Source of the DNA: Burkholderiaceae bacterium
GTDB lineage: Bacteria > Pseudomonadota > Gammaproteobacteria > Burkholderiales > Burkholderiaceae_F
Length of the DNA stretch: 64,000 bases
NCBI GenBank assembly: GCA_017461315.1
Contig: JAFTYR010000075.1
Coordinates: forward strand, 1 to 64,000
Reading direction: 5' to 3'
A program made the translations under genes and the position numbers. Shown one piece after another: positions 1-64,000 of this stretch (position 1 is the stretch's first letter; the number at the start of each line of letters is the position of its first letter). A model generated the notes under the pieces. That model did not search any database, was not told the origin of the DNA, and saw nothing but the letters and a program-made list of their open reading frames with translations.

Positions 1-488
1 TAAGGAACTACCCAATTTTTAGCATCCCAAATATTGACGTTGAAATAGTAAGCCGTGCAAGCAATATCTAAAAAGTAAAGGAAGGAACCTAAAGCGCAAG
101 CTTCAAAAAAAAGTATTTTAGAAGGCTTAAATTTTTCTGATAAAGCCAAGTAACACAATGTACTGAGCACAGTAATACTGCAGATTGCAGGGTAATCTAG
201 AACGAAATCGCCTTCACTGCCTAAGTAATAAGTTTTTATTGCACAAAAAACAGCAATAAAAGGTAAAAATGGAGATAGAAAAGACTTCCCGGAAGACCAA
301 AGTCTTCCAAAAGGAAGTCTTGCTTCAAAGTATCGGTAGACAAGAAGTAAAAAAGCTAGTGGGGTGGCAAGTAGGGCGAGATAGCCGTAAGAAGAAAACT
401 CTTTCGTTAAAGTAAGAGCACAAACGGTAAACAACAAAAGAGCACCTTCTACTCCAGCATAAAGTGCTTTTTCGGTTCTATCTCGCAT
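1..488 (-). CDS. Polytopic membrane protein, partial (runs off the window edge)
   Basis: An open frame starts at an ATG complementary to 486-488 and stays open to base 1, so only the N-terminal ~162 residues are visible. It begins MRDRTEKALYAGVEG and contains about four to five hydrophobic segments separated by short polar loops, typical of a multi-pass inner-membrane protein. It lies 9 bp downstream of ppsR on the same strand, so the two are probably co-transcribed. O-antigen ligases and polymerases have a similar hydrophobic N-terminus, but no diagnostic motif falls in the visible part. I do not recognise the family with confidence. Confidence 0.6.
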   Translation of the reverse strand, partial: MRDRTEKALYAGVEGALLLFTVCALTLTKEFSSYGYLALLATPLAFLLLVYRYFEARLPFGRLWSSGKSFLSPFLPFIAVFCAIKTYYLGSEGDFVLDYPAICSITVLSTLCYLALSEKFKPSKILFFEACALGSFLYFLDIACTAYYFNVNIWDAKNWVVP

Positions 489-497
489 GAATAATTC

Positions 498-1361
498 CTA
501 CATTCCCATTTCAGCGCTGACGTTGATTTTGAGTTCTTGCAAAATCGTCGCTGAAATTTCCTCAATAGACTTTGAAGTAGAAGAAAGCCACTTAATGCCT
601 TCGTTTTCCATCATCTTTTGAGCTTCATGTACTTCATAACGGCAGTTCTCTAAGGAAGCATAACGTGAGTTAGGACGACGTTCACTTCGAATTTGAGATA
701 GGCGTTCTGGAGCAATTGATAGACCAAAGATTCGATCTCTGCAATTATCGAGCGCAGGGGGTAATTCACCGCGGTCAAAATCTTCGGGGAGGAGTGGATA
801 GTTAGCCGCCTTGATGCCGTACTGCATGGCCAAATAAAGCGATGTAGGTGTTTTCCCGCTACGGGAAACTCCTACTAAGATGACTTCAGCTTCTTTGAGG
901 CCTTCGTTAGTTTGTCCGTCATCGTGAGAAAGCGTGTAGTTAATCGCTTCGATTCGCTTGTTATAACGCTCCTGGTCGCCAATTTCATGAGATTTTCCAA
1001 CGGAGTGGTCGCTTGGAACACCAAGTTCTCTCTCTAATGGTCCGACAAAGGAGCGGAACAGTTCAATGACGAAGGCATTACAGTATTCATTGAAGGTTGA
1101 TGCGAGAGAACCGGCTACCAGGGTAGAAAAGACGATAGGGCGGTTTCCTGTTTCTTTACCCACTTCGTTGATTTTCATCGCGGCTTCCTTTGCCTTTTCA
1201 ATCGTATTGATGAAAGGCATACGCCAGCGAACGTATTGCAGACCGTGAAATTGAGCTAAAACAGAATTTGCCAGTGTTTCAGCGGTGATCGCAGTAGCAT
1301 CTGAGACAAAAAAGACGGTTCTGACCTTAGATTTTCCTTGTTCTTTTACTTCTTCAACCAT
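498..1361 (-). CDS. ppsR: PEP synthase regulatory protein (bifunctional kinase/pyrophosphorylase)
   Basis: A 287-residue member of the DUF299/PpsR family. The family controls PEP synthase by ADP-dependent phosphorylation of a threonine and Pi-dependent dephosphorylation. The N-terminus (VRTVFFVSDATAITAETLA) and the P-loop-like GVSRSGKTPTS motif near residue 165 are family hallmarks. Length matches the usual 270-290 residues. It is divergent from ppsA across a 102-bp intergenic region, the common arrangement of regulator and target. That intergenic stretch contains a short repeated tttagtatat element and probably the promoters of both genes. Confidence 0.95.
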   Translation of the reverse strand: MVEEVKEQGKSKVRTVFFVSDATAITAETLANSVLAQFHGLQYVRWRMPFINTIEKAKEAAMKINEVGKETGNRPIVFSTLVAGSLASTFNEYCNAFVIELFRSFVGPLERELGVPSDHSVGKSHEIGDQERYNKRIEAINYTLSHDDGQTNEGLKEAEVILVGVSRSGKTPTSLYLAMQYGIKAANYPLLPEDFDRGELPPALDNCRDRIFGLSIAPERLSQIRSERRPNSRYASLENCRYEVHEAQKMMENEGIKWLSSTSKSIEEISATILQELKINVSAEMGM

Positions 1362-1463
1362 TATTTCCTCTGTCTTTTAGTATATTTAGTATATTTTTAA
1401 CAGCAATTGCCAATAACAGGCTAAAATCTAGCAAATTTTCTACTCTCTTTTCGAGGTCTGCAA

Positions 1464-3848
1464 ATGCAACAAGGTCGTTTCGTCGTTCCTTTCAGTCAAC
1501 TTCGTATGACAGATGTTGAATCTGTTGGCGGAAAGAACGCATCACTCGGTGAACTGCTTAGTCAGTTGACTCAGGCGGGTATTCGAGTTCCGGATGGTTT
1601 TGCCACTACGGCGGAGGCATTTCGTGTCTTCTTGAATGAAGGCGGTCTGAAAGAACGCATCGAAAATCGTTTAGCGACACTTGACGTTGATGACGTCAAG
1701 GAATTAGCGAAAGCAGGTGCTGAAATCCGTCAGTGGATTGAACAGGCACCATTCCCAGCTCAGTTGGAACAAGAAATTCGTGAATTCTACGAATGGCTCA
1801 AGGATGGTCAGGAAGAAATTTCTGTGGCAGTTCGTTCTTCGGCTACTGCTGAAGACTTGCCAGATGCTTCCTTTGCCGGCCAGCAGGAAACTTTCTTGAA
1901 TGTGGTTGGTATTGATCAGGTTTTCGCTCGTATGAAGGAAGTGTTTGCTTCTTTGTACAACGATAGAGCTATTTCTTACCGTGTTCATAAGGGTTTTGAT
2001 CATTCATTAGTAGCATTGTCTGCCGGTGTACAACGTATGGTTCGTTCTGACCTTGGTTGCGCTGGTGTGATGTTCACAATGGATACAGAAAGTGGCTTTG
2101 ATCAGGTCGTATTCATTACTGCTAGCTATGGTCTTGGTGAAACCGTTGTTCAAGGTGCTGTAAACCCAGATGAATACTATGTTCACAAGCCAATGCTTGA
2201 AAAGGGAAACTTTGCAGTTATTCGCAAGGTACTCGGTAGCAAGAAGATCAAGATGGTATTCGACACTGAAGGAGCAAGTGGTCGTTCCGTTAAGACTGTT
2301 GATGTCTTAGACGAAGATCGCAATAAGTTTGCTCTAACAGACGAAGAAGTCATGCAGTTGGCTAAATACGCTACGATCATTGAAAAACACTATGGTCGTC
2401 CCATGGATATCGAATGGGGTAAAGATGGCGTAGATGGCAAGCTCTATATTTTGCAGGCTCGCCCTGAAACCGTAAAGAGTCGTCAGAAAGACAGCCGTGT
2501 ACAGGAAAAATTCGTTCTACAGCAGAGAGGAAACGTATTAGTTTCTGGTCGTGCTATCGGTCAGAAGATTGGTGCAGGTAAGGTTATTATCGTTAACGGT
2601 CCAGAAAACATGGATCTCGTTAAAGAAGGTGATATTCTCGTAACCGATATGACAGACCCGAACTGGGAACCTGTCATGAAGAAGGCTAGCGCTATCGTGA
2701 CTAACCGTGGTGGTCGTACTTGTCACGCAGCGATTATTGCTCGTGAGTTGGGTATTGCGGCTGTAGTGGGTTGTGGTAATGCCACTGAAGTGCTTCAAGA
2801 TGGTCAGGAAGTGACTGTTTCTTGTGCAGAAGGTGATACTGGTTACATCTACGAAGGCTTGCTTCCATATGAAGTCAAAGAAGTTCGTCAGGGTGAACTT
2901 CCTGAGTGCCCAGTCAAAGTCATGATGAACGTTGGTAATCCTCAGTTGGCCTTCGAATTCCAGTCTATCCCGAACAAGGGTGTTGGTTTGGCTCGCCTTG
3001 AATTCATCATCAATAACAATATTGGTGTTCATCCTAAGGCCTGTCTTGACTATCCGAATGTTCCAGAAGATGTTAAGGAAGCAGTTGAAAAGGTTTCTGC
3101 AGGATACGCAAATCCACGTGAATTCTTCGTTGAAAAGTTGGCTGAAGGTGTTGCAACAATTGGCGCAGCTTTCTATCCGAAGAAAGTCATTGTTCGTATG
3201 TCTGACTTCAAGAGCAATGAATATCGCAAGTTGGTTGGCGGTAAGATCTACGAACCAGAAGAAGAAAATCCGATGTTGGGTTTCCGTGGAGCAAGCCGTT
3301 ACGTTGCTGATGACTTCAAGGAATGCTTCGCTATGGAATGCGCAGCGTTGAAGAAGGTTCGTGATGAAATCGGTTTGACTAACGTTGAAATCATGATTCC
3401 GTTCGTTCGTACATTGAACGAAGCTCGTGAAGTTAATGAAAAATTAGCTCAGCATGGCTTGAAGCGTGGTGAAAACGGTTTACGTCTGAACATGATGTGC
3501 GAAATCCCAAGTAACGCATTATTGGCCGATAAGTTCCTCGAATACTTCGATGGTTTCTCTATCGGTTCTAATGACTTGACTCAGTTAACGCTTGGTTTGG
3601 ACCGTGACTCTGGCTTGATTGCTCGTTTCTTCGACGAACGTAATGAAGCTGTGAAGGTACTCCTCTCTATGGCTATCAAGGCCTGTAGAGCTAAGGGTGC
3701 TTATGTCGGTATTTGCGGTCAAGGTCCTTCAGACCACCCAGACTTAGCCAAGTGGTTAATGGACGAAGGTATCGAATCTATTTCTTTGAATCCTGATACT
3801 GTCGTTAATACTTGGAGAAAGTTAGCTCGTGAAGCAAACCAAAATTAG
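1464..3848 (+). CDS. ppsA: Phosphoenolpyruvate synthase
   Basis: A 794-residue PEP synthase (pyruvate, water dikinase). It converts pyruvate and ATP to PEP, AMP and phosphate and permits gluconeogenesis from C3 compounds. Domain order is N-terminal ATP-grasp ([10 protein letters not shown] near residue 24), central swivelling phosphohistidine domain with [15 protein letters not shown] (His421, same number as in E. coli), and C-terminal PEP-utilising TIM barrel ([17 protein letters not shown]). The ATG at 1464 follows a GAGG-like ribosome site. Codons are strongly biased, as expected for a highly expressed gene. A strong terminator follows at 3890. Confidence 0.98.
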
Positions 3849-3889
3849 AATTAATCTAATTTAAGTTTTTCACTAACTTCGATATACTC

Positions 3890-3921
3890 AAACGGTTACT
3901 TTTAAATAAGTAACCGTTTTT
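3890..3921 (+). terminator. Rho-independent terminator of ppsA
   Basis: A perfect 12-bp stem (3890-3901 with 3908-3919) and a 6-nt loop run into a T tract. It lies 41 bp after the ppsA stop and separates ppsA from the nfeD-like gene. Confidence 0.88.
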
Positions 3922-3941
3922 GTGTTTGGAGGATGAACTAC

Positions 3942-4364
3942 ATGATCAGCATGCCATTTTTTTGGTTTGTTTTGAGCGTGTCTGCGGTTCTGCTGAATTT
4001 TGTCTTCAGAAGCATGCTTTTAATTGGTGTTTCTGTAGCCTGTGCAGTAGCAGGAATTATTGCCTGTATTTTTCCGGTACTTCAATTGCAATTGGCTGTT
4101 TTTATCATCGTCTCCTTGATGATTCTTGTTTTTTACGGACAGTTGACCTTTAATCGTCAAAGCGAAGAAGAGAGGGCTTGCGTATTAGATCGGGTAATTG
4201 GCAAGACCGTGACTGTACATTATTGGCGAGAAGGACACTCTGAAGTACAGTTAAATGGCCGAGTATGGCCAGCAGAATTTGTTGAGTTTTCCTCTACCAA
4301 TTTGAAACCCGGAAAATACTGGGTTTGGAAAATTATTGATGGCCGATTGATTTTGACAAAATAG
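3942..4364 (+). CDS. NfeD-like membrane protein with C-terminal OB-fold
   Basis: About 140 residues. The first ~70 hold two or three hydrophobic helices. The rest resembles the NfeD C-terminal OB domain: a DRVIGKTVTV strand, then GRVWPAEF and a final GRLILTK. NfeD-like proteins usually partner SPFH/stomatin proteins in the inner membrane, but no SPFH gene is next to this one. An ATG at 3933 touches the GGAGG ribosome site (3928-3932). The ATG at 3942 is 9 nt from it and is the better start. The next gene starts 7 bp after the stop, so an operon with the two small unknown proteins is likely. Confidence 0.75.
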   Translation: MISMPFFWFVLSVSAVLLNFVFRSMLLIGVSVACAVAGIIACIFPVLQLQLAVFIIVSLMILVFYGQLTFNRQSEEERACVLDRVIGKTVTVHYWREGHSEVQLNGRVWPAEFVEFSSTNLKPGKYWVWKIIDGRLILTK

Positions 4365-4371
4365 ATTAAAA

Positions 4372-4854
4372 ATGACTGATAAAACTACACCGCCTCAGGG
4401 TACAGTGAGACCTTGTTTAGATGATCCGATGGTCATTCGGGATTTATTACGTGCTCATGCTATGGCAGTCTCTCAGCGCTTAGCAGAAGCTAGCCATAAA
4501 AATGTTCCTAGAGATGAAGTCATTATGGCGGATCGCAGAGCATCGGCGTTTATTGCTTCGACTCTTTTAGGGCTTAATCCAGCTTATGAAAAAGCGCAAG
4601 TGAATACGCCCAAAAAAATTGAAACGAATCTTCGAAAAGTACTTACAGATGATCTGAAGCAGTATGAAATCGATGAAAAAGAGGTTAAGGAAGCAAGTGT
4701 TTTTGTGCAATTTTCGATGTTTGTTTTTACCAATCATATTCACGAACTTATCAATGATCTAAAAAAGAATCCTGAGAATATTGAAGCTGAGGGAGCTCAG
4801 CGACTCGCAGCTTTGATTGACTGTTGGTATGAAAGAATTGCTGGTACTTTATGA
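4372..4854 (+). CDS. Unknown protein, first of a tandem related pair
   Basis: 160 residues, soluble, predicted mostly helical, with no recognised domain. From residue ~13 (RPCLDDPMVIRDLL) to the end it has the same length and spacing as the protein encoded next. Matching landmarks include a P-x-L-x-D start, an Arg at the same offset, an LLGLN/FCGHN joint without gaps over 57 positions, and a similar W/Y-containing C-terminus. The stop overlaps the next start by four bases (ATGA), implying translational coupling. The ribosome site is weak. Function unknown. Confidence 0.72.
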   Translation: MTDKTTPPQGTVRPCLDDPMVIRDLLRAHAMAVSQRLAEASHKNVPRDEVIMADRRASAFIASTLLGLNPAYEKAQVNTPKKIETNLRKVLTDDLKQYEIDEKEVKEASVFVQFSMFVFTNHIHELINDLKKNPENIEAEGAQRLAALIDCWYERIAGTL

Positions 4855-5384
4855 GTAGATGTCGTCTAAGTTGTGGTCGAAGCTCTCGCGGGTGTTGTGG
4901 CCATGATCATGGTTCTAAAGCTGTACAGAAACCTTCTTTAGTAGATATTGAAGTTGTTCGTAATATCTTTAGTCAGGCGATGAAAAACATGTTTTCCCGA
5001 GCGTTATCTTGTGCTCGAGGTGAGCTTTCTAAAGAAGATTTAATCGACAAAGATGAATATCTGTCCCAATGGTTAACTGAAACATTTTGTGGGCACAATA
5101 AATATTTTGAAGAAGGGCCTGAGTGCTGGAATCCAACTGGATTGGCGGAAGTACTTCGTCAAATGCCTCTTGTGAGAATAAAACAAGAGGTTGATGATGA
5201 AGCGGTTGTTTTTACAGCAATCTCAGTTTTTATAGACGAATCACACAAAATCATTGCAACTCAATTGACTCAAGAAGACTTGTCAGAGGATAACAAATTG
5301 AATCTAGAAGGTATAGAACGTTTTATTGAATATTGGACGTTACTGTTTTCTGGAGCACCATCATCGATTCTTGGTTTTGAGTGA
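4851..5384 (+). CDS. Unknown protein with Cys/His-rich N-terminus, second of tandem pair
   Basis: 177 residues. The first ~22 residues are basic and rich in Cys and His (Cys at 4, 8, 15 and 16, then a CGHDHG run), which could bind a metal. The remainder aligns at low identity but constant spacing with the preceding protein, suggesting an old tandem duplication. It is coupled to the upstream gene by an ATGA overlap. No transmembrane segment or signal peptide is visible. Family unknown. Confidence 0.72.
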   Translation: MSRCRLSCGRSSRGCCGHDHGSKAVQKPSLVDIEVVRNIFSQAMKNMFSRALSCARGELSKEDLIDKDEYLSQWLTETFCGHNKYFEEGPECWNPTGLAEVLRQMPLVRIKQEVDDEAVVFTAISVFIDESHKIIATQLTQEDLSEDNKLNLEGIERFIEYWTLLFSGAPSSILGFE

Positions 5385-5441
5385 TTTTATTTTGTGTGTT
5401 CGCTTATTAAAACAACAAATTCTGCAACTTTTTTGTAATGC

Positions 5442-5469
5442 TTGATGAGCTTGGTCTAGATCGTAAAAT
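5442..5469 (+). promoter_or_regulatory. Possible sigma-70 promoter for the alcohol dehydrogenase
   Basis: TTGATG (5442-5447) and TAAAAT (5464-5469) are separated by 16 bp, with a GAAAAGGGA ribosome region and the ATG at 5488 just downstream. Prediction by eye only. Confidence 0.4.
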
Positions 5470-5487
5470 TGAGAAAAGGGAACGTAT

Positions 5488-6654
5488 ATGAAGAATTTTG
5501 AATACTTTAACGCCACACGTCTTGTTTTTGGTCGTGGTGAAGAAAATCGCATCGGCGAGTTAATACTTCCTAAACTTGTTGAAAATAAAACGGTTTTAGT
5601 CGTTTATGGCGGAGGTAGTGTTAAACGTTCAGGTCTTTTAGATCGAGTTATTACATCACTAGAGAAGAATAATTTAAAAGTGGTTGAATTTGGTGGTGCT
5701 CAAGCCAATCCTACAATGGAGCATGTTCGTCTCGGAATTCAATTGGCCCGAGAAGAAAATGTTGCCTTAGTACTAGCTGTTGGTGGTGGTAGCGTGATTG
5801 ATACCGCTAAAGCAATTGCGATGGGTGTGCCGTACGAAGGGGATGCGTGGGACTTTTTTGCCTGTGGCGTTATGCCTAAGACAGCATTACCTGTGGCATG
5901 TGTTTTAACGTTACCGGCGGCAGGTAGTGAACAAAGTATTCGTGTCGTAATTTCTCATCAAGGAAGAAAACTGGGTGCTGGTTGTGGTGTTGTGCGCCCT
6001 TATTTGAGTGTGATCAATCCGGAACTATTCTTTACGTTGCCTGAAAAACAAATTCGAGCCGGTGTGATTGACATGATGAGCCATATCATGGAACGCTACT
6101 TTACTCAGACTGAGGGCGTTGATTTTGTTTCTGGTCAGGCAGAAGCAGCGTTGCGTTCCATCATGAAGAACGGTCTCCTTGTTAAAGAAAATCCACAGGA
6201 TTATGATGCCTGGTCACAAATTGGTCTTGCGGGATCCTTTGCACACAATGGTTTCTATGGTTTAGGTCATGTTGAAGATTGGGCTTGTCATGCCATGGAA
6301 CACGAATTAAGTGCTTGGGATGAATCTATTACACATGGCGAAGGTTTGGCCGTTGTAACGCCGTCCTGGATGAAGCATGTCTGGAAAGAAAATCCAGCAC
6401 GATTTGTTCGCTTTGCAAAAGAGGTTATGGGAGTTGATCTAGAAGGAGATACGGAAGCAATCGTACTTGAAGGAATTCGTCGCCTCGAGCAATTCTTTAT
6501 CAATATGGGGGCACCTATAACGCTACAGCAATTAAAGGCTGAAAAGGCTCCAGTTGCAATGTTAGCTGAACGAGTGACAGCTAAAGGACCAATTGGAAAC
6601 TTTAAAAAGTTATATGCCAGTGATGTGCTTCAAATCTATCAATTGGCTCTATAA
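5488..6654 (+). CDS. yqhD: Iron/zinc-containing alcohol dehydrogenase, YqhD-type
   Basis: A 388-residue group III metal-dependent alcohol/aldehyde dehydrogenase, using NADPH in the YqhD branch. The Rossmann-like half contains YGGGSVKRSG and AVGGGSVIDTAKAIA. The metal ligands fall at Asp195, His199, His268 and His283, almost the same numbers as in E. coli YqhD. YqhD-type enzymes detoxify short-chain and lipid-derived aldehydes; the substrate here cannot be read from sequence. It stands alone, convergent with smpB, with a shared terminator. Confidence 0.9.
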   Translation: MKNFEYFNATRLVFGRGEENRIGELILPKLVENKTVLVVYGGGSVKRSGLLDRVITSLEKNNLKVVEFGGAQANPTMEHVRLGIQLAREENVALVLAVGGGSVIDTAKAIAMGVPYEGDAWDFFACGVMPKTALPVACVLTLPAAGSEQSIRVVISHQGRKLGAGCGVVRPYLSVINPELFFTLPEKQIRAGVIDMMSHIMERYFTQTEGVDFVSGQAEAALRSIMKNGLLVKENPQDYDAWSQIGLAGSFAHNGFYGLGHVEDWACHAMEHELSAWDESITHGEGLAVVTPSWMKHVWKENPARFVRFAKEVMGVDLEGDTEAIVLEGIRRLEQFFINMGAPITLQQLKAEKAPVAMLAERVTAKGPIGNFKKLYASDVLQIYQLAL

Positions 6655-6662
6655 ATGGATAT

Positions 6663-6690
6663 AAAAATGGTCGCAATAGCGACCATTTTT
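6663..6690. terminator. Bidirectional terminator between yqhD and smpB
   Basis: AAAAATGGTCGC (6663-6674) pairs with GCGACCATTTTT (6679-6690) around an AATA loop. The A and T ends give a U tract in both directions, suiting the two convergent genes. Confidence 0.88.
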
Positions 6691-6703
6691 ATACTCTTAT
6701 GCA

Positions 6704-7159
6704 TTATCCTCTACGAACTCGAGTCTTCAGTAACCGTTGCTGATCTCGCTTCCATTGTTTTTTGCTTTCATCCGCACGTTTTTCAAATTCACGTTTACCT
6801 TTTCCGAGTCCAATTTCTACTTTGACTCGTCCAGATTTAAAGTGCATATCCAATGGGATTAAGGTATAACCAGCTCGCTCTACCTTTCCGATAAGTCGCA
6901 TAATCTCATGCTTATGCATCAGAAGTTTACGTGTACGGGTGGGTTCTGCTTTTTCATGTGTGCTAGCCGTATCCAGAGGGACAACCTGTGCATTTAAAAG
7001 AAAAAGCTCCCCATCACGTACGAATATGTGACTTTCTTTAATTTGAGCACGCCCCGCTCTGATTGCTTTAACTTCCCATCCTTTAAGAACAAGTCCTGCT
7101 TCAAATTTATCTTCGATAGCGTAATCGAACCGGGCTTTTTTATTTTGTATTAGAGCCAC
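6704..7159 (-). CDS. smpB: SsrA-binding protein SmpB
   Basis: 151 residues. The SmpB/tmRNA complex rescues ribosomes stalled on broken messages and tags the nascent chain. Family motifs are present: N-terminal [32 protein letters not shown], and the basic C-terminal tail rich in K/R that reaches the decoding centre. The length is typical. No tmRNA gene (ssrA) was seen in this window. It diverges from rnfH across 144 bp. Confidence 0.97.
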
Positions 7160-7303
7160 GATAAAAATCCTTTTTTAAAATGAGCATCTAAAGACAGATG
7201 CTAGTAAAATTCCAAAAATTTTAACTGTTTTGTATGGCGATTCTCAATATTCAATCGTAATTCATTGTGTAATTGAGTATAGCGGTTACATTTGGAGGCT
7301 TAG

Positions 7304-7594
7304 GTGAACATAGTTGTTGTACGCCAGCAACCAAAAGGGTTGGAAAAAAGGGAGATTGAACTTCCTGTAGGCTCATGTGTTGCAGATGCTTTAAAAGCAG
7401 TTGCTATCGAAGTCGGAGAACAAGAAGCGATCAGCATTTGGAATGAAAGTGCCCAATTAGGTTCGGTACTTGAAAATAATGATCGAGTTGAGATTAGTGG
7501 GGCGCTTATTGTTGATCCAAAAGAAGCAAGAAGACTGCGAGCAGAGAGCCGAAGGGCTACAATCACTCGTAAAAGACGTCATGCAAAAACGTAA
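7304..7594 (+). CDS. rnfH: RnfH family protein
   Basis: A 96-residue RnfH (UPF0125) protein with a ubiquitin-like/ThiS fold. The signature region is VEISGALIVDPKEARRLRA. It starts at GTG (7304) with a GGAGG site at 7293. In many proteobacteria rnfH sits with smpB and ratA; ratA is absent from this interval. The role of RnfH remains poorly defined. guaB follows 89 bp downstream with its own likely promoter. Confidence 0.9.
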   Translation: MNIVVVRQQPKGLEKREIELPVGSCVADALKAVAIEVGEQEAISIWNESAQLGSVLENNDRVEISGALIVDPKEARRLRAESRRATITRKRRHAKT

Positions 7595-7627
7595 TGGTTG
7601 AGTAATAACACTAACTTGACGAAATTC

Positions 7628-7658
7628 TTGAAACTAACAAGTGAATTTCTCTTATAAT
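7628..7658 (+). promoter_or_regulatory. Possible sigma-70 promoter for guaB
   Basis: TTGAAA (7628-7633) and a perfect TATAAT (7653-7658) have a longer than ideal 19-bp spacer. The guaB ATG is 25 bp beyond the -10 box, so the leader would be very short. Confidence 0.5.
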
Positions 7659-7674
7659 TCATTTTTGTGCTTAG

Positions 7675-9150
<1,476 letters not shown>

Positions 9151-9165
9151 TCCAATAAAAACTCT

Positions 9166-9210
9166 AAATTTTGGGACCGATTCAGTTAACTGATCGGTCC
9201 CAAAATTTTT
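9166..9210. terminator. Strong bidirectional terminator between guaB and the PbgA-like gene
   Basis: A 16-bp perfect stem (9166-9181 with 9193-9208) has an A/T base and a T tract. The loop itself contains the self-complementary CAGTTAACTG. It lies between the convergent guaB and membrane-hydrolase genes. Confidence 0.88.
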
Positions 9211-9215
9211 GATAG

Positions 9216-11051
9216 TTATCGACGATATCGACTCATATCTAACAAGGCATCTTTAAGATGAGGAGGCATCGATTGGTTTGGTGACTGTTTAAGCTGTTTG
9301 TCCAGATATTCTAGTGCTCCCATTTTATTGATGAGTACTACACGATCATTTTCAACAATCGCTTTATCACTATATCCAGTAGCGATAAACCAATCTCTTC
9401 TGTTTTTTGTTGACCACAAAGAGTGTCCAATCGAATAATCGGAGACGGGATTGTGGCAATTAAAAACTTCAGGAAGGAAGGTTGCTGTAATGTCATAGTG
9501 ATTCGTCATGTATTGAATTTTTGCTTTCGCTTTTCCAGGCCAATGAATAATCAGAGGAACCTTGATCTGTACATCCGTATAGTTTCCTCCATGTCCCCAG
9601 TAATTAAGGCCGTGATCGTTAAATTCTTCACCGTGGTCAGAACTAATAACTACAATGGTGGAATCCATTAGATTTTGCGATTCAATATATTGAAGGATTC
9701 TAGCAATTTGCTCATCCGCATAATGAACGGCATTTTTATATCGATTGAAATAGGGGGCAGGATCAAACTTGCTGTTGAGTTCAATATGATTAATTTCTTT
9801 CCAGTAAGGTTGATAGAAGGTATGTTTTTGATCTTCCGGGAAAGCATAACCGTGAACATTATCTAAAAAGATAAAGCTAAAAAATGGATTTTCAGTTTTG
9901 TTATCTTTTTTTTGATGCCAGGAAATAAAATCATCAATAGCGTGGCGGTCCCTCTCAAGAATAGTATCTCCGGGAGAGTTGAGCCTTAAATTTTGGACAC
10001 TAGAGAAAATTGTTTGATGAAATTCAGGCCGAGTTAAAGGCGCACCAGCAAAGACGCCGATGTTGTAGTTCGATTTTTGTAATGCAGTTACAAATGCAGA
10101 TGGTACTTTGTCAGCTAATGCACTAAACCAATAGGTACTTGGAATCCCATAAAATGTAGAAAAAAGACTATCTCGAGTATGGTTACCTACTGCATAATGG
10201 TTTTTGAAAACAATATTCTTTTCAGCAAAATTCCATACATTCGGAGCATTTTCTTTTGTTACGACGTCAGATCTTAAAGCATCGACGAAAATAAACACGA
10301 TATTAAGATCCTTAACTCTTGTTCCACAATTTAAATCGTTTAAAGGATATTTAAAATTTCCAACCTTGTTATCTATTGATAAATTTGAACTTTGAATATC
10401 GCTCTCTTTGATAATCCCTGTTTTGATGAAAAATGAATTCATCTTCAAAGGACGAATAAGAGGGAGTTTTTCCTTAATCACTAGTACATTAGTCCAGTTG
10501 ATCGGATAGGCGTAAGCGTATAAAACATTAGCTCCAATAAATAAAACAGAAATTAGAAATACTAAGAAGTAAGTCGTTTTAATCAGTTTTTGAGATATGA
10601 GGCGTGCTAGGGAAAAACTTAAGATGCTCCAAACTAGTATTGCTAAGCAAATGACGACAATTTGAATGAGCATCGATTGGGAAAATTGAACTACTTCACC
10701 CCCCCCCAATAAAGTCATCTCAAGCATCGCTAGATTAATGTGCAAACGATACTGTTGATAGACAAAGGTATCAGCCAGAATAAAAACAGTTAGAAGTGAA
10801 CTAAAAGTAATTGTCAAAAAAGTCGCTATTTTTGCTAGATTAAAACGTCCTAAAGGGTAGGCAGTTAATAGTGCAACAATTAAGTTTAAGAAAAAGAAAT
10901 TACTTAAACCGAATACGCAAAAGTAAAAAAGTTGCCAAAAATCCCATGAATCATGCTCAGTTAAATATCGACCTGATATACAGACGATTGTAATCGCTAT
11001 AAAAATAGCGTTCCAAATATAAAGACGAAAAGGTAGTTTGGTGGATTTCAT
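9216..11051 (-). CDS. PbgA/YejM-like inner-membrane sulfatase-fold protein with G9 tract
   Basis: 611 residues: five N-terminal membrane helices (to about residue 190), a linker, and a periplasmic alkaline-phosphatase/sulfatase-fold domain. Similarity to enterobacterial YejM (PbgA/LapC, which senses LPS and controls LpxC) includes SGRYL, a YRLHIN joint, YPLNDL and TFYGIPSTYW. Unlike YejM, the metal-site motifs look complete: Asp in FVDALRSD, Thr292 in NHTRDSLF, Asp472-His473 in SSDHGEEF and His in WGHGG. It could therefore be a phosphoethanolamine/phosphoglycerol-type transferase rather than a pure sensor. Codons 115-118 contain nine consecutive G (C9 at 10699-10707 on the plus strand), currently in frame. 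A one-base change either way stops translation almost immediately. Confidence 0.85.
   Translation of the reverse strand: MKSTKLPFRLYIWNAIFIAITIVCISGRYLTEHDSWDFWQLFYFCVFGLSNFFFLNLIVALLTAYPLGRFNLAKIATFLTITFSSLLTVFILADTFVYQQYRLHINLAMLEMTLLGGGEVVQFSQSMLIQIVVICLAILVWSILSFSLARLISQKLIKTTYFLVFLISVLFIGANVLYAYAYPINWTNVLVIKEKLPLIRPLKMNSFFIKTGIIKESDIQSSNLSIDNKVGNFKYPLNDLNCGTRVKDLNIVFIFVDALRSDVVTKENAPNVWNFAEKNIVFKNHYAVGNHTRDSLFSTFYGIPSTYWFSALADKVPSAFVTALQKSNYNIGVFAGAPLTRPEFHQTIFSSVQNLRLNSPGDTILERDRHAIDDFISWHQKKDNKTENPFFSFIFLDNVHGYAFPEDQKHTFYQPYWKEINHIELNSKFDPAPYFNRYKNAVHYADEQIARILQYIESQNLMDSTIVVISSDHGEEFNDHGLNYWGHGGNYTDVQIKVPLIIHWPGKAKAKIQYMTNHYDITATFLPEVFNCHNPVSDYSIGHSLWSTKNRRDWFIATGYSDKAIVENDRVVLINKMGALEYLDKQLKQSPNQSMPPHLKDALLDMSRYRR
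10699..10707. repeat. C9/G9 homopolymer inside the PbgA-like coding sequence
   Basis: Nine C on the plus strand, read as TTG GGG GGG GGT in the gene. It is the longest G:C run in the window and sits in AT-rich DNA. With ten G the next codon is TGA; with eight G, TAG follows two codons later. Confidence 0.9.
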
Positions 11052-11140
11052 GTGAAAGCGTTGCAGTTTGAATTTTTGTTTGTATCGAGAATATAACCTG
11101 TAATTAACATCTTGAGAAACTATGTCCTTGCCAAAGTCTT

Positions 11141-11310
11141 CTTATTCAACGATTGTTACGATATTTTAAATAGTTACCGAATAAATCGATGTTCATTTAA
11201 TCACGTATCTTCGAATCCAAGTGTAATACTAATAACGCTTTGTTCAGTTCTAGAAATCGACAAATAGTTTTGAAAGATATCAGGATTGTAAACAGGAACA
11301 ATTTTAAAAA
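11141..11310 (-). pseudogene. Decayed copy of the nitroreductase 3' end
   Basis: This stretch aligns with the 3' end of the intact nitroreductase gene (about 13491-13667) in the same orientation. Shared blocks include attcaacgat(t/c)gttacg, atcgatgtt, gtatctt, atcgacaaat and gattgtaa(a/g)caggaaca. Similarity continues weakly into the downstream flank (11085-11140 versus 13439-13490). The copy has substitutions, a ~12-nt deletion and no open frame, so it is a remnant. It lies between the PbgA-like gene and the acyltransferase; the 11052-11396 gap otherwise holds only the terminator at 11338. Confidence 0.75.
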
Positions 11311-11330
11311 TTGAATAAGTTACCGAACCT

Positions 11331-11372
11331 AAAAAGCAACCCAGTAAGGTGTATTTCAAGTCTTACTGGGTT
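11331..11372 (-). terminator. Terminator of the acyltransferase gene
   Basis: An 11-bp stem (11338-11348 with 11362-11372) is followed on the minus strand by GCTTTTT (11331-11337). It lies 24 bp after the acyltransferase stop. Confidence 0.75.
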
Positions 11373-11396
11373 GGGTTCTTAAATAACGATAGACGT

Positions 11397-13378
11397 TTAA
11401 TTTATTTCTTTAAGAATGGGTTTAATTGCATCCCAGGCTTTTTCTGAAACAACCGATGCACCTAAGTCGGTTAAGTGATTTGTATCAGTGAAAAGAGGTT
11501 CACCTTTTTTACTAAGCATGAAACACTCATTTTCATCACACAAGGCACTACCGGACTCAACGACAAATACCTGATTAGGATAAATCTTTGCCCACTTTGT
11601 AAAGTAGTTCTTCTGAGCCATGATTTGGTCGTTATACTCACTTCGAGGAATTGTGCAACTTCCTTTGATTATATTGACGGGGCGTAATCCCATACAATTT
11701 TCCATTTCATTGGGCATCTGAGGATTATCGATAAGGAAAACTACCTTTTTGCCGGAGTTCATTAAATTTTTCACGGTCTGATGGAAGATATTATCAAATG
11801 TATCCGTAGAACCGTCTTTGAGTAATAGTCGTTCATCCGGTGTGAGATTTTTCCAGGTATTCGAAATAACAATTACTTTTGCCAGGGATGCTTTAGCAGC
11901 CTTCAATACATTGTGAATTTTTGCGTCACGCATTTTTTGTTTTTTCGAAAAACCACGAACTACATTTTCAAGTGGACGGGTACCACCAGCAGCGTAGATA
12001 TCAACACGTACAGAATCGGGAGCAAACTGGGGAAATACATTCATCATATGCTCTGTGTGAGAATTACCGATCAGCAAAACATCACCGTCTTCTTTTCCTG
12101 TTTGAGACCAGCAAACAAAGTCGTATGAATTTTTGCAACGATGATGTTGAGGAACTTTACGATCGTTTGTAATAGTAACTAATGCTTTTTGTTGCTCTGC
12201 ATTTAATCGTTGACTAAAACCATCTTTAAGCGAAACAAGTCCACTAATAGCTCCAACAAAAAATAGTGTACCTAGTGTGCTAAAAAGCATCTTCTTGTTG
12301 GCTTTCATGCGACGAATAGGAACTTCAATGAAAGTAAAAGAAATATAGGCAAATACAATAGAAAGCAGTACTAATGCACAGGTTACAAGGAAAGGAACCT
12401 TACCGGCGTATAAAGAAAAGCCAATCGATAAGAAAAGCCAGTGCCAAAGGTAAATAGGATAACTTAACCATCCTAAAAATACTGTCTTTGGATGTGTAAG
12501 AAGGGTACGATTGACGATAGCGTTTCTTCCAGCCCCGATCAGTAAAATCGAGCAAATTGTGGGAATGGTAGCCCAATATCCGGGATATTGATTTGTGACT
12601 GAATCAAAGGTAAAAAGGCAAATCAATAAAGTCGAAAGGGCGATGACTGAGAGCCAATCTCCATTACGTTCCAAAATAGTTTTAATTTTTTCATAGAAAC
12701 AATTTTTGTTAGACCGAAAATGGACATAGGCTAATAAAACTCCAGCTCCTAATTGCCAGAAACGGCAATGGGGCCAGAAATAAGCCTTAGATTCATCTAG
12801 TGGTTGGTAATGAAGTTCTGTAGCAAAAGATGCCACTAAAAGAGCGACCAATAACCAGCCAACCTGTCCTTTCAATAGTTTCCATGTTCCCCAAAGAAGC
12901 AAAGGAAAAACTAGGTAGAACTGTTCTTCAACACCTAAAGACCAAAGGTGCATAAATGGTCTTCTGGCAATTTCTAATCCAAAGTAATCAATGCCTCGAG
13001 CCAAACGGATATTTTCAACAAAAATGGAACCGTATAAAGCTTCGGCACCAAGTTCTTTAAACTCTCGAGGAGTGAGGAGTAGGGTACCTAGAATCAAACC
13101 GACGACAATAACAAAGATCAATGCAGGGAAAATACGACGGGAACGTTTTGCATAAAAGTCCCAGAAACTGAATGTGCCTTTGTTAATACCTCGGAAAAGA
13201 ATAGCCGATATCAAGTAACCAGAAATTGCGAAAAAGATATCAACACCGATATAACCTCCTCCAAAGATGGAAGGAAAGGCGTGGCAAAGAACGACGAGCG
13301 AAACAGCAACAGCTCGAAGACCATCAATGTCAGGTCGATAATAAGGTGATGATGTATAGGTTAGAGGGGGGGAGACAT
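11397..13378 (-). pseudogene. OafA-type acyltransferase (AT3 + SGNH), frame-shifted at a C7 tract; probably phase-variable, OFF as read
   Basis: The open frame from 13214 (605 codons, TTG) lacks the start of the acyltransferase-3 domain. The missing part is encoded upstream in the same frame: YRPDIDGLRA, then VVLCHAFPSIFGGGY with the catalytic-type His, then GVDIFFAISGYL. That frame has no ATG, GTG or TTG of its own. The only nearby ATG (complement of 13376-13378) reads MSPPL and stops at TAA because of a C7 run (13366-13372). One extra C gives MSPPPLTYTSSPYYRPDIDG and a 660-residue protein. The rest has about ten membrane helices and a C-terminal SGNH domain (GNSHTEH; DTNHLTD), the architecture of O-antigen/LPS O-acetyltransferases. 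Alternatively the shift is a homopolymer base-calling error. No strong ribosome site precedes the ATG. Confidence 0.85.
13366..13372. repeat. G7/C7 homopolymer at the 5' end of the acyltransferase
   Basis: Seven G on the plus strand (C on the coding strand), two codons after the putative ATG. The downstream acyltransferase frame needs eight C, or five, to be joined to that ATG. Confidence 0.9.
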
Positions 13379-13438
13379 AATTTATATCTAGTTTCTAGAT
13401 TAGAAGTAAAAATCAATTTAACGAACCTAAATCAAGTT

Positions 13439-13481
13439 GAGAACATAACCTATAGTTAATGCTTTGAAAGGTTAGGTTCTC
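13439..13481 (-). terminator. Hairpin after the nitroreductase gene
   Basis: GAGAACATAACCT (13439-13451) pairs with AGGTTAGGTTCTC (13469-13481) with one mismatch, 12 bp after the nitroreductase stop. There is no clean U tract, so termination is uncertain. Its right arm shares 17 nt with the hairpin at 33651-33680. Confidence 0.45.
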
Positions 13482-13492
13482 ATCAATGTTTT

Positions 13493-14134
13493 CTATTCAA
13501 CGATCGTTACGATATTTTCCATCGGTTGTCGGATGGATCGATGTTTGTTTAATCTTGTATCTTCTTCAAATCCTAGAGCGATGCCAATAATGATTCGCTC
13601 GTTTTCAGGAATCGACAAATGATTTCGTAAAACATCGGGATACTTGACTAGATTGTAAGCAGGAACAGTTCCGATACCACGAGAAGTGGCAGCTAGAAGT
13701 AGAGTTTGTTCAAAAACACCCAAATCTAAAAGAGCCCATTCACTGTGCTGTTTAGGAAGTGTGAGATACATAACCGCTGGAGCGTGAAAAAGATACGATT
13801 GAGAAAGTTCTTTTTCTTCAAGTAATCCAGCCTGAATGCGGGCTTCACTGAATTGCTTCATGTTTTCTTGGGCTTGAAGAGACCAAGAGGTACGATGAGC
13901 TACAGGCAAATCTGAATAGCCCTTGATACCTTTTTGGGTCATGCAACGGTATTCATCTCGGATACATTCAAGTTTTTTTCCTGTAACCAACCAGACACGA
14001 TATTCTTGGGCATTTACCCAAGATGGGGATGTTTGAGCATCGCGAAGGATGTCCAATAGGATATCCTTATCTATAGGTGTACTTTTGAAATGACGAACTG
14101 AATGTCTAGTTTTAAGAACGGAGGAAAAGTCCAT
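13493..14134 (-). CDS. Nitroreductase family protein
   Basis: A 213-residue FMN-dependent nitroreductase-fold protein. The FMN-binding start (KTRHSVRHF near residue 8), the SPSWVNAQEYRVWLV segment and the GIGTVPAYNLVKYPDVLR region are typical. These enzymes reduce nitro compounds, quinones or flavins with NAD(P)H; the physiological substrate is not evident. A degraded second copy of its 3' end lies at 11141-11310, on the far side of the acyltransferase, so this locus has been duplicated or rearranged. It is transcribed towards the acyltransferase. Confidence 0.9.
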   Translation of the reverse strand: MDFSSVLKTRHSVRHFKSTPIDKDILLDILRDAQTSPSWVNAQEYRVWLVTGKKLECIRDEYRCMTQKGIKGYSDLPVAHRTSWSLQAQENMKQFSEARIQAGLLEEKELSQSYLFHAPAVMYLTLPKQHSEWALLDLGVFEQTLLLAATSRGIGTVPAYNLVKYPDVLRNHLSIPENERIIIGIALGFEEDTRLNKHRSIRQPMENIVTIVE

Positions 14135-14281
14135 GATAACCTCTGTTAGGTATGATGAATGCAGATGTAAGACTACTAATCACATAAAAATTTAGGAAAT
14201 TTTTACACTCTAATGGTGGTCAAAAAGGTATAAAAATAATATAACTATCTTAACCTAATTAAATGATTAAGGAGGTTGTTT

Positions 14282-14671
14282 ATGAATAAGCTTTATGTAT
14301 CCATCTTAATTGCAATGAGTATGTTTACAGGCTCAGTGTGTGCGGCTCCTCCATCTGGATTTAATCAGACCAAGGAGGTTCAGAGTCGGATGCCTCAGGG
14401 TTTTCATAGTAAGACTACTACGATTTCTCAGATTCAAAACTCAGCAAAAGATGATCAGATTGTTGTTCTAAGAGGTACATTTGTAGATCATCTTAAGGGA
14501 GATAAGTATCTTTTCCGTGATCAAAATGGTGTTACGATTGTCTGTGAATTAGATGATGATAAGGATTGGGGACACGTAGTCAAAGATCAGCCTGTTCAAA
14601 TTAGAGCTCAAGTCGATAAAGATTTTCGTTCCTTAGAGCTTGAGGTTTTGGAGGCTAAAATCATTAAGTAA
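14282..14671 (+). CDS. Periplasmic BOF (bacterial OB-fold) protein, YgiW-like
   Basis: 129 residues. A signal peptide (MNKLYVSILIAMSMFTGSVCA, cut before APPSG) precedes a BOF domain: DDQIVVLRGTFVDHL, YLFRDQNG, VQIRAQVDKDFRSLELEV. YgiW/VisP-type proteins act in the periplasm in stress tolerance. An in-frame TTG at 14276 is adjacent to the AGGAGG site, and the ATG at 14282 is 6 nt from it and is preferred. It is followed 74 bp later by tadA on the same strand. Confidence 0.88.
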   Translation: MNKLYVSILIAMSMFTGSVCAAPPSGFNQTKEVQSRMPQGFHSKTTTISQIQNSAKDDQIVVLRGTFVDHLKGDKYLFRDQNGVTIVCELDDDKDWGHVVKDQPVQIRAQVDKDFRSLELEVLEAKIIK

Positions 14672-14745
14672 TGATAAATTTATCGTTCTACGTGGTGAAG
14701 CAATTTCGTATCGAATGAAGTTAGAGGGTTAGAAGGGCAATCTTT

Positions 14746-15570
14746 ATGGAAAATCGAGAGTTAGATCTTTTTTTAGATCTATCAATACGAAAAAACTATC
14801 CTATAGAAGCCCTTCGTAAAAATCCACGAGAGTTGCTTGCCGTACTTGCAATGTTTATTGCAGGGAGTAAAGATCAGTCTAATCCAACAAAAATAGATGC
14901 AAGGCACTTTTTATTGGGACCAGCTTCATGGTTGAAAGCTGGTCCTGGTGACTTGTTAGTGTCATGCTGTAAGGGAATTCCTAAAGTTCCGTTTTTGTCA
15001 TACCAAGATTTGTCCGCTTTAGTTGAAAAAAGACGTCAGGAAGAAATTCAGAGGCGCCGAGAAAAAGCTCTCAGTGGAGAAAGGAAGTTTAAAGAATCAC
15101 GATTAGATTCTTCTAAAGATGAAGAATGGATGCAAGAGGCTCTTCTGGAAGCTAAGTTAGCTTTAAAAGAAGAAGAAATTCCTATTGGGGCTGTTGTTGT
15201 ATCTGAAAATGTAATCATAGGGAGAGGACATAATCAAGTGATTGGAAGGTCAGATCCGACCGCACACGCTGAAATTCAGGCAATTCGCCAAGCATCGAGT
15301 CAATTAAAAAATTACCGCCTAGAAGATTGTACGCTTTACGTAACTCTTGAACCCTGTCCGATGTGTGCAGGTGCCATTCTTAATTCTCGCATCAGCCGAG
15401 TGGTATACGGAGCAACGGCGGGTGACGAAAGTAGAGTGTGTGGTAGTGCGAATTTATTAAAGCCAAGAAATCACAGAGATAAGCCTTTTATTTGCTCTGG
15501 TATCCTATCGTCAGAATGTCGGCAACTTTTAGATCAATTTTTTGCAAATCAAAGAAAGTGTAAGGTGTGA
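14746..15570 (+). CDS. tadA: tRNA-specific adenosine deaminase with ~125-residue N-terminal extension
   Basis: 274 residues, against about 165 for E. coli TadA, which makes inosine-34 in tRNA-Arg(ACG). The deaminase domain starts near residue 126 (EWMQEALLEAK) and carries the zinc/catalytic residues His174-Ala-Glu176 and PCPMC with Cys204 and Cys207. The first ~125 residues form a separate region with a LLGPASWLKAGPGDL segment and a highly charged helix (QEEIQRRREK). I do not recognise it. The start ATG has an AGAAGGG ribosome site. ldcA follows directly. Confidence 0.93.
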   Translation: MENRELDLFLDLSIRKNYPIEALRKNPRELLAVLAMFIAGSKDQSNPTKIDARHFLLGPASWLKAGPGDLLVSCCKGIPKVPFLSYQDLSALVEKRRQEEIQRRREKALSGERKFKESRLDSSKDEEWMQEALLEAKLALKEEEIPIGAVVVSENVIIGRGHNQVIGRSDPTAHAEIQAIRQASSQLKNYRLEDCTLYVTLEPCPMCAGAILNSRISRVVYGATAGDESRVCGSANLLKPRNHRDKPFICSGILSSECRQLLDQFFANQRKCKV

Positions 15571-15571
15571 T

Positions 15572-16468
15572 GTGAGGAAAGTTGAAATCGTAGCGCCTTC
15601 GGGTAAGGTACTTTGTACTGATGATATTGCAAAAGTAGCCTCTTATTTTGAAAAAAGAGGCTGGAGTGCCAAATTAGCATCAGGAGTGTACGACGGTTAT
15701 CAACGATTTGCCGGTAAAAATGATCAGAAGCGTTTGGAGGAATTTAATCACGCAACCGTAGATAATGGAAATGACTTAGTACTATCGGCTCGGGGAGGTT
15801 ATGGTATGAATCGAATTCTTCCTCATATTGAGTTCGATCGTATCTATGAAAAAGGAACTTGGGTTGCTGGCTTTTCGGATATCACCCTTTTTTCTTTAGC
15901 CTATCTCGCTAAGGTAGGAGGCAGAAGTTTACATGCTCCAACGGCTTCGGTATTAGGGAAAGAAGCAACAGATCCCTGGACTATTTCTGAATTTTTTCGT
16001 GCTTTAACTGTTAGAAAATATGGGATTTCTTTTCCAACGGTAGCTCAGGATTTTTATTCAGAAGGAATTCTTTGGGGAGGAAATTTAACGGTTCTTACCT
16101 CTCTTTTGGGAACAGAATTTTTCCCAAAAATTAAGGGAGGAATTCTGTTTTTGGAAGATGTGGGAGAGCCAGCTTATAAAATAGAGCGGAGCCTATTGCA
16201 ACTTGTTCAATCGGGTGTTATTTCTCAACAATCGTGCGTAATTCTAGGCGATTTTACGGGCATAAGGTATTCAGGGCATGATTTTGGTTATAACTTGGAT
16301 GAAGCTCTAAATTACTTCTTAAGTCTTGCTAAAAAGCCCGTTATTAAAGGATTGCCATTTGGTCACACCGAAAGAATGTGTACACTCGTTATTGGTTCCA
16401 AGGCTTCTATTGAAGTATCGGATCGTGTAGCCAAATTGGTTATTTATGATGGACCCGAATTGATATGA
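15572..16468 (+). CDS. ldcA: LD-carboxypeptidase (muropeptide, S66 family)
   Basis: About 298 residues. LdcA removes the terminal D-Ala from tetrapeptide muropeptides in the cytoplasm during wall recycling. Visible features are VEIVAPSGK, the SARGGYGMNRILPHIEF signature, the nucleophile in GFSDIT (Ser102), the acid in FLEDVGE (Glu195/199) and the histidine in PFGHTERM (His265). I chose the GTG at 15572, just after the tadA stop and ~6 nt from AAGG; a TTG at 15542 would overlap tadA. Its stop overlaps the start of the downstream kinase (ATGA). tadA-ldcA adjacency is common in Burkholderiales. Confidence 0.93.
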   Translation: MRKVEIVAPSGKVLCTDDIAKVASYFEKRGWSAKLASGVYDGYQRFAGKNDQKRLEEFNHATVDNGNDLVLSARGGYGMNRILPHIEFDRIYEKGTWVAGFSDITLFSLAYLAKVGGRSLHAPTASVLGKEATDPWTISEFFRALTVRKYGISFPTVAQDFYSEGILWGGNLTVLTSLLGTEFFPKIKGGILFLEDVGEPAYKIERSLLQLVQSGVISQQSCVILGDFTGIRYSGHDFGYNLDEALNYFLSLAKKPVIKGLPFGHTERMCTLVIGSKASIEVSDRVAKLVIYDGPELI

Positions 16469-18369
16469 TCCAGGTGGTACGAAATTTTTACGAATGGATC
16501 CGTGCAACGTTAATGCCGGGCCCACCAGACATTGAGTTGTCTGCTGAAATTCCTCCTAAAGAACTTCAAAAAATGGTGGAATTTCGTCAACTAGGTAATA
16601 TGAAACATCGTAGTTCCGTCGTAGTGATCGTACGTATGTTTTTAAGCCTAGTACTTGCTGTTCTTTGTTGGAAAGCATCTTCTCCTTATGTGATGCTCTG
16701 CTGGTTGGCTTTTAATGTGATGCATACGTTAGCCTGTTTAAAATCAGCAGACGATTTTTTTAATTCTCCGACAACTAACCGCGACTTTTCTTTTTGGCGT
16801 AATCGAACCATGCAAATGACCTTTGTATCTGGTTTGATATGGGGATTTGCTGGATTTTTCTTCATGCAGGCTGACTCTCCTGTAGATCATGTTGTTTTAA
16901 TGGGAATTATCTTTAGTGTTGCATTCGGTAGTATTCCGTTATACGCCTGCTGGCTTCCCGGCTTATGGTCTTTTTTACCCGCTATTTTGTTACCACCGTA
17001 TTTAAGGTTTATTTATGTATACGAAATTTCTTTGGACATTGCATTGGAATTGCTCGTTATCATTGTTTTAACAATCGTATATTTTGGTTGTCGTTTAAAT
17101 CAAATATTTACCGCGTCAATCTATCAGTCGATTGAAAAAGAACTTCTTATGGAACAATTAATTCAGCAAAGACAAAAGGCTGAATTTGCGAGGGAAGTTG
17201 CTGAAGTGGCGATTCGGAATCGCACTCGTTTTTTTGCTGGTGCTAATCACGATTTGCGTCAACCGTTACAAGCCATGGGGATTTTTATTTCTCTTTTAGA
17301 AGAATCAGTTGAGAAGAAAAATAAGCCTTTGGTCGAGAATCTGGCAAAAGCGTGCAGTTTGGTTTCGACTTTAGTGGATCAAATTCTAACCATATCAAGG
17401 TTAGAAGCTAAAAGTATCAAAATTAATCCAGAGAGTTTTTCAATTCGTTCTCTTTTAACTGATCTTGAATCTGAATTTCAACCTATTGCTCAAAAAAAAG
17501 GACTTAATTTCAAAATTAAAACTTCTGACGTGACCGTTTTTACTGATGAAGTTTTGCTGGGACGAATTCTCCGAAATCTCATTGGAAATGCGGTGCGATA
17601 CTGTACTCAAGGGGATGTATTGATTCGGGCGAAGGGAAGTCGTCTTGGAACGTTGATTATCTCAGTAGCAGACACCGGTCCTGGTATTACTCAGGAAGAG
17701 CAATCAAAACTTTATAGTGAATTTTTTAGAGGTGGTGCGGGGCGTTCTACAGAAGAGGGTTTTGGTTTAGGACTCTCGATTGTTCATAAAATTTCAGCTC
17801 TTTTAGATATTAAGCTTTCGATGCATTCAAGAGTAGGTAAAGGAACGATTTTCCGTTTGGAATTGCCAATTGCATCAGATCCAAAACAGATTGAAGTTTT
17901 ACAAAGAGCAACTTATGATGCAACACCTCAGTCTCTCAGTGGAGCCAACATTCTTCTTATTGAAGATGACACATTAATTCGACAAAGTATTGAAGCACTT
18001 TTAGTTGCCTGGGGTGCTAATGTAACAAGTGCTTCTTGTTACGACGCAGAGATTACTGTTCCGTTTTTAAATGGAAAGCCATTAGATATTATTCTTGCTG
18101 ATTACAACTTAGGACCTGGACTTTTAACAGGATTGCAGGCTGTTTTTCGTATTCGAAGTGCCATGGGACGTCGAATTCCTGCGATTGTAAGTACAGCGGT
18201 TTCTCGGGATGTCGTTTTGGACCAGTATGAAGAAGAAACGGAAGGATCGAACTTTAGCGATAAAAGCGTGGATCTTATGTCGCTCCCAGTTATTATCCAA
18301 AAACCGGTATCTCCTCAAGAATTAAATCGAGCCATATTTAGATTGATACCTCAGGATAAGAAAGATTAA
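16465..18369 (+). CDS. Membrane hybrid sensor histidine kinase with receiver domain
   Basis: 634 residues. Six or so hydrophobic helices (about 50-210) form an integral sensory region without a large periplasmic loop. Then come a HisKA domain with NHDLRQPLQAMG (His262), an ATPase domain (NLIGNAVRY, DTGPGI, GFGLGLSIV) and a C-terminal receiver (ILLIEDD; phospho-acceptor Asp546 in ILADYNL; Lys in IQKPVSP). No DNA-binding output is attached and no partner regulator is adjacent. The start overlaps the ldcA stop by four bases, so it is translationally coupled to wall recycling. The ligand is unknown. Confidence 0.9.
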   Translation: MIQVVRNFYEWIRATLMPGPPDIELSAEIPPKELQKMVEFRQLGNMKHRSSVVVIVRMFLSLVLAVLCWKASSPYVMLCWLAFNVMHTLACLKSADDFFNSPTTNRDFSFWRNRTMQMTFVSGLIWGFAGFFFMQADSPVDHVVLMGIIFSVAFGSIPLYACWLPGLWSFLPAILLPPYLRFIYVYEISLDIALELLVIIVLTIVYFGCRLNQIFTASIYQSIEKELLMEQLIQQRQKAEFAREVAEVAIRNRTRFFAGANHDLRQPLQAMGIFISLLEESVEKKNKPLVENLAKACSLVSTLVDQILTISRLEAKSIKINPESFSIRSLLTDLESEFQPIAQKKGLNFKIKTSDVTVFTDEVLLGRILRNLIGNAVRYCTQGDVLIRAKGSRLGTLIISVADTGPGITQEEQSKLYSEFFRGGAGRSTEEGFGLGLSIVHKISALLDIKLSMHSRVGKGTIFRLELPIASDPKQIEVLQRATYDATPQSLSGANILLIEDDTLIRQSIEALLVAWGANVTSASCYDAEITVPFLNGKPLDIILADYNLGPGLLTGLQAVFRIRSAMGRRIPAIVSTAVSRDVVLDQYEEETEGSNFSDKSVDLMSLPVIIQKPVSPQELNRAIFRLIPQDKKD

Positions 18370-18437
18370 TTTTTTAGTAAAAGATTTTGTGTAATCAAAT
18401 TCGTGTTTTTGATTTTTTATCAGTTATCCTTTCACTC

Positions 18438-18577
18438 ATGCTCCCAACCACCGGAGTAGATCTCTGAGAAAGCGTTTTTAGAGAAAAAACGTTTGAGTCA
18501 GATCTCCACGTGACGTTTATAGGCAGTCACAAGCTGTGCTGTAAACATCTGATCAATTTTTTGAAAGGATCAGTAAA
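18438..18577 (+). promoter_or_regulatory. Structured leader of ilvBNC, possible attenuator
   Basis: The 208-bp gap before ilvB holds several potential RNA structures. A nine-codon frame (ATG 18438, stop 18465; MLPTTGVDL) ends inside the 5' arm of a long imperfect hairpin (about 18452-18513). A second hairpin follows (GTTTA...TAAAC, 18514-18545). A third, CTGATC/GATCAG (18549-18554 with 18568-18573), partly covers the AAAGG ribosome site of ilvB. The short peptide has two Leu and one Val but no dense run of branched-chain codons, so classical attenuation is not proven. Confidence 0.4.
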
Positions 18578-20320
18578 ATGAGTTTAGACAAAATGGAGCC
18601 CTCTGCGGAAATCCTAAACGGTTCGGAAATCCTTGTTAGAGCTCTAGCTGAAGAAGGGGTTGAACTGGTATTTGGCTATCCAGGAGGCTCTGTTCTTAAT
18701 GTATATGACGCCATCGGCAAGCAAGATAAGTTCAAGCACGTTCTCGTTCGTCACGAACAAGGTGCGATTCATATGGCCGATGCTTATGCTCGGACAAGCA
18801 ACAAAGTAGGTGTTGCGATTGTTACAAGTGGTCCGGGTGCTACCAATGCTGTTACGGGTATTGCTACAGCATTTGCAGATAGTATTCCATTAGTTGTTAT
18901 AACAGGTCAGGTGCATACTTTTGCAATCGGACAAGATGCATTCCAGGAAGTTGATACGGTTGGTATTACACGTCCTTGTGTGAAACATAATTTCTTAGTC
19001 AAAGATGTTAAAGAGCTTGCGATCACCATCAAAAAAGCATTCCATATTGCTAAGACGGGACGTCCAGGTCCGGTTGTAATTGATCTTCCCAAGGATATTA
19101 CGGCCGATAAATGCGAGTATATATATCCTAAAGTTATGGAATTGCGTTCCTATCGTCCAGTTCTTAAAGGACATTTAGGTCAAATTCGCAAAGCTCTTGC
19201 TTTGTTAACAACCGCAGAAAGACCTTTGATTCATATTGGTGGTGGCGTGGTATCTGCCAATGCCAGCGAACTATTACAGCGATTTGCCTCTGAATTAGGA
19301 ATTCCTGTGACTTCGACTTTGATGGGGCTTGGAGCCATGAAGTCGAATGATAAGAAATTCTTAGGCATGGCCGGTATGCATGGTACCTATGAAGCGAATA
19401 TGGCTATGCAGAATAGCGATGTTCTTTTGGCGATCGGTGCACGTTTTGATGACCGGGTTATTGGTCTACCGAAACAATTTGCACAAACAGGACACAGAAT
19501 TATTCATGTGGACGTTGATCCTTCATCGATCTCTAAACGAGTTCACGTAGATGTTCCTATCGTTGGGGACGTTAAAGTGGTCTTGGCTGATATGCTCAAT
19601 CAGCTAGAACAGATCGAGGAAAGACCAGATCCAGAAAAGATGGCTTCTTGGCAAAATAATATCAATGAGTGGCGAGCTGTTCGTTGCTTAGACTATGTCA
19701 ACAGTGATCGAGTGATTAAGCCTCAATACGTACTTCAAAAACTCTGGGAAATTGGTGGCGAAGATCTCATCGTTGCAAGCGACGTGGGTCAACATCAAAT
19801 GTGGTGTGCACAGTATTTGCCATTTTCTAAACCAAGACGCTGGCTTACCTCGGGTGGTTTAGGCACGATGGGAGTTGGTCTCCCTTATGGTATTGGTGCC
19901 TGTAAAGCAAGTCCGAGTTCTCCTGTTGCTGTGGTTACTGGTGATGGTTCGATCCAGATGAATATCCAAGAGTTAGCTACGGCTAAACAAGAAAGGGTTG
20001 CTCCTAAGATTATTCTTTTGAACAATAACTACTTGGGTATGGTTCGCCAGTGGCAAGAATTAGAGTATGGAAAGAGATATTCTCAATCCCATATGGAGGT
20101 TACCCCCGACTTCAAGGTACTTGCGGAAGCCTATGGTCACATTGGTATTGTTGTAGAAAAACCTGAAGATGTTGAACCGGTATTACGAGATGCCTTTGGT
20201 AAATATCGAGATCAATTGGTATTTATAGATTTTCATGTAGATCCGACTGAAAATGTTTGGCCGATGATTAAAGCCGGTAGTGGGCTTACAGAAATGTTAT
20301 TGGGTTCGGAGAAAATCTGA
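18578..20320 (+). CDS. ilvB: Acetolactate synthase large subunit
   Basis: 580 residues. A thiamine-diphosphate enzyme condensing pyruvate with pyruvate or 2-oxobutyrate, the first common step to Val/Leu/Ile. It has the N-terminal TPP pyrimidine domain with VFGYPGGSVLNVYDAI and the catalytic Glu60 in RHEQGAIHMA, a central FAD/DHS-like domain (IGARFDDRVIG), and the C-terminal TPP-binding GDGSIQMN...LNNNYLGM motif. The stop overlaps the ilvN start (TGATG), so the subunits are coupled. It heads ilvB-ilvN-ilvC. Confidence 0.97.
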   Translation: MSLDKMEPSAEILNGSEILVRALAEEGVELVFGYPGGSVLNVYDAIGKQDKFKHVLVRHEQGAIHMADAYARTSNKVGVAIVTSGPGATNAVTGIATAFADSIPLVVITGQVHTFAIGQDAFQEVDTVGITRPCVKHNFLVKDVKELAITIKKAFHIAKTGRPGPVVIDLPKDITADKCEYIYPKVMELRSYRPVLKGHLGQIRKALALLTTAERPLIHIGGGVVSANASELLQRFASELGIPVTSTLMGLGAMKSNDKKFLGMAGMHGTYEANMAMQNSDVLLAIGARFDDRVIGLPKQFAQTGHRIIHVDVDPSSISKRVHVDVPIVGDVKVVLADMLNQLEQIEERPDPEKMASWQNNINEWRAVRCLDYVNSDRVIKPQYVLQKLWEIGGEDLIVASDVGQHQMWCAQYLPFSKPRRWLTSGGLGTMGVGLPYGIGACKASPSSPVAVVTGDGSIQMNIQELATAKQERVAPKIILLNNNYLGMVRQWQELEYGKRYSQSHMEVTPDFKVLAEAYGHIGIVVEKPEDVEPVLRDAFGKYRDQLVFIDFHVDPTENVWPMIKAGSGLTEMLLGSEKI

Positions 20321-20814
20321 TGAAAAAACACGTGATTTCTATTCTGCTAGAAAATGAACCAGGAGCGCTCTCTCGTGTGGTTGGTCTGTTTTCTGCAAGA
20401 GGTTATAACATCGATACGATCACAGCGGCTCCGACCGAAGATCCTACCATTTCTCGAATGACGATTGTTAGCTTGGGTGACGATGATTTGATTGAACAAA
20501 TCACCAAGCACTTAAATCGTTTGATCGAAGTGATTAAAGTGGTAGATTTGACAGAAGGGGAACATGCTGAGCGCGAAATGATGCTATTAAAAGTACGCGC
20601 TATCGGTCGAGACCGAGAAGAAATGAAGCGATTAGCTGATATTTTCAGAGGTCGAATTATTGATGTAACTGACCGAACTTATACGATCGAACTTACCGGA
20701 GACTCTAGTAAATTAGATGCCTTAGTTAAAGCGGTAGAACCAACGGCTATTTTAGAAATGGTACGAACAGGTACTTGTGGTATCGGCCGTGGGGACCGAA
20801 TTTTGCGTCTATAG
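20320..20814 (+). CDS. ilvN: Acetolactate synthase regulatory small subunit (IlvH-type length)
   Basis: 164 residues, the length of E. coli IlvH rather than the shorter E. coli IlvN. It has an N-terminal ACT domain (ISILLENEPGALSRVVGLFSARGYNI) that binds valine for feedback control, and a C-terminal domain (REMMLLKVRA, FRGRIIDVTDRTYTIELTG) that activates the catalytic subunit. The conserved residues of the valine-sensing loop are present, so feedback inhibition is likely. The start overlaps the ilvB stop by one base. Confidence 0.96.
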   Translation: MKKHVISILLENEPGALSRVVGLFSARGYNIDTITAAPTEDPTISRMTIVSLGDDDLIEQITKHLNRLIEVIKVVDLTEGEHAEREMMLLKVRAIGRDREEMKRLADIFRGRIIDVTDRTYTIELTGDSSKLDALVKAVEPTAILEMVRTGTCGIGRGDRILRL

Positions 20815-20850
20815 TATTACGAATAATTTAACTTAATTTAATTGACTTAA

Positions 20851-21882
<1,032 letters not shown>

Positions 21883-21905
21883 TTTTTAGTTGCCCAATAA
21901 AACAA

Positions 21906-21952
21906 CGAGCTGATATTGATGGTAAATCAATATCAGCTCGAGTCGTTTTTTT
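21906..21952. terminator. Strong terminator between ilvC and rarD
   Basis: A perfect 15-bp stem (21906-21920 with 21926-21940) with a GGTAA loop is followed by a run of eight T from about 21946. It ends the ilvBNC operon and may also serve the convergent rarD gene. Confidence 0.92.
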
Positions 21953-21963
21953 TCGTAACTAAT

Positions 21964-22836
21964 TTACCGCTTCTTGAGTTTGCTGTGGCGGATCGAATCA
22001 AAAGTAAAGAGTAAAACAGCGGTCCAAATAAATAAGAACCCAATAAATAGCGTTACGTTAAACGGTTCGTGAAAGGCAAAAACACCAAGGAGAAAAACCA
22101 TCGAAGGACTTACATATTGGATGATTCCAACGGTGGAATAGTTAATTCGGCGAACTCCTGAGGCAAAAAGTAGAAGGGGAATGGTAGTGATGGGTCCCGC
22201 AGCGATCAGTAGAAGTTGTATCGAGGCTGGTGCAGTCGTAAAAGCCAGGATGTTTTGTGTATAAAGCCATGCGAGGAAACCAAGTGCTACCGGAGTCAAG
22301 ATTAAAGTCTCTAAAGCTAAACCTTCAATACTGCCCAAAGGAGCTGTTTTGCGGATTAGGCCGTAAACGGCAAAGGTAGTGGCCATGGTTAAGCCAAGCC
22401 AAGGAGCGCTTCCGGTTTTCCAGGTAATCCAGATAACACCAATTAAAGCGAGCAATACGCATACTTTTTGAAGAGATCGTAATTTTTCTTTTAAAAAATA
22501 AGCACCAAGTGCAACGGATATCAGAGGATTAATAAAGTACCCCAAAGATGCTTCTAGGGTTCTGTCGTGAACAATGGCGTAAACATAAGTTCCCCAATTG
22601 ATAGCTAGAAGGAAGGAGGAACAAAAGAAAATCAAAATAATTCGTCCCCTACAAGCTTTCTTTAACCAATCCCACTGCTTTAATAAAAACAGAATAAAGA
22701 AAATTAGAATGGCAGACCAAATAATGCGATGGCCTATGATTTCTGTTGCATCAACCATATTAATGCTACGGAAATACAACGGAAATAGTCCCCACAGAAC
22801 GTAGGAACTCAACGTAAACAATACCCCAGAATTCAT
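21964..22836 (-). CDS. rarD: RarD-type EamA transporter
   Basis: 290 residues with ten predicted membrane helices in two EamA repeats, a drug/metabolite transporter. The RarD subgroup start SSYVLWGLFPLYFRSI and HRIIWSAIL, plus TLEASLGYFINPL in the middle, identify it. The physiological substrate of RarD proteins is not established. The start lies 29 bp from the yicC stop, so it is probably in the yicC-rarD transcription unit. Confidence 0.9.
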   Translation of the reverse strand: MNSGVLFTLSSYVLWGLFPLYFRSINMVDATEIIGHRIIWSAILIFFILFLLKQWDWLKKACRGRIILIFFCSSFLLAINWGTYVYAIVHDRTLEASLGYFINPLISVALGAYFLKEKLRSLQKVCVLLALIGVIWITWKTGSAPWLGLTMATTFAVYGLIRKTAPLGSIEGLALETLILTPVALGFLAWLYTQNILAFTTAPASIQLLLIAAGPITTIPLLLFASGVRRINYSTVGIIQYVSPSMVFLLGVFAFHEPFNVTLFIGFLFIWTAVLLFTFDSIRHSKLKKR

Positions 22837-22865
22837 GTAGATATATCTTTAGTACAAGAACGTAT

Positions 22866-23768
22866 TTATTCTAAATTTTGAATTTGTTCACGCATTTGTT
22901 CGATGACAAGCTTCAGATTAACAGAGGCATCTGTCATTTCAATTGCAACCGCTTTGCTTCCAAGGGTATTTGCTTCTCGATTGAGTTCCTGCATAAGGAA
23001 ATCTAATCGGCGACCAACAGAACCACCGTTAGCTAAGACTCTTCGGCATTCATTGACGTGAGTTAAAAGTCGATTAATTTCTTCATCTACATCCATTTTC
23101 ATACCGTAAAGAGTGACTTCTTGACGAATGCGATCGTTAATTTCTTCACGAGATAGGCTACTTTGACTTGAAAGTGGTTGAGTCAATGCTTCGTTGAGAC
23201 GATCGGAGAGTTTTTTCTTCATAGTCTGAAGAATTTCAGGGATTCTAGGACGAATCTCGTTTGCGATTGCCTCGATCTGATCACAATAACTTAACAATAT
23301 TTTAGATAAAGCTTGACCTTCACGATGTCGGCTAGACACTAACATAGCTAAGCTTTGTTCTAGAGCCTCAATAATTTGTTTTTCAAATAGCTCCCGATCA
23401 TTTGCAAGAGGAACGATAATTCCAGGAAAGCGCAAAATATCCGAAACACTCATAGAGCGAATATTAGGGAGTTTTTTTGTAAGTTGAGCCTGAAGGTTTA
23501 ATAGTTGCTCTAACGCAGTTTCATCTAATTCTGTTGCAGACTTCTTTTCTCCATTAAGATTCAGACGAACCTCCATTTTTCCGCGACTAATGTGATTTTG
23601 GATAATTTCTCTTACCTTAGGTTCAACGAAGCGGACTTCATCAGAAAGACGAACCGTTAAATCTAAAAAACGAGAATTAACCGTTTTTATTTCACACACT
23701 AAATTCCCCAATTCAGTCTGAACGGTTGAATTAGCGAATCCAGTCATACTTGAAAGCGGTTTGGCCAA
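22866..23768 (-). CDS. yicC: YicC family endoribonuclease-like protein
   Basis: 300 residues. The family signature SMTGFAN near the N-terminus, the CEIKTVNSRFLD segment and the C-terminal RRLDFLMQELNREANTLGSKA block are characteristic. YicC of E. coli has been linked to RNA turnover; a precise role here cannot be read from sequence. I kept the TTG start because GGGAG lies 6-7 nt upstream; the internal ATG at codon 8 is the alternative. The gene is divergent from rph. Confidence 0.92.
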   Translation of the reverse strand: MAKPLSSMTGFANSTVQTELGNLVCEIKTVNSRFLDLTVRLSDEVRFVEPKVREIIQNHISRGKMEVRLNLNGEKKSATELDETALEQLLNLQAQLTKKLPNIRSMSVSDILRFPGIIVPLANDRELFEKQIIEALEQSLAMLVSSRHREGQALSKILLSYCDQIEAIANEIRPRIPEILQTMKKKLSDRLNEALTQPLSSQSSLSREEINDRIRQEVTLYGMKMDVDEEINRLLTHVNECRRVLANGGSVGRRLDFLMQELNREANTLGSKAVAIEMTDASVNLKLVIEQMREQIQNLE

Positions 23769-23894
23769 GGAAATCTCCCAAAATCATCTGTTAAATAGTT
23801 GAGTGATTTTACTCTTTCTTCTGACACGATCCTGAAGAAAGTCATTTTTTTATAAGCGTTACAATTGACTATAACTTATGTACAGGAGGATAAA

Positions 23895-24620
23895 GTGGTA
23901 GAAGTAACTTGGAGTCGCCCAAGTGGTAGACAACCTGAAGAAATGCGTCCTGTTCGGATTACTCGTAACTACACAATGCATGCAGAGGGATCTGTGTTAA
24001 TTGAAGTTGGAAACACAAAAGTAATCTGTACGGCTAGCGTGGAAGAGAAGGTTCCAGGTTGGTTAAAAGATGCTGGTCAGGGATGGATTACGGCAGAATA
24101 CGGTATGTTGCCTCGTTCTACGGGTACAAGAGTCGAGCGAGAAGCTGTTCGTGGAAAACAAAGCGGACGTACGCAAGAAATCCAACGATTAATTGGTCGA
24201 TCTCTTCGTTCTATTGTTAACTTGCACGCGTTGGGGCCTCGAACAATTAAAATCGACTGTGATGTAATTCAAGCCGATGGTGGAACTCGTTGTGCATCGA
24301 TTACAGGGGCTTTTGTCGCACTGCGAGATGCCTTAAATAAACTGATTGAGAAAAACTTAGTTGAAAAGACTGTGATTTTGAGTAATGTCGCGGCGATTTC
24401 AGTTGGTATCTATAAAGGACATCCAGTCTGTGATGTGGATTACGCTGAAGATCACGAGTGCGATACGGATATGAATGTTGTGATGACTGGGCAGGGGCGA
24501 TTCGTTGAAATTCAAGGAACAGCGGAGGGTGTGCCTTTTAGTGAGGTTGAATTGAATCAACTGATCACCATGGCAAAATCTGGCATTAAAAATTTGATCA
24601 AAATCCAAAATAATTTTTAG
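23895..24620 (+). CDS. rph: Ribonuclease PH
   Basis: About 241 residues. A phosphorolytic 3' exoribonuclease that trims tRNA 3' ends. Core motifs are [46 protein letters not shown] and [20 protein letters not shown] chose the GTG at 23895, which is 5 nt after a perfect AGGAGG (23884-23889); an in-frame TTG at 23865 lies upstream of that ribosome site. rdgB follows 17 bp later. Confidence 0.95.
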
Positions 24621-24637
24621 AAATTAAGGAACGTTGT

Positions 24638-25234
24638 ATGACAAGAAAGATTGTTCTAGCGAGCAATAATAAAAAAAAATTAGGTGAATTAAATGATTTA
24701 CTTAAATCTATCAATGTTGAGGTGGTTTCTCAAGGTTCTTTTGGTGTTGAGTCGGTAGAAGAACCCTTCCATACCTTCTTAGAAAATTCATTAGTAAAAG
24801 CTCGACATGCTTCAAAAAGTACAGGACTTCCAGCTATAGCTGACGATTCAGGGATTTGTGTAGATGCTTTAGGGGGAATGCCTGGAGTATTTAGTGCTCG
24901 CTATGCGGGAGAACCGTCAGACGATGCTCGCAATAACATAAAACTAATCGCTTCTTTACAAGGTGTCGAAAATCGTAAAGCTCACTACACATGTGTGATT
25001 ACAGCAGTTCGAAGTGCTGATGATCCAGAACCACTAATTGCTGTTGGTGTGTGGGATGGTGTAATCAGTGATGAGGCTAAAGGAGAGGGGGGATTTGGAT
25101 ATGATCCTTACTTTGTTTTGCCGGACGGAAGACACGCTGCGGAGTTAACGGCTACGGAAAAAAATGAAGTCAGCCACAGAGGTAAAGCAGTTCGCACTAT
25201 GTTGAATCTCATTAAAGAGCGTTGGTATTGGTAA
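24638..25234 (+). CDS. rdgB: dITP/XTP pyrophosphatase (RdgB/HAM1)
   Basis: 198 residues. It hydrolyses non-canonical purine triphosphates (ITP, dITP, XTP) to keep them out of nucleic acids. Motifs are IVLASNNKKKLGELN, the ADDSGICVDALGGMPG acidic block, GFGYDPYF and AELTATEKNEVSHRGKA. The KKK stretch is encoded by nine A in a row. It is part of rph-rdgB-hemW with short gaps. Confidence 0.95.
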   Translation: MTRKIVLASNNKKKLGELNDLLKSINVEVVSQGSFGVESVEEPFHTFLENSLVKARHASKSTGLPAIADDSGICVDALGGMPGVFSARYAGEPSDDARNNIKLIASLQGVENRKAHYTCVITAVRSADDPEPLIAVGVWDGVISDEAKGEGGFGYDPYFVLPDGRHAAELTATEKNEVSHRGKAVRTMLNLIKERWYW

Positions 25235-25235
25235 G

Positions 25236-26372
25236 ATGATACCGCTTTCCTTATATGTTCATTGGCCATGGTGCCTCAAGAAGTGCCCTTACTGTGATTT
25301 TAATTCTTATTCAAAATCGCAAAAAGATATCCCTGAAGAACGGTATGTAGATTGTTTAAAAAAAGCTTTCTTGCATCAATTGCCTTGGGTTAAGGATAGA
25401 ACAATAGAAACCATTTTTTTTGGGGGAGGGACTCCTTCACTTATGAAGGCAAGTTCTATTGAGTCCATTCTTTCGTTTATTAGTCAGAATGCTCAGATAT
25501 CTTCAACAGCGGAAATTACTCTTGAGGCCAACCCCGGTACTTTAAACAGTGAATCCTATAGGGCATTTCGCCAAAGTGGAATTAATCGTTTATCTATTGG
25601 AGTCCAGAGCTTCGATGATAGGAAGTTACAGTGTTTAGGTCGTATTCACTCGAAAGAAGTGGCCCTAACAGCGATTAGAGAAGCCCAACAAGAGTTTGAT
25701 AATATCAATATTGATTTGATGTTTGGTTTGCCAACACAAGGTTTGGAGGATCTTTGTTCTGATTTAAGCTTGGCTGTCTCAATGAATTCGACGCACTTGT
25801 CTTATTACCAACTAACGATAGAACCTCAAACGATGTTTGCAAAACGACCTCCACTTAATTTACCGAGCATCGATCTAATTGATCAGATGCAAGAAAAGAT
25901 TGAAACTGAAACATCAAAACAAAATTTTGATCACTATGAGGTTTCAGGCTATGCAAAACCAGGTCGGTATTGTCGTCACAATCTTAACTATTGGGAATTT
26001 GGTGATTATTTAGGAGTCGGTCCCGGAGCACATGGAAAAATTACATATGGGAACAAAATATTCCGTACGGTTTCTTTTTCCCATCCTAAAAAATGGATGA
26101 ACAGTGTTGAGTCTAGCGGTGGTGGGATTAAAGAAAAATATTCAGTTATTCCAGAAAATTTACCTTTCGAATTTATGCTGAACATTCTTCGGTTAAGAAA
26201 AGGGGCTTCTAAAGAGTTATGGGAGGAAAGAACCTTACTTCCATGGAGCGTAGTTGAAGAAAAATGGAATCAAGGTGTGAAACAAAAATTATTGGAACCA
26301 GCAGAAAATCGACTTCAAACCACGCCTTTGGGATGGCAATTTTTGAACAATGCACAAGAAATTTTTCTTTAG
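25236..26372 (+). CDS. hemW: Radical SAM heme chaperone HemW
   Basis: 378 residues. The radical SAM cluster motif is CLKKCPYCDF (CxxxCxxC) near residue 13, followed by FFGGGTPSLM, LSIGVQSFDDRKLQCLGRIH and the C-terminal HemW domain. HemW binds heme and delivers it to respiratory enzymes. It is often misannotated as HemN; the length and lack of HemN-specific extensions favour HemW. The start ATG follows the rdgB stop by one base. The coding end contains or abuts upstream NtrC half-site sequence for glnA. Confidence 0.93.
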   Translation: MIPLSLYVHWPWCLKKCPYCDFNSYSKSQKDIPEERYVDCLKKAFLHQLPWVKDRTIETIFFGGGTPSLMKASSIESILSFISQNAQISSTAEITLEANPGTLNSESYRAFRQSGINRLSIGVQSFDDRKLQCLGRIHSKEVALTAIREAQQEFDNINIDLMFGLPTQGLEDLCSDLSLAVSMNSTHLSYYQLTIEPQTMFAKRPPLNLPSIDLIDQMQEKIETETSKQNFDHYEVSGYAKPGRYCRHNLNYWEFGDYLGVGPGAHGKITYGNKIFRTVSFSHPKKWMNSVESSGGGIKEKYSVIPENLPFEFMLNILRLRKGASKELWEERTLLPWSVVEEKWNQGVKQKLLEPAENRLQTTPLGWQFLNNAQEIFL

Positions 26373-26387
26373 GTTTGTTCTTGGTGC
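26373..26387 (+). promoter_or_regulatory. Upstream NtrC half-site of glnA
   Basis: The right half TGGTGC (26382-26387) matches the NtrC consensus GCACYA-N3-TRGTGC; the left half is poor. The dyad centre (about 26380) is 32 bp from the strong site, the helical spacing seen in enterobacterial glnA. Confidence 0.5.
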
Positions 26388-26404
26388 AGAAAAAAGTGTC
26401 TTTG

Positions 26405-26419
26405 GCACCGTTTTGGTGC
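26405..26419 (+). promoter_or_regulatory. NtrC binding site of glnA
   Basis: GCACCGTTTTGGTGC matches GCACYA-N3-TRGTGC at every specified position but one. It is centred about 106 bp upstream of the predicted sigma-54 start. Confidence 0.8.
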
Positions 26420-26491
26420 AATAATTTTATAACTAGGACTAAAAATAAACTTTAACAAGACGTAATCTGTGGATATTTGATTCAAAATATT

Positions 26492-26507
26492 TGGCACGAT
26501 ATTTGCT
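26492..26507 (+). promoter_or_regulatory. Sigma-54 promoter of glnA
   Basis: TGGCACGATATTTGCT fits the -24/-12 consensus TGGCAC-N5-TTGCW. The predicted start is near 26518, giving a ~44-nt leader before the glnA ATG. Confidence 0.88.
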
Positions 26508-26561
26508 TATATAGATAAACGCTAATTAAGCAAAGCCGATTATGATTAAAGCGAGGATGTA

Positions 26562-27977
26562 ATGGCAACAACAGTTTCCGATGTAATGGACCTGATTTCC
26601 GAGAATAAGGTTGAATTTGTCGATTTTCGATTTACTGATTTTTTAGGTAAAGAACAGCATGTGTCTGTTCCAGTTTCTGCTTTCGATGAAGATAAATTTG
26701 AAGAGGGGCATGCCTTTGACGGTTCTTCAATGAGAGGTTGGAAAGGGGTAGAGGCCGGGGACATGCAGTTGATGCCGGATCCAGAAAGTGCTCGTATGGA
26801 CCCGTTTTCTGATGCACCAACTTTGATTCTTACTTGTAATGTTGTGGAGCCAACGACTGGAAAAGGATATTCTCGAGATCCTCGTTCTGTTGCTGGGCGT
26901 GCTGAAGCTTATTTAAAGAGTACGGGTATTGGCGATACGGCCTTTTTTGGTCCAGAGCCTGAATTTTTTATTTTTGATGGAGTTTCCTGGAATACGAGCA
27001 TGAACCAGTCCTTCTTCTCAGTTGAAAGTGAAGAAGGTCATTGGATGACTGGTGCAGATATGAACGGTCATAACCTAGGTTATCGTCCAACTGTTAGAGG
27101 TGGCTACTTTCCTGTTCCTCCGGTTGATTCTTTAACGAATATTCGTGCAGAAATGTGTACTCTGTTAGAGCAACAGGGGGTTCCTGTTGAAGTACACCAC
27201 CATGAAGTGGGTGGCGCAGGACAGTGTGAAATTGGTACTCGTTTCTCCACATTGACCAAGCGTGCAGACTGGACCCAAATTATGAAGTACACCATTTGGA
27301 ACGTCGCAGCGGCTTACAACAAGACAGCAACCTTCATGCCTAAACCACTTGTAGGTGATAACGGTTCTGGTATGCATGTTCATCAGTCCATTTGGAAGGA
27401 TGGTAAGAATTTGTTTGCTGGTAATGGCTATGCAGGGTTGTCTGACCTAGCTCTTTATTATATTGGTGGCGTGATGAAGCACGCACGTGCACTTAATGCA
27501 ATTACCAATCCATCTACCAATAGTTATAAGCGTTTGGTTCCTGGTTTTGAAGCTCCTGTGAAGCTGGCTTATTCAGCTCGAAACCGCTCGGCTTCTTTCC
27601 GAATTCCATATGTTGCAAGCGATAAAGCTCGTCGTGTGGAAGTTCGCTTCCCAGATCCATTGGCTAATCCGTATCTGTGCTTTGCAGCGTTGCTGATGGC
27701 TGGTCTTGATGGTATTCAGAATAAGATTCATCCGGGTGAAGCTGCGGATAAGAACTTGTATGATTTGCCACCCGAAGAAAATGCTAAGATTCCGACCGTT
27801 TGCTCTTCCCTTGAGCAGGCTTTAGGTTACCTAGCTGAAGACCATGCATTCTTAACCGCTGGTGGTGTGTTTACTGAAGATATGATTCAGGCATACATTG
27901 AGATGAAACATGCAGATGTGGTACGTACTCAGATGGCTGTAACGCCAGAAGAGTATGACATGTACTATGCTCTGTAA
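26562..27977 (+). CDS. glnA: Glutamine synthetase type I
   Basis: 471 residues. It makes glutamine from glutamate, ammonia and ATP. It has the N-terminal beta-grasp ([17 protein letters not shown]), the metal and substrate residues in [26 protein letters not shown] and [14 protein letters not shown], and the adenylylation site NLYDLPPEE (Tyr400), implying GlnE control. It is driven by the sigma-54 promoter and NtrC sites upstream and followed by ntrB-ntrC, with an intervening terminator. Confidence 0.98.
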
Positions 27978-28007
27978 AGATCTCTTTTAAAAAGACGATG
28001 AACAATG

Positions 28008-28035
28008 GGGTATAGATTTTTCTGTACCCTTTTTT
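28008..28035 (+). terminator. Terminator/attenuator between glnA and ntrB
   Basis: GGGTA (28008-28012) pairs with TACCC (28025-28029), followed by six T. It would reduce read-through from glnA into ntrB. It also argues against the ATG at 28005 as the ntrB start. Confidence 0.65.
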
Positions 28036-28049
28036 GTACGAGGATTGTC

Positions 28050-29150
28050 ATGTACCCAAAATCTGAACGCTTTCAAGGATTGGATTTATTGACGATTGGA
28101 GTATTAGTCGTTGATCTTCACGGAAAAATTCTTTTTGCAAACTTAGCTGCAGAGAGCTTATTCGGTAAATCAGAGAAATTGCTTCGAGACGGCCACTACG
28201 CGACGATGATTGATGGAGCAGAAAGCTGGATTCAGTCTTATGCGAATAATCCTTCAATTAATTTTACTGTTCAAGGGCAATTGACAGAACTTCATTGTTC
28301 TCCTCAAGAATCTGTACAAGTTTATATTTCAATTAATCCAGTTACCGATAACCCGAATCAGTTGATTATCGAGTTGGTTCCTGCTCAGCTTGCTTTGCAA
28401 CAGAGACAAGAACGGCGGATGAGTGAGTTATCTGAACAAACTCGACGATTATTAAGAAATTTAGCGCATGAAATAAAAAATCCTTTGGGTGGGATTCGAG
28501 GAGCTGCGCAGTTACTACAAAGTGAATTAAAAGATCCAGAGAATCGCGAATACACAGAAGTCATAATCAGCGAGGCTGATCGACTACAAGTATTAGTCGA
28601 TAAAATTTTGGTTCCATATCGTTGCTTATATCAACCGTGCTCGGTGAATATTCACGAAATTTTAGAACGTGTTAGAAAATTAGTGGAATCAGAGTTTTCT
28701 GAAGGATTAGAAATAATCCGCGACTATGATATTAGCGTTCCTGATATGACGGGTGATAAAGGACAACTGACACAAATTTTTCTTAATGTTTTAAGAAATT
28801 CTGCTGAAGCCTTGACGACTAAAATGATCGAAGGAAATGCTCAAATTATTCTTCGCACAAGGGTGGTACATCACGTTTTTATCGGTCAGATACGTTATAA
28901 AACAGCATTAAATATTCAAGTGATTGATAACGGAGAAGGGATCCCAAAAGAGTTACAGGAAAGTGTTTTTTATCCTTTGGTTAGTAGTAAAACCAATGGT
29001 TCTGGCTTAGGACTCTCTTTGGTCCAAGCTTTTGTTGAGCAACACGGTGGAACCATTGATCTCAAAAGCAATAGACACGGTACTAATTTTGGTATTTTAT
29101 TTCCCCTGTCGATATCAAAAAATAATTTTTATAAAACCAAATATCAATAA
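28050..29150 (+). CDS. ntrB: Nitrogen regulation sensor kinase NtrB (GlnL)
   Basis: About 366 residues, cytosolic. An N-terminal PAS domain (LTIGVLVVDLHGKILFANLAAE) is followed by the HisKA box RNLAHEIKNPLGGIRGAAQLL (His140) and an ATPase domain (FLNVLRNSAEAL, DNGEGIP, GSGLGLSLV). It phosphorylates NtrC under nitrogen limitation and is controlled by PII. I chose the ATG at 28050, 5 nt after AGGA. A longer frame from 28005 would begin inside the glnA terminator hairpin. Confidence 0.95.
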   Translation: MYPKSERFQGLDLLTIGVLVVDLHGKILFANLAAESLFGKSEKLLRDGHYATMIDGAESWIQSYANNPSINFTVQGQLTELHCSPQESVQVYISINPVTDNPNQLIIELVPAQLALQQRQERRMSELSEQTRRLLRNLAHEIKNPLGGIRGAAQLLQSELKDPENREYTEVIISEADRLQVLVDKILVPYRCLYQPCSVNIHEILERVRKLVESEFSEGLEIIRDYDISVPDMTGDKGQLTQIFLNVLRNSAEALTTKMIEGNAQIILRTRVVHHVFIGQIRYKTALNIQVIDNGEGIPKELQESVFYPLVSSKTNGSGLGLSLVQAFVEQHGGTIDLKSNRHGTNFGILFPLSISKNNFYKTKYQ

Positions 29151-29185
29151 TATATTGAATATATTCAATAAAGTGGTGAGTGAAT

Positions 29186-30616
29186 ATGAAAGATGTTTGG
29201 ATCGTTGATGATGATCGTTCTATTCGATGGGTATTGGAAAAAGCTTTAAAAAGAGCAGATATTAGTTGTCGAACTTTTGAAAATGCCGAAGAAGTTCTGA
29301 GTGCTTTTAATCTAGACTCTCCAGCCGTTTTGCTTAGTGATATTCGTATGCCAGGTAAAAATGGTCTAGATTTACTCAAAGAAGTTAAGGAACGTTATCC
29401 TGATTTGCCCGTTATTATCATGACGGCTTTCTCGGATCTCGACAGCGCAGTCTCGAGTTTCCAAAGTGGTGCATTTGAGTATTTGGCCAAACCATTTGAT
29501 GTTGATAAGGCAATTGAACTGATACGACGAGGATTGGATGAAAGTTCATCATCCGGGATGAAAACTGTAACTCAGGAATCAGTTCCTGAGATTATTGGTC
29601 AGGCTCCTGCAATGCAAGAGGTATTTCGTGCCATAGGAAAGTTATCTCAAAGTAGTGTTACGGTTTTATTGACCGGCGAGTCCGGTGTTGGTAAAGAGGT
29701 CGTAGCAAGAGCACTACATAGACACAGTCCTCGAGGGAAAAAGGAGTTTATCGCCTTAAACATGGCCGCTATTCCTCGTGAACTGATGGAAAGTGAACTT
29801 TTTGGTCATGAGCGAGGTGCTTTTACAGGAGCCAATACCGTTCGTCATGGTCGTTTTGAACAAGCAGAAGGAGGAACTCTTTTCTTAGATGAAATTGGGG
29901 ACATGCCCGCTGAACTTCAGACTCGATTATTAAGAGTGCTTTCGGATGGTTACTATTATCGGGTGGGTGGTCATCAAGTTATCAAGGCTAACGTACGGAT
30001 TATTGCAGCCACCAATAAAAATTTAGAAGAAATGGTGAGAAATGGAGCATTCCGTGAAGATCTATATCACAGATTGAATGTGATTCGTCTTCGTTTACCA
30101 CCGCTTCGTGATCGAGCAGAAGATATCCCTCTATTAGTACAACACTTCTTATCGTTAACAGCTAAAAACCTTAATGTAGAACCCAAGAAAATTGGTGAAG
30201 ATGCAATGGCATTTCTTGAAAAATTTTCATTTCCAGGAAATGTTCGCCAACTAGAAAATATCTGTAACTGGTTGACTGTTATGGCTCCGTCTCAGATTAT
30301 CCGATTAACCGATCTTCCAGAAGAAGTAAGAAATGGAGTTGCTGATACCGTACATTGTTTAAATTCTGAAGAATTGTCGCTTTCTTCTGTTGAAGGATGT
30401 ATAAATTGGCAAGAAATGTTAATAAATGATGTTAAGCACAGACTAAATGACCAAGAAGAAAATATCATGAAAAAGATGCTTGAAGAATTTGAAAAAATTG
30501 TTCTTCAAACTGCTCTTGAGGTTACAAACGGAAGAAAAATAGAAGCAGCTCAGCGTCTAGGCATTGGTCGAAATACAATTACTCGTAAATTACAAGAATT
30601 TAATGTGAATGTTTAA
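29186..30616 (+). CDS. ntrC: Nitrogen regulation response regulator NtrC (GlnG)
   Basis: About 476 residues. Receiver domain (VWIVDDDRSIRWVL; Asp52 in LLSDIRMPG; Lys in LAKPFD), sigma-54 AAA+ domain (GESGVGKE Walker A, GAFTGA loop, LFLDEIGDM Walker B) and a Fis-type helix-turn-helix (EAAQRLGIGRNTITRKL). It activates sigma-54 promoters such as the one before glnA. I chose the ATG at 29186, 5 nt after GGTGAG, over a GTG at 29180. It is in one unit with ntrB. Confidence 0.96.
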   Translation: MKDVWIVDDDRSIRWVLEKALKRADISCRTFENAEEVLSAFNLDSPAVLLSDIRMPGKNGLDLLKEVKERYPDLPVIIMTAFSDLDSAVSSFQSGAFEYLAKPFDVDKAIELIRRGLDESSSSGMKTVTQESVPEIIGQAPAMQEVFRAIGKLSQSSVTVLLTGESGVGKEVVARALHRHSPRGKKEFIALNMAAIPRELMESELFGHERGAFTGANTVRHGRFEQAEGGTLFLDEIGDMPAELQTRLLRVLSDGYYYRVGGHQVIKANVRIIAATNKNLEEMVRNGAFREDLYHRLNVIRLRLPPLRDRAEDIPLLVQHFLSLTAKNLNVEPKKIGEDAMAFLEKFSFPGNVRQLENICNWLTVMAPSQIIRLTDLPEEVRNGVADTVHCLNSEELSLSSVEGCINWQEMLINDVKHRLNDQEENIMKKMLEEFEKIVLQTALEVTNGRKIEAAQRLGIGRNTITRKLQEFNVNV

Positions 30617-30643
30617 GTTGTTAAATATTGCTCTTTACTGTTT

Positions 30644-31660
30644 ATGACTTTATTAACTTTAAAAACAATTGAAGATCGGCTTTTTACAGCAGGAGCTAAA
30701 ACGATTCATGTAGAACATTTTTTTCGAACTTGGGTATCGATGAAAATGTTTAATGATCAAAGTTTAAATTATCCTAAGTTAGTCAAAGAAGAAATAAACC
30801 AGCTTCTTGATGAAATGAACAATTCGGCTCAGATCATCCAAGAAGAAAAAGACGGAGAGGATTCATCAAAATTAATTGTTCGCCTTCAAGATGGAGAAAT
30901 TATTGAGAGTGTCCTATTGCCAAGGGGTGGCTTATGTGTTTCCTGTCAGGTTGGATGTGCCGTTGGTTGTGTGTTCTGTATGACAGGAAAATCAGGGCTG
31001 GTTCGGCAACTAACCGACTTTGAAATTGTGTCGCAATTACGTCTAGCAAGACAAATTCGACCTATTTCTAAAGTGGTTTTTATGGGTATGGGTGAGCCGT
31101 CTCATAACCGAAGGAATGTTTTGTCGGCCATTGATTTTATGGCTAAGTTTTCTGGTATCGGTTATAAAAATTTAGTTCTTTCAACCGTGGGAGATCGTAG
31201 ACTTTTTAATGAATTAGAGCAAAGGACAATCAAACCTGCTCTTGCAATTTCTCTACATACTACATCGGACGAGAAACGTAAGGAATTGCTTCCAAATGCA
31301 GAAAGAATTCCAGTTATCGAGATTATGGATTTTGCTTCTCGGTATGCAAAAAATACCCACTATCCGATCCAGTATCAGTGGACTTTAATTCGAGGTCTCA
31401 ACGATGATGATCAAGAGCTTGATCGTCTAGAAAAATTATGGCTTGGGCAGTTTGCTATTATGAACATGATACCGGTTAATAGCGTTGAGGGATCGTCTTA
31501 CGTACGTCCTGATTCGGATCGGCTATCGGTTATCGAAGATAAACTCAGGCAGATTGGGGTACTTTTAAAGTATCGGGAGTCCGCGGCTCAGAATGTAAAT
31601 GGAGGTTGCGGGCAACTTCGAGCTCGTTATCAAGCGCAAAAGGATGAAGCAAACGGGTAA
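30644..31660 (+). CDS. RlmN/Cfr-family radical SAM methyltransferase (RlmN-like)
   Basis: 338 residues. The motif CQVGCAVGCVFC holds the CxxxCxxC cluster, with the catalytic upstream Cys in RGGLCVSC and the C-terminal methyl-accepting Cys in NVNGGCGQLRA; VVFMGMGEPSHN is also typical. RlmN methylates A2503 of 23S rRNA and A37 of some tRNAs. The segment after the cluster (GLVRQLTDFEI) differs from the usual GFNRNL, and the protein is shorter than E. coli RlmN (384). It may be a paralogue with another RNA target. Confidence 0.78.
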   Translation: MTLLTLKTIEDRLFTAGAKTIHVEHFFRTWVSMKMFNDQSLNYPKLVKEEINQLLDEMNNSAQIIQEEKDGEDSSKLIVRLQDGEIIESVLLPRGGLCVSCQVGCAVGCVFCMTGKSGLVRQLTDFEIVSQLRLARQIRPISKVVFMGMGEPSHNRRNVLSAIDFMAKFSGIGYKNLVLSTVGDRRLFNELEQRTIKPALAISLHTTSDEKRKELLPNAERIPVIEIMDFASRYAKNTHYPIQYQWTLIRGLNDDDQELDRLEKLWLGQFAIMNMIPVNSVEGSSYVRPDSDRLSVIEDKLRQIGVLLKYRESAAQNVNGGCGQLRARYQAQKDEANG

Positions 31661-31708
31661 GTTGAAAATTAAAAATTGCTCTCATAAGAAAGCAATCTGA
31701 AAACCCTA

Positions 31709-31750
31709 AAAACAGGTATCAAAGTAAACCCAGACTTTGATACCTGTTTT
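31709..31750. terminator. Bidirectional terminator after the RlmN-like gene
   Basis: A perfect 17-bp stem (31709-31725 with 31734-31750) with A and T ends lies between two convergent genes. Confidence 0.92.
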
Positions 31751-31767
31751 GATAACGATCAAAAACT

Positions 31768-32730
31768 TTATTCTTTCCGATATTCATACTTGTAGAAGTA
31801 ATCTTCTACTGCTAATCGAGACTTATCCGCTGTTTCTCGGTCTTCAATTTTGCTTCTTAAACGTACAAAATAACGACAAGCTTCAGGTTGAGCTCTATTT
31901 CCTATTGCATGAATTTCTTGACCCTGTCTAAGGAAGAAGGGTAAAGAAATCTCTTGATTAAAATAGGGTTCAATCTTACGAACAGGAGCCATGGATCGAG
32001 CTTCTTGTGCACGAGATTCTGGCCATGCGGGGTTCACAATTACTTTTTCATTAGGTAGAAGGGTTAAATCAAATAAATACTGAACACTACCGTCTTCACC
32101 AGCCCAGCAAGGAGGTCTATCGAGACCAGAGCGACGGATAAGGAAGTTACTACTAGATAGACAACGCTCTAATTCAGATTGCAAGTTAGAGGTATTTGTT
32201 AGTTGATCTTCTAGCGATTTTTGTTGAGACTCTAATTCATGGATACGACGATCCTTAACATCTAAAAGATGCTGTACTGAGGTGGAAAGTAAGTGTGTTT
32301 CTCCATGCGTTATTTGTTCAGCAACCTTTATAAGTTCATCCTTATATTTTTGATAATCAAGCGTATTAGAGTGATTCTGATAAATATCAACTAAGTACTT
32401 TCCCAATTCAATAGCGCTTTTAGCGGAGGAGGTGGTTTTTCCTAAAACCGTTGAAATACATTGAGCACAGGGTGCTAACGGATCTATAACATCAGAAGGG
32501 CTCGGTGTACAGAGTGTCGAAATTTCGCGAGATAACTTTTCAAAGTGTTTGATTTGAAGTGTTTGCTCGTTTATCCGAGAGGTTAATTGAATCTCTTTTT
32601 CCTGGTTAGACTCCAATTGTTTATGAAGTTGAAATGAGCGGAATCCAAGCAACAATAACAATAATGAAAGTATTGTGATAATAATTTCTTTCCAAGGAAA
32701 ACTCTTGGGCTTAGCAGGTTGTTCGGTCAC
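31768..32730 (-). CDS. Unknown single-span membrane protein with coiled coil
   Basis: 320 residues. One strongly hydrophobic helix (about 15-31, with LLLLLL) follows a short cytosolic N-terminus. Two coiled-coil stretches flank a helical middle (about 34-70 and 170-215). The C-terminal ~110 residues form a conserved-looking domain with RPPCWAGEDG, VIVNPAWPESRAQEARS and ACRYFVRLRSK, ending in a basic/aromatic tail. The topology resembles stators or force-transducing partners, but no MotA/TolQ-type gene is adjacent. I do not recognise the family. Confidence 0.72.
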   Translation of the reverse strand: MTEQPAKPKSFPWKEIIITILSLLLLLLGFRSFQLHKQLESNQEKEIQLTSRINEQTLQIKHFEKLSREISTLCTPSPSDVIDPLAPCAQCISTVLGKTTSSAKSAIELGKYLVDIYQNHSNTLDYQKYKDELIKVAEQITHGETHLLSTSVQHLLDVKDRRIHELESQQKSLEDQLTNTSNLQSELERCLSSSNFLIRRSGLDRPPCWAGEDGSVQYLFDLTLLPNEKVIVNPAWPESRAQEARSMAPVRKIEPYFNQEISLPFFLRQGQEIHAIGNRAQPEACRYFVRLRSKIEDRETADKSRLAVEDYFYKYEYRKE

Positions 32731-32825
32731 TTTTTTTCTCCTACTACCTCGATTCTAGTTACTAGCTAGTAAGTCTAGCAAATGATCGTATAAGGCAGAC
32801 CAAATCCTGTTTTATATTTCCTCAG

Positions 32826-33626
32826 TTATAAATCAAGTTCAATTCGCACGGGTGCGTGATCACTCGGACGTTCATTTGCTCGTATTTTTTTATCGATCTG
32901 AGTGGATCGATTTTTGTCGATAAGATTCTTTGAGATCAAAATATGATCGATTCTTAAACCCCGATTTCTTCTAAACGCTAACATACGATAATCCCACCAT
33001 GAATAAGACTTATCAGGTTGGGGAAACTGTCGAAAGGCATCAAAAAGACCAAGTTTTTTTAAAGAGAAGAATACTTCTCGAACGGACGATGAACAAAGTA
33101 CAGAATCTCTCCAATCCTCTGGATCGTGACAATCACAATCTTCTGGCACGATATTAAAGTCGCCTACTAAAATGAGGTTGGAGCGTTCTTGTAATTCTTG
33201 ATGGATATATTCGTTAAGTTTATTTAACCAGGCTATTTTATATGAATATTTGTCAGACTCTAGTGATTCACCGTTTGGGAAATATCCATTGACTAAGCGT
33301 ATTTGTGTATTTCCTTTTACTAGAGTACCTGTGATGAGACGTTTTTGTGGATCTTCGTATAACGGGTTGTTGTTTTGTATGTCGATAAAACCATCACAAC
33401 TACCTTTGCGAATAATCGTAGCAACGCCGTTGTATGTTTTTTGAGCATTACAATAAATATCAAAGCCGGCTTCTTCAAATTCAGCTCTAGGAACATCAGA
33501 ATCCTGAAGCTTTAGCTCCTGAAGACACAGCGCATCAATAGAATAGTTTTCTAGGTACTCTAAGACTTGAGGTAATCGGACTTTTAGAGAATTAACATTC
33601 CAAGTAGCAATGGTGAAACAGCCCAT
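32826..33626 (-). CDS. xthA: Exodeoxyribonuclease III
   Basis: About 266 residues of the endonuclease/exonuclease/phosphatase fold, an AP endonuclease and 3' repair nuclease. Motifs are TIATWNVNSLKVRLPQVLEYL, LCLQELKLQD, LVGDFNIVPEDCDCHDP, RGLRIDHILIS and SDHAPV. An in-frame TTG at 33644 gives a six-residue longer form; the ATG at 33626 gives the usual N-terminus. It follows prlC with a 62-bp gap containing a perfect hairpin. Confidence 0.93.
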   Translation of the reverse strand: MGCFTIATWNVNSLKVRLPQVLEYLENYSIDALCLQELKLQDSDVPRAEFEEAGFDIYCNAQKTYNGVATIIRKGSCDGFIDIQNNNPLYEDPQKRLITGTLVKGNTQIRLVNGYFPNGESLESDKYSYKIAWLNKLNEYIHQELQERSNLILVGDFNIVPEDCDCHDPEDWRDSVLCSSSVREVFFSLKKLGLFDAFRQFPQPDKSYSWWDYRMLAFRRNRGLRIDHILISKNLIDKNRSTQIDKKIRANERPSDHAPVRIELDL

Positions 33627-33650
33627 AGTCAAATTTAATCCCAATCATTT

Positions 33651-33680
33651 TTGGAGAACCTGAAAGGTTAGGTTCTCCAA
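33651..33680. repeat. Palindromic element between prlC and xthA
   Basis: TTGGAGAACCT (33651-33661) pairs perfectly with AGGTTCTCCAA (33670-33680). Its right part, tgaaaggttaggttctc, is identical over 17 nt to the hairpin after the nitroreductase (13465-13481). There is no U tract on either side. It could be a small dispersed palindromic repeat. Confidence 0.55.
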
Positions 33681-33688
33681 GTGGTTTA

Positions 33689-35737
33689 TTAATTTTTTTG
33701 CATACCGTATTGACGAAGCAAGGCTTCTGTTGTTGGTTTTCGACCCCGGAAAGCGATGAAGTTTTCCATGGCTGGACGGGAACCACCGCGAGAAAGAATC
33801 TCATCTAAGTATTTTTTACCGACTTCTGCATTAAAAATACCTTTTTCTTCGAAAAGAGAGAATACATCTGCAGAAAGTAGTTCAGCCCATTTGTAGCTGT
33901 AGTAGCCAGCGGCGTATCCACCGGCAAAAATGTGAGCAAAAGACTCCGCAAAACGGTTGTAGTCTGGTGGGAAAACGACGGCGACTTCGTTACGAACTTG
34001 TTTTAATAAATTATGGAAATTATCCTCTTTTGGATCAAAATTCGTATGCAATAGCATATCAAAGAGGGCAAACTCAATTTGTCGAACTGTACCCATACCG
34101 GCTTCAAAGTTCTTAGCAGAAACCACTTTATCAAAAAGTGATCGAGGCATCTTTTCATGTGTGGTGACATGACTTGAAAGTGTTTGAACCACATCCCAAT
34201 TCCAGGTGAAGTTTTCCATAAACTGACTTGGGAGTTCTACCGCATCCCATTCCACACCACTAATACCAGATACCGCAAGATCTGTTTGTGTGGTCAGCAT
34301 ATGATGTAAACCATGACCAAATTCATGGAAAAGTGTTTCAACATCTCGATGAGTAAGAAGGGCGGGTTTGTCTCCAATCGGAGAGGCAAAGTTGCATACA
34401 AGATAAGCAATAGGTGTTTGAATACCATTTGCTGTTAATCGACGAGACCGTTGGTCATTCATCCACGCGCCACCACGTTTACCAGGACGCGCGTAAAGGT
34501 CAGTGTAAAACCCTGCAATCTCTTCTCCATTTTTTCTAACAGAGAAAAATTTAACATCTTTGTGCCAAACAGGAGCACGGCTTTCTTCAATTTGAATTGA
34601 GAAAAGTTTTTCTACTAATTTAAATAGACCATTAAAAACCTGGGGTTCCGTAAAGTACTTCTTAACTTCTTCTTCACTATAGGCGTATTTCTGTTCCCGA
34701 AGTTTTTCTGCAATATAGCTCAAATCCCAAGGTTTAGGATTCTGTAGTCCTAATTGTGAAGATGCAAAGTGGAGCAATTCTTCCATATCATTCTGAGCAA
34801 AAGGTTTTGCTTTAGAAGAAAGATCTCTTAAGAACTCGATAACTTGGGTTGGGCTATCTGCCATTTTGGGTACCAACGATACTTCCGCAAAATTCTGATA
34901 TCCCAGAAGCGATGCTTCTTGTTGACGCAGTTCTAGTAATCGATTGATGATTGGAGCATTGTCTTTATCTAAAGGACCCAAATTACTAGCTCGGGTTGAG
35001 TAGGCTTCATAGATGTTTTCTCTTAATTTTCGATTAGAGGCGTATTGCATAATTGCCAAGTAATTTGGCATGTGAAGCGTGATTTTGTATCCTTCTTTCC
35101 CGTCAAGACGAGCCTGTTGGGCAAACATTTCTCGATCACTTGTTGTGATTCCATCTAAATCATTCGTATCTTCTGAAAGGTAGAGTGCAAAATTATTTGT
35201 ACAGTCTAGAAGATTCTCTGAAAATTTTTGAGCAAGTTGAGCTTGCTCTTGATTGATTTTTAATAACTTTTCTTTATCAATATTATTTAGTTCTGCACCA
35301 GAGAGAACAAAACCTTGAATTTCTTTTTCTAAGATACGCATGCGAACGTCTGGGTAGTCTTTGTAAAAATCTGAATTTTTAATATCTTTATATTTCTTAT
35401 AAAGCGCTTCGTTTTGACCGATTTTTCCAAAAGTCTCAGAAATCAGAGGAAGAAGCTCGTTATAAATAGCACGTAATTCAGGAGTATCAACGACGCTATT
35501 GAGGTGTGAAATGATGGACCAAACGTAAGTTAAGTTCTCTACAGCATCGTCCAATGGAGTAATAACATTATCCCAAGTAGCAATCTCGGTTGAACCTATA
35601 ATTTCGCTAACTTTTTTATTTAATTGTGAGATTAATGCTTCAATAGCAGGAATAAACGAATTTTGATCAAGATTAGAGAAATCAATTAACTTTGACTTGT
35701 CCTCTGTAACAGAGAGGATATCGATTTTGTCTGTCAT
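33689..35737 (-). CDS. prlC: Oligopeptidase A (M3 metallopeptidase)
   Basis: 682 residues, the usual size for this zinc peptidase, which degrades signal peptides and other oligopeptides in the cytoplasm. The zinc motif is LFHEFGHGLHHML (His471, Glu472, His475), with the third ligand in WDAVELPSQFMENF. GYYSYKWAELLSADVF and FRGRKP near the C-terminus are family features. It lies in a minus-strand series with folD upstream and xthA downstream, an arrangement shared by other Burkholderiales. Confidence 0.95.
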   Translation of the reverse strand: MTDKIDILSVTEDKSKLIDFSNLDQNSFIPAIEALISQLNKKVSEIIGSTEIATWDNVITPLDDAVENLTYVWSIISHLNSVVDTPELRAIYNELLPLISETFGKIGQNEALYKKYKDIKNSDFYKDYPDVRMRILEKEIQGFVLSGAELNNIDKEKLLKINQEQAQLAQKFSENLLDCTNNFALYLSEDTNDLDGITTSDREMFAQQARLDGKEGYKITLHMPNYLAIMQYASNRKLRENIYEAYSTRASNLGPLDKDNAPIINRLLELRQQEASLLGYQNFAEVSLVPKMADSPTQVIEFLRDLSSKAKPFAQNDMEELLHFASSQLGLQNPKPWDLSYIAEKLREQKYAYSEEEVKKYFTEPQVFNGLFKLVEKLFSIQIEESRAPVWHKDVKFFSVRKNGEEIAGFYTDLYARPGKRGGAWMNDQRSRRLTANGIQTPIAYLVCNFASPIGDKPALLTHRDVETLFHEFGHGLHHMLTTQTDLAVSGISGVEWDAVELPSQFMENFTWNWDVVQTLSSHVTTHEKMPRSLFDKVVSAKNFEAGMGTVRQIEFALFDMLLHTNFDPKEDNFHNLLKQVRNEVAVVFPPDYNRFAESFAHIFAGGYAAGYYSYKWAELLSADVFSLFEEKGIFNAEVGKKYLDEILSRGGSRPAMENFIAFRGRKPTTEALLRQYGMQKN

Positions 35738-35802
35738 TTGAAATACTTAACTTTAGGAAATAACAAAGAATTTTGTTCATACAAACTTTGTAAGTCGATA
35801 TT

Positions 35803-36651
35803 TTACAAAGTTGACTCGGCGCTTTTTACGGTGTTATCCAATAATATGGCAATCGTCATTGGACCAACGCCACCGGGAACGGGAGTAATCCAGCCGGCAA
35901 CCTCTGAAACTGTATCGAAATCTACGTCACCACAGAGTTTTCCATCTGTGTCTCGGTTGATTCCAACATCAACAACAATAGAACCAGGTTTAACCATATT
36001 TGCAGAAATCATGCGAGGCTTTCCTACGGCAGATACTAAAATATCGGCTTGTCGAGTGATTGAAGCCAGTTCCTTTGTTTTACTATGAACTATAGAAACC
36101 GTGCAATTTCTTTCTAAAAACATAAGAGCCATAGGCTTGCCGACAATGTTGCTACGACCAACAACAACCGCGTGTTTCCCTTCGAAAGAAAGACCGGATA
36201 ACTCCAGCATCCGAATGACGCCAGAAGGTGTACAAGGACGAAAACCAGAAAGCCCTGATAATAAACGACCAGCATTTAATAAATGAAAGCCATCAACATC
36301 CTTTTCGGGGGAAATTTTTTCAAGAATACGATGTTCATCAATATGTTTTGGTAGCGGTAGCTGAACTAGGATTCCATTGATGTTGGTATCGGTGTTGAGC
36401 TCTTCTATGAGCTTTAAAACGCTTTGTTCAGTCGTATCATCGGAGAGTGATACTTTGATAGAACGAACTCCAACCTCGTGACAGGCTTTGATTTTATTGC
36501 GAACATAAATAGCACTGGCTGGATTATTACCAACAACGATAACCACTAATGTAGGTTGTATTCCTTTGTTTAAAAGCTGATCAACTCTTTTTTTGACATC
36601 TTGTCGGATGGAGGTTGCTATAGCCTTACCATCGATAATGTTGGCTACCAA
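35803..36651 (-). CDS. folD: Methylene-THF dehydrogenase / methenyl-THF cyclohydrolase
   Basis: About 282 residues. A bifunctional folate enzyme interconverting 5,10-methylene-THF and 10-formyl-THF with NADP. Motifs are VGNNPASAIYVRNKIKAC (catalytic Lys), GILVQLPLPKHID, KDVDGFH, VVVGRSNIVGKPMA and TPVPGGVGPMT. I chose the TTG at 36651, 8 nt after AAAGGA, giving MVANIIDGKAIA; an upstream TTG at 36672 would put this ribosome site inside the gene. Confidence 0.94.
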   Translation of the reverse strand: MVANIIDGKAIATSIRQDVKKRVDQLLNKGIQPTLVVIVVGNNPASAIYVRNKIKACHEVGVRSIKVSLSDDTTEQSVLKLIEELNTDTNINGILVQLPLPKHIDEHRILEKISPEKDVDGFHLLNAGRLLSGLSGFRPCTPSGVIRMLELSGLSFEGKHAVVVGRSNIVGKPMALMFLERNCTVSIVHSKTKELASITRQADILVSAVGKPRMISANMVKPGSIVVDVGINRDTDGKLCGDVDFDTVSEVAGWITPVPGGVGPMTIAILLDNTVKSAESTL

Positions 36652-36670
36652 TTGATGATTCCTTTCGTTC

Positions 36671-36705
36671 AAAAAAGAAGAAAGGATGACGTATTACGTC
36701 ATCCT
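36671..36705 (-). terminator. Terminator of the FixJ-type regulator gene
   Basis: AGGATGACGT (36683-36692) pairs with ACGTCATCCT (36696-36705) around a 3-nt loop. On the minus strand a U-rich tail follows (36671-36682). Confidence 0.65.
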
Positions 36706-36716
36706 AGATATCCGAC

Positions 36717-37388
36717 TTAAAGATTATTATCTTTAAGAGGAGTTTTGTTTGCATTCATGACAACGCGCATTAGGTCTGCTACGGTACCAGAATTAGTTTT
36801 GTCCATGATAGAGGCTCGATGTGCTTCTACGGTTTTAATTGAAATACCGAGGTCTGAGGCAATTTGCTTATTGAGTCTTCCTGAAACAATACGTTCTAAT
36901 ACGTGCTGTTCTCGAGGTGTTAATTTACCGAGGAGCGCATCGTTTAAGGAACGGCGTTCTGCTTTAATTTTTCTACTACGTGCCTCCTGAAGCATGCGTT
37001 CGACTAGAGTGCGCAGAGCGGCTTGGTCGAATGGCTTTTCAATGAAATCAACTGCACCTTTCTTTAGGGTGGAAACTGCCATGGAAACATCTCCATGACC
37101 AGAAATAAAAATAATTGGAATGTCGCATCTACGAGCTAACAAATGTTCCTGAACTTCAAGGCCACTCATGCCAGGCATGCGCACATCAAGAATTAGAACA
37201 GCGATCGCATTTGGATCAAATTTTGCTAAAAACATCTCACCACTATCGAATAATTCGACACGATAGCTCGATGTTTCAAGAAGCCATTTCAGAGAATCGC
37301 GTACAGCCTCATCATCTTCAACAACATAAACTATACCCAGAGCTTCTACTGATTCATGGGAGAAGTTTTTAGATGTCAGGTGAATCAT
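36717..37388 (-). CDS. FixJ/NarL-type response regulator
   Basis: 223 residues. A receiver domain (YVVEDDEAVRDSL; phospho-acceptor Asp68 in LILDVRMPGMSG; FISGHGD; Lys in FIEKPFD) is joined to a LuxR-type helix-turn-helix (LTPREQHVLERIVSGRLNKQIASDLGISIKTVEAHR). It is the partner of the kinase gene 156 bp upstream on the same strand. In Burkholderiales such a pair often lies next to folD and prlC. The signal and target genes are not evident. Confidence 0.93.
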   Translation of the reverse strand: MIHLTSKNFSHESVEALGIVYVVEDDEAVRDSLKWLLETSSYRVELFDSGEMFLAKFDPNAIAVLILDVRMPGMSGLEVQEHLLARRCDIPIIFISGHGDVSMAVSTLKKGAVDFIEKPFDQAALRTLVERMLQEARSRKIKAERRSLNDALLGKLTPREQHVLERIVSGRLNKQIASDLGISIKTVEAHRASIMDKTNSGTVADLMRVVMNANKTPLKDNNL

Positions 37389-37495
37389 TATGAATAACCT
37401 TTCGCAGAAATAAACATTCAGAACAACAAATAAAACGACACATACGCCGATATAGTTCCACCATGGAATATCTTCGATTATATCTCACTAAGCGC

Positions 37496-37511
37496 TACCC
37501 CTTAAGGGTTT
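37496..37511. promoter_or_regulatory. Palindrome between kinase and regulator genes, possible operator
   Basis: TACCCCTTAAGGGTTT has a perfect 10-bp core CCCTTAAGGG. It sits in the 156-bp gap upstream of the FixJ-type regulator. The layout resembles a NarL-type 7-2-7 site, so it may be an autoregulatory operator. I found only the one clear copy. Confidence 0.35.
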
Positions 37512-37544
37512 TATTCATATCTATCGGAATAAACGACATTTATG

Positions 37545-39914
37545 TTAAGTTTCATCGTCCGCGACTTTGAGCTCAAAATAGAAAATAACACCCCCATTAT
37601 CATTGTCACGAACGAGTAAACGGGAACTATGGGATTCGATAATACTGCGACAAATCGGCAGTCCAAGTCCTAAGCCACCGGACTTGGTTGTCAAAAAAGG
37701 AGTCCAAATATTCTTTTTCATGGTATCGGAAATACCGGGACCATGATCCGCTACTTCGAATAGAACATGTCGTTTATCTTGTTGTAAACGAACATTAAAG
37801 AAAATACGACGATCTAAGCTCTTATGTCCATTGATGGCATCTGCAGCGTTGCGGATGAGGTTTAATAAAACCTGAAAAATTTGCATACGATCGCACTCTA
37901 TGAATGGAAGATTCGCCTCGATATTTGTAATAATTTTTACTCGGTGACGCTTCTCGGTCATTTGTGCGAGTTCCATCGTGTCGTTCACTAATAACGGAAT
38001 AGCGACCTTGGTTTGAACCGCAGCCTTGCGTTGGGAAAAACTTCGAATGTTTTGAATAATTCTTTCAATGCGTTTTGATTGGGTTGATATTTTAGTTAAA
38101 ACCTCCTCAATTCGATCTAAACCAAGGCTTTCTGGATTATTGTGAATAATTTCAAGCACAGTATTTGAATATGTTGAGATTGCCGTTAATGGTTGATTAA
38201 TCTCATGAGTGATCGTAGAAGCCATCTCACCTAATGTGATGAGACGAGATGAAATTTCCATCTTCCGAGCCTGAGTTTCTAGCGATTCTTCTGCTTTTTT
38301 AGCGGTTGTCACATCTAGCGCAACTTGCATTGTGACAAGGGTACCTTCTGTAAGACGAACTCGTGTTTCATTGACATTAAACCAACGATCTAATGACTCG
38401 ACCCATACGGTTTCGTGACGTTGACCGTCCGTATTAAATGGAACCGTAAAAGCTCGAGAAATTGCAAGATGACCATCAATACTATTACCAAGTTGCTTGG
38501 TGTAAATTGTGTTGCGTATTCCTAAAATTCCTCCACTAGGGCTGTTCTGAACTAAGGAAATGCAAGAACTCACAGAATTTAATAACTTGCGATAGGAGGT
38601 AAGTGTGTCGTTAATTAGATGCTGACCTTTAGCCTCGGCGGTATTATCCCTTAATGTACAGAGCCATCCGATTTGTTTTTTTTCTGAAGAATAAAAAGGA
38701 CTAGCAAGAAAGGCACAATTTACTTTTTTATCATCTGCTCGGGTAATACGAATATCAAAGCGTAAGTCCTTGTCGCGATTGAAGTTGTTTTGGGTAAATG
38801 CCGACTTTGTTAGGTATTTTTTCGTTAAGAAAGGCCACGGTTGTTTTTTATCTAATAGTTCGTCTTGACGATAGCCCGTGATTTGTTGAACAGCGCCATT
38901 GCAGAAAATAATTCGAAAATCCATGTCACAAACAATAATCCCCACAGTCATAGAATATTCAATGGATTGATAAAGCTTATTTTCTCGATCTAAATAGAGT
39001 AATTTTCTCTTCTGTTTTTCAGTTCTTACAGTGAGGAATAAAAGGGCTAACAGCAGGGCAAAAATTAAAACGCTTAGCCAAAGCATTAAAGGACTCGAGA
39101 AAAGAAGAGGTGCCTCGAGTACCTTAGCGCCAAATAATTGCATCGTAGAGGGTAATGGAGAGATGGGCATTACCGTACTTGGAATTGAATTATCCTTTTC
39201 ATCATTAAATGAAGCGATACCAGCAATAAATTCTTGTCCATGAACAATACTAAATTCAAATTCTTTATTTTTAGGTTTCGGTGAAGCTTGCTCAAGTAGT
39301 CGATTTAATGAAATACGCGCCATATAGGCTAGAAGTTGCCCATTTTTTTTTGTAAATGGAACTACAAGAGCAACAGCCGGAGTTGACCAATCACCCGATC
39401 TTGACCAATAAGAACTATAAGTTGGTTTCTGAGTATTAAAAGCAGTTGCAATACTATCTCTAAGTTGTTGTGGGTATTCTAGATAGTCGAATTTCAGTAA
39501 ATGCATATCATTGTGATATTGCTCCTGAACCCAAGATTGCTGAGACTTACCATTTGGAAGTAGTAAACGTAACATGACTACTTCGGGAAATTCTGCAAAG
39601 ATATTTTCGACTTGTAGTTCTTCTTTGTCGCTGTTGACAATGATGCGATTAATCGAGTTTTGAAGCGAATTGAGCTCAAACTCGATATTTCCTGCAATTA
39701 ACGCAGCGTTCTGCCTTAAATTGGTTTGAACAACCGTTGTCGTATTAATGACAAAGTGGTTGTATAAAGCTCCAAAGGTAATGAGCAAAAGAACTGCGAT
39801 AGCCCAAATGAATGGGAGCACGTTTTTGGGAAGTGAAGAACGTGAGCTAAAGGTTTCAAAGGACTTACTGAACCGTTCTGATAGTGGTTTTCCATTGAGT
39901 AGGTCTTGGTCCAT
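37545..39914 (-). CDS. PAS-containing membrane sensor histidine kinase
   Basis: 789 residues. A first membrane helix (about 33-53), a periplasmic region of some 210 residues and a second helix (about 275-295) are followed by two PAS-like domains (SMTVGIIVCDMDFRIIFCNG and a second before residue 540). The HisKA box is ITHEINQPLTAISTYSN (His570), and the ATPase domain has LNLIRNAADAI, DHGPGIS and GLGLGLPI. The architecture is FixL/DctS-like. The ligand is unknown; no heme-type histidine is obvious. Confidence 0.92.
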   Translation of the reverse strand: MDQDLLNGKPLSERFSKSFETFSSRSSLPKNVLPFIWAIAVLLLITFGALYNHFVINTTTVVQTNLRQNAALIAGNIEFELNSLQNSINRIIVNSDKEELQVENIFAEFPEVVMLRLLLPNGKSQQSWVQEQYHNDMHLLKFDYLEYPQQLRDSIATAFNTQKPTYSSYWSRSGDWSTPAVALVVPFTKKNGQLLAYMARISLNRLLEQASPKPKNKEFEFSIVHGQEFIAGIASFNDEKDNSIPSTVMPISPLPSTMQLFGAKVLEAPLLFSSPLMLWLSVLIFALLLALLFLTVRTEKQKRKLLYLDRENKLYQSIEYSMTVGIIVCDMDFRIIFCNGAVQQITGYRQDELLDKKQPWPFLTKKYLTKSAFTQNNFNRDKDLRFDIRITRADDKKVNCAFLASPFYSSEKKQIGWLCTLRDNTAEAKGQHLINDTLTSYRKLLNSVSSCISLVQNSPSGGILGIRNTIYTKQLGNSIDGHLAISRAFTVPFNTDGQRHETVWVESLDRWFNVNETRVRLTEGTLVTMQVALDVTTAKKAEESLETQARKMEISSRLITLGEMASTITHEINQPLTAISTYSNTVLEIIHNNPESLGLDRIEEVLTKISTQSKRIERIIQNIRSFSQRKAAVQTKVAIPLLVNDTMELAQMTEKRHRVKIITNIEANLPFIECDRMQIFQVLLNLIRNAADAINGHKSLDRRIFFNVRLQQDKRHVLFEVADHGPGISDTMKKNIWTPFLTTKSGGLGLGLPICRSIIESHSSRLLVRDNDNGGVIFYFELKVADDET

Positions 39915-40069
39915 TAATTCAAGCTCCTGTAAATACCTATAGGATCTGTCGGGGGTAAATTTTTAAACAAATTCATGCAAAACGAAATAAAACAAACCCG
40001 ATTAATATCCTAAACCTAAGGACTTCAAGTATATTCTCTTATAAATCTATTTTGAATTGAGGAAAGTCT

Positions 40070-40765
40070 ATGAATCAGGCTGAATTAAAAAAGCGATGTG
40101 CTGAAGCTGCAATAGATTACGTTATTGAAGACGAGTATCTAGGTGTAGGAACGGGTACTACTGTAGGGTTCTTTATCACGGCACTGGCTATGTCTGGTAA
40201 GCGTGTGAAAGGTTGCGTATCAAGTTCAGAAGCGACTACACGTCAGCTTTTGACTTTAGGGTTTCCTGTGTGTGATTTAAATGATGTCGGTCATTTATCT
40301 GTTTACGTCGATGGATGTGATGAAATTAATGATCGTTTCCACATGATTAAAGGTGGTGGTGGAGCCTTGACACGTGAAAAAATCTGCGCTGACGCTTCGG
40401 ATAAATATATCTGTATTGCGGATGAATCGAAGCTCGTCAAGACTTTGGGTAAATTCCCATTACCGATTGAAGTGTTACCTATGGCTATTACCAATGTATC
40501 AAATGCATTGAAGCGTTTAGGTGGTGATCCAAAGGTACGTGACTTCGTAACCGATAACGGAAACCGCATTATTGACGTATATGGTCTAGTTATTGAGGAT
40601 CCTGTTGCACTTGAAAGTCAAATCAATCAAATTCCAGGGGTGGTTACCTGTGGTATTTTTGGTGCAAGAGGTGCAGATGTTTTGCTTTTGGCTACAGGCG
40701 ATGGCGTTCGTGTGCTCGAACCTGCGGATAAAGATATTTTGTCCAAAATGAAGCAAAAACTTTAG
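40070..40765 (+). CDS. rpiA: Ribose-5-phosphate isomerase A
   Basis: 231 residues. It interconverts ribose-5-phosphate and ribulose-5-phosphate in the pentose phosphate pathway. Motifs are LGVGTGTTVGFFI, SSSEATTRQL, VDGCDEINDRFHMIKGGGGALTREK and KTLGKFPLPIEVLP. The ATG has a GAGGAAAG ribosome site. It is divergent from the sensor kinase and convergent with yggX. The 155-bp gap upstream holds no feature I could name. Confidence 0.96.
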   Translation: MNQAELKKRCAEAAIDYVIEDEYLGVGTGTTVGFFITALAMSGKRVKGCVSSSEATTRQLLTLGFPVCDLNDVGHLSVYVDGCDEINDRFHMIKGGGGALTREKICADASDKYICIADESKLVKTLGKFPLPIEVLPMAITNVSNALKRLGGDPKVRDFVTDNGNRIIDVYGLVIEDPVALESQINQIPGVVTCGIFGARGADVLLLATGDGVRVLEPADKDILSKMKQKL

Positions 40766-40780
40766 GTTTGAATCGACGAT

Positions 40781-40814
40781 AAAAAACGGCAGATTCTCTA
40801 ACGGAGATCTGCCG
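40781..40814 (-). terminator. Terminator between rpiA and yggX
   Basis: CGGCAGAT (40787-40794) pairs with ATCTGCCG (40807-40814), extended by CTC/GAG across a bulge. Six A at 40781-40786 give a U tract on the minus strand, so it best serves yggX. Confidence 0.75.
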
Positions 40815-40840
40815 TGTTAGTTCTAAACTAAGGAACTTGA

Positions 40841-41119
40841 TCAAGACTTGTCCTCTGGAGCAACAAAATTTTCCGGATGGGCGACACCTGCACCGAAGAA
40901 ATGTTCTTTAATTTGCTCCATGAGCCATTGACGAGCACGAGGATCAGCCATGGACAGGCGATTTTCGTTTACCAACATTGTCTGAAGGCGTTTCCACTGA
41001 TCCCAAGCTTCTTTGGAAACATTCAAATAGATTTTCTTACCTAATTCACCAGGTAATGGTGGAAAATCTAAACCCTCTGCTTCTCTGCCAAGTTTGACGC
41101 AATGTACCATGCGTGTCAT
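40841..41119 (-). CDS. yggX: Fe(2+)-trafficking / oxidative-damage protection protein YggX
   Basis: 92 residues, normal length. The start [21 protein letters not shown] contains the conserved Cys7, followed by [17 protein letters not shown] and a C-terminal FFGAG segment. YggX protects Fe-S clusters during oxidative stress. It lies 63 bp downstream of argA on the same strand. Confidence 0.95.
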
Positions 41120-41182
41120 TTAACTCTCCTAGCTTTACTAATGGTAAAAGTATATCCGATTCTATGGGGTTAACTATTCTGT

Positions 41183-42526
41183 CTAAAGATCCTTAATAAA
41201 TATCTGGGATCGTCTCTGCCAATTGTAAAGTTTGCGTTTAGCAATCGGTAAATCTTCCAGCGTTGCTGGTTTAAAACCTCGTTTTAAGAACCAATGGGCG
41301 GTTCGTGTTGTGAGCACAAAGAGCTTAGTTAAACCCATCGACCGTGCTTTTTTCTCAATGTGATGCAAAAGTCGTTCACCCTCACCGCTACCCTGATGAA
41401 GAGCATTAACAACTAGAGCTCCCATTTCTCCGATTTTCTCGGAACTGAATGGGTAGAGCGCAGCACTGCCGTAGATAATACCGTCATGTTCCAACAGGGT
41501 ATAGCAGTTAATTTCACGTTCGAGCTTTTCCCTAGGACGCTTTACGAGAGTGCCATCTTCTTCTAATGGCTCTAGTAAATGAATAAGTGCGGTCACATCA
41601 TCGATCGTAGCATCTCGAATACAGGCCATATTTTCTTCAGTCACCATCGTTCCAACCCCTTCATGAGTTAGCAATTCGGCCAAAATGCCTCCATCGAGAA
41701 AATAAGGAAGAATGTGAACACGTTTTACACCACGATGTAAAGCCTTTAAGGCGTATCCGAGGTTATAGATATCTTCATCATCGACTAGTTTATTGTCCAT
41801 GAGTTCTTTAGCTTGATCGCTGGTAAGCTCTGATACCACTTCACCAAAACGACGAACCCCATCGACATTTCCCAAAAGAACAAATTTATCTGCTTTTAAG
41901 GCACCGGAAATGGACGAAGCTACATCTTCCATTGCAAGATTGAACGCTTCACCTGTAGGAGAAAATCCTAAAGGTGCTACAACGACAATACTATGGTTGT
42001 TTAGTTGATGAGATATCGCTTCAGCATCGACTTTTCGAACCACGCCGGTGTGCTTATAGTCAGTACCATTAATGATTCCTAATGGACGTGCAATGACGAA
42101 ATTGCCACTGATCACACGACATTGGCTATGGGCCATAGGGGTGTTAGGAAGACCGGTTGAGAAGGCGGCTTCGATGTCAAGACGGACTTCCCCCGCGGCT
42201 TCCTTGACGCAACTTAAAATATCCGTTTCTGTGATGCGTAACCCATTAACGAATTCAGAATGAATTCCTTTTAAATTGATGAGTTCTTCAACCTGAGGGC
42301 GAACGCCGTAGCAGAGAACAATCTTTGCGCCAATGGCGGAAAGCATACTTAAGTCGTAGATAAATTTAGTGAGTTGACCGTTTGCAATCATTTCTCCAGC
42401 AACGCCAACAACAATCGTTTTATCTCGTAAAGCATGAATATAAGGGGCTACACCTCTGAGCCACTGAACCCACGGGGTAATGGATTCTGCTTCAAGCTGA
42501 AGTTCTTCTTGAATATTTTGTTCCAT
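41183..42526 (-). CDS. argA: Amino-acid N-acetyltransferase (N-acetylglutamate synthase)
   Basis: 447 residues. An N-terminal amino-acid-kinase domain (about 20-290; VVGVAGEMIANGQL, VVVAPLGFSPTGEAFN), which binds arginine for feedback control, is joined to a C-terminal GNAT acetyltransferase (about 300-447; ALVVNALHQGSGEGERLLHHIE). It makes N-acetylglutamate for arginine synthesis. Length and domain order match the classical proteobacterial ArgA. It is divergent from hrpA. Confidence 0.95.
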   Translation of the reverse strand: MEQNIQEELQLEAESITPWVQWLRGVAPYIHALRDKTIVVGVAGEMIANGQLTKFIYDLSMLSAIGAKIVLCYGVRPQVEELINLKGIHSEFVNGLRITETDILSCVKEAAGEVRLDIEAAFSTGLPNTPMAHSQCRVISGNFVIARPLGIINGTDYKHTGVVRKVDAEAISHQLNNHSIVVVAPLGFSPTGEAFNLAMEDVASSISGALKADKFVLLGNVDGVRRFGEVVSELTSDQAKELMDNKLVDDEDIYNLGYALKALHRGVKRVHILPYFLDGGILAELLTHEGVGTMVTEENMACIRDATIDDVTALIHLLEPLEEDGTLVKRPREKLEREINCYTLLEHDGIIYGSAALYPFSSEKIGEMGALVVNALHQGSGEGERLLHHIEKKARSMGLTKLFVLTTRTAHWFLKRGFKPATLEDLPIAKRKLYNWQRRSQIFIKDL

Positions 42527-42600
42527 TTTAAAAGCCCTTTGAAAAAGTTCAAAACATTATAATTTTTAAAGTTTTAGAAACTCTTCTTTATAGCAGATTG

Positions 42601-45600
42601 ATGTCCGATTTAAAAAATTTACGTGTTTTAATTGAAAAACAACGTAGTCAAGACAATTTAAAAAAGAAAAAAGATTTGATTGGTTCTGAGAAGAAACCTC
42701 AGAGGGAAAGTTTAGGTGGTTCTAAACAAAACGGTTCGAATAAAGTTGACAAAGGGATTATACGAAATAAACCGATTCTTCTTGAATTAAATCCTAATTT
42801 TCCTGTTACGGATAAAGCTAAAGAAATTTCGGACGCTATATTGAATAATCAGATCGTGATTGTTTCGGGGGAAACAGGGAGCGGAAAAACCACTCAGTTA
42901 CCTAAGATTTGTCTTCAACTCGGACGAGGTCAGGCTGGCTTGATTGGACATACTCAACCTCGGAGAATCGCAGCGACGTCAATCGCAAAACGTCTTGCTG
43001 AAGAAACTAAAACAGAATTGGGTACAGTTGTAGGTTACAAAATTCGCTTCAAAGAAAATATTGGACCTAAAGCGAGTATCAAATTGATGACTGATGGGAT
43101 CCTTCTTGCAGAAACACAAAGTGATCCATTGTTAAAAGCTTACGATACTATTATTTTGGATGAAGCACATGAGAGAAGCTTAAACATTGATTTTCTTCTC
43201 GGTTATTTCCGAGAGATTCTTCCTAAAAGACCAGATTTAAAGCTTATTATTACTTCGGCTACGATTGATTCTGAACGTTTTGCTAATCATTTTGAGCCCG
43301 TTAACGGAAAGAGGGTTCCGATTATCAATGTGTCAGGTCGAACCTATCCGGTTCAGGTTCGTTATCGTCCAATTCAAGATGAAGATGAAAATGATGACCG
43401 TACCATGATGCAAGCGATTTGCGATGCTTGCGATGAATTAATGATTGCAGGGACGGGTGACATTCTTGTTTTTCTCCCAGGGGAGAGGGAAATTAGAGAG
43501 GCAGGAGAAGCTCTTAGAAAATATGCTTTTAAGGGCGTAGAAATCTTACCGCTTTATTCTCGATTAAGTTCCGAAGAGCAAGATCGGATTTTCAAGTCAA
43601 AAGGAGGGCGACGGATCATTTTATCAACGAATGTCGCAGAAACCTCTCTGACTGTTCCTGGAATCCGTTTTGTTGTAGATACAGGATTGGCTCGAGTTAA
43701 ACGCTATTCGTATCGAAATAAGGTAGAACAATTACAGATTGAACCGATTAGTCAATCCGCAGCGGAGCAACGAGCTGGCCGTTGTGGTCGAGTTGCTAAC
43801 GGTATTTGTATTCGTTTATATGATGAGGCCGATTTTATTAAACGCCCTAAATATACGGATCCAGAGATTTTAAGAAGTTCTCTTGCAACGGTAATTCTAC
43901 GTATGAAAGCCTTGAAACTTTCAGATGTTAGATCATTTCCGTTTGTTGAAGCTCCTCCATCAAGGGCTATTACGGATGGGTATGATTTGTTAATTGAACT
44001 TAATGCAGTTAATGCGCGTGGATCAGATCTAACCGCCATCGGGGAGGTTTTAGCCAAGTTGCCATTGGACGCTAAAATTGCTCGCATTTTGTTAGCCGGT
44101 TTCGAGAATCATGCGTTGGCAGAAGTTCTTGTCATCGCGGCGGGTATCAGTGTTCAAGATCCGAGGGAACGTCCTATCGAAGCTCAACAGCAAGCCGAAC
44201 AAGCGCACCGTAAATTTGCTGACGAACGCAGTGATTTTCTTTCATGGATCAAACTGTGGAATTATATGCAAGAAAAAATTGCGAATAAGAAGAGCAATCG
44301 TCTTTTAGAACAAGAACTTAAACAACAATATCTGTCGACAAGAAAAATGCGTGAGTGGCGAGATGTGTATCGTCAACTCAAAGATATGGTTGGTGAAATG
44401 GGATGGAAGATCAATACTGTAGAAGCTACCTATGAACAATTACATAAAGCTTTAATGACCGGATTATTAGGAAATTTAGGACTTCGTTCATTGGAAACAG
44501 ATTTTCGTTCAGCACCATATGTTGGAGCACGAAATATAAAATTCTGGATTTGGCCGGGTTCATTTTTAGTCAAGCGTGCAGGCAAATGGGTCATGGCAGC
44601 GGAAGTCGTTGAAACTTCAAAGCTATTTGCTCGTACCATTGCGACGATTCAACCAGAATGGGTTGAAAGTGTTGGAGCTCACTTAATCAAAAAATCTTGG
44701 ACTGAACCTCACTGGGAAAAAAAGGCTGGTAGCGTTATTGCTTTTGAAAAAGGTACGATATATGGTCTGCCCTTATACGGGCAAAGGCGAGTTAACTTTT
44801 CTAGTAAAGATCCTAAATTGTCTCGCGAGATTTTTATCCGTGAAGCTTTAGTTAATGGTGAATTCGATACACAGGCTCCGTTTTGGTCCCATAACCGAAA
44901 TTTAATTAATGAAATTAAAGAATTGGAGCATAAATCGAGGCGTCCTGATGTCTTGGTCGATGAGCAAATCTTATTTAATTTCTATGAAGGGAAAATTGGT
45001 GATTCGGTAGTCGGAAAGGTATCTTTTGATACTTGGAGATTAAAAGCAGAAAAAGAAAATCCGAAGATTCTGTTTCTATCTCGCCAAGACCTTATGCGTC
45101 ATAATGCGTCCGGAATCACAGTTGAGTATTATCCTAAAAAGATAGAAATGTCCGGTGTCACGATGGCACTTACCTATAACTTTGAACCCGGTTCATTAAG
45201 AGATGGGATCACGTTAACAGTACCGTTATTTATGCTTAACCAAATTGATGAGGAGCGATTAGAGTGGTTGGTTCCTGGAATGGTTAAAGAAAAGGTTCAG
45301 GCACTATTAAAGTCACTACCACAACGGTACAGAAGGCATTTTGTTCCATTGCCAACCTGGGCAAAAGCATTTGCCGAACACTATGATGAACCAAAAGGGA
45401 ATTTTTACGAGGCAATCATCAAGAAAGCAAGAGCAGATTTTCGCTTGGATATAAAGAAAAGCGACTTCAAGTTGGAGCTTGTTGCCCCTCATTTATTCAT
45501 AAATTACAAAATAGTTGATGAGCATGGACGTCAGATTGGGATGTCTCGCAACTTGTCTCAGTTAAAGAGTGAATTTGGAGATCAAGCTAGGGGTAACTTT

Positions 45601-46521
45601 CAAAATTTTGCTGGACAAGATGTCAAAATTGCGGATGATTTACAGGAAAAAATCATTTCGTGGAACTTTGGTGAGTTACCGGACATTATGGAAATTCACC
45701 GAAAAGGAATCACTCTTATTGGACATCCAGCCATTGTCGACAAAGGGGATTGTTGTTCTATTGAGGTATTTGATGATCCGGATCATGCTTTTGAATTGAC
45801 CAAAATAGGTATTCGTAAGTTATTGTCTCTACAACTTAAAGAACAAATTAAGTATTTAGATAAGGGACTAAAAGTACTACAAACCACGCAGATGCAAGCT
45901 TCGACATTGTCATTTCTTTCTCCAAGTTTTGAATCTTTTGAAGTGTTAAAACAACAGGTTGTGAATGCTACTTTGAATCAGATCATGAGCGATACAAAAT
46001 TACCTCAGAATTTGCAAATGTTCGAGGAACTTTGTAATCAAACCAGAGTAAAGCTTAATCTGTTAGGTTTAGAAATTGGAAAATTAATTTCAACGGTTGT
46101 TAGTGAATCTGTACTAGTACAAAAAAAACTCAACGCGCTTAAAGATTTTAAAGACGTAAAAAAGGATGTAGAAACCCAATTAAACGATTTGTTTCCTAAA
46201 AAATTTATACAGAATGTTCCGTATCAGTACTTACGTCATTATCCGAGGTATTTGAAAGCGATTGAATTACGTCTTGATAAATTACGATCTAATGTGGATC
46301 GGGATACCGTTAAAATGCAAGAGGTTCAACAGGTTGAAATCAACTATAAGCGAGAAGTTATACGCAGAAAAGGTGTATATGATTCCCGTTTAGTTGAATT
46401 TGGTAATCTTTTACAAGAATTGCGAGTTTCTTTATTTGCACAAGAGTTACGTACTCCGATGCCGGTGAGTGTGAAACGACTTACAAAAATTTGGCAATCG
46501 ATGATTGGTGAAATGAGGTAA
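42601..46521 (+). CDS. hrpA: ATP-dependent RNA helicase HrpA
   Basis: About 1306 residues, the full length of E. coli HrpA (1300). After a basic, low-complexity N-terminus come the DEAH-box motifs: GETGSGKT (90-97), DEAH (from Asp187), SAT, and SQSAAEQRAGRCGR. The HA2, OB and long C-terminal HrpA domains follow. HrpA rescues stalled or collided ribosomes in E. coli. A TTG at 42598 directly precedes the ATG; neither has a clear ribosome site. Confidence 0.96.
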   Translation: MSDLKNLRVLIEKQRSQDNLKKKKDLIGSEKKPQRESLGGSKQNGSNKVDKGIIRNKPILLELNPNFPVTDKAKEISDAILNNQIVIVSGETGSGKTTQLPKICLQLGRGQAGLIGHTQPRRIAATSIAKRLAEETKTELGTVVGYKIRFKENIGPKASIKLMTDGILLAETQSDPLLKAYDTIILDEAHERSLNIDFLLGYFREILPKRPDLKLIITSATIDSERFANHFEPVNGKRVPIINVSGRTYPVQVRYRPIQDEDENDDRTMMQAICDACDELMIAGTGDILVFLPGEREIREAGEALRKYAFKGVEILPLYSRLSSEEQDRIFKSKGGRRIILSTNVAETSLTVPGIRFVVDTGLARVKRYSYRNKVEQLQIEPISQSAAEQRAGRCGRVANGICIRLYDEADFIKRPKYTDPEILRSSLATVILRMKALKLSDVRSFPFVEAPPSRAITDGYDLLIELNAVNARGSDLTAIGEVLAKLPLDAKIARILLAGFENHALAEVLVIAAGISVQDPRERPIEAQQQAEQAHRKFADERSDFLSWIKLWNYMQEKIANKKSNRLLEQELKQQYLSTRKMREWRDVYRQLKDMVGEMGWKINTVEATYEQLHKALMTGLLGNLGLRSLETDFRSAPYVGARNIKFWIWPGSFLVKRAGKWVMAAEVVETSKLFARTIATIQPEWVESVGAHLIKKSWTEPHWEKKAGSVIAFEKGTIYGLPLYGQRRVNFSSKDPKLSREIFIREALVNGEFDTQAPFWSHNRNLINEIKELEHKSRRPDVLVDEQILFNFYEGKIGDSVVGKVSFDTWRLKAEKENPKILFLSRQDLMRHNASGITVEYYPKKIEMSGVTMALTYNFEPGSLRDGITLTVPLFMLNQIDEERLEWLVPGMVKEKVQALLKSLPQRYRRHFVPLPTWAKAFAEHYDEPKGNFYEAIIKKARADFRLDIKKSDFKLELVAPHLFINYKIVDEHGRQIGMSRNLSQLKSEFGDQARGNFQNFAGQDVKIADDLQEKIISWNFGELPDIMEIHRKGITLIGHPAIVDKGDCCSIEVFDDPDHAFELTKIGIRKLLSLQLKEQIKYLDKGLKVLQTTQMQASTLSFLSPSFESFEVLKQQVVNATLNQIMSDTKLPQNLQMFEELCNQTRVKLNLLGLEIGKLISTVVSESVLVQKKLNALKDFKDVKKDVETQLNDLFPKKFIQNVPYQYLRHYPRYLKAIELRLDKLRSNVDRDTVKMQEVQQVEINYKREVIRRKGVYDSRLVEFGNLLQELRVSLFAQELRTPMPVSVKRLTKIWQSMIGEMR

Positions 46522-46598
46522 TTTCTGTTTAGTAGGATTACACTTCGGACTGAGTGAGTTTACAAATCATTAAGAATGTAGAGATCTCGGGTTTTGAA

Positions 46599-47717
46599 AT
46601 GAGAGTCGTGGCGTTTATTTTTTCGATAATTCTCATGTGTACCATGAGTTTTTATAGTGTGACGGTCGATGCGTCTACTACAGAGTCAACGACGAGTGCG
46701 GTAAAAAAACGAGTTCAAAAAAAGGCTACTCAAGTTAAGAAAAAGACAAATAAAAAAGTAAAAGTAGCCCAAAAGAGCAAAAAAAGAAAATATAAAGCGA
46801 CCAAACAGCGTTACAAGGTCACTTATGTAACCAGAAATGGAAAACGTGTTGCGATTAGGACTCCGATATACAAGAAATATTCTGTATATCGACCTCGCGC
46901 ATCAAGAAGGTTAGGAATATTAAAAGCTCGAGCTCTAGAAAGAGGAAAAGATCCGGTAAATGATCCTTTACTGTTGTCTACCGGCGCGGTGTTAGCTTAC
47001 GACCTTGAAAATAACAAAGTGTTGTATGAAAAAAATGCCGATGAACCGATGGCAATTGCATCGATTACTAAATTAATGACCGCATTAGTCATTGTGGAAT
47101 CTAAGGTTAATTTGGATCGGAAATTTTTGGTAACTCGTGCTGACTGCGTGAGATCGGGTGCTCGTTCAAAATTGCGTCCAGGCATGAAGGTATCTCGCCG
47201 AACAGCCTTACATTTGGCGCTGATGAGTTCGGATAACCGAGCGGCGCAGTTTTTAGCACGAACTTATCCGGGAGGGGTGCGGACCTTTGTACGCGATATG
47301 AATACCAAAGCGGTATTGTTAAATATGACAGATACCGTTTTCTATGATTCGACTGGATTACACAATGGGAACAAGTCATCAGCAATGGATTTGTCTCATT
47401 TGATTGCTAGTGCTTCGGAATATCGTATTATTCGTGAATATTCAACTTCCCCCACAATGTCGTTGCCTTATGGTCGAAGAACCATTGTAAGTCGAACAAC
47501 CAATCGTTTTGTTTTAGATCCGGATTGGGATATCGATTTACAAAAGACGGGACTGACTACCGCTGCAGGGTACTGTATGGTCATGCAAACAAATATTTCG
47601 GGTCGGCCCGTGGCGATGATCTTTTTAGATGCACCAAATAAATCAGCTCGTAATTCAGACATTCAAAAAGTTCGTGACTGGATCAGTGAATCGAGCGTTT
47701 TTCAAACGGCCGGTTGA
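46599..47717 (+). CDS. pbpG: D-alanyl-D-alanine endopeptidase, PBP7-type
   Basis: About 372 residues. A signal peptide (MRVVAFIFSIILMCTMSFYS...) is followed by a lysine-rich segment (about 35-75) that could bind the wall or LPS. Then comes an S11 penicillin-binding domain with SITK (Ser155/Lys158), SDN (211-213) and KTG (316-318). PBP7-type enzymes cut peptide cross-links in murein. A GTG at 46554 would put 15 polar residues before the signal peptide, so I prefer the ATG at 46599. Confidence 0.88.
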   Translation: MRVVAFIFSIILMCTMSFYSVTVDASTTESTTSAVKKRVQKKATQVKKKTNKKVKVAQKSKKRKYKATKQRYKVTYVTRNGKRVAIRTPIYKKYSVYRPRASRRLGILKARALERGKDPVNDPLLLSTGAVLAYDLENNKVLYEKNADEPMAIASITKLMTALVIVESKVNLDRKFLVTRADCVRSGARSKLRPGMKVSRRTALHLALMSSDNRAAQFLARTYPGGVRTFVRDMNTKAVLLNMTDTVFYDSTGLHNGNKSSAMDLSHLIASASEYRIIREYSTSPTMSLPYGRRTIVSRTTNRFVLDPDWDIDLQKTGLTTAAGYCMVMQTNISGRPVAMIFLDAPNKSARNSDIQKVRDWISESSVFQTAG

Positions 47718-47769
47718 TAAGTTTATAAAATAGTTTGATAAAGTAGGTTTAGGTCTTAGGAGAAATAAG

Positions 47770-48543
47770 TTGCGTGAGATTGTGCTGGATACAGAAACGA
47801 CCGGTTTGCAAGCGAAAGGCGGTGATCGAGTTGTTGAGATAGGTTGTGTCGAGTTATCTCGCTATGGAATAACAGACCGAACCTATCATCAATTGATTAA
47901 TCCAGAACGGGAAGTTCCGGAAGAGGTTGTTAAGGTACACGGATTAACAACGGAACGTCTTTCTACTGAGCCAAAATTTGCTGAAATTATTGATGAATTC
48001 AGTGATTTTGTACGAGGAGCTCGCATTATTATCCATAATGCTCCTTTTGACGTTGGATTCTTAGATGAGGAATTTAGGCGTTTAAATCGCCCAGTTTTTT
48101 CAGAAATTGTTTCAGAAATTGTTGACAGCCTTGAACTGGCGAAAAATGTACATCCTCAAATGCGTAATACATTGGATGCACTTTGCGTTCGGTATGGCAT
48201 TGATAATTCACATCGAACAACGCACGGAGCTCTTCTAGATTCGGAGCTTCTGGCTCAAGTTTATTTAATACTACGTCAACAGCAAGGCAGTTTTTCTTTA
48301 GAAAATGAAGAAAAAGTAGAAGAATCTGTTGGAGAACTGACAATTGATACATCTTTATTGAAAGTTATCCGTGCAACAGAAGACGAATTGATGCTCCATG
48401 AAAAATTTCTGGATCACATGGAGAAAAAAGGTAAATCGAATTATCGTAAATCTGAAGAAGAATTCCAGAAAATGCGTTCAGATGAGGCGAACTTATTGAT
48501 GCAAGCTCAAGAAAAAGCTCGCGGAATTACAACGAATCTGTAA
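47770..48543 (+). CDS. dnaQ: DNA polymerase III epsilon subunit
   Basis: 257 residues. The proofreading 3'-5' exonuclease of the replicative polymerase. The exonuclease motifs are complete: DTETTG (Asp7, Glu9), HNAPFDVGF, and the H...D pair in HRTTHGALLDSELLAQVY. The C-terminal tail, which binds the alpha subunit, is charged and helical. It uses a TTG start (47770) with AGGAG about 9 nt upstream. rnhA, often its neighbour elsewhere, is not adjacent. Confidence 0.93.
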   Translation: MREIVLDTETTGLQAKGGDRVVEIGCVELSRYGITDRTYHQLINPEREVPEEVVKVHGLTTERLSTEPKFAEIIDEFSDFVRGARIIIHNAPFDVGFLDEEFRRLNRPVFSEIVSEIVDSLELAKNVHPQMRNTLDALCVRYGIDNSHRTTHGALLDSELLAQVYLILRQQQGSFSLENEEKVEESVGELTIDTSLLKVIRATEDELMLHEKFLDHMEKKGKSNYRKSEEEFQKMRSDEANLLMQAQEKARGITTNL

Positions 48544-48948
48544 TGGATTATTTGTAGTGGTAAATATGAGGTGATAAACTGACAACCTCTTTTGTGAAAG
48601 AGGCGTGTTGCTTTGTGATGTATTAGTAAAAGCTCTTTTTACTTTCACAAAATATTAATTGGAACAATTTTCTATTGGTAAGCGATAGTTAAAAGGTATT
48701 GCGTTCCTAGATGTTTCAAAAGAGTATCGATCCAGACTATCGTCAGTTGATCTAATTGCTGATGTTTCCCTGATTAGGAATGAAATAAAGTCGAAAGGAC
48801 GTAAAAGGCTAATGGATTAACATATGTAAGTGCCTTCATTTAATTTGTTTGAAGAAGGATTCTTACTAATATTGAAGCTGTTTTATAAAAACAGTAAAGA
48901 ATTTTCATTATTGCGCAGTAAAGAGAGAGCCGTTTTCTACGGAAAGAT
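48544..48948. other. 405-bp intergenic region without a recognised gene
   Basis: No credible coding frame, tRNA or known RNA was recognised. Small hairpins occur after dnaQ (CCTCTTT/AAAGAGG near 48586-48603; AGTAAAA/TTTTACT near 48625-48642) and near 48888-48904 (CTGTTTT/AAAACAG). The second may terminate dnaQ. The size would allow a small RNA. Confidence 0.4.
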
Positions 48949-50115
48949 ATGACAGAGAAAAAGATGAAAAAGACTCAAAAAGGTGGTTTTGTTTCTAAAA
49001 GAACATCTAAAACAGATCGTACGGGTTCTGAAGGCGAATATCCGAAAAGAAGAAAAGTAGAGGTAATAATTTCGGAACAGGAAGTAGATGAATCCGGATT
49101 AAAACTTTCTGCGCAAACTCTTTCTTCAGAAGTGATCGAACGCGGGCGCAAGATACAGAAGAAAATTCAAACATCATTGAGTGAAAAATTACATAAAGTT
49201 CTTGCCGATGCTGGTATTGGTTCTCGTCGAGATATGGAAGAACTGATTTTATCTGGACGGGTGTCTGTTAATGGTGTGCCAGCTTATGTAGGACAACGTG
49301 TTCTCCCTACAGATATCGTAAAAATCAATGGTCGTCCCGTAAAAAGAGCCAATAAAGACGTTAATAAACCTCCTCGTGTATTGGTCTATCACAAACCAAC
49401 AGGTGAAATTGTTTCAATGGACGATCCTGAAGGAAGACCTCGTGTATTTGACCGCTTACCTAGAATCAGAGGTGGTCGTTGGATTGCTGTTGGAAGACTT
49501 GACTTTAATACGGAAGGTTTGCTTCTATTTACAAACAATGGAGCCTTAGCAAATCGCTTGATGCATCCTCGATATGAGATGGAAAGAGAATATGCGGTTA
49601 GAGTTCAAGGACAATTAACCGATGAGAAAAAAGAAAAGCTACTTCAGGGTGTTGAATTAAGTGATGGTTTAGCTAAATTTGATGGTATTGAGGAAGCGGG
49701 TGGTACAGGTTTTAATCGTTGGTATAAGGTATTGATCAAAGAAGGACGAAATCGAGAGGTTCGTCGCATGTTTGAATCGGTAGAACTGCCGGTTTCTCGC
49801 CTGATCCGAGTACGATATGGGGAAATTCATCTGCCTCAGAATTTGGTACGTGGCAAATTTATTGAAATGGAAGCAGAAATCGTCGAAGCGTGGCTTAATA
49901 CGATTGGCTTTAATGAAGCTGAAAAAGTACCTGAAACAAAAACATCTAGAAAGACAGTTTCTCCTAGAAGTAAAGTTCAAAAAGGGGAAGGAACTAAAGT
50001 CGCTCGTTCTTCTAAACGTCCTAATCCACTGACAAGTACTGTGCACTATATTGCAAATGGTGGTTTTTCAGAAGGAAAACGCAAGAGTAGGGTGAATGCT
50101 CGTTCCCGTAACTGA
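48949..50115 (+). CDS. rluB: 23S rRNA pseudouridine synthase, RluB type
   Basis: 388 residues. A ~75-residue basic N-terminus precedes an S4 RNA-binding domain ([17 protein letters not shown]...[10 protein letters not shown]) and a RsuA-family synthase domain with the catalytic Asp in [17 protein letters not shown]. The C-terminal ~70 residues are basic and low-complexity. RluB makes pseudouridine 2605 in E. coli 23S rRNA. Position upstream of the rimP-nusA cluster is typical for Burkholderiales. Confidence 0.92.
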
Positions 50116-50132
50116 AAAATCTATTGATTTTT

Positions 50133-50161
50133 TTGTGTTTTTATGTCAAATCAGGTAAAAT
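50133..50161 (+). promoter_or_regulatory. Possible promoter of the rimP-nusA-infB operon
   Basis: TTGTGT (50133-50138) and TAAAAT (50156-50161) have a 17-bp spacer. The start would be near 50168, giving a ~144-nt leader before rimP. Confidence 0.5.
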
Positions 50162-50179
50162 CACCGCCACTGTTATAGT

Positions 50180-50210
50180 AGAAACGGTACTGGATTACAG
50201 TACCGTTTCT
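50180..50210 (+). promoter_or_regulatory. Leader hairpin upstream of rimP
   Basis: A perfect 13-bp stem (50180-50192 with 50198-50210) with a GATTA loop and no U tract. It lies early in the predicted operon leader, before the terminator-like hairpin. Confidence 0.6.
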
Positions 50211-50261
50211 GACGAGGGTTTATGTTGAATGAGTTCTCGTTCCTATCAGGTTTTTTTAAGG

Positions 50262-50286
50262 ATGGGCTTGTTAGCCCATTTTTTTA
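50262..50286 (+). terminator. Terminator/attenuator 26 bp before rimP
   Basis: ATGGGCT (50262-50268) and AGCCCAT (50273-50279) enclose a TTGTT-like 4-nt loop and are followed by a T run. It is 147 bp after rluB but directly upstream of rimP, so it would attenuate any transcript starting at 50168. Confidence 0.8.
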
Positions 50287-50311
50287 TGGTTTAAAGGGAT
50301 AACAAAATCGG

Positions 50312-50881
50312 ATGGCAGTTTCTGCACAGCTTTATGAATTAGTCGAAACGACTGTGAAAGGAGTGGGCTACGAACTCGTAGATGTCGAGCGTTTTGCCCG
50401 TGGAATTATTCGAGTGACTATTGATCAGGAAGGTGGTATTACGTTGAACGATTGCGAAGTCGTTAGTAATCTTTTGAATCCTACCATGACAGTAGAAGGG
50501 ATCGATTTCGATAGATTGGAGGTTTCATCTCCTGGGGTCGATCGTCCGCTCCGTAAGGTCGCAGATTTTAAACGCTTTGCTGGCAATACAGCACATATTG
50601 AACTTTTTACTCCAATTTATGGCGAAGGACTTCCAGAAAATGGTCGTCGTCGTATGGATGTGCGTATTGTTGATGTGGTAGATGATCAAGAATGTCCCAT
50701 TATCAACGTAGAAATATTAGCTGAACGTCCCGCCTTGACTCCATCGGCAAAGTCTCGTATGAGCAATAAGAAAAAGATGTCGAATGACCAAAAAGAAAAT
50801 ATCAAGGTTGGTATTCCATATAAAGAAATTGAACAAGCTACTTTGATTGCAGAATTAGATTTTCGAGGAAGAAACAAATGA
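50312..50881 (+). CDS. rimP: Ribosome maturation factor RimP
   Basis: 189 residues. Needed for 30S subunit maturation. Motifs are [27 protein letters not shown]-type strand [24 protein letters not shown] and [14 protein letters not shown]. It is longer than E. coli RimP (150) because of a basic insert (about 145-165) before the last strand. The stop overlaps the nusA start by four bases (ATGA). Confidence 0.95.
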
Positions 50882-52371
50882 GCAGAGATCTCCTAGATAT
50901 TGTTGAAGTACTAGCCCACGAAAAAAATGTTGGTAAAGAAGTGGTTCTTCATGCTTTAGAAAGTGCTCTAGCAAGTGCTGTGAAGAAGTCGGAGTTCCCT
51001 GGTGAAGATGCTGATATTGTGGTTCGTGTGGATCCAGTAACAGGTAAACAGTTCGTATGTCGTCAGTGGAAAGTAGTTCCAGATGATCAAGGTTTACAAG
51101 AGCCAGATCGTGAAATTCTTCAGTGGGAAGCTAAAGAAGATTACTCGGATCAGGGTGAAATGAATGTAGGTGATTATGTTCGCCAGGAATTACCTGTTGT
51201 AAGCGTGACTGGCAGAAGATTTGCCACAGATGCAAAGCAAGTTATTTTGCAAAAGTTAAGAGAAGCTGAACGTTCTCAGATTTTGAATGATTTCTTGGCT
51301 CAAAATCAGGATAAGAAGATTGTAAGTGGACAAATCAAGCGTATGGACCGTGGTGATGCGATTGTAGAAATTGGTCGTCTTGATGCTCGCTTGTTAAAGT
51401 CAGAAATGATTCCTCGTCAGAATCTTCGCCCAGGTGATCGAGTAAAAGCTTATGTGATGAAAGTTGATGAAATGAGTAGACAACAACAAGTGGTTTTGTC
51501 TCGCATTTGTCCTGAATTTTTGATCGAATTGGTTCGTACCGAAGTTCCTGAAATTGATGAAGGCCTTCTTGAAGTTAAGGGGTGTGAGCGTATTCCTGGT
51601 GTACGTGCCAAAATTGCTGTATACGCTAAGGATAAGCGTATTGATCCTATTGGAGCATGTGTTGGCATTAAGGGATCTCGTATTCAAGCTGTAACAAAAG
51701 AATTAAACGGTGAGCGAATTGATATTGTTTTGTGGTCTGATCAGCCTGCAGAGTATGTAATTGGTGCTTTGGCTCCTGCCTCTATTAAATCTATTGTTGT
51801 TCATGAAGATTCTCACCGTATGGAAGTTGTAGCTGAAGATGGTGGTAAGGCTATCGGAATCGATGGGGACAATGTTAAGTTGGCAAGTCGTTTAACGGGT
51901 TGGGATATTCAGGTGTTAACGGAACAGGCTGCGGATGAAAAGCGCCGTGCTGAACAAACTGAATTGGTTCAAGACCTGGTTTGTCATCTTGATGTCGATG
52001 AAAATGTAGCAGAACTTCTAATTGAATATGGTATTGAAACTATCGAGGAAGTTGCTTACGTTCCAGAAGAAGAATTACTGTCTATTGAAGAGCTTGATGA
52101 AGAAACAATCAAAGAATTAAGAAGTCGAGCTCGTACTGCGTTATTGACTGTAGCTTTGGAACGTGAAGAAATCCTCAAGACTATTGATCCACAGATTTTA
52201 GGTCTTGAAGGCATGGACAATGATCTTGCAACCAAGCTTGGAAAAAATGGTATCAAGACACTAGACGACTTAGCTGATTTGGCGACAGACGAATTAATTG
52301 ATATTGCTAAGATCGATGAAGACAAAGCTATGAAATTGATTACGATAGCTCGTGCTCATTGGAATAAATAA
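50878..52371 (+). CDS. nusA: Transcription termination/antitermination factor NusA
   Basis: 497 residues. N-terminal RNA-polymerase-binding domain, S1 domain ([21 protein letters not shown]), two KH domains ([14 protein letters not shown]) and two C-terminal acidic repeats ([20 protein letters not shown] and [16 protein letters not shown]), as in E. coli. It is translationally coupled to rimP and 18 bp upstream of infB. In enterobacteria this operon is autoregulated by NusA. Confidence 0.97.
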
Positions 52372-52389
52372 CAATTGGGAGGGGATTCT

Positions 52390-55134
52390 ATGGCAAATAC
52401 AACAGTTGAAAATTTAGCTACAGATCTGAAACTTCCAGTTGAAGAGCTGTTGACTCAACTTAAGGCGGCAGGCTTAAATCAAAAATCGGGAACCGATTTG
52501 ATTAATGATGCCGATAAAGATCGTTTTTTGACATCATTGCAAGTTGCTCGTGGTAGTCAAAATGCAGGCAAACGTCGTATCACGATTACGAGCAAAGAAA
52601 AAAAGGTGATTAACCAAGGACATAATCACACGGTTCAGGTTGAAGTTAGAAAAAAACGTGTTTTAGTTAAGCGTCCCGACATCGCAGCGATGGCTCGCAA
52701 AGAGGCCGAAGCCGCAATCGCTGCAAAGCGTGCCGAAGAAGCTTTAGCCCGTAAGGCTGAAGAGGAGCGCAAGCTTCAAGAAGAAGCTAAGCGTGTGGCC
52801 GAAGAAGCACGTCGAGCGGAAGAGGCTCGCAAGGCTGAAGAATTACGTCGTGCAGAAGAGCAAAAGGCAGAAGAAGCTCGTCGTAAACTTGAGGAAGAGC
52901 GTAAAGCGATGGAAACTCAGAAAAAACGCGAAAACACGAAACCATTGCAAACTAAGCGTCCACAGAATAATAATGTGGCAAAAGTCAACAAGCATGGTTC
53001 TACGACAGAGGATCGTAAAAAAGCTGATATGGTTCGAGAGAATGCTCGTCGCAAAGCTGAAGAGGAAGCTCGAGCTATTCGTGAAATGATGTCGGCTCCA
53101 AAACGTGTCATGACGGCAAAATCATCTGAAAAAATGAAAGATGAAGAACCTAAAAAGCACAAAAATAGTGCAAAACGTGACGGTAAACAGAGCCGTGATG
53201 CTAAGAACCAGGATGGTAATTGGGGTGATGATCGCAAAAGACGTACCATGAAAAATCGTGGTGGCGATATTACGAACGAAGAATCTACAGGATGGAAATC
53301 TGACCGTAGAAATCGTAAAAATAATAAACATACGACTGAAGCCCAAAAGACAGTTCAGCAACCTCAAGAGCCAATTGTTAAAGAAGTGACCGTACCAGAA
53401 ACAATTACTGTTTCTGAGTTGGCTCATAAGATGAGTATCAAGGCTACAGAATTGATTAAGGCCATGATGAAAATGGGACAAATGGTCACAATCAATCAGA
53501 TGCTTGATCAAGATACTGCGATGATTTTGGTTGAAGAAATGGGCCATAAGGCCATCGCAGCCAAACCAGACGATCCCGAGGCATTCTTGGAAGAGGCGGA
53601 AGAAAAAGCAAAAGCGAATTTACCTAAGGAACCTCGTCCTCCTGTCGTCACGATTATGGGGCACGTAGACCATGGTAAGACTTCATTGCTTGACTATATT
53701 CGTCGTACGCGCGTCGCAGCGGGTGAAGCCGGTGGTATTACACAGCACATTGGTGCTTATCATGTTAAGACACCTAGAGGGATTATTACCTTCTTGGATA
53801 CTCCGGGACATGAAGCTTTTACTGCAATGCGCGCACGTGGTGCACAGGCAACGGATATCGTAATTTTGGTTGTTGCTTCTGATGACGGTGTAATGCCTCA
53901 GACAAAAGAAGCTATTGCACATGCTAAAGCCGGTAATGTTCCATTAGTCGTTGCAATCAACAAAATTGATAAACCAGAAGCCAATCCTGAGCGTGTTAAG
54001 CAAGAGTTGGTCGCCAATGATGTTATGCCGGAAGATTACGGTGGCGATGTTCCGTTTATTCCTGTTTCTGCAAAAACAGGCCAGGGCATTGATGATCTTT
54101 TAGAAAATGTACTCCTTCAAGCAGAAATTTTAGAATTAAAGGCTATTAAAGAAGGCCCAGCGAAGGGTGTTGTTATTGAATCAAGATTAGATAAAGGTAA
54201 AGGTGCTGTTGCTTCCGTTTTAGTTCAGTCTGGAACATTGAATCGCGGTGATATTGTTTTAGCTGGAGCTACGTTTGGTCGTGTACGAGCTATGCTTGAC
54301 GAAAACGGTAAAGCAGTTCAGCAAGCTGGTCCCTCTATTCCGGTAGAAATTCAGGGCCTGTCCGATGTTCCTGCTGCAGGCGATGAAATCATTGTTATCA
54401 ATGATGAAAGAAAAGCAAGAGAATTGGCTAATTACCGTCAAGGTAAATACCGTGATGTGAAGTTAGCAAAACAACAGGCTGCTAAGCTCGAAAACCTCTT
54501 TAGCGACGGTGTAGAAGGGCAGAAGTCATTGATGCTTGTCATCAAGAGTGACGTTCAGGGTTCTCAGGAAGCCTTGGTTCACGCTCTGACAAAACTTTCT
54601 ACAGATGAAGTGAGAGTTTCTGTGGTCCACGCTGCAGTTGGCGGTATTAGTGAATCCGATATTAACCTTGCTATTGCCTCTAACGCAGTGGTGCTTGGCT
54701 TTAACGTTCGTGCTGATGCTCAAGCTAGAAAATTAGCTGAATCGAACGGTATTGATATCCGTTACTACAATATTATCTATGACGCAGTAGATGACGTTAA
54801 GAAAGCTATGAGTGGTATGTTGGCGCCAGAACGTCGCGAAAACCATATTGGTTTGGTTGAAATTCGTCAGATTATTCGTGTACCTAAAGTTGGTAGTATT
54901 GCTGGTTGTATGGTACTTGAGGGTGTTGTTAAACGTAGTTCTCATGCAAGACTTCTACGCGACAATGTCATTATCTGGACGGGCGAAATCAACTCCTTGA
55001 GACGCTTTAAAGATGATGTCAAGGAAGTTAAGGCCGGTGCCGAATGTGGTCTTTCTTTGAAGGCTATGGATGATATTCAAGAAAGAGATAAACTTGAAAT
55101 CTTCGAAGTAGAAGAAGTCGCTCGTACGCTTTAA
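52390..55134 (+). CDS. infB: Translation initiation factor IF-2
   Basis: About 914 residues. IF2_N modules at both ends of a long charged Ala/Glu/Arg/Lys linker (about 95-330) precede the G domain with GHVDHGKT (424-431), DTPGHEAF and NKIDKP. Domains II-IV bind fMet-tRNA. I chose the ATG at 52390, 6 nt after GGGAGGGG; a TTG at 52375 is upstream of that site. Internal starts that could give shorter IF2 forms were not assigned. Confidence 0.96.
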
Positions 55135-55154
55135 TATACCTATTAGAAAAACAG

Positions 55155-55175
55155 AAGAGCCGAAAGGCTCTTTTG
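55155..55175 (+). terminator. GAAA-tetraloop terminator between infB and rbfA
   Basis: AAGAGCC (55155-55161) and GGCTCTT (55166-55172) close a GAAA loop, followed by TTGTTT. It lies inside an otherwise tight operon. Confidence 0.75.
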
Positions 55176-55201
55176 TTTCCTTGGCTAAAGAGGAGAAAAA
55201 T

Positions 55202-55576
55202 ATGTTGAAGGTTGCAAAACCTGGACGTTCTAACCGTATTGCGGATCAAATCCAGCGCGATTTAGCTAAATTGATTCCTCGCGAAGTGAGTAATCCTGCG
55301 GCTGGTCTCGTCACCTTAACTGGAGTAACCATTACTCCAGACTATGCTCATGCAACGGTGTACTTTACGTCCATCGGTTCAACAGCAGAGGCATCTACGA
55401 AAGCTCTGAACAGCGCCGCTCCGATGTTACATCAACGAATTTTTAAACTTTTGCATATTCATACCGTTCCACAATTGCACTTTGTTTACGATACAAGTAT
55501 TGACAGAGGCTTTGAAATGGATGAGTTGATTCGTCAAGCAAGAGCCGAAGATGCCGAAAAGGTTAAGGTTGACTAG
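55202..55576 (+). CDS. rbfA: 30S ribosome-binding factor RbfA
   Basis: About 124 residues. A cold-adaptation and 16S 5'-end maturation factor with a KH-like fold. Features are GRSNRIADQIQRDLAKLI, VTLTGVTITPDYAHATVYF and PQLHFVYDTSIDRGFEMDELI. The ATG at 55202 follows AGAGGAG by about 7 nt; a TTG at 55181 lies before it. truB follows 3 bp after the stop. Confidence 0.95.
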   Translation: MLKVAKPGRSNRIADQIQRDLAKLIPREVSNPAAGLVTLTGVTITPDYAHATVYFTSIGSTAEASTKALNSAAPMLHQRIFKLLHIHTVPQLHFVYDTSIDRGFEMDELIRQARAEDAEKVKVD

Positions 55577-55579
55577 AAA

Positions 55580-56494
55580 GTGAATCAAAAAAAAGAAAAA
55601 AAAAGGGTTGATGGAGTTTTCTTACTCGATAAACCTGTAGGCCTTTCTAGCAATACAGCATTACAAAAGGTCCGTAGACTACTAAATGCAAAAAAAGCGG
55701 GACATACCGGGACACTGGATCCGTTAGCTAGCGGTTTGTTACCTTTGTGCTTTGGAGAGGCCACAAAATTTTCTGCAGATCTGTTAGACGCGGAAAAAGA
55801 ATATTTGGCAGAAATCTATTTTGGTCAAAAGACTGAGACTGGTGACTCAGAAGGGGGTGTTGTAGAAACAAAATCGGTTTGTTTCACTCAAGAGCAACTA
55901 AAACGAGGATTAGAAAAGTTTATTGGAGAGATCGAACAGGTTCCTCCTATGTACTCAGCCTTGAAAAAAAATGGAGTACCACTTTATAAAATTGCGAGAA
56001 GTGGTGAAACAATCGAAAGAGCGCCTCGTAAGGTAGTAATATCTCGCATGGATTTGCTTCAATTTGATTTGCCTAAAGCTGTGATTCGTGTGGCTTGTTC
56101 CAAGGGAACCTATATTCGGGTTTTGGCTGAAGACATTGCACAGGCATTGGGAACCGTTGCACATTTAACAGCCCTTAGACGAGTTCGAGTTGGAGACGTC
56201 AAGATTTGTGATGCTGTGACTTTAGATCATTTTGAGAAGATTTCTGAAGAAGAACGCGTTCAAATGTTGGCACCGGTGGATAAACTGATTTCTTCGTTAC
56301 CGAAGATTATGCTTTCGGAACAACAGACAGAGCGATTCCATCATGGACAAAAAATTATGCTCGAACCTCAAGAATGTTTTGGTCGTGTTCGAGTTTATGG
56401 CTTGTTTGGTTCCTGTGTGAAACTTATGGGAACAGCACAGCTCAGCAACACCGGTTTTTTAATTCCGGAAAGATTAGTAACTTTTGAAGTTTAG
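55580..56494 (+). CDS. truB: tRNA pseudouridine(55) synthase
   Basis: 304 residues. It makes pseudouridine 55 in the T-loop of tRNAs. The catalytic block is AGHTGTLDPLASGLLPLCFGEATKF with the active Asp, followed by KEYLAEIYFGQKTETGD and VACSKGTYIRVLAEDIA. It uses a GTG start three bases after rbfA. typA follows after 9 bp. Confidence 0.96.
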   Translation: MNQKKEKKRVDGVFLLDKPVGLSSNTALQKVRRLLNAKKAGHTGTLDPLASGLLPLCFGEATKFSADLLDAEKEYLAEIYFGQKTETGDSEGGVVETKSVCFTQEQLKRGLEKFIGEIEQVPPMYSALKKNGVPLYKIARSGETIERAPRKVVISRMDLLQFDLPKAVIRVACSKGTYIRVLAEDIAQALGTVAHLTALRRVRVGDVKICDAVTLDHFEKISEEERVQMLAPVDKLISSLPKIMLSEQQTERFHHGQKIMLEPQECFGRVRVYGLFGSCVKLMGTAQLSNTGFLIPERLVTFEV

Positions 56495-56503
56495 ATAAAA
56501 GAT

Positions 56504-58354
56504 ATGACTCGAGCACTTAGAAATGTAGCTATTATTGCTCACGTAGACCATGGTAAAACTACGATGGTGGATCAGCTTCTTCATCAGGCTGGAACGTTCC
56601 GTGAAAACCAGGCGGTTGAAGAACGTGTGATGGATAGCAATGATATTGAACGAGAACGTGGTATTACCATTCTCGCTAAGAATTGTGCCGTTGACTATAA
56701 CGGTGTCCATATTAATGTTATTGATACTCCGGGACACGCTGACTTTGGTGGTGAAGTAGAACGTGTTCTTTCGATGGTAGACGGTGTTCTGTTGTTGGTT
56801 GATGCTGTAGAAGGACCGATGCCCCAGACTCGTTTTGTAACCAAAAAGGCACTTGCTTTAGGTTTAAAACCTATTGTCGTTATTAATAAGATCGACCGTC
56901 CAGGCGCTCGTCCTGATTGGGTTATTAACCAAACGTTTGACCTTTTTGATAAGTTGGGTGCTACGGACGAACAGTTGGATTTCCCAGTTATCTACGCTTC
57001 CGCATTAGAGGGTTTTGCTGGTGAAACAGATGACGTAGAAGAATTGAAGAAGATTGGCAACATGAAGGCCATCTTTGACAAGATTATTGAGTATGTTCCA
57101 GTCCGCGAAGATAATATTGATGGTCCATTACAGTTACAGATTTGCTCATTAGATTATTCAAGCTATGTTGGCAAAATTGGTATTGGCCGTATCAATCGTG
57201 GTCGTTTAAAGCCAATGCAAGAAGTACTTGTTATCAATGGTCCTGGAGCAGAACCAAAGCGCGCTAAGGTTAACCAAGTATTGATGTTCAAGGGCTTGGA
57301 ACGTCGAGTCGTTGAAGAAGCTTCTGCCGGTGACATTGTTCTGATCAACGGTATCGAAGAGATTGGTATTGGCTCTACGATTTGTGCTACTGATACTCCA
57401 GATGCATTACCTTTGCTCCATGTTGATGAACCAACATTGATCATGAACTTCCACGTGAATACTTCACCTCTTGCTGGAACTGAAGGTAAGTTTGTGACTA
57501 GCCGACAGATTCGTGAACGCTTAGAAAGAGAATTGAAGTCAAACGTTGCTATGCGCATGAAGCCAACTGACAACGAAGGCGTTTTTGAAATTGCTGGTCG
57601 TGGTGAATTGCATTTAACCATTCTCATTGAAAACATGAGACGTGAGGGCTACGAGTTAGCAGTATCTCGCCCACGTGTGGTTTATCGTACGATTGATGGC
57701 GTTAAGTGCGAACCATTTGAAACTTTAACCGTCGACGTAGAGGAAGTCCATCAGGGTCCAATTATGGAAGAATTGGGACGTCGTAAGGGTGATTTACAGG
57801 ATATGCAACCTGACGGTAAGGGACGTGTACGTCTTGAATATCGTATTCCAGCTAGAGGCTTGATCGGTTTCCAAAATGATTTCTTGACGATGACTCGTGG
57901 TACTGGAGTTATGAGTCATGTGTTTGATAACTATGGTCCAGTGAAATCTGGTGACTTGGGTGAACGTCGTAATGGAGCCATCATTTCACAAGATGACGGC
58001 AATGCCGTTGCTTACGCTTTGTGGAAGATTCAGGAAAGAGGTCGTTTGTTTATTAGTCCGGGCGCCGCTATCTACGAAGGTATGGTCATTGGTATCCATT
58101 CTCGAGACAACGATATTGTGGTTACCCCAATTAAGGGCAAGCAACTTACCAATATTCGTGCATCGGGAACCGATGAGGCGATTCGCTTAGTACCACCGGT
58201 TCAACTGACCCTTGAAGGTGCTGTTGAGTTTATTAACGATGATGAATTGGTTGAAATTACTCCTAAGACCATTCGTATTCGTAAGCGTTGGTTGAAAGAG
58301 TTTGAACGTCGCCGAGCCGCTCGTGGAGATGAACGAATTGGTCCAGGCATCTAA
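56504..58354 (+). CDS. typA: Ribosome-associated GTPase TypA/BipA
   Basis: 616 residues. A translational GTPase with [15 protein letters not shown] (G1, 12-19), [12 protein letters not shown] (G2), [14 protein letters not shown] (G3) and [10 protein letters not shown] (G4), then the EF-G-like C-terminal domains and a BipA-specific end ([17 protein letters not shown]). It acts in ribosome assembly and stress adaptation. Codon bias is strong. The YchJ-like gene overlaps its 3' end. Confidence 0.97.
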
Positions 58355-58724
58355 TTCTCTCTGTCCATGTGGTTCAGGTAAGAATTACGAAGATTGTTGT
58401 AAACCTCTCCATTGTGGGAGGTTTGCAACATCTGCGGAAGCACTAATGCGTTCTCGCTATAGTGCTTTTGTTTTACTACTGGATCGTTACTTACTTGAAA
58501 CCTGGCATAGCAAAACCAGGCCAGAGTCTTTGGACTTTGAACCAATTAAATGGTTGGGGCTGAAAGTGGTTTATGCTGAGCAAGTAAGTGATACTGAAGC
58601 CTACGTTGAATTTGTCGCTCGAGGCCGTGTTGCCGGGCGTGGATTCAGACACCATGAGTTGAGTCGATTTGTTTTTGAGAATGATCGTTGGTATTACGTT
58701 GACGGGAAAATGTTTGAAAAGTAA
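58329..58724 (+). CDS. ychJ: YchJ-like SEC-C domain protein
   Basis: About 131 residues. The N-terminal SEC-C zinc motif [17 protein letters not shown] is followed by the YchJ signature ([28 protein letters not shown]) and a NTF2-like domain ending [10 protein letters not shown]. Function is not established. The start is uncertain: ATG 58329, TTG 58338 or TTG 58302; all overlap typA by 17-53 bp. Confidence 0.88.
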
Positions 58725-58768
58725 GTTTCTGTACTTTCTGAAAATATCTATATTAGGTTTTGTTTGAA

Positions 58769-59788
58769 ATGATCGAAAAAGAATCTTGGAAATTTTGTGT
58801 TGCACCAATGTTGGATTTAACCGACAGACACTGCCGATATTTTCATAGACAATTGACGAAAAAAGCACGTCTGTATTCTGAGATGGTTACTACGGGTGCT
58901 TTGATTCATGGTGATAAAGCAAGACACTTAGATTTTTCAGAAGCAGAACACCCTGTTGCCTTGCAACTAGGAGGAAGCGATCCGACTGAACTCGCTTTTT
59001 GTGCGAAATTAGGTGAGCAATGGGGATATGACGAAATCAATCTCAATTGTGGTTGCCCAAGTGAAAAGGTACAAAAGGGGGCTTTTGGTGCTTGCCTTAT
59101 GCAAGAAACTCAGGTTGTTATCGATTGTGTTAAAGCAATGCAGGATGCTACAACCTTACCCGTAACGATTAAACATCGCATCGGAATTGACGATAATGAA
59201 GACTATGGTTTTGTACGAGATTTCGTTGGTAATTTGTTTGCTAACGGAGTTAGAGTTTTCATCGTACATACTAGAAATGCGTGGTTAAAAGGTCTTTCTC
59301 CAAAAGAAAATAGAGAAATACCACCATTAAGAAGACAAATTGCCTACCAACTTAAAAAAGACTATCCAGAAGCAGTATTTGTGATTAATGGTGCTCTAAA
59401 AAGTCTTGAAGAAGTTGAAACTGAGTTGAAGTTTATTGATGGTGCTATGGTAGGTCGAGCTGCTTACTACACCCCCTGGTTGCTTGCAGATGTTGATGCT
59501 CGACTTTACGGTAGCAATATAGAACCGGTAACAAGAGAACAAGTTATTGATTCTATGACAGAATATTTAAAAAATACTGCCATGGATTTCCATGCTCTTA
59601 GAGCGACCTGTCGTCATATGCATGGGTTGCTTACAGGACTAGCGGGAGCAAAAACTTGGAGAAGACTTCTCAGTGAAGCGAGAACTATTGAAGAAGAAGG
59701 TTCCGAGATTTTTCATTATGCCTATGCTAGAGCAGGATGGGCTGACCAAAAAGATCCTCTAAAAGAGGATGAAATGTGGTCCTACTAA
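58769..59788 (+). CDS. dusA: tRNA-dihydrouridine synthase A
   Basis: About 339 residues. An FMN enzyme that reduces uridines 20/20a in the tRNA D-loop. The DusA-type start VAPMLDLTDRHCRYFHR, EMVTTGALIHG, the catalytic Cys in NCGCPSEKVQKGAFGACLM, and VTIKHRIGIDD are clear. A TTG at 58760 is an alternative start three codons earlier. It is convergent with the PdxR-like gene, with 20 bp between the stops. Confidence 0.95.
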   Translation: MIEKESWKFCVAPMLDLTDRHCRYFHRQLTKKARLYSEMVTTGALIHGDKARHLDFSEAEHPVALQLGGSDPTELAFCAKLGEQWGYDEINLNCGCPSEKVQKGAFGACLMQETQVVIDCVKAMQDATTLPVTIKHRIGIDDNEDYGFVRDFVGNLFANGVRVFIVHTRNAWLKGLSPKENREIPPLRRQIAYQLKKDYPEAVFVINGALKSLEEVETELKFIDGAMVGRAAYYTPWLLADVDARLYGSNIEPVTREQVIDSMTEYLKNTAMDFHALRATCRHMHGLLTGLAGAKTWRRLLSEARTIEEEGSEIFHYAYARAGWADQKDPLKEDEMWSY

Positions 59789-59808
59789 AATAATGAGATC
59801 CTTTAAAT

Positions 59809-61137
59809 TTAAGTTAATGAAGCGATAAAGGTCTTGGTTGCTTGATTAATTTTATTCAAGGGAATTCCCGTTACTCCAAGAACGATTGTTTTTTCAGAAA
59901 TCTGTTTTAAACAAATCCCTTTCGATTGCATTGATGTCACAAAGTCCACAGGGAATGTTCCTTGCTGGAGTTCAAGAAGAAGTGCAAGTCCAGAGGGAGC
60001 TTCTTGTATCAAAAATAAATTAGGTGCTAATTGTTCAATTAGCTTTTTTAGACTAAACATTTTGTGAGTGCATTGATTTCTTAATGCTTTAACATGTCGG
60101 GGAAGATAGCCTGAATTTAAAAAATCCGATAAAGCTAGCTGTTCCAATGTAGAAGCAGATTGGTTATAAAAACGAATCTTCTGATCTAGATTTTGAATCA
60201 GGGACAGAGGAAGAACCATGAAACTGATTCGAAGCGTTGGTGTTAATAGTCTAGAAAATGAACTCAGATAAACAATGTTAGCGGAGGGATTCATACCTTG
60301 TAGTGACGATGCCGCTTCACTATGATTGCGAAATTCGCCTGTGTAATCATCTTCTAAAACAATCTGATTGTTTTCTTGAATTGTTTTTAAAAATTGAATT
60401 CGTTCTGTGGATGTCAAACGTCGTCTGCCACCGTTAATTTCAGAACCAATATAGATAACTCTAGCCTTGATCTTTTTTAATTGCTGTAATTGAAAATACT
60501 CAATGGTCCAACCGTGATTTTTAAAGATAATCTCTAATTGAGGAAATCCCTTTCCTTCAAACGCAATATGCTTATCCTCTTGTGGTAACAAATTAATAAG
60601 GATGGGAATCAGCGCTTGCATACCTGATGCAATAACTACTTGTTTGGCAGAGCAACTAACTCCTCGGGCATTAAAAGCATATTTAGCAATGGCATTTCGT
60701 AAACAGAACTCGCCCTGTGGATTTCTATAGGCACTAAATATCGTATTGGATTTGGTAGCACGGTGAATTGCACGGCGCCAAAGTGTAATCGGGAATATTT
60801 CTTTATCTACCGCACTATCTCGAAAATCAAAAAGAATTGGAGTGTTGTTTTCTAATTGATTTTCGTAAAAATTTTGATTTAAAGCTAAACCTAAATCAGC
60901 AACGAAATAACCACTTTTATTTTTAACTGTTAGGTATCCATTACAGACAAGATGTCGTAGTGCATTTTCGACGGTGGGTTTAGATATAGCGAGCGTTTTT
61001 ACAAGATTTCGTATGCTAGGTAATTTAAAACCAACTTGAAGTTTTCCATCTCGAATACCAGAAATGATGAACGCTTCTAACTGTTTATACAGCGGAGTTT
61101 TTGATTTCACATCAAACTGTAATTCAGAAAAAAACAT
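59809..61137 (-). CDS. pdxR: PdxR-like MocR/GntR-family regulator lacking the PLP lysine
   Basis: 442 residues. A GntR-type winged helix (about 1-80; LYKQLEAFIISGIRDG, SKPTVENALRHLV) is joined to a fold type I aminotransferase-like domain. Divergence from pdxST points to a regulator of vitamin B6 synthesis. In MocR proteins the PLP lysine lies in an S-x-S-K-x-L-x-P motif. Here the segment is SSFSRLLTPTLRI with Arg296, codon AGA (complement of 60250-60252). The usual TPSHQ-P-G segment is also replaced (GSEINGGRRR). It may bind PLP non-covalently or another ligand. Confidence 0.8.
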   Translation of the reverse strand: MFFSELQFDVKSKTPLYKQLEAFIISGIRDGKLQVGFKLPSIRNLVKTLAISKPTVENALRHLVCNGYLTVKNKSGYFVADLGLALNQNFYENQLENNTPILFDFRDSAVDKEIFPITLWRRAIHRATKSNTIFSAYRNPQGEFCLRNAIAKYAFNARGVSCSAKQVVIASGMQALIPILINLLPQEDKHIAFEGKGFPQLEIIFKNHGWTIEYFQLQQLKKIKARVIYIGSEINGGRRRLTSTERIQFLKTIQENNQIVLEDDYTGEFRNHSEAASSLQGMNPSANIVYLSSFSRLLTPTLRISFMVLPLSLIQNLDQKIRFYNQSASTLEQLALSDFLNSGYLPRHVKALRNQCTHKMFSLKKLIEQLAPNLFLIQEAPSGLALLLELQQGTFPVDFVTSMQSKGICLKQISEKTIVLGVTGIPLNKINQATKTFIASLT

Positions 61138-61191
61138 AATCTGTCTAGTAATAAATAAAAGAAACTGTATATAAAAACAATGACAAATGCT

Positions 61192-61207
61192 GTCAAAATA
61201 ATTTGAC
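61192..61207. promoter_or_regulatory. Inverted repeat in the pdxR-pdxS intergenic region
   Basis: GTCAAA (61192-61197) and TTTGAC (61202-61207) form a 6-bp inverted repeat with a 4-bp gap, upstream of a TATAAC that could be a -10 box. It is a candidate binding site for the divergent regulator. Confidence 0.4.
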
Positions 61208-61241
61208 CTTAATTTTATAACTAAATTTTTGGAGAATTAAC

Positions 61242-62120
61242 ATGACAGATAGATGTCAAATTAATAAAGACCTTGCAAAAATGCTTAAAAACGGTGTCAT
61301 TATGGATGTGACGAACGCTGAACAGGCGCGTATTGCTGAAAAAGCGGGTGCTGTAGCCGTAATGGCTCTTGAACGAGTCCCTAGTGATATACGTCGTGAT
61401 GGTGGCGTTGCTCGTATGAGTGATCCGGTCTTAATCAAGGAAATTAAATCTGCTGTGAGTATTCCGGTGATGGCAAAAGTTCGTATTGGGCATTTTGTTG
61501 AAGCAGAAATACTTCAAGAGTTAGGTATTGATTACATTGATGAAAGTGAAGTTTTAACACCAGCGGATGAACAGCATCATATTTATAAGCACGACTTCAA
61601 AATTCCATTTGTTTGCGGTGCTCGAAACCTAGGAGAAGCGCTTCGTCGAATCGGAGAAGGCGCATCTATGATTCGTACTAAGGGTGAGGCTGGTACCGGT
61701 AATGTAGTAGAAGCGGTTCGTCACATGAGAACCATGATGGTACAGATTCGTCAGCTTCAAAATATGCCGTACGATGAACTTATGAGTTTTGCAAAAGAAA
61801 ATGGAGCCCCTTTTGAGTTGATTAAAAAAGTTGCCGAAGAAGGAAAACTGCCAGTTGTTAACTTCGCTGCGGGTGGTATCGCCACTCCTGCCGACGCCGC
61901 TCTCATGATGCGTCTCGGAGCAGAAGGTGTTTTTGTTGGTTCTGGTATTTTCCGTAGTGGCAATCCTCAAAAGCGTGCCAATGCTATCGTTATGGCAACG
62001 ACTTTCTATAACGATATTAAGAAGATTGCTGAAGTATCTGAAGATTTAGGACTACCTATGTCCGGTATTGATGTTAGAAATTTAAAAGAAAATGAAACCT
62101 TCGCACAGAGAGGTTGGTAA
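61242..62120 (+). CDS. pdxS: Pyridoxal 5'-phosphate synthase subunit PdxS
   Basis: 292 residues. With PdxT it makes PLP from ribose-5-phosphate, glyceraldehyde-3-phosphate and glutamine (DXP-independent route). The two catalytic lysines are visible: Lys79 in [10 protein letters not shown] and Lys147 in [22 protein letters not shown] and [19 protein letters not shown] are family hallmarks. The stop overlaps the pdxT start by one base. This pathway is uncommon in Proteobacteria, which mostly use PdxA/PdxJ. Confidence 0.97.
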
Positions 62121-62680
62121 TGCAATGTGTTGGAGTTCTCGCACTGCAAGGCTCTTTTGCTGAGCATTTACATTCGTTAAGTGATATTGGCGTAAAGGCG
62201 CTTGTTGTACAAAATAAGGCAGACCTAGAAAGGGTGGATCGTCTTATTATTCCTGGTGGAGAAAGCACAACTATTGGAAAAATTCTACGAGATACAGAGC
62301 TTTTTTATCCGTTAAAAGAGAAAATTCAAAATGGTATGCCGGTGTGGGGAACTTGTGCTGGATGTATTCTTTTAGCAAAACAGGTTCAGTCTGGTGTACC
62401 ACAGTTGGAATGCATGAATATTCGGGTTGAACGTAATGCCTATGGAAGTCAGTTGGATAGTTTTTCTACGCAAGAGATGATACCGGTAATTTCTAATAAA
62501 CTATTGAATTTAATTTTTATACGAGCCCCTAAAATACGATCGGTTTTTGGACATGCTCAAGTACTGTGTCAAGTGCGAGGAGAAATTGTTGCAGTAAGAG
62601 AGAACTCTATGTTCGTTACCACGTTTCATCCCGAATTGGCAGACGGAGGAGATTTTCATCAGTATTTCTTGCAAATATGA
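62120..62680 (+). CDS. pdxT: PLP synthase glutaminase subunit PdxT
   Basis: 186 residues. Class I glutamine amidotransferase supplying ammonia to PdxS. Motifs are VLALQGSFAEHL, IPGGESTTIGK, the nucleophile in GTCAGCILLA (Cys79), and the His170/Glu172 dyad in FHPEL. A TTG at 62114 would extend it by two residues; the ATG at 62120 (TAATG overlap) is more likely. Confidence 0.95.
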   Translation: MQCVGVLALQGSFAEHLHSLSDIGVKALVVQNKADLERVDRLIIPGGESTTIGKILRDTELFYPLKEKIQNGMPVWGTCAGCILLAKQVQSGVPQLECMNIRVERNAYGSQLDSFSTQEMIPVISNKLLNLIFIRAPKIRSVFGHAQVLCQVRGEIVAVRENSMFVTTFHPELADGGDFHQYFLQI

Positions 62681-62687
62681 TTTGATT

Positions 62688-62730
62688 TCAAAGGACATCC
62701 GATTCGAGGTGTTCGGTTGTCCTTTGATTT
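62688..62730. terminator. Terminator after pdxT
   Basis: TCAAAGGACA (62688-62697) pairs with TGTCCTTTGA (62718-62727), extended inward by CCGA/TCGG, followed by TTT. It lies between convergent genes. Confidence 0.72.
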
Positions 62731-62739
62731 AGCATAATT

Positions 62740-63786
62740 TTATTGAATTGCTTGAGCGATGAACCGAGCCGCGGTTTCATTAAACATATAACGCTCGGTC
62801 TCGATCTGCGCTCCTTTCTTTATAAATTTTCCAGGTCTAAATACTCGATCTCCTTTTGTTGGAGCGATAAATGCAAATTGAGCTTTATTTTTCTCGTACA
62901 ACTTTATGCCATAGTCACGAGGATCAATATTATCTGGAATATTGAGCACAACAGCAGAATGTTGAGAGGTTTTAATAAAATTCCAGCTTCCTTTCGTAAT
63001 TACCTTGTCATTGAGTGGACGACAGAATAAGGTATCCTTACGAACGGGAATAATTTTGAAGGTTCCGTTTTGCTTACTATTTTTGTTTCGAGTAAATAGG
63101 ATTCCAAAAGCCTGTGCGTTTGCTCGATTTTCAAAAGAAAAACAAAATGGAACCTTACTAAAATTTTCTATTAGTTCATTTGTATTGCGAGCATTCGTGA
63201 AAGACTCTCTAACCGGAAGAACTAGTTGATTATCAAAAAATTTAATGGTAGGCATATAAGCTATCGATCCTTCAGGGAAGTTTTGATAGACATCTAGTTG
63301 AGCGAAATTATTACTCTTTAAAGGTAAAAAAGTAGATATAGGAGAGCCACTGATATCGTAGGCTTTTAGTTGCAAATTGATTTTAGTTGTTTTTTTCCCT
63401 TTACCATACTGAAATTGTATGTAATTTCCATCCTTTGAAAAATGAACTTGATCCGGAGTTGTAAGGTTCCTTTTTTGATTTTGGATTGTAATCGAACTTG
63501 CACCAAGCTGTGATACTAAAGGGTGTCCATCAATTTTTTCGTATTTAAAATGATATTGAGTTTTCTTTTATTGCTCCTGTACGGACCAAGAAGATAGTTT
63601 TGTACCATCAAAAGACCATATTCTTTGATTAAGAACAATTTGTTTTGTCGTTTTGTCCAACAAAATAGGAGAATGATCTGAATGATCCTTTGAAGAAAAA
63701 CTTAGAAAACTGGCATATACCGGAATACAGGAACAGGTTGCGATCGAAAAAACAACTAATGAAGAAGCAATTTTTAGGAAGTTCAT
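62740..63786 (-). pseudogene. Secreted protein gene interrupted by one in-frame stop
   Basis: Two open frames (63786-63568 and 63567-62740) lie in the same reading frame, separated only by a TAA (complement of 63568-63570). Reading through gives about 348 residues without another stop. The start ATG at 63786 has AAAGG 5 nt upstream and a signal peptide (MNFLKIASSLVVFSIATCS..., likely cut after VYA). The rest looks strand-rich and polar. I do not recognise the family. It may be a recent nonsense mutation, a sequencing error, or two separate products; the second half has no good start. Confidence 0.75.
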
Positions 63787-63828
63787 AAAAACCTTTAGGA
63801 TCTTTTGCGAATACTTAAAAATATACAC

Positions 63829-64000
63829 TGATACACTAGGAATGATTTAAATAAATAACTAAATAGGTATCAATTCATTATCGAGCGACCAAGAGATGAA
63901 TCCCTCAAACGACACAGAATTGCTCCTGTAAATTATTTCAAAAGAGCTCTGTTCCTTCCTTTACACTCTGTAGCTGTCTCCCTGGTCGGTATACAGTAAT
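63829..64000. other. Window end, no assignable gene
   Basis: Short frames reach the window edge on both strands, but none is long enough to judge. No RNA gene or terminator was recognised. Confidence 0.3.

Follow-up and report, generated by a model that had tools for sequence, protein, structure and literature searches.

Does a run of nine G residues within a YejM/PbgA-like gene act as a slippage switch, and what would such a switch control? The gene lies in a 64-kb stretch of DNA (hereafter the window) that belongs to the metagenome-assembled genome (MAG) of an uncultured Parasutterella-like gut bacterium (1.55 Mb, 85% complete, 81 contigs). The features concerned, with their coordinates in the window, are the following.

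9216..11051, minus strand: gene for a YejM/PbgA-like inner-membrane protein of 611 aa with an ATG start (PF11893, PF00884, NF038282, alignment to 5i5h/6xlp, hydropathy)
10699..10707, minus strand: G9 homopolymer (C9 on the plus strand), in frame at codons 115-118 of the YejM-like gene; proposed slippage tract, assembled ON
11397..13374, minus strand: gene for an AT3-SGNH acyltransferase, OafA-like (PF01757 and PF19040), directly upstream of the YejM-like gene and co-directional with it
13366..13372, minus strand: C7 tract (G7 on the plus strand), directly after the ATG of the acyltransferase gene; the first of the switches named in the original prediction

An in-frame G9 tract in a YejM-like gene

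On the minus strand, the codons around the tract read TTA TTG GGG GGG GGT GAA GTA, in agreement with the in-frame G9 originally described for codons 115-118. The tract is the sole G/C run of at least 8 in the window and the runner-up is the G7 at 13366-13372. Hence, the longest G:C runs do fall in two adjacent envelope genes, as had been proposed, and the distance between them, given as 2.6 kb, measures 2.66 kb. Addition of one G to the tract yields a protein of 118 aa and removal of one G a protein of 119 aa, as opposed to 611 aa at full length. The tract lies 19% into the gene, away from its start, a position that counts against a switch. Hydropathy analysis places it between hydrophobic segments 3 and 4 of the protein, so that the off-frame forms lose the whole periplasmic domain. 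The stops that immediately close both off-frames had been put forward as the layout of a switch. These stops are real but only mildly unusual: both off-frames are closed within 2 codons at 2.3% of the coding positions of the window and within 3 codons at 4.9%. Because the layout occurs at 2-5% of coding positions, we give it little weight as evidence for switching.

Other lines of evidence carry the argument. The genome-wide census of tracts, the genes that accompany them, the OFF frame of the adjacent acyltransferase gene and the G9/G10 habit of the whole clade (see below) all agree with a slippage switch. We thus read the G9 of the YejM-like gene as a simple-sequence (poly-G) contingency locus, whose length would change, with a probability of roughly 0.78. 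The tract presents several features of such loci: an in-frame run of at least 8, truncation in the off-frames, over-representation, and a location in a gene for an inner-membrane enzyme with a periplasmic domain. The original prediction of a slippage switch in a protein of LPS control or lipid modification is well supported, if indirectly, as concerns the switch; the part invoking LPS control of the LapC type is not (see below).

Long G tracts across the genome

G/C runs were counted by pattern search over the whole 1.55-Mb genome. Runs of 7 were found five times and runs of 9 four times, whereas no run of 8 and none above 9 turned up. Synonymous shuffling of 118 of the genome's own genes (126 kb of coding DNA) led us to expect 5.1 runs of 6, 1.0 of 7, 0.22 of 8 and 0.04 of 9 or more, while the numbers observed in the same genes are 1, 0, 0 and 1, respectively. 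When scaled to the genome, about 0.43 coding runs of at least 9 are expected versus 3 seen (P ~0.01). If the fall-off with length is instead extrapolated, roughly, from the five G7 runs, about 0.13 are expected versus 4 seen (P ~1e-5). Since runs of 6-8 are fewer than shuffling expects, the genome selects against incidental runs of medium length, and yet it retains its G9s. The three G9 tracts found outside the window are the following.

Contig C67 (L040:9145-11341): G9 at the start of an MmeI-type IIL restriction-modification gene, out of frame with the ATG (PF20473/PF20464)
Contig C29 (L039:1-357, at the contig end): G9 in the signal region of an ESPR autotransporter gene, in frame (PF13018)
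Contig C29: G9 about 220 bp upstream of the ATG of the ESPR autotransporter gene (pattern search)

The positions of these three tracts are textbook for phase variation. With two G9s, the autotransporter gene is a possible double switch, translational and at the promoter. The upstream C29 tract and the MmeI tract have a common sequence context, GCG9CGAG. As for the remaining G7 runs (on contigs C32, C33, C59 and C62), inspection by eye placed two outside clear genes, one in a gene for an FNR/CRP-like regulator and one in a DnaK/HscA-like gene. These locations do not look switch-like; we rejected the four runs as candidates and took them to set the background.

The frame of the MmeI-type gene is broken a second time, near a T7 and ahead of the target-recognition domain. 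As the gene might be decaying or mis-assembled, this locus was given less weight. The break also bears on whether tract lengths, or the frame breaks near them, could be artefacts of assembly or sequencing, a concern heightened by the fact that the genome is a MAG and that homopolymers are error-prone. However, the YejM-like gene, read with G9, is open over all 611 aa, and the G9/G10 habit is also found in the isolate genomes of P. excrementihominis YIT 11859, T. muris YL45 and P. muris. We therefore regard an artefact as very improbable.

Conservation at the tract site

Homologues of the YejM-like gene were retrieved from genome contigs; all are from other species and at most 47% identical. 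Their comparison showed that the family characteristically has three consecutive glycines at the tract site (LGGGQIV, LGGGRIV, LAGGKVV, NGGSEVI and similar), with G-G-S, A-G-G and G-R-G as variants. Part of the tract must thus reflect amino-acid constraint. Conceivably, the protein requires Leu-Gly-Gly-Gly and the GGG GGG GGT codons arose by drift, in which case the tract would be incidental, and either sufficiently stable or a burden that is tolerated. Besides the conserved glycines, this explanation can draw on copy 1 of P. excrementihominis, where the site reads GGC GGG GGG and is already a G6, and on the shuffling estimate of about 0.43 coding runs of at least 9 per genome. No run longer than G6 was found at this site among the homologues examined, whose glycine codons are mostly GGT, GGA and GGC. 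In the present genome, GGG accounts for 9.4% of Gly codons, and two GGG codons in a row following a G-ending Leu codon have a probability of about 0.0024. Glycines are constrained and codons are not, which makes the tract a property of this lineage; given the mixed codons of the homologues and the rarity of GGG, amino-acid conservation alone leaves GGG GGG unexplained. The same point bears on the finding that the original prediction had named as speaking against itself, namely a tract missing from relatives that conserve the glycines. This finding applies only by half: the glycines are kept and the homologues examined are tract-free, but their codon choice is mixed. Drift is further at odds with the shortage of mid-length runs (7:5 and 8:0 genome-wide), and with the uniform length of 9 in all four long runs, the other three of which lie at switch-type genes. 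On balance, a chance origin seems improbable and the contingency locus remains our preferred reading. No second copy of the tract locus was detected in viral contigs, either by protein scan or with a DNA pattern spanning the tract.

The likely product of the YejM-like gene

Pfam analysis of the 611-aa protein identified a DUF3413 domain (PF11893, 72 bits) and a sulfatase domain (PF00884, 112 bits), both above cut-offs. Hydropathy peaks of the N-terminal membrane domain fit five transmembrane segments; a periplasmic domain of the alkaline-phosphatase superfamily follows. The YejM protein of E. coli and Salmonella (also PbgA, LapC) likewise combines a DUF3413 membrane domain with a sulfatase-fold domain. 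Its structures, 5i5h and 6xlp, are the best solved relatives, with similarity from end to end (E 3.5e-51 to 5i5h). The score with the NCBIfam model for LapC/YejM/PbgA (NF038282) is 245.6 bits, far below the cut-off of 825.

The alignment singled out D257, T292, D472, H473 and H487 as likely active-site residues. D257, T292 and H487 align with D268, T302 and H468 of E. coli YejM, while the position of R451 is taken by H473, preceded by D472. Thus, where E. coli YejM has G-R, the window protein has the canonical D-H metal site, absent from the E. coli protein, whose counterpart in LtaS is D475-H476. Owing to this likeness to LtaS, the window protein looks closer to the active transferases and phosphatases of the superfamily than E. 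coli YejM does. Given the metal site, the low NF038282 score and the accessory status of the gene (see below), the enzyme encoded is most likely one of the alkaline-phosphatase superfamily that acts in the envelope, either transferring or removing phospho-groups. It would alter an envelope glycolipid or phosphate group, presumably with lipid modification as the outcome.

The yejM gene is essential in E. coli, whereas the window gene is accessory: a DUF3413 gene is present in 11 of 67 genomes of the family and in 9 of the 39 high-quality ones. This distribution argues against essentiality within the clade. Moreover, the YejM homologue of one genome (G015) is interrupted by a TnpB-type insertion. 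With an accessory gene, and one homologue disrupted in this way, the OFF state should be tolerated. A G10 run is found just upstream of the interrupted homologue (G015:C20, L047:4200-6840).

The original prediction had viewed the protein as being of the LPS-control or lipid-modification type. If it were a regulator of the LapC type, switching would shift the turnover of LpxC by LapB/FtsH and hence the amount of LPS. Both the full-length similarity to YejM/PbgA/LapC and the presence in the genome of a LapB-like ring protein (402 aa) are compatible with this role. However, a LapB-type ring is found in 41 of 41 relatives searched (the profile also matches RadA, and the count supports presence only loosely) versus DUF3413 in only 11 of 67 genomes. 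In Salmonella, the membrane domain of PbgA is reported to be essential (PMC6921655), so that switching such a gene OFF would kill the cell. On the basis of this distribution, the low NF038282 score and the LtaS-like metal site, we set the LapC role aside as the main reading; it is unlikely that the protein controls the amount of LPS in the manner of LapC, slightly more so than that the tract arose by drift.

The adjacent acyltransferase gene

The conserved, family-typical N-terminal motif of the acyltransferase, YRPDIDGLRA, is encoded in a frame different from that of the only nearby ATG, which precedes the C7 tract. We conclude that the acyltransferase gene was assembled OFF. P. excrementihominis carries the same AT3-YejM pair, in the same order and on one strand; there, the acyltransferase gene has a G9 in its middle portion and is also out of frame. 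In a MAG of Oxalobacter, a C10 splits an AT3-SGNH gene about 6 kb from a YejM homologue. A phase-variable O-acetyltransferase, as we propose the neighbour to be, is encoded by oafA of nontypeable Haemophilus influenzae (NTHi), where the repeat is a GCAA tetranucleotide instead of a homopolymer (PMC6479036).

A model for switching and its precedents

In the mechanism we propose, the polymerase would slip on the G9 during replication (slipped-strand mispairing), with the gain or loss of one G. Nine G residues, or other lengths that keep the frame, would correspond to ON and the remaining frames to OFF. The OFF protein would be cut at about residue 118 of 611, just before the fourth membrane helix, and lack the periplasmic enzyme domain. 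As the YejM-like and acyltransferase genes each have a tract of their own, up to four envelope states could result. The species is represented by one assembly, and consensus assemblies hide minority tract lengths.

PptA of Neisseria meningitidis is probably a member of the alkaline-phosphatase superfamily, like the window protein. The pptA gene provides the closest precedent, as it specifies an envelope phospho-form transferase and has an intragenic poly-G tract with single-base ON/OFF steps (PMC3656113). The tract is within the coding sequence and encodes poly-Gly; pptA is ON with 8G and OFF with 7, 9 or 10, and about 1 in 100 colonies switch, while an 11G allele, in frame and with one extra glycine, is inactive (PMC3656113). 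By analogy with the latter, a strictly conserved tri-Gly could leave a single length of the window tract fully active. The two systems differ in that PptA modifies pilin and lacks the DUF3413 domain, in the ON length (8G versus 9G), and in that switching was measured for pptA and is deduced here.

The second precedent comes from an unrelated phylum. C. jejuni has many G tracts per genome, mainly G9/G10 and in surface genes, which are held at these lengths by a bias for insertion at G8 and for deletion at G11 (PMC8355987). Tract lengths in the relatives of the window genome are similar; the window genome has only 4 tracts and the relatives 11-19.

Tracts in Parasutterella and Turicimonas relatives

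Runs of G9 or longer are present in 56 of the 67 family genomes. In the five closest genomes with a YejM homologue (P. muris, Turicimonas muris YL45, P. excrementihominis YIT 11859, one Turicimonas MAG and one Parasutterella MAG), pattern search identified 11-19 tracts each, the P. muris count including a few at contig ends that resemble assembly debris (L216, L222). The loci fetched from these relatives contain 59 tracts of length 9, 13 of length 10, one of length 13 and five of length 8, the latter class being small in part because the search demanded at least 9. Pfam analysis of 47 tract-bearing frames returned acyltransferases, glycosyltransferases, a UDP-sugar dehydrogenase, a porin, a subtilase, several DNA methylases and phage tail proteins of the Gp10 type. 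The nearest parallels to the window gene are two genes for other envelope transferases of the sulfatase superfamily, both with a G9 tract: a CptA/EptA-like gene in Turicimonas, which is OFF, and an LtaS-like gene directly downstream of a YejM homologue in Parasutterella, which is ON.

The wealth of G9/G10 tracts in their methylase, glycan and surface genes suggests that Parasutterella and Turicimonas, both common commensals of the gut, rely on slippage to vary their surface, in the manner of Campylobacter and Neisseria. We are inclined, by a narrow margin, towards the broader proposal that the two adjacent envelope enzymes, each with its own poly-G/C switch, would generate four surface states as part of an undescribed, clade-wide contingency system of Parasutterella-like gut bacteria. 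Such a system would extend to DNA methylases, autotransporters and phage tail-type genes. Switches of the poly-G type are already known; the novelty lies in the YejM gene family and in what is apparently an undescribed clade-wide system. An open-access search found no literature linking YejM with phase variation and no relevant phase-variation reports for Parasutterella or Sutterella. If the tract switches, an envelope gene of the YejM family joins the phase-variable genes, which is impossible where yejM is essential, and the family would have a different, dispensable job outside the enterobacteria. Cultured Parasutterella and Turicimonas, as well as the deep metagenomes already available, would allow a direct test of clade-wide switching.

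Several loci of the relatives deserve mention on their own. A 2.4-kb segment of P. muris (G032:C135:43431-45781, L223) contains six G/C tracts of 9-10, mostly in consecutive short genes. Four of the genes match Gp10_C (phage baseplate/tail type), and in-frame and out-of-frame versions are mixed; the segment has the appearance of tail-type genes in tandem, each switchable on its own. Similar arrays of genes for short, uncharacterised proteins are present in P. excrementihominis (G005:C22:71242-73558, L206) and T. muris (G025:C11:127492-129024, L241), where each protein has its own G9 and a short tail, and in-frame and out-of-frame copies adjoin; the one protein scanned gave no Pfam match. Finally, two Turicimonas loci (L250 and L258) contain genes for DNA methylases of the N6/N4 and C5 types. 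Both have G9/G10 tracts and are out of frame, which makes them candidate phasevarion regulators in a gut commensal.

Follow-up and report, generated by a model that had tools for sequence, protein, structure and literature searches.

A PdxR-like MocR regulator with arginine at the position of the PLP-binding lysine, encoded divergently from pdxST in a Burkholderiaceae bacterium

The window analysed here, a 64,000-nucleotide stretch of contig JAFTYR010000075.1 from a Burkholderiaceae bacterium, includes a gene for a PdxR-like regulator of the MocR type (59809-61137, minus strand; 442 amino acids), recognised as an open reading frame and by HMMER, Pfam, and NCBIfam matches. The protein combines a GntR winged helix-turn-helix domain (residues 16-79; 60901-61092, minus strand; PF00392, 43.9 bits against a cut-off of 27) with a fold type I aminotransferase domain (PF00155, Aminotran_1_2; 35.7 bits, cut-off 19.7). 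Its best NCBIfam model is PdxR (NF052282), at 303.6 bits and so under the 320-bit cut-off of that model, and HMMER alignments to Bacillus subtilis GabR (4n0b; E 1.1e-38) and to 7pq9 span most of its length. The gene is divergent from pdxS (61242-62120, plus strand; 292 amino acids; TIGR00343, 481.7 bits, over the cut-off) and from the frame that follows it (62120-62680, plus strand), which we take to be pdxT from its adjoining pdxS and from its motifs; the ATG of this frame lies at 62120, and the listed open reading frame starts at an upstream TTG (62114). The regulator is the sole MocR-type match in its assembly (1.55 Mb, 84.66% complete; the only draft genome representing the genus); a second match, L003, is an aminotransferase-type open reading frame of 399 amino acids that keeps FSK. 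A homologue search of genome contigs gave no close relatives and a single distant match, a Chloroflexota fragment 31% identical over 90 residues. An AlphaFold model built from the single sequence has a mean pLDDT of 34.

The 104-base spacer between pdxR and pdxS (61138-61241) is a candidate operator. It contains CTGT at 61141, 61165, and 61190, at intervals of 24 and 25 bp, and an inverted repeat of 79% (61170-61188 and 61201-61219). The corresponding spacers of the related genomes G058 and G047 contain CTGG boxes 24 bp apart; those of G046 and G043 hold one CTGG box and an inverted TCTGGC/GCCAGA pair, with no spaced box pair. The number of box pairs was matched in 0 of 2000 shuffles of the regulator's spacer, 30 of 2000 for G047, and 10 of 2000 for G058, with box and spacing chosen after inspection; a looser pattern, likewise chosen after inspection and derived from the spacer's own boxes, matches only these two places in 64 kb, with 0.10 expected. 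Because of that choice the operator is only a lead. Scans for terminators and for Rfam families there returned nothing.

The central feature of the regulator is found in the loop SSFSRLLTP (residues 292-300; 60238-60264, minus strand), as read from the translation and the alignments. Arg296 (codon AGA, TCT on the plus strand; 60250-60252, minus strand) stands opposite the lysine of FSKSL in the HMMER alignments to GabR and 7pq9, in which GabR Lys312 corresponds to it, so the Schiff-base lysine of the MocR subfamily is here an arginine. This position, and a codon one base from AAA, are as the earlier note had read them, and open reading frame, codon, and alignments agree. No lysine was found in residues 285-310, so that loop holds no shifted Schiff-base lysine of the kind that the note had set out as a test of its reading. 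With arginine at position 296, no internal aldimine can form there, as had been proposed. A survey of MocR proteins reports Asp279 and Lys312 to be conserved in each of its three clusters (PMC6677901), and the equivalent Lys302 is reported as conserved in all 278 EnuR-type proteins inspected in a study of that group (PMC8739950).

Other parts of the pocket have changed as well. The note had also listed the loss of a second aminotransferase-domain motif, and this holds: the PSHQFPSG of GabR lies opposite GSEINGGRR (residues 231-239), within a rewritten loop IGSEINGGRRR (residues 230-240; 60418-60450, minus strand) that replaces the TPSHQFPSG of relatives and covers GabR Phe250. Two further changes had escaped it, namely KGF in place of PGY (residues 196-198; 60544-60552, minus strand) and two stretches that are shortened in the alignment, one before residue 218 and one near residue 412. 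Referred to GabR, the changed residues are Lys312 (Arg296), Phe250 (Ile234, an approximate pairing given the alignment gaps there), His114 (Asp107), and Arg207 (Gln200); the last two are effector residues that bind carboxylate in GabR and that a PdxR may do without (roles from PMC6917764). Kept, or still aromatic, are ring-stacking Tyr205 as Phe198, Asp279 and Tyr281 as Asp263 and Tyr265 of EDDY (residues 262-265; 60343-60354, minus strand), and Arg319, which contacts the PLP phosphate, as Arg303 (60229-60231, minus strand); Asp263 thus provides the aspartate that contacts the pyridine nitrogen. The roles of the GabR residues are those given in Table 2 of PMC6917764, and GabR Arg430 falls outside the numbered alignment.

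The assignment to PdxR, which the note had proposed, is borne out by the divergent pdxST pair and by the place of the protein among the pdxS-linked MocR regulators. In the family, pdxS scores over the TIGR00343 cut-off in 5 of 67 genomes, and all five have a divergent MocR neighbour; the lysine loops of the other four read FTKSLAS, FTKSLAS, FSKTLAS, and FSKTISP. The tree groups the regulator with these four (branch support 99/97), on the longest end branch of the group (2.36, against 0-1.56), which makes its place less sure. Across 31 pdxS loci (the five of the family, 7 further ones among 399 sampled genomes of the order, and 19 further ones among 369 sampled genomes of the class, the order and class matches taken only at E < 1e-100), a MocR-type frame was found beside pdxS in six, within flanks of about 1.5 kb that some contig ends cut short; five have lysine and only the regulator has arginine. 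The arginine is therefore a lineage-specific change and not a conserved feature of the homologues, a question for which the note had called for an alignment.

The sixth case, in genome G702 (loci L125 and L148), which belongs to the same class outside the family, has the loop FSKLLMP. No protein found lies closer to the regulator than this one, at 32% identity. This likeness hints that the pdxR-pdxST unit may move between lineages. The pdxS-linked PdxR of G058 (L007:1486-2565) keeps its lysine, and its frame ends after 359 amino acids.

Loss of constraint falls mainly on the sensor half. Between the source genome and four compared genomes (G047, G058, G702, and G046), PdxS identity is 65-67%, and between G702 and the other three it is 60-64%, a similar distance; the sensor half of the regulator is 26-28% identical to the others, against 33% for G702 to the other three, and the DNA-binding half 35-38% against 39-47%. 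In the sensor half (residues 100-358) the regulator breaks 24 of the 54 columns that are invariant in the four other PdxR proteins; for the DNA-binding half the count is 4 of 21. When each of the others is left out in turn, the sensor half yields 5/35 for G047, 10/40 for G058, 6/36 for G702, and 4/34 for G046 (25/145 pooled), and the DNA-binding half 2/19, 4/21, 2/19, and 0/17 in the same order (8/76 pooled); G043, a near copy of G046, was omitted. Fisher tests against the pooled counts give p = 1.6e-4 for the sensor half and p = 0.28 for the DNA-binding half, both rough values since the rows share ancestry and the DNA-binding columns are few; single comparisons of the sensor half give 0.007 against G702 and 0.08 against G058.

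Together these comparisons of sequence describe a real, lineage-specific change in a regulator of known type, and a wider one than first noted. The regulator resembles PdxR in its GntR and aminotransferase domains, its divergent pdxST, its place in the tree with pdxS-linked MocR proteins, and its kept ring and phosphate residues; it differs in the arginine, the rewritten Phe250 loop, the shortened stretches, and a score under the NCBIfam cut-off. It also shares the architecture of B. subtilis GabR (4n0b, 4mgr), but the mechanism of GabR relies on aldimines, internal and external, at Lys312, where the regulator has Arg296, together with Asp107 for His114 and Gln200 for Arg207. Descriptions of PdxR present it as a feedback sensor of PLP; the regulator, departing from the conserved Schiff-base lysine while its DNA-binding half looks intact, probably no longer senses B6 in the usual way.

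The reading we favour, tentatively and at a little short of an even chance, is that the regulator is a PdxR without PLP-aldimine sensing that stays in an apo-like state activating pdxST, so that the pair is constitutive or under other control. The DNA-binding half would still bind the pdxR-pdxS spacer and activate pdxST; PLP would be without effect, being unable to switch off a regulator that has no lysine at 296 and whose pocket is remodelled on its ring and effector side. PdxR in its apo form is reported to activate pdxST, with PLP acting as an anti-activator (PMC5320631), so the simplest consequence of losing PLP binding would be activation that is constitutive and needs no ligand, an alternative that the note had not raised. 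A MocR protein locked in its DNA-bound form has a precedent in the EnuR variant Lys302His, reported to be a constitutive repressor that no longer carries PLP (PMC8739950). The joint loss of the lysine and the Phe250 loop, the heavier toll on the sensor half, the open frame, the apparent lack of a de novo B6 route other than pdxST, and the 24-25 bp spacing of the spacer repeats, which resembles that in G058 and G047 (a reading made post hoc), count in favour of this account. Against it stand the scan of 60900-61400, in which no sigma-70-like promoter was found, and the Pseudomonas aeruginosa regulator MpaR, in which a Lys-to-Ala change is reported to abolish activation (PMC10790758), which means that loss of the lysine can also kill a MocR activator. 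Both EnuR Lys302His and MpaR Lys314Ala are likewise MocR proteins without the PLP lysine, but they were made in the laboratory, whereas the regulator is natural and carries accompanying changes.

A ligand-free site need not keep Phe198, Asp263, Tyr265, and Arg303, and their retention speaks against one. The same residues leave room for non-covalent binding, an option raised in the note, which we rank second and think unlikely: the regulator would sense PLP or another phosphorylated compound without an aldimine, keeping feedback on pdxST with faster exchange and lower affinity, the four residues holding ring and phosphate and Arg296 perhaps serving as a second positive charge. A proposal from molecular dynamics, that Arg319 and Arg207 of GabR sense the negative charge at the site (PMC5734734), lends this some support, since such sensing needs no aldimine; Arg207, however, is Gln200 here. 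The rewritten Phe250 loop and the shortened C-terminal part weigh against it, as does the loss of the yellow PLP colour reported for EnuR Lys302His (PMC8739950).

Decay is a more distant prospect. A gene of a small genome might be losing its function, its frame open because the loss is recent, and the longest branch of the group and the truncated PdxR frame of G058 would suit such an account, which we regard as improbable. When neutral decay was simulated with substitutions only, 53% of runs still had an open frame at 0.01 substitutions per site, enough to accommodate a recent loss, but the share fell to 4.6% at 0.05 and 0.1% at 0.1. The regulator's frame is open over 442 codons, which indicates that the changes at conserved columns did not accumulate in an unconstrained gene; change at 24 of 54 conserved positions cannot be recent neutral change with an open frame. 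The GC content by codon position (0.46, 0.35, 0.26) also resembles that of the adjoining genes.

An assembly or base error at Arg296, or a change private to one strain of an otherwise PLP-binding PdxR, is very unlikely. The note had named lysine in relatives as grounds for such a reading; relatives do carry lysine, AGA is one base from AAA, and the genus is represented by one genome, but a single-base error could explain Arg296 alone and not the changes in the adjoining pocket loop, at PGY, and at many other pocket positions. Least credible of all is that another pocket lysine forms the Schiff base, such as Lys196 of KGF, which lies two residues before the ring-stacking Phe198 but outside the loop that carries the lysine in relatives.

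Neither pdxJ nor pdxH was found in the assembly, weak evidence at 84.66% completeness, and a PdxK/ThiD-family kinase is present (PF08543, 286.9 bits). The pdxST pair thus appears to be the sole de novo B6 route in the assembly, in which case a shut-off signal or feedback may matter little. Searches of an open-access library showed no PdxR or MocR lacking the lysine. Occurring in nature with its gene pair but without the lysine, the regulator offers a direct test of whether pdxST needs PLP control at all, and of where in the pocket the signal resides.

Eleven further natural cases occur in a single clade of the family. Among the matches listed, a family alignment of 45 MocR rows, the regulator included, has lysine in 31 and another residue in 14; the rows that a length or profile filter had dropped (19 from the family, one from the order) include stand-alone aminotransferases. 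The tree requires four losses or changes of the lysine: in the regulator, in L019 (Gln), in L104 (on a very long branch, its alignment doubtful), and once in the clade of 11 (support 100/98; L021, L022, L031, L088, L089, L097, L102, L103, L108, L111, and L112), which has Ser, Leu, Thr, Pro, or Gln at the position. Like the regulator, the clade has lost the lysine from the corresponding loop; it differs in that its loss is separate on the tree, its neighbour is PNPOx/Nim-like, and several members lose the Asp or Tyr of EDDY. A PNPOx/Nim-like gene lies nearby in 8 of the 11; in six of them it is divergent and its product, on inspection by eye, begins with a signal-like stretch. All five of these six that were scanned against Pfam match Pyridox_ox_2 over its cut-off; the sixth contributed to a profile built from the six, with which the neighbours of L111 and L112 were found. 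Weaker matches to this profile lie near L012, L020, L025, and L084 of the lysine-bearing sister group, and the pairing may therefore be older than the lysine's loss. PdxW regulons with putative pyridoxamine phosphate oxidases have been described (PMC5320631).

Absence of the lysine as a general background of MocR proteins was considered and rejected, since lysine is present in every row and locus compared outside the family: 28 of 28 order rows and 15 of 15 class loci among the matches listed (about the best 30 loci per search, at stricter E-values than for the family set), 26 of 26 order loci found with a profile of the Lys-less proteins (again about the best 30 per search), and L082, an order locus dropped from the alignment. 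It is conceivable, if doubtful, that MocR regulators of B6-related genes in the family left PLP-aldimine sensing several times independently and became pseudo-PLP sensors with another ligand or none, the instances being the regulator, the Gln variant, and the clade of 11, most of whose members have a PNPOx-like gene nearby.

A copy related to the Lys-less clade (G064:C1:10689-11903) has six in-frame stops and is apparently decayed. The Gln variant (L019:1429-2964) has EHNN for EDDY and adjoins a gene of the cytochrome c assembly type.
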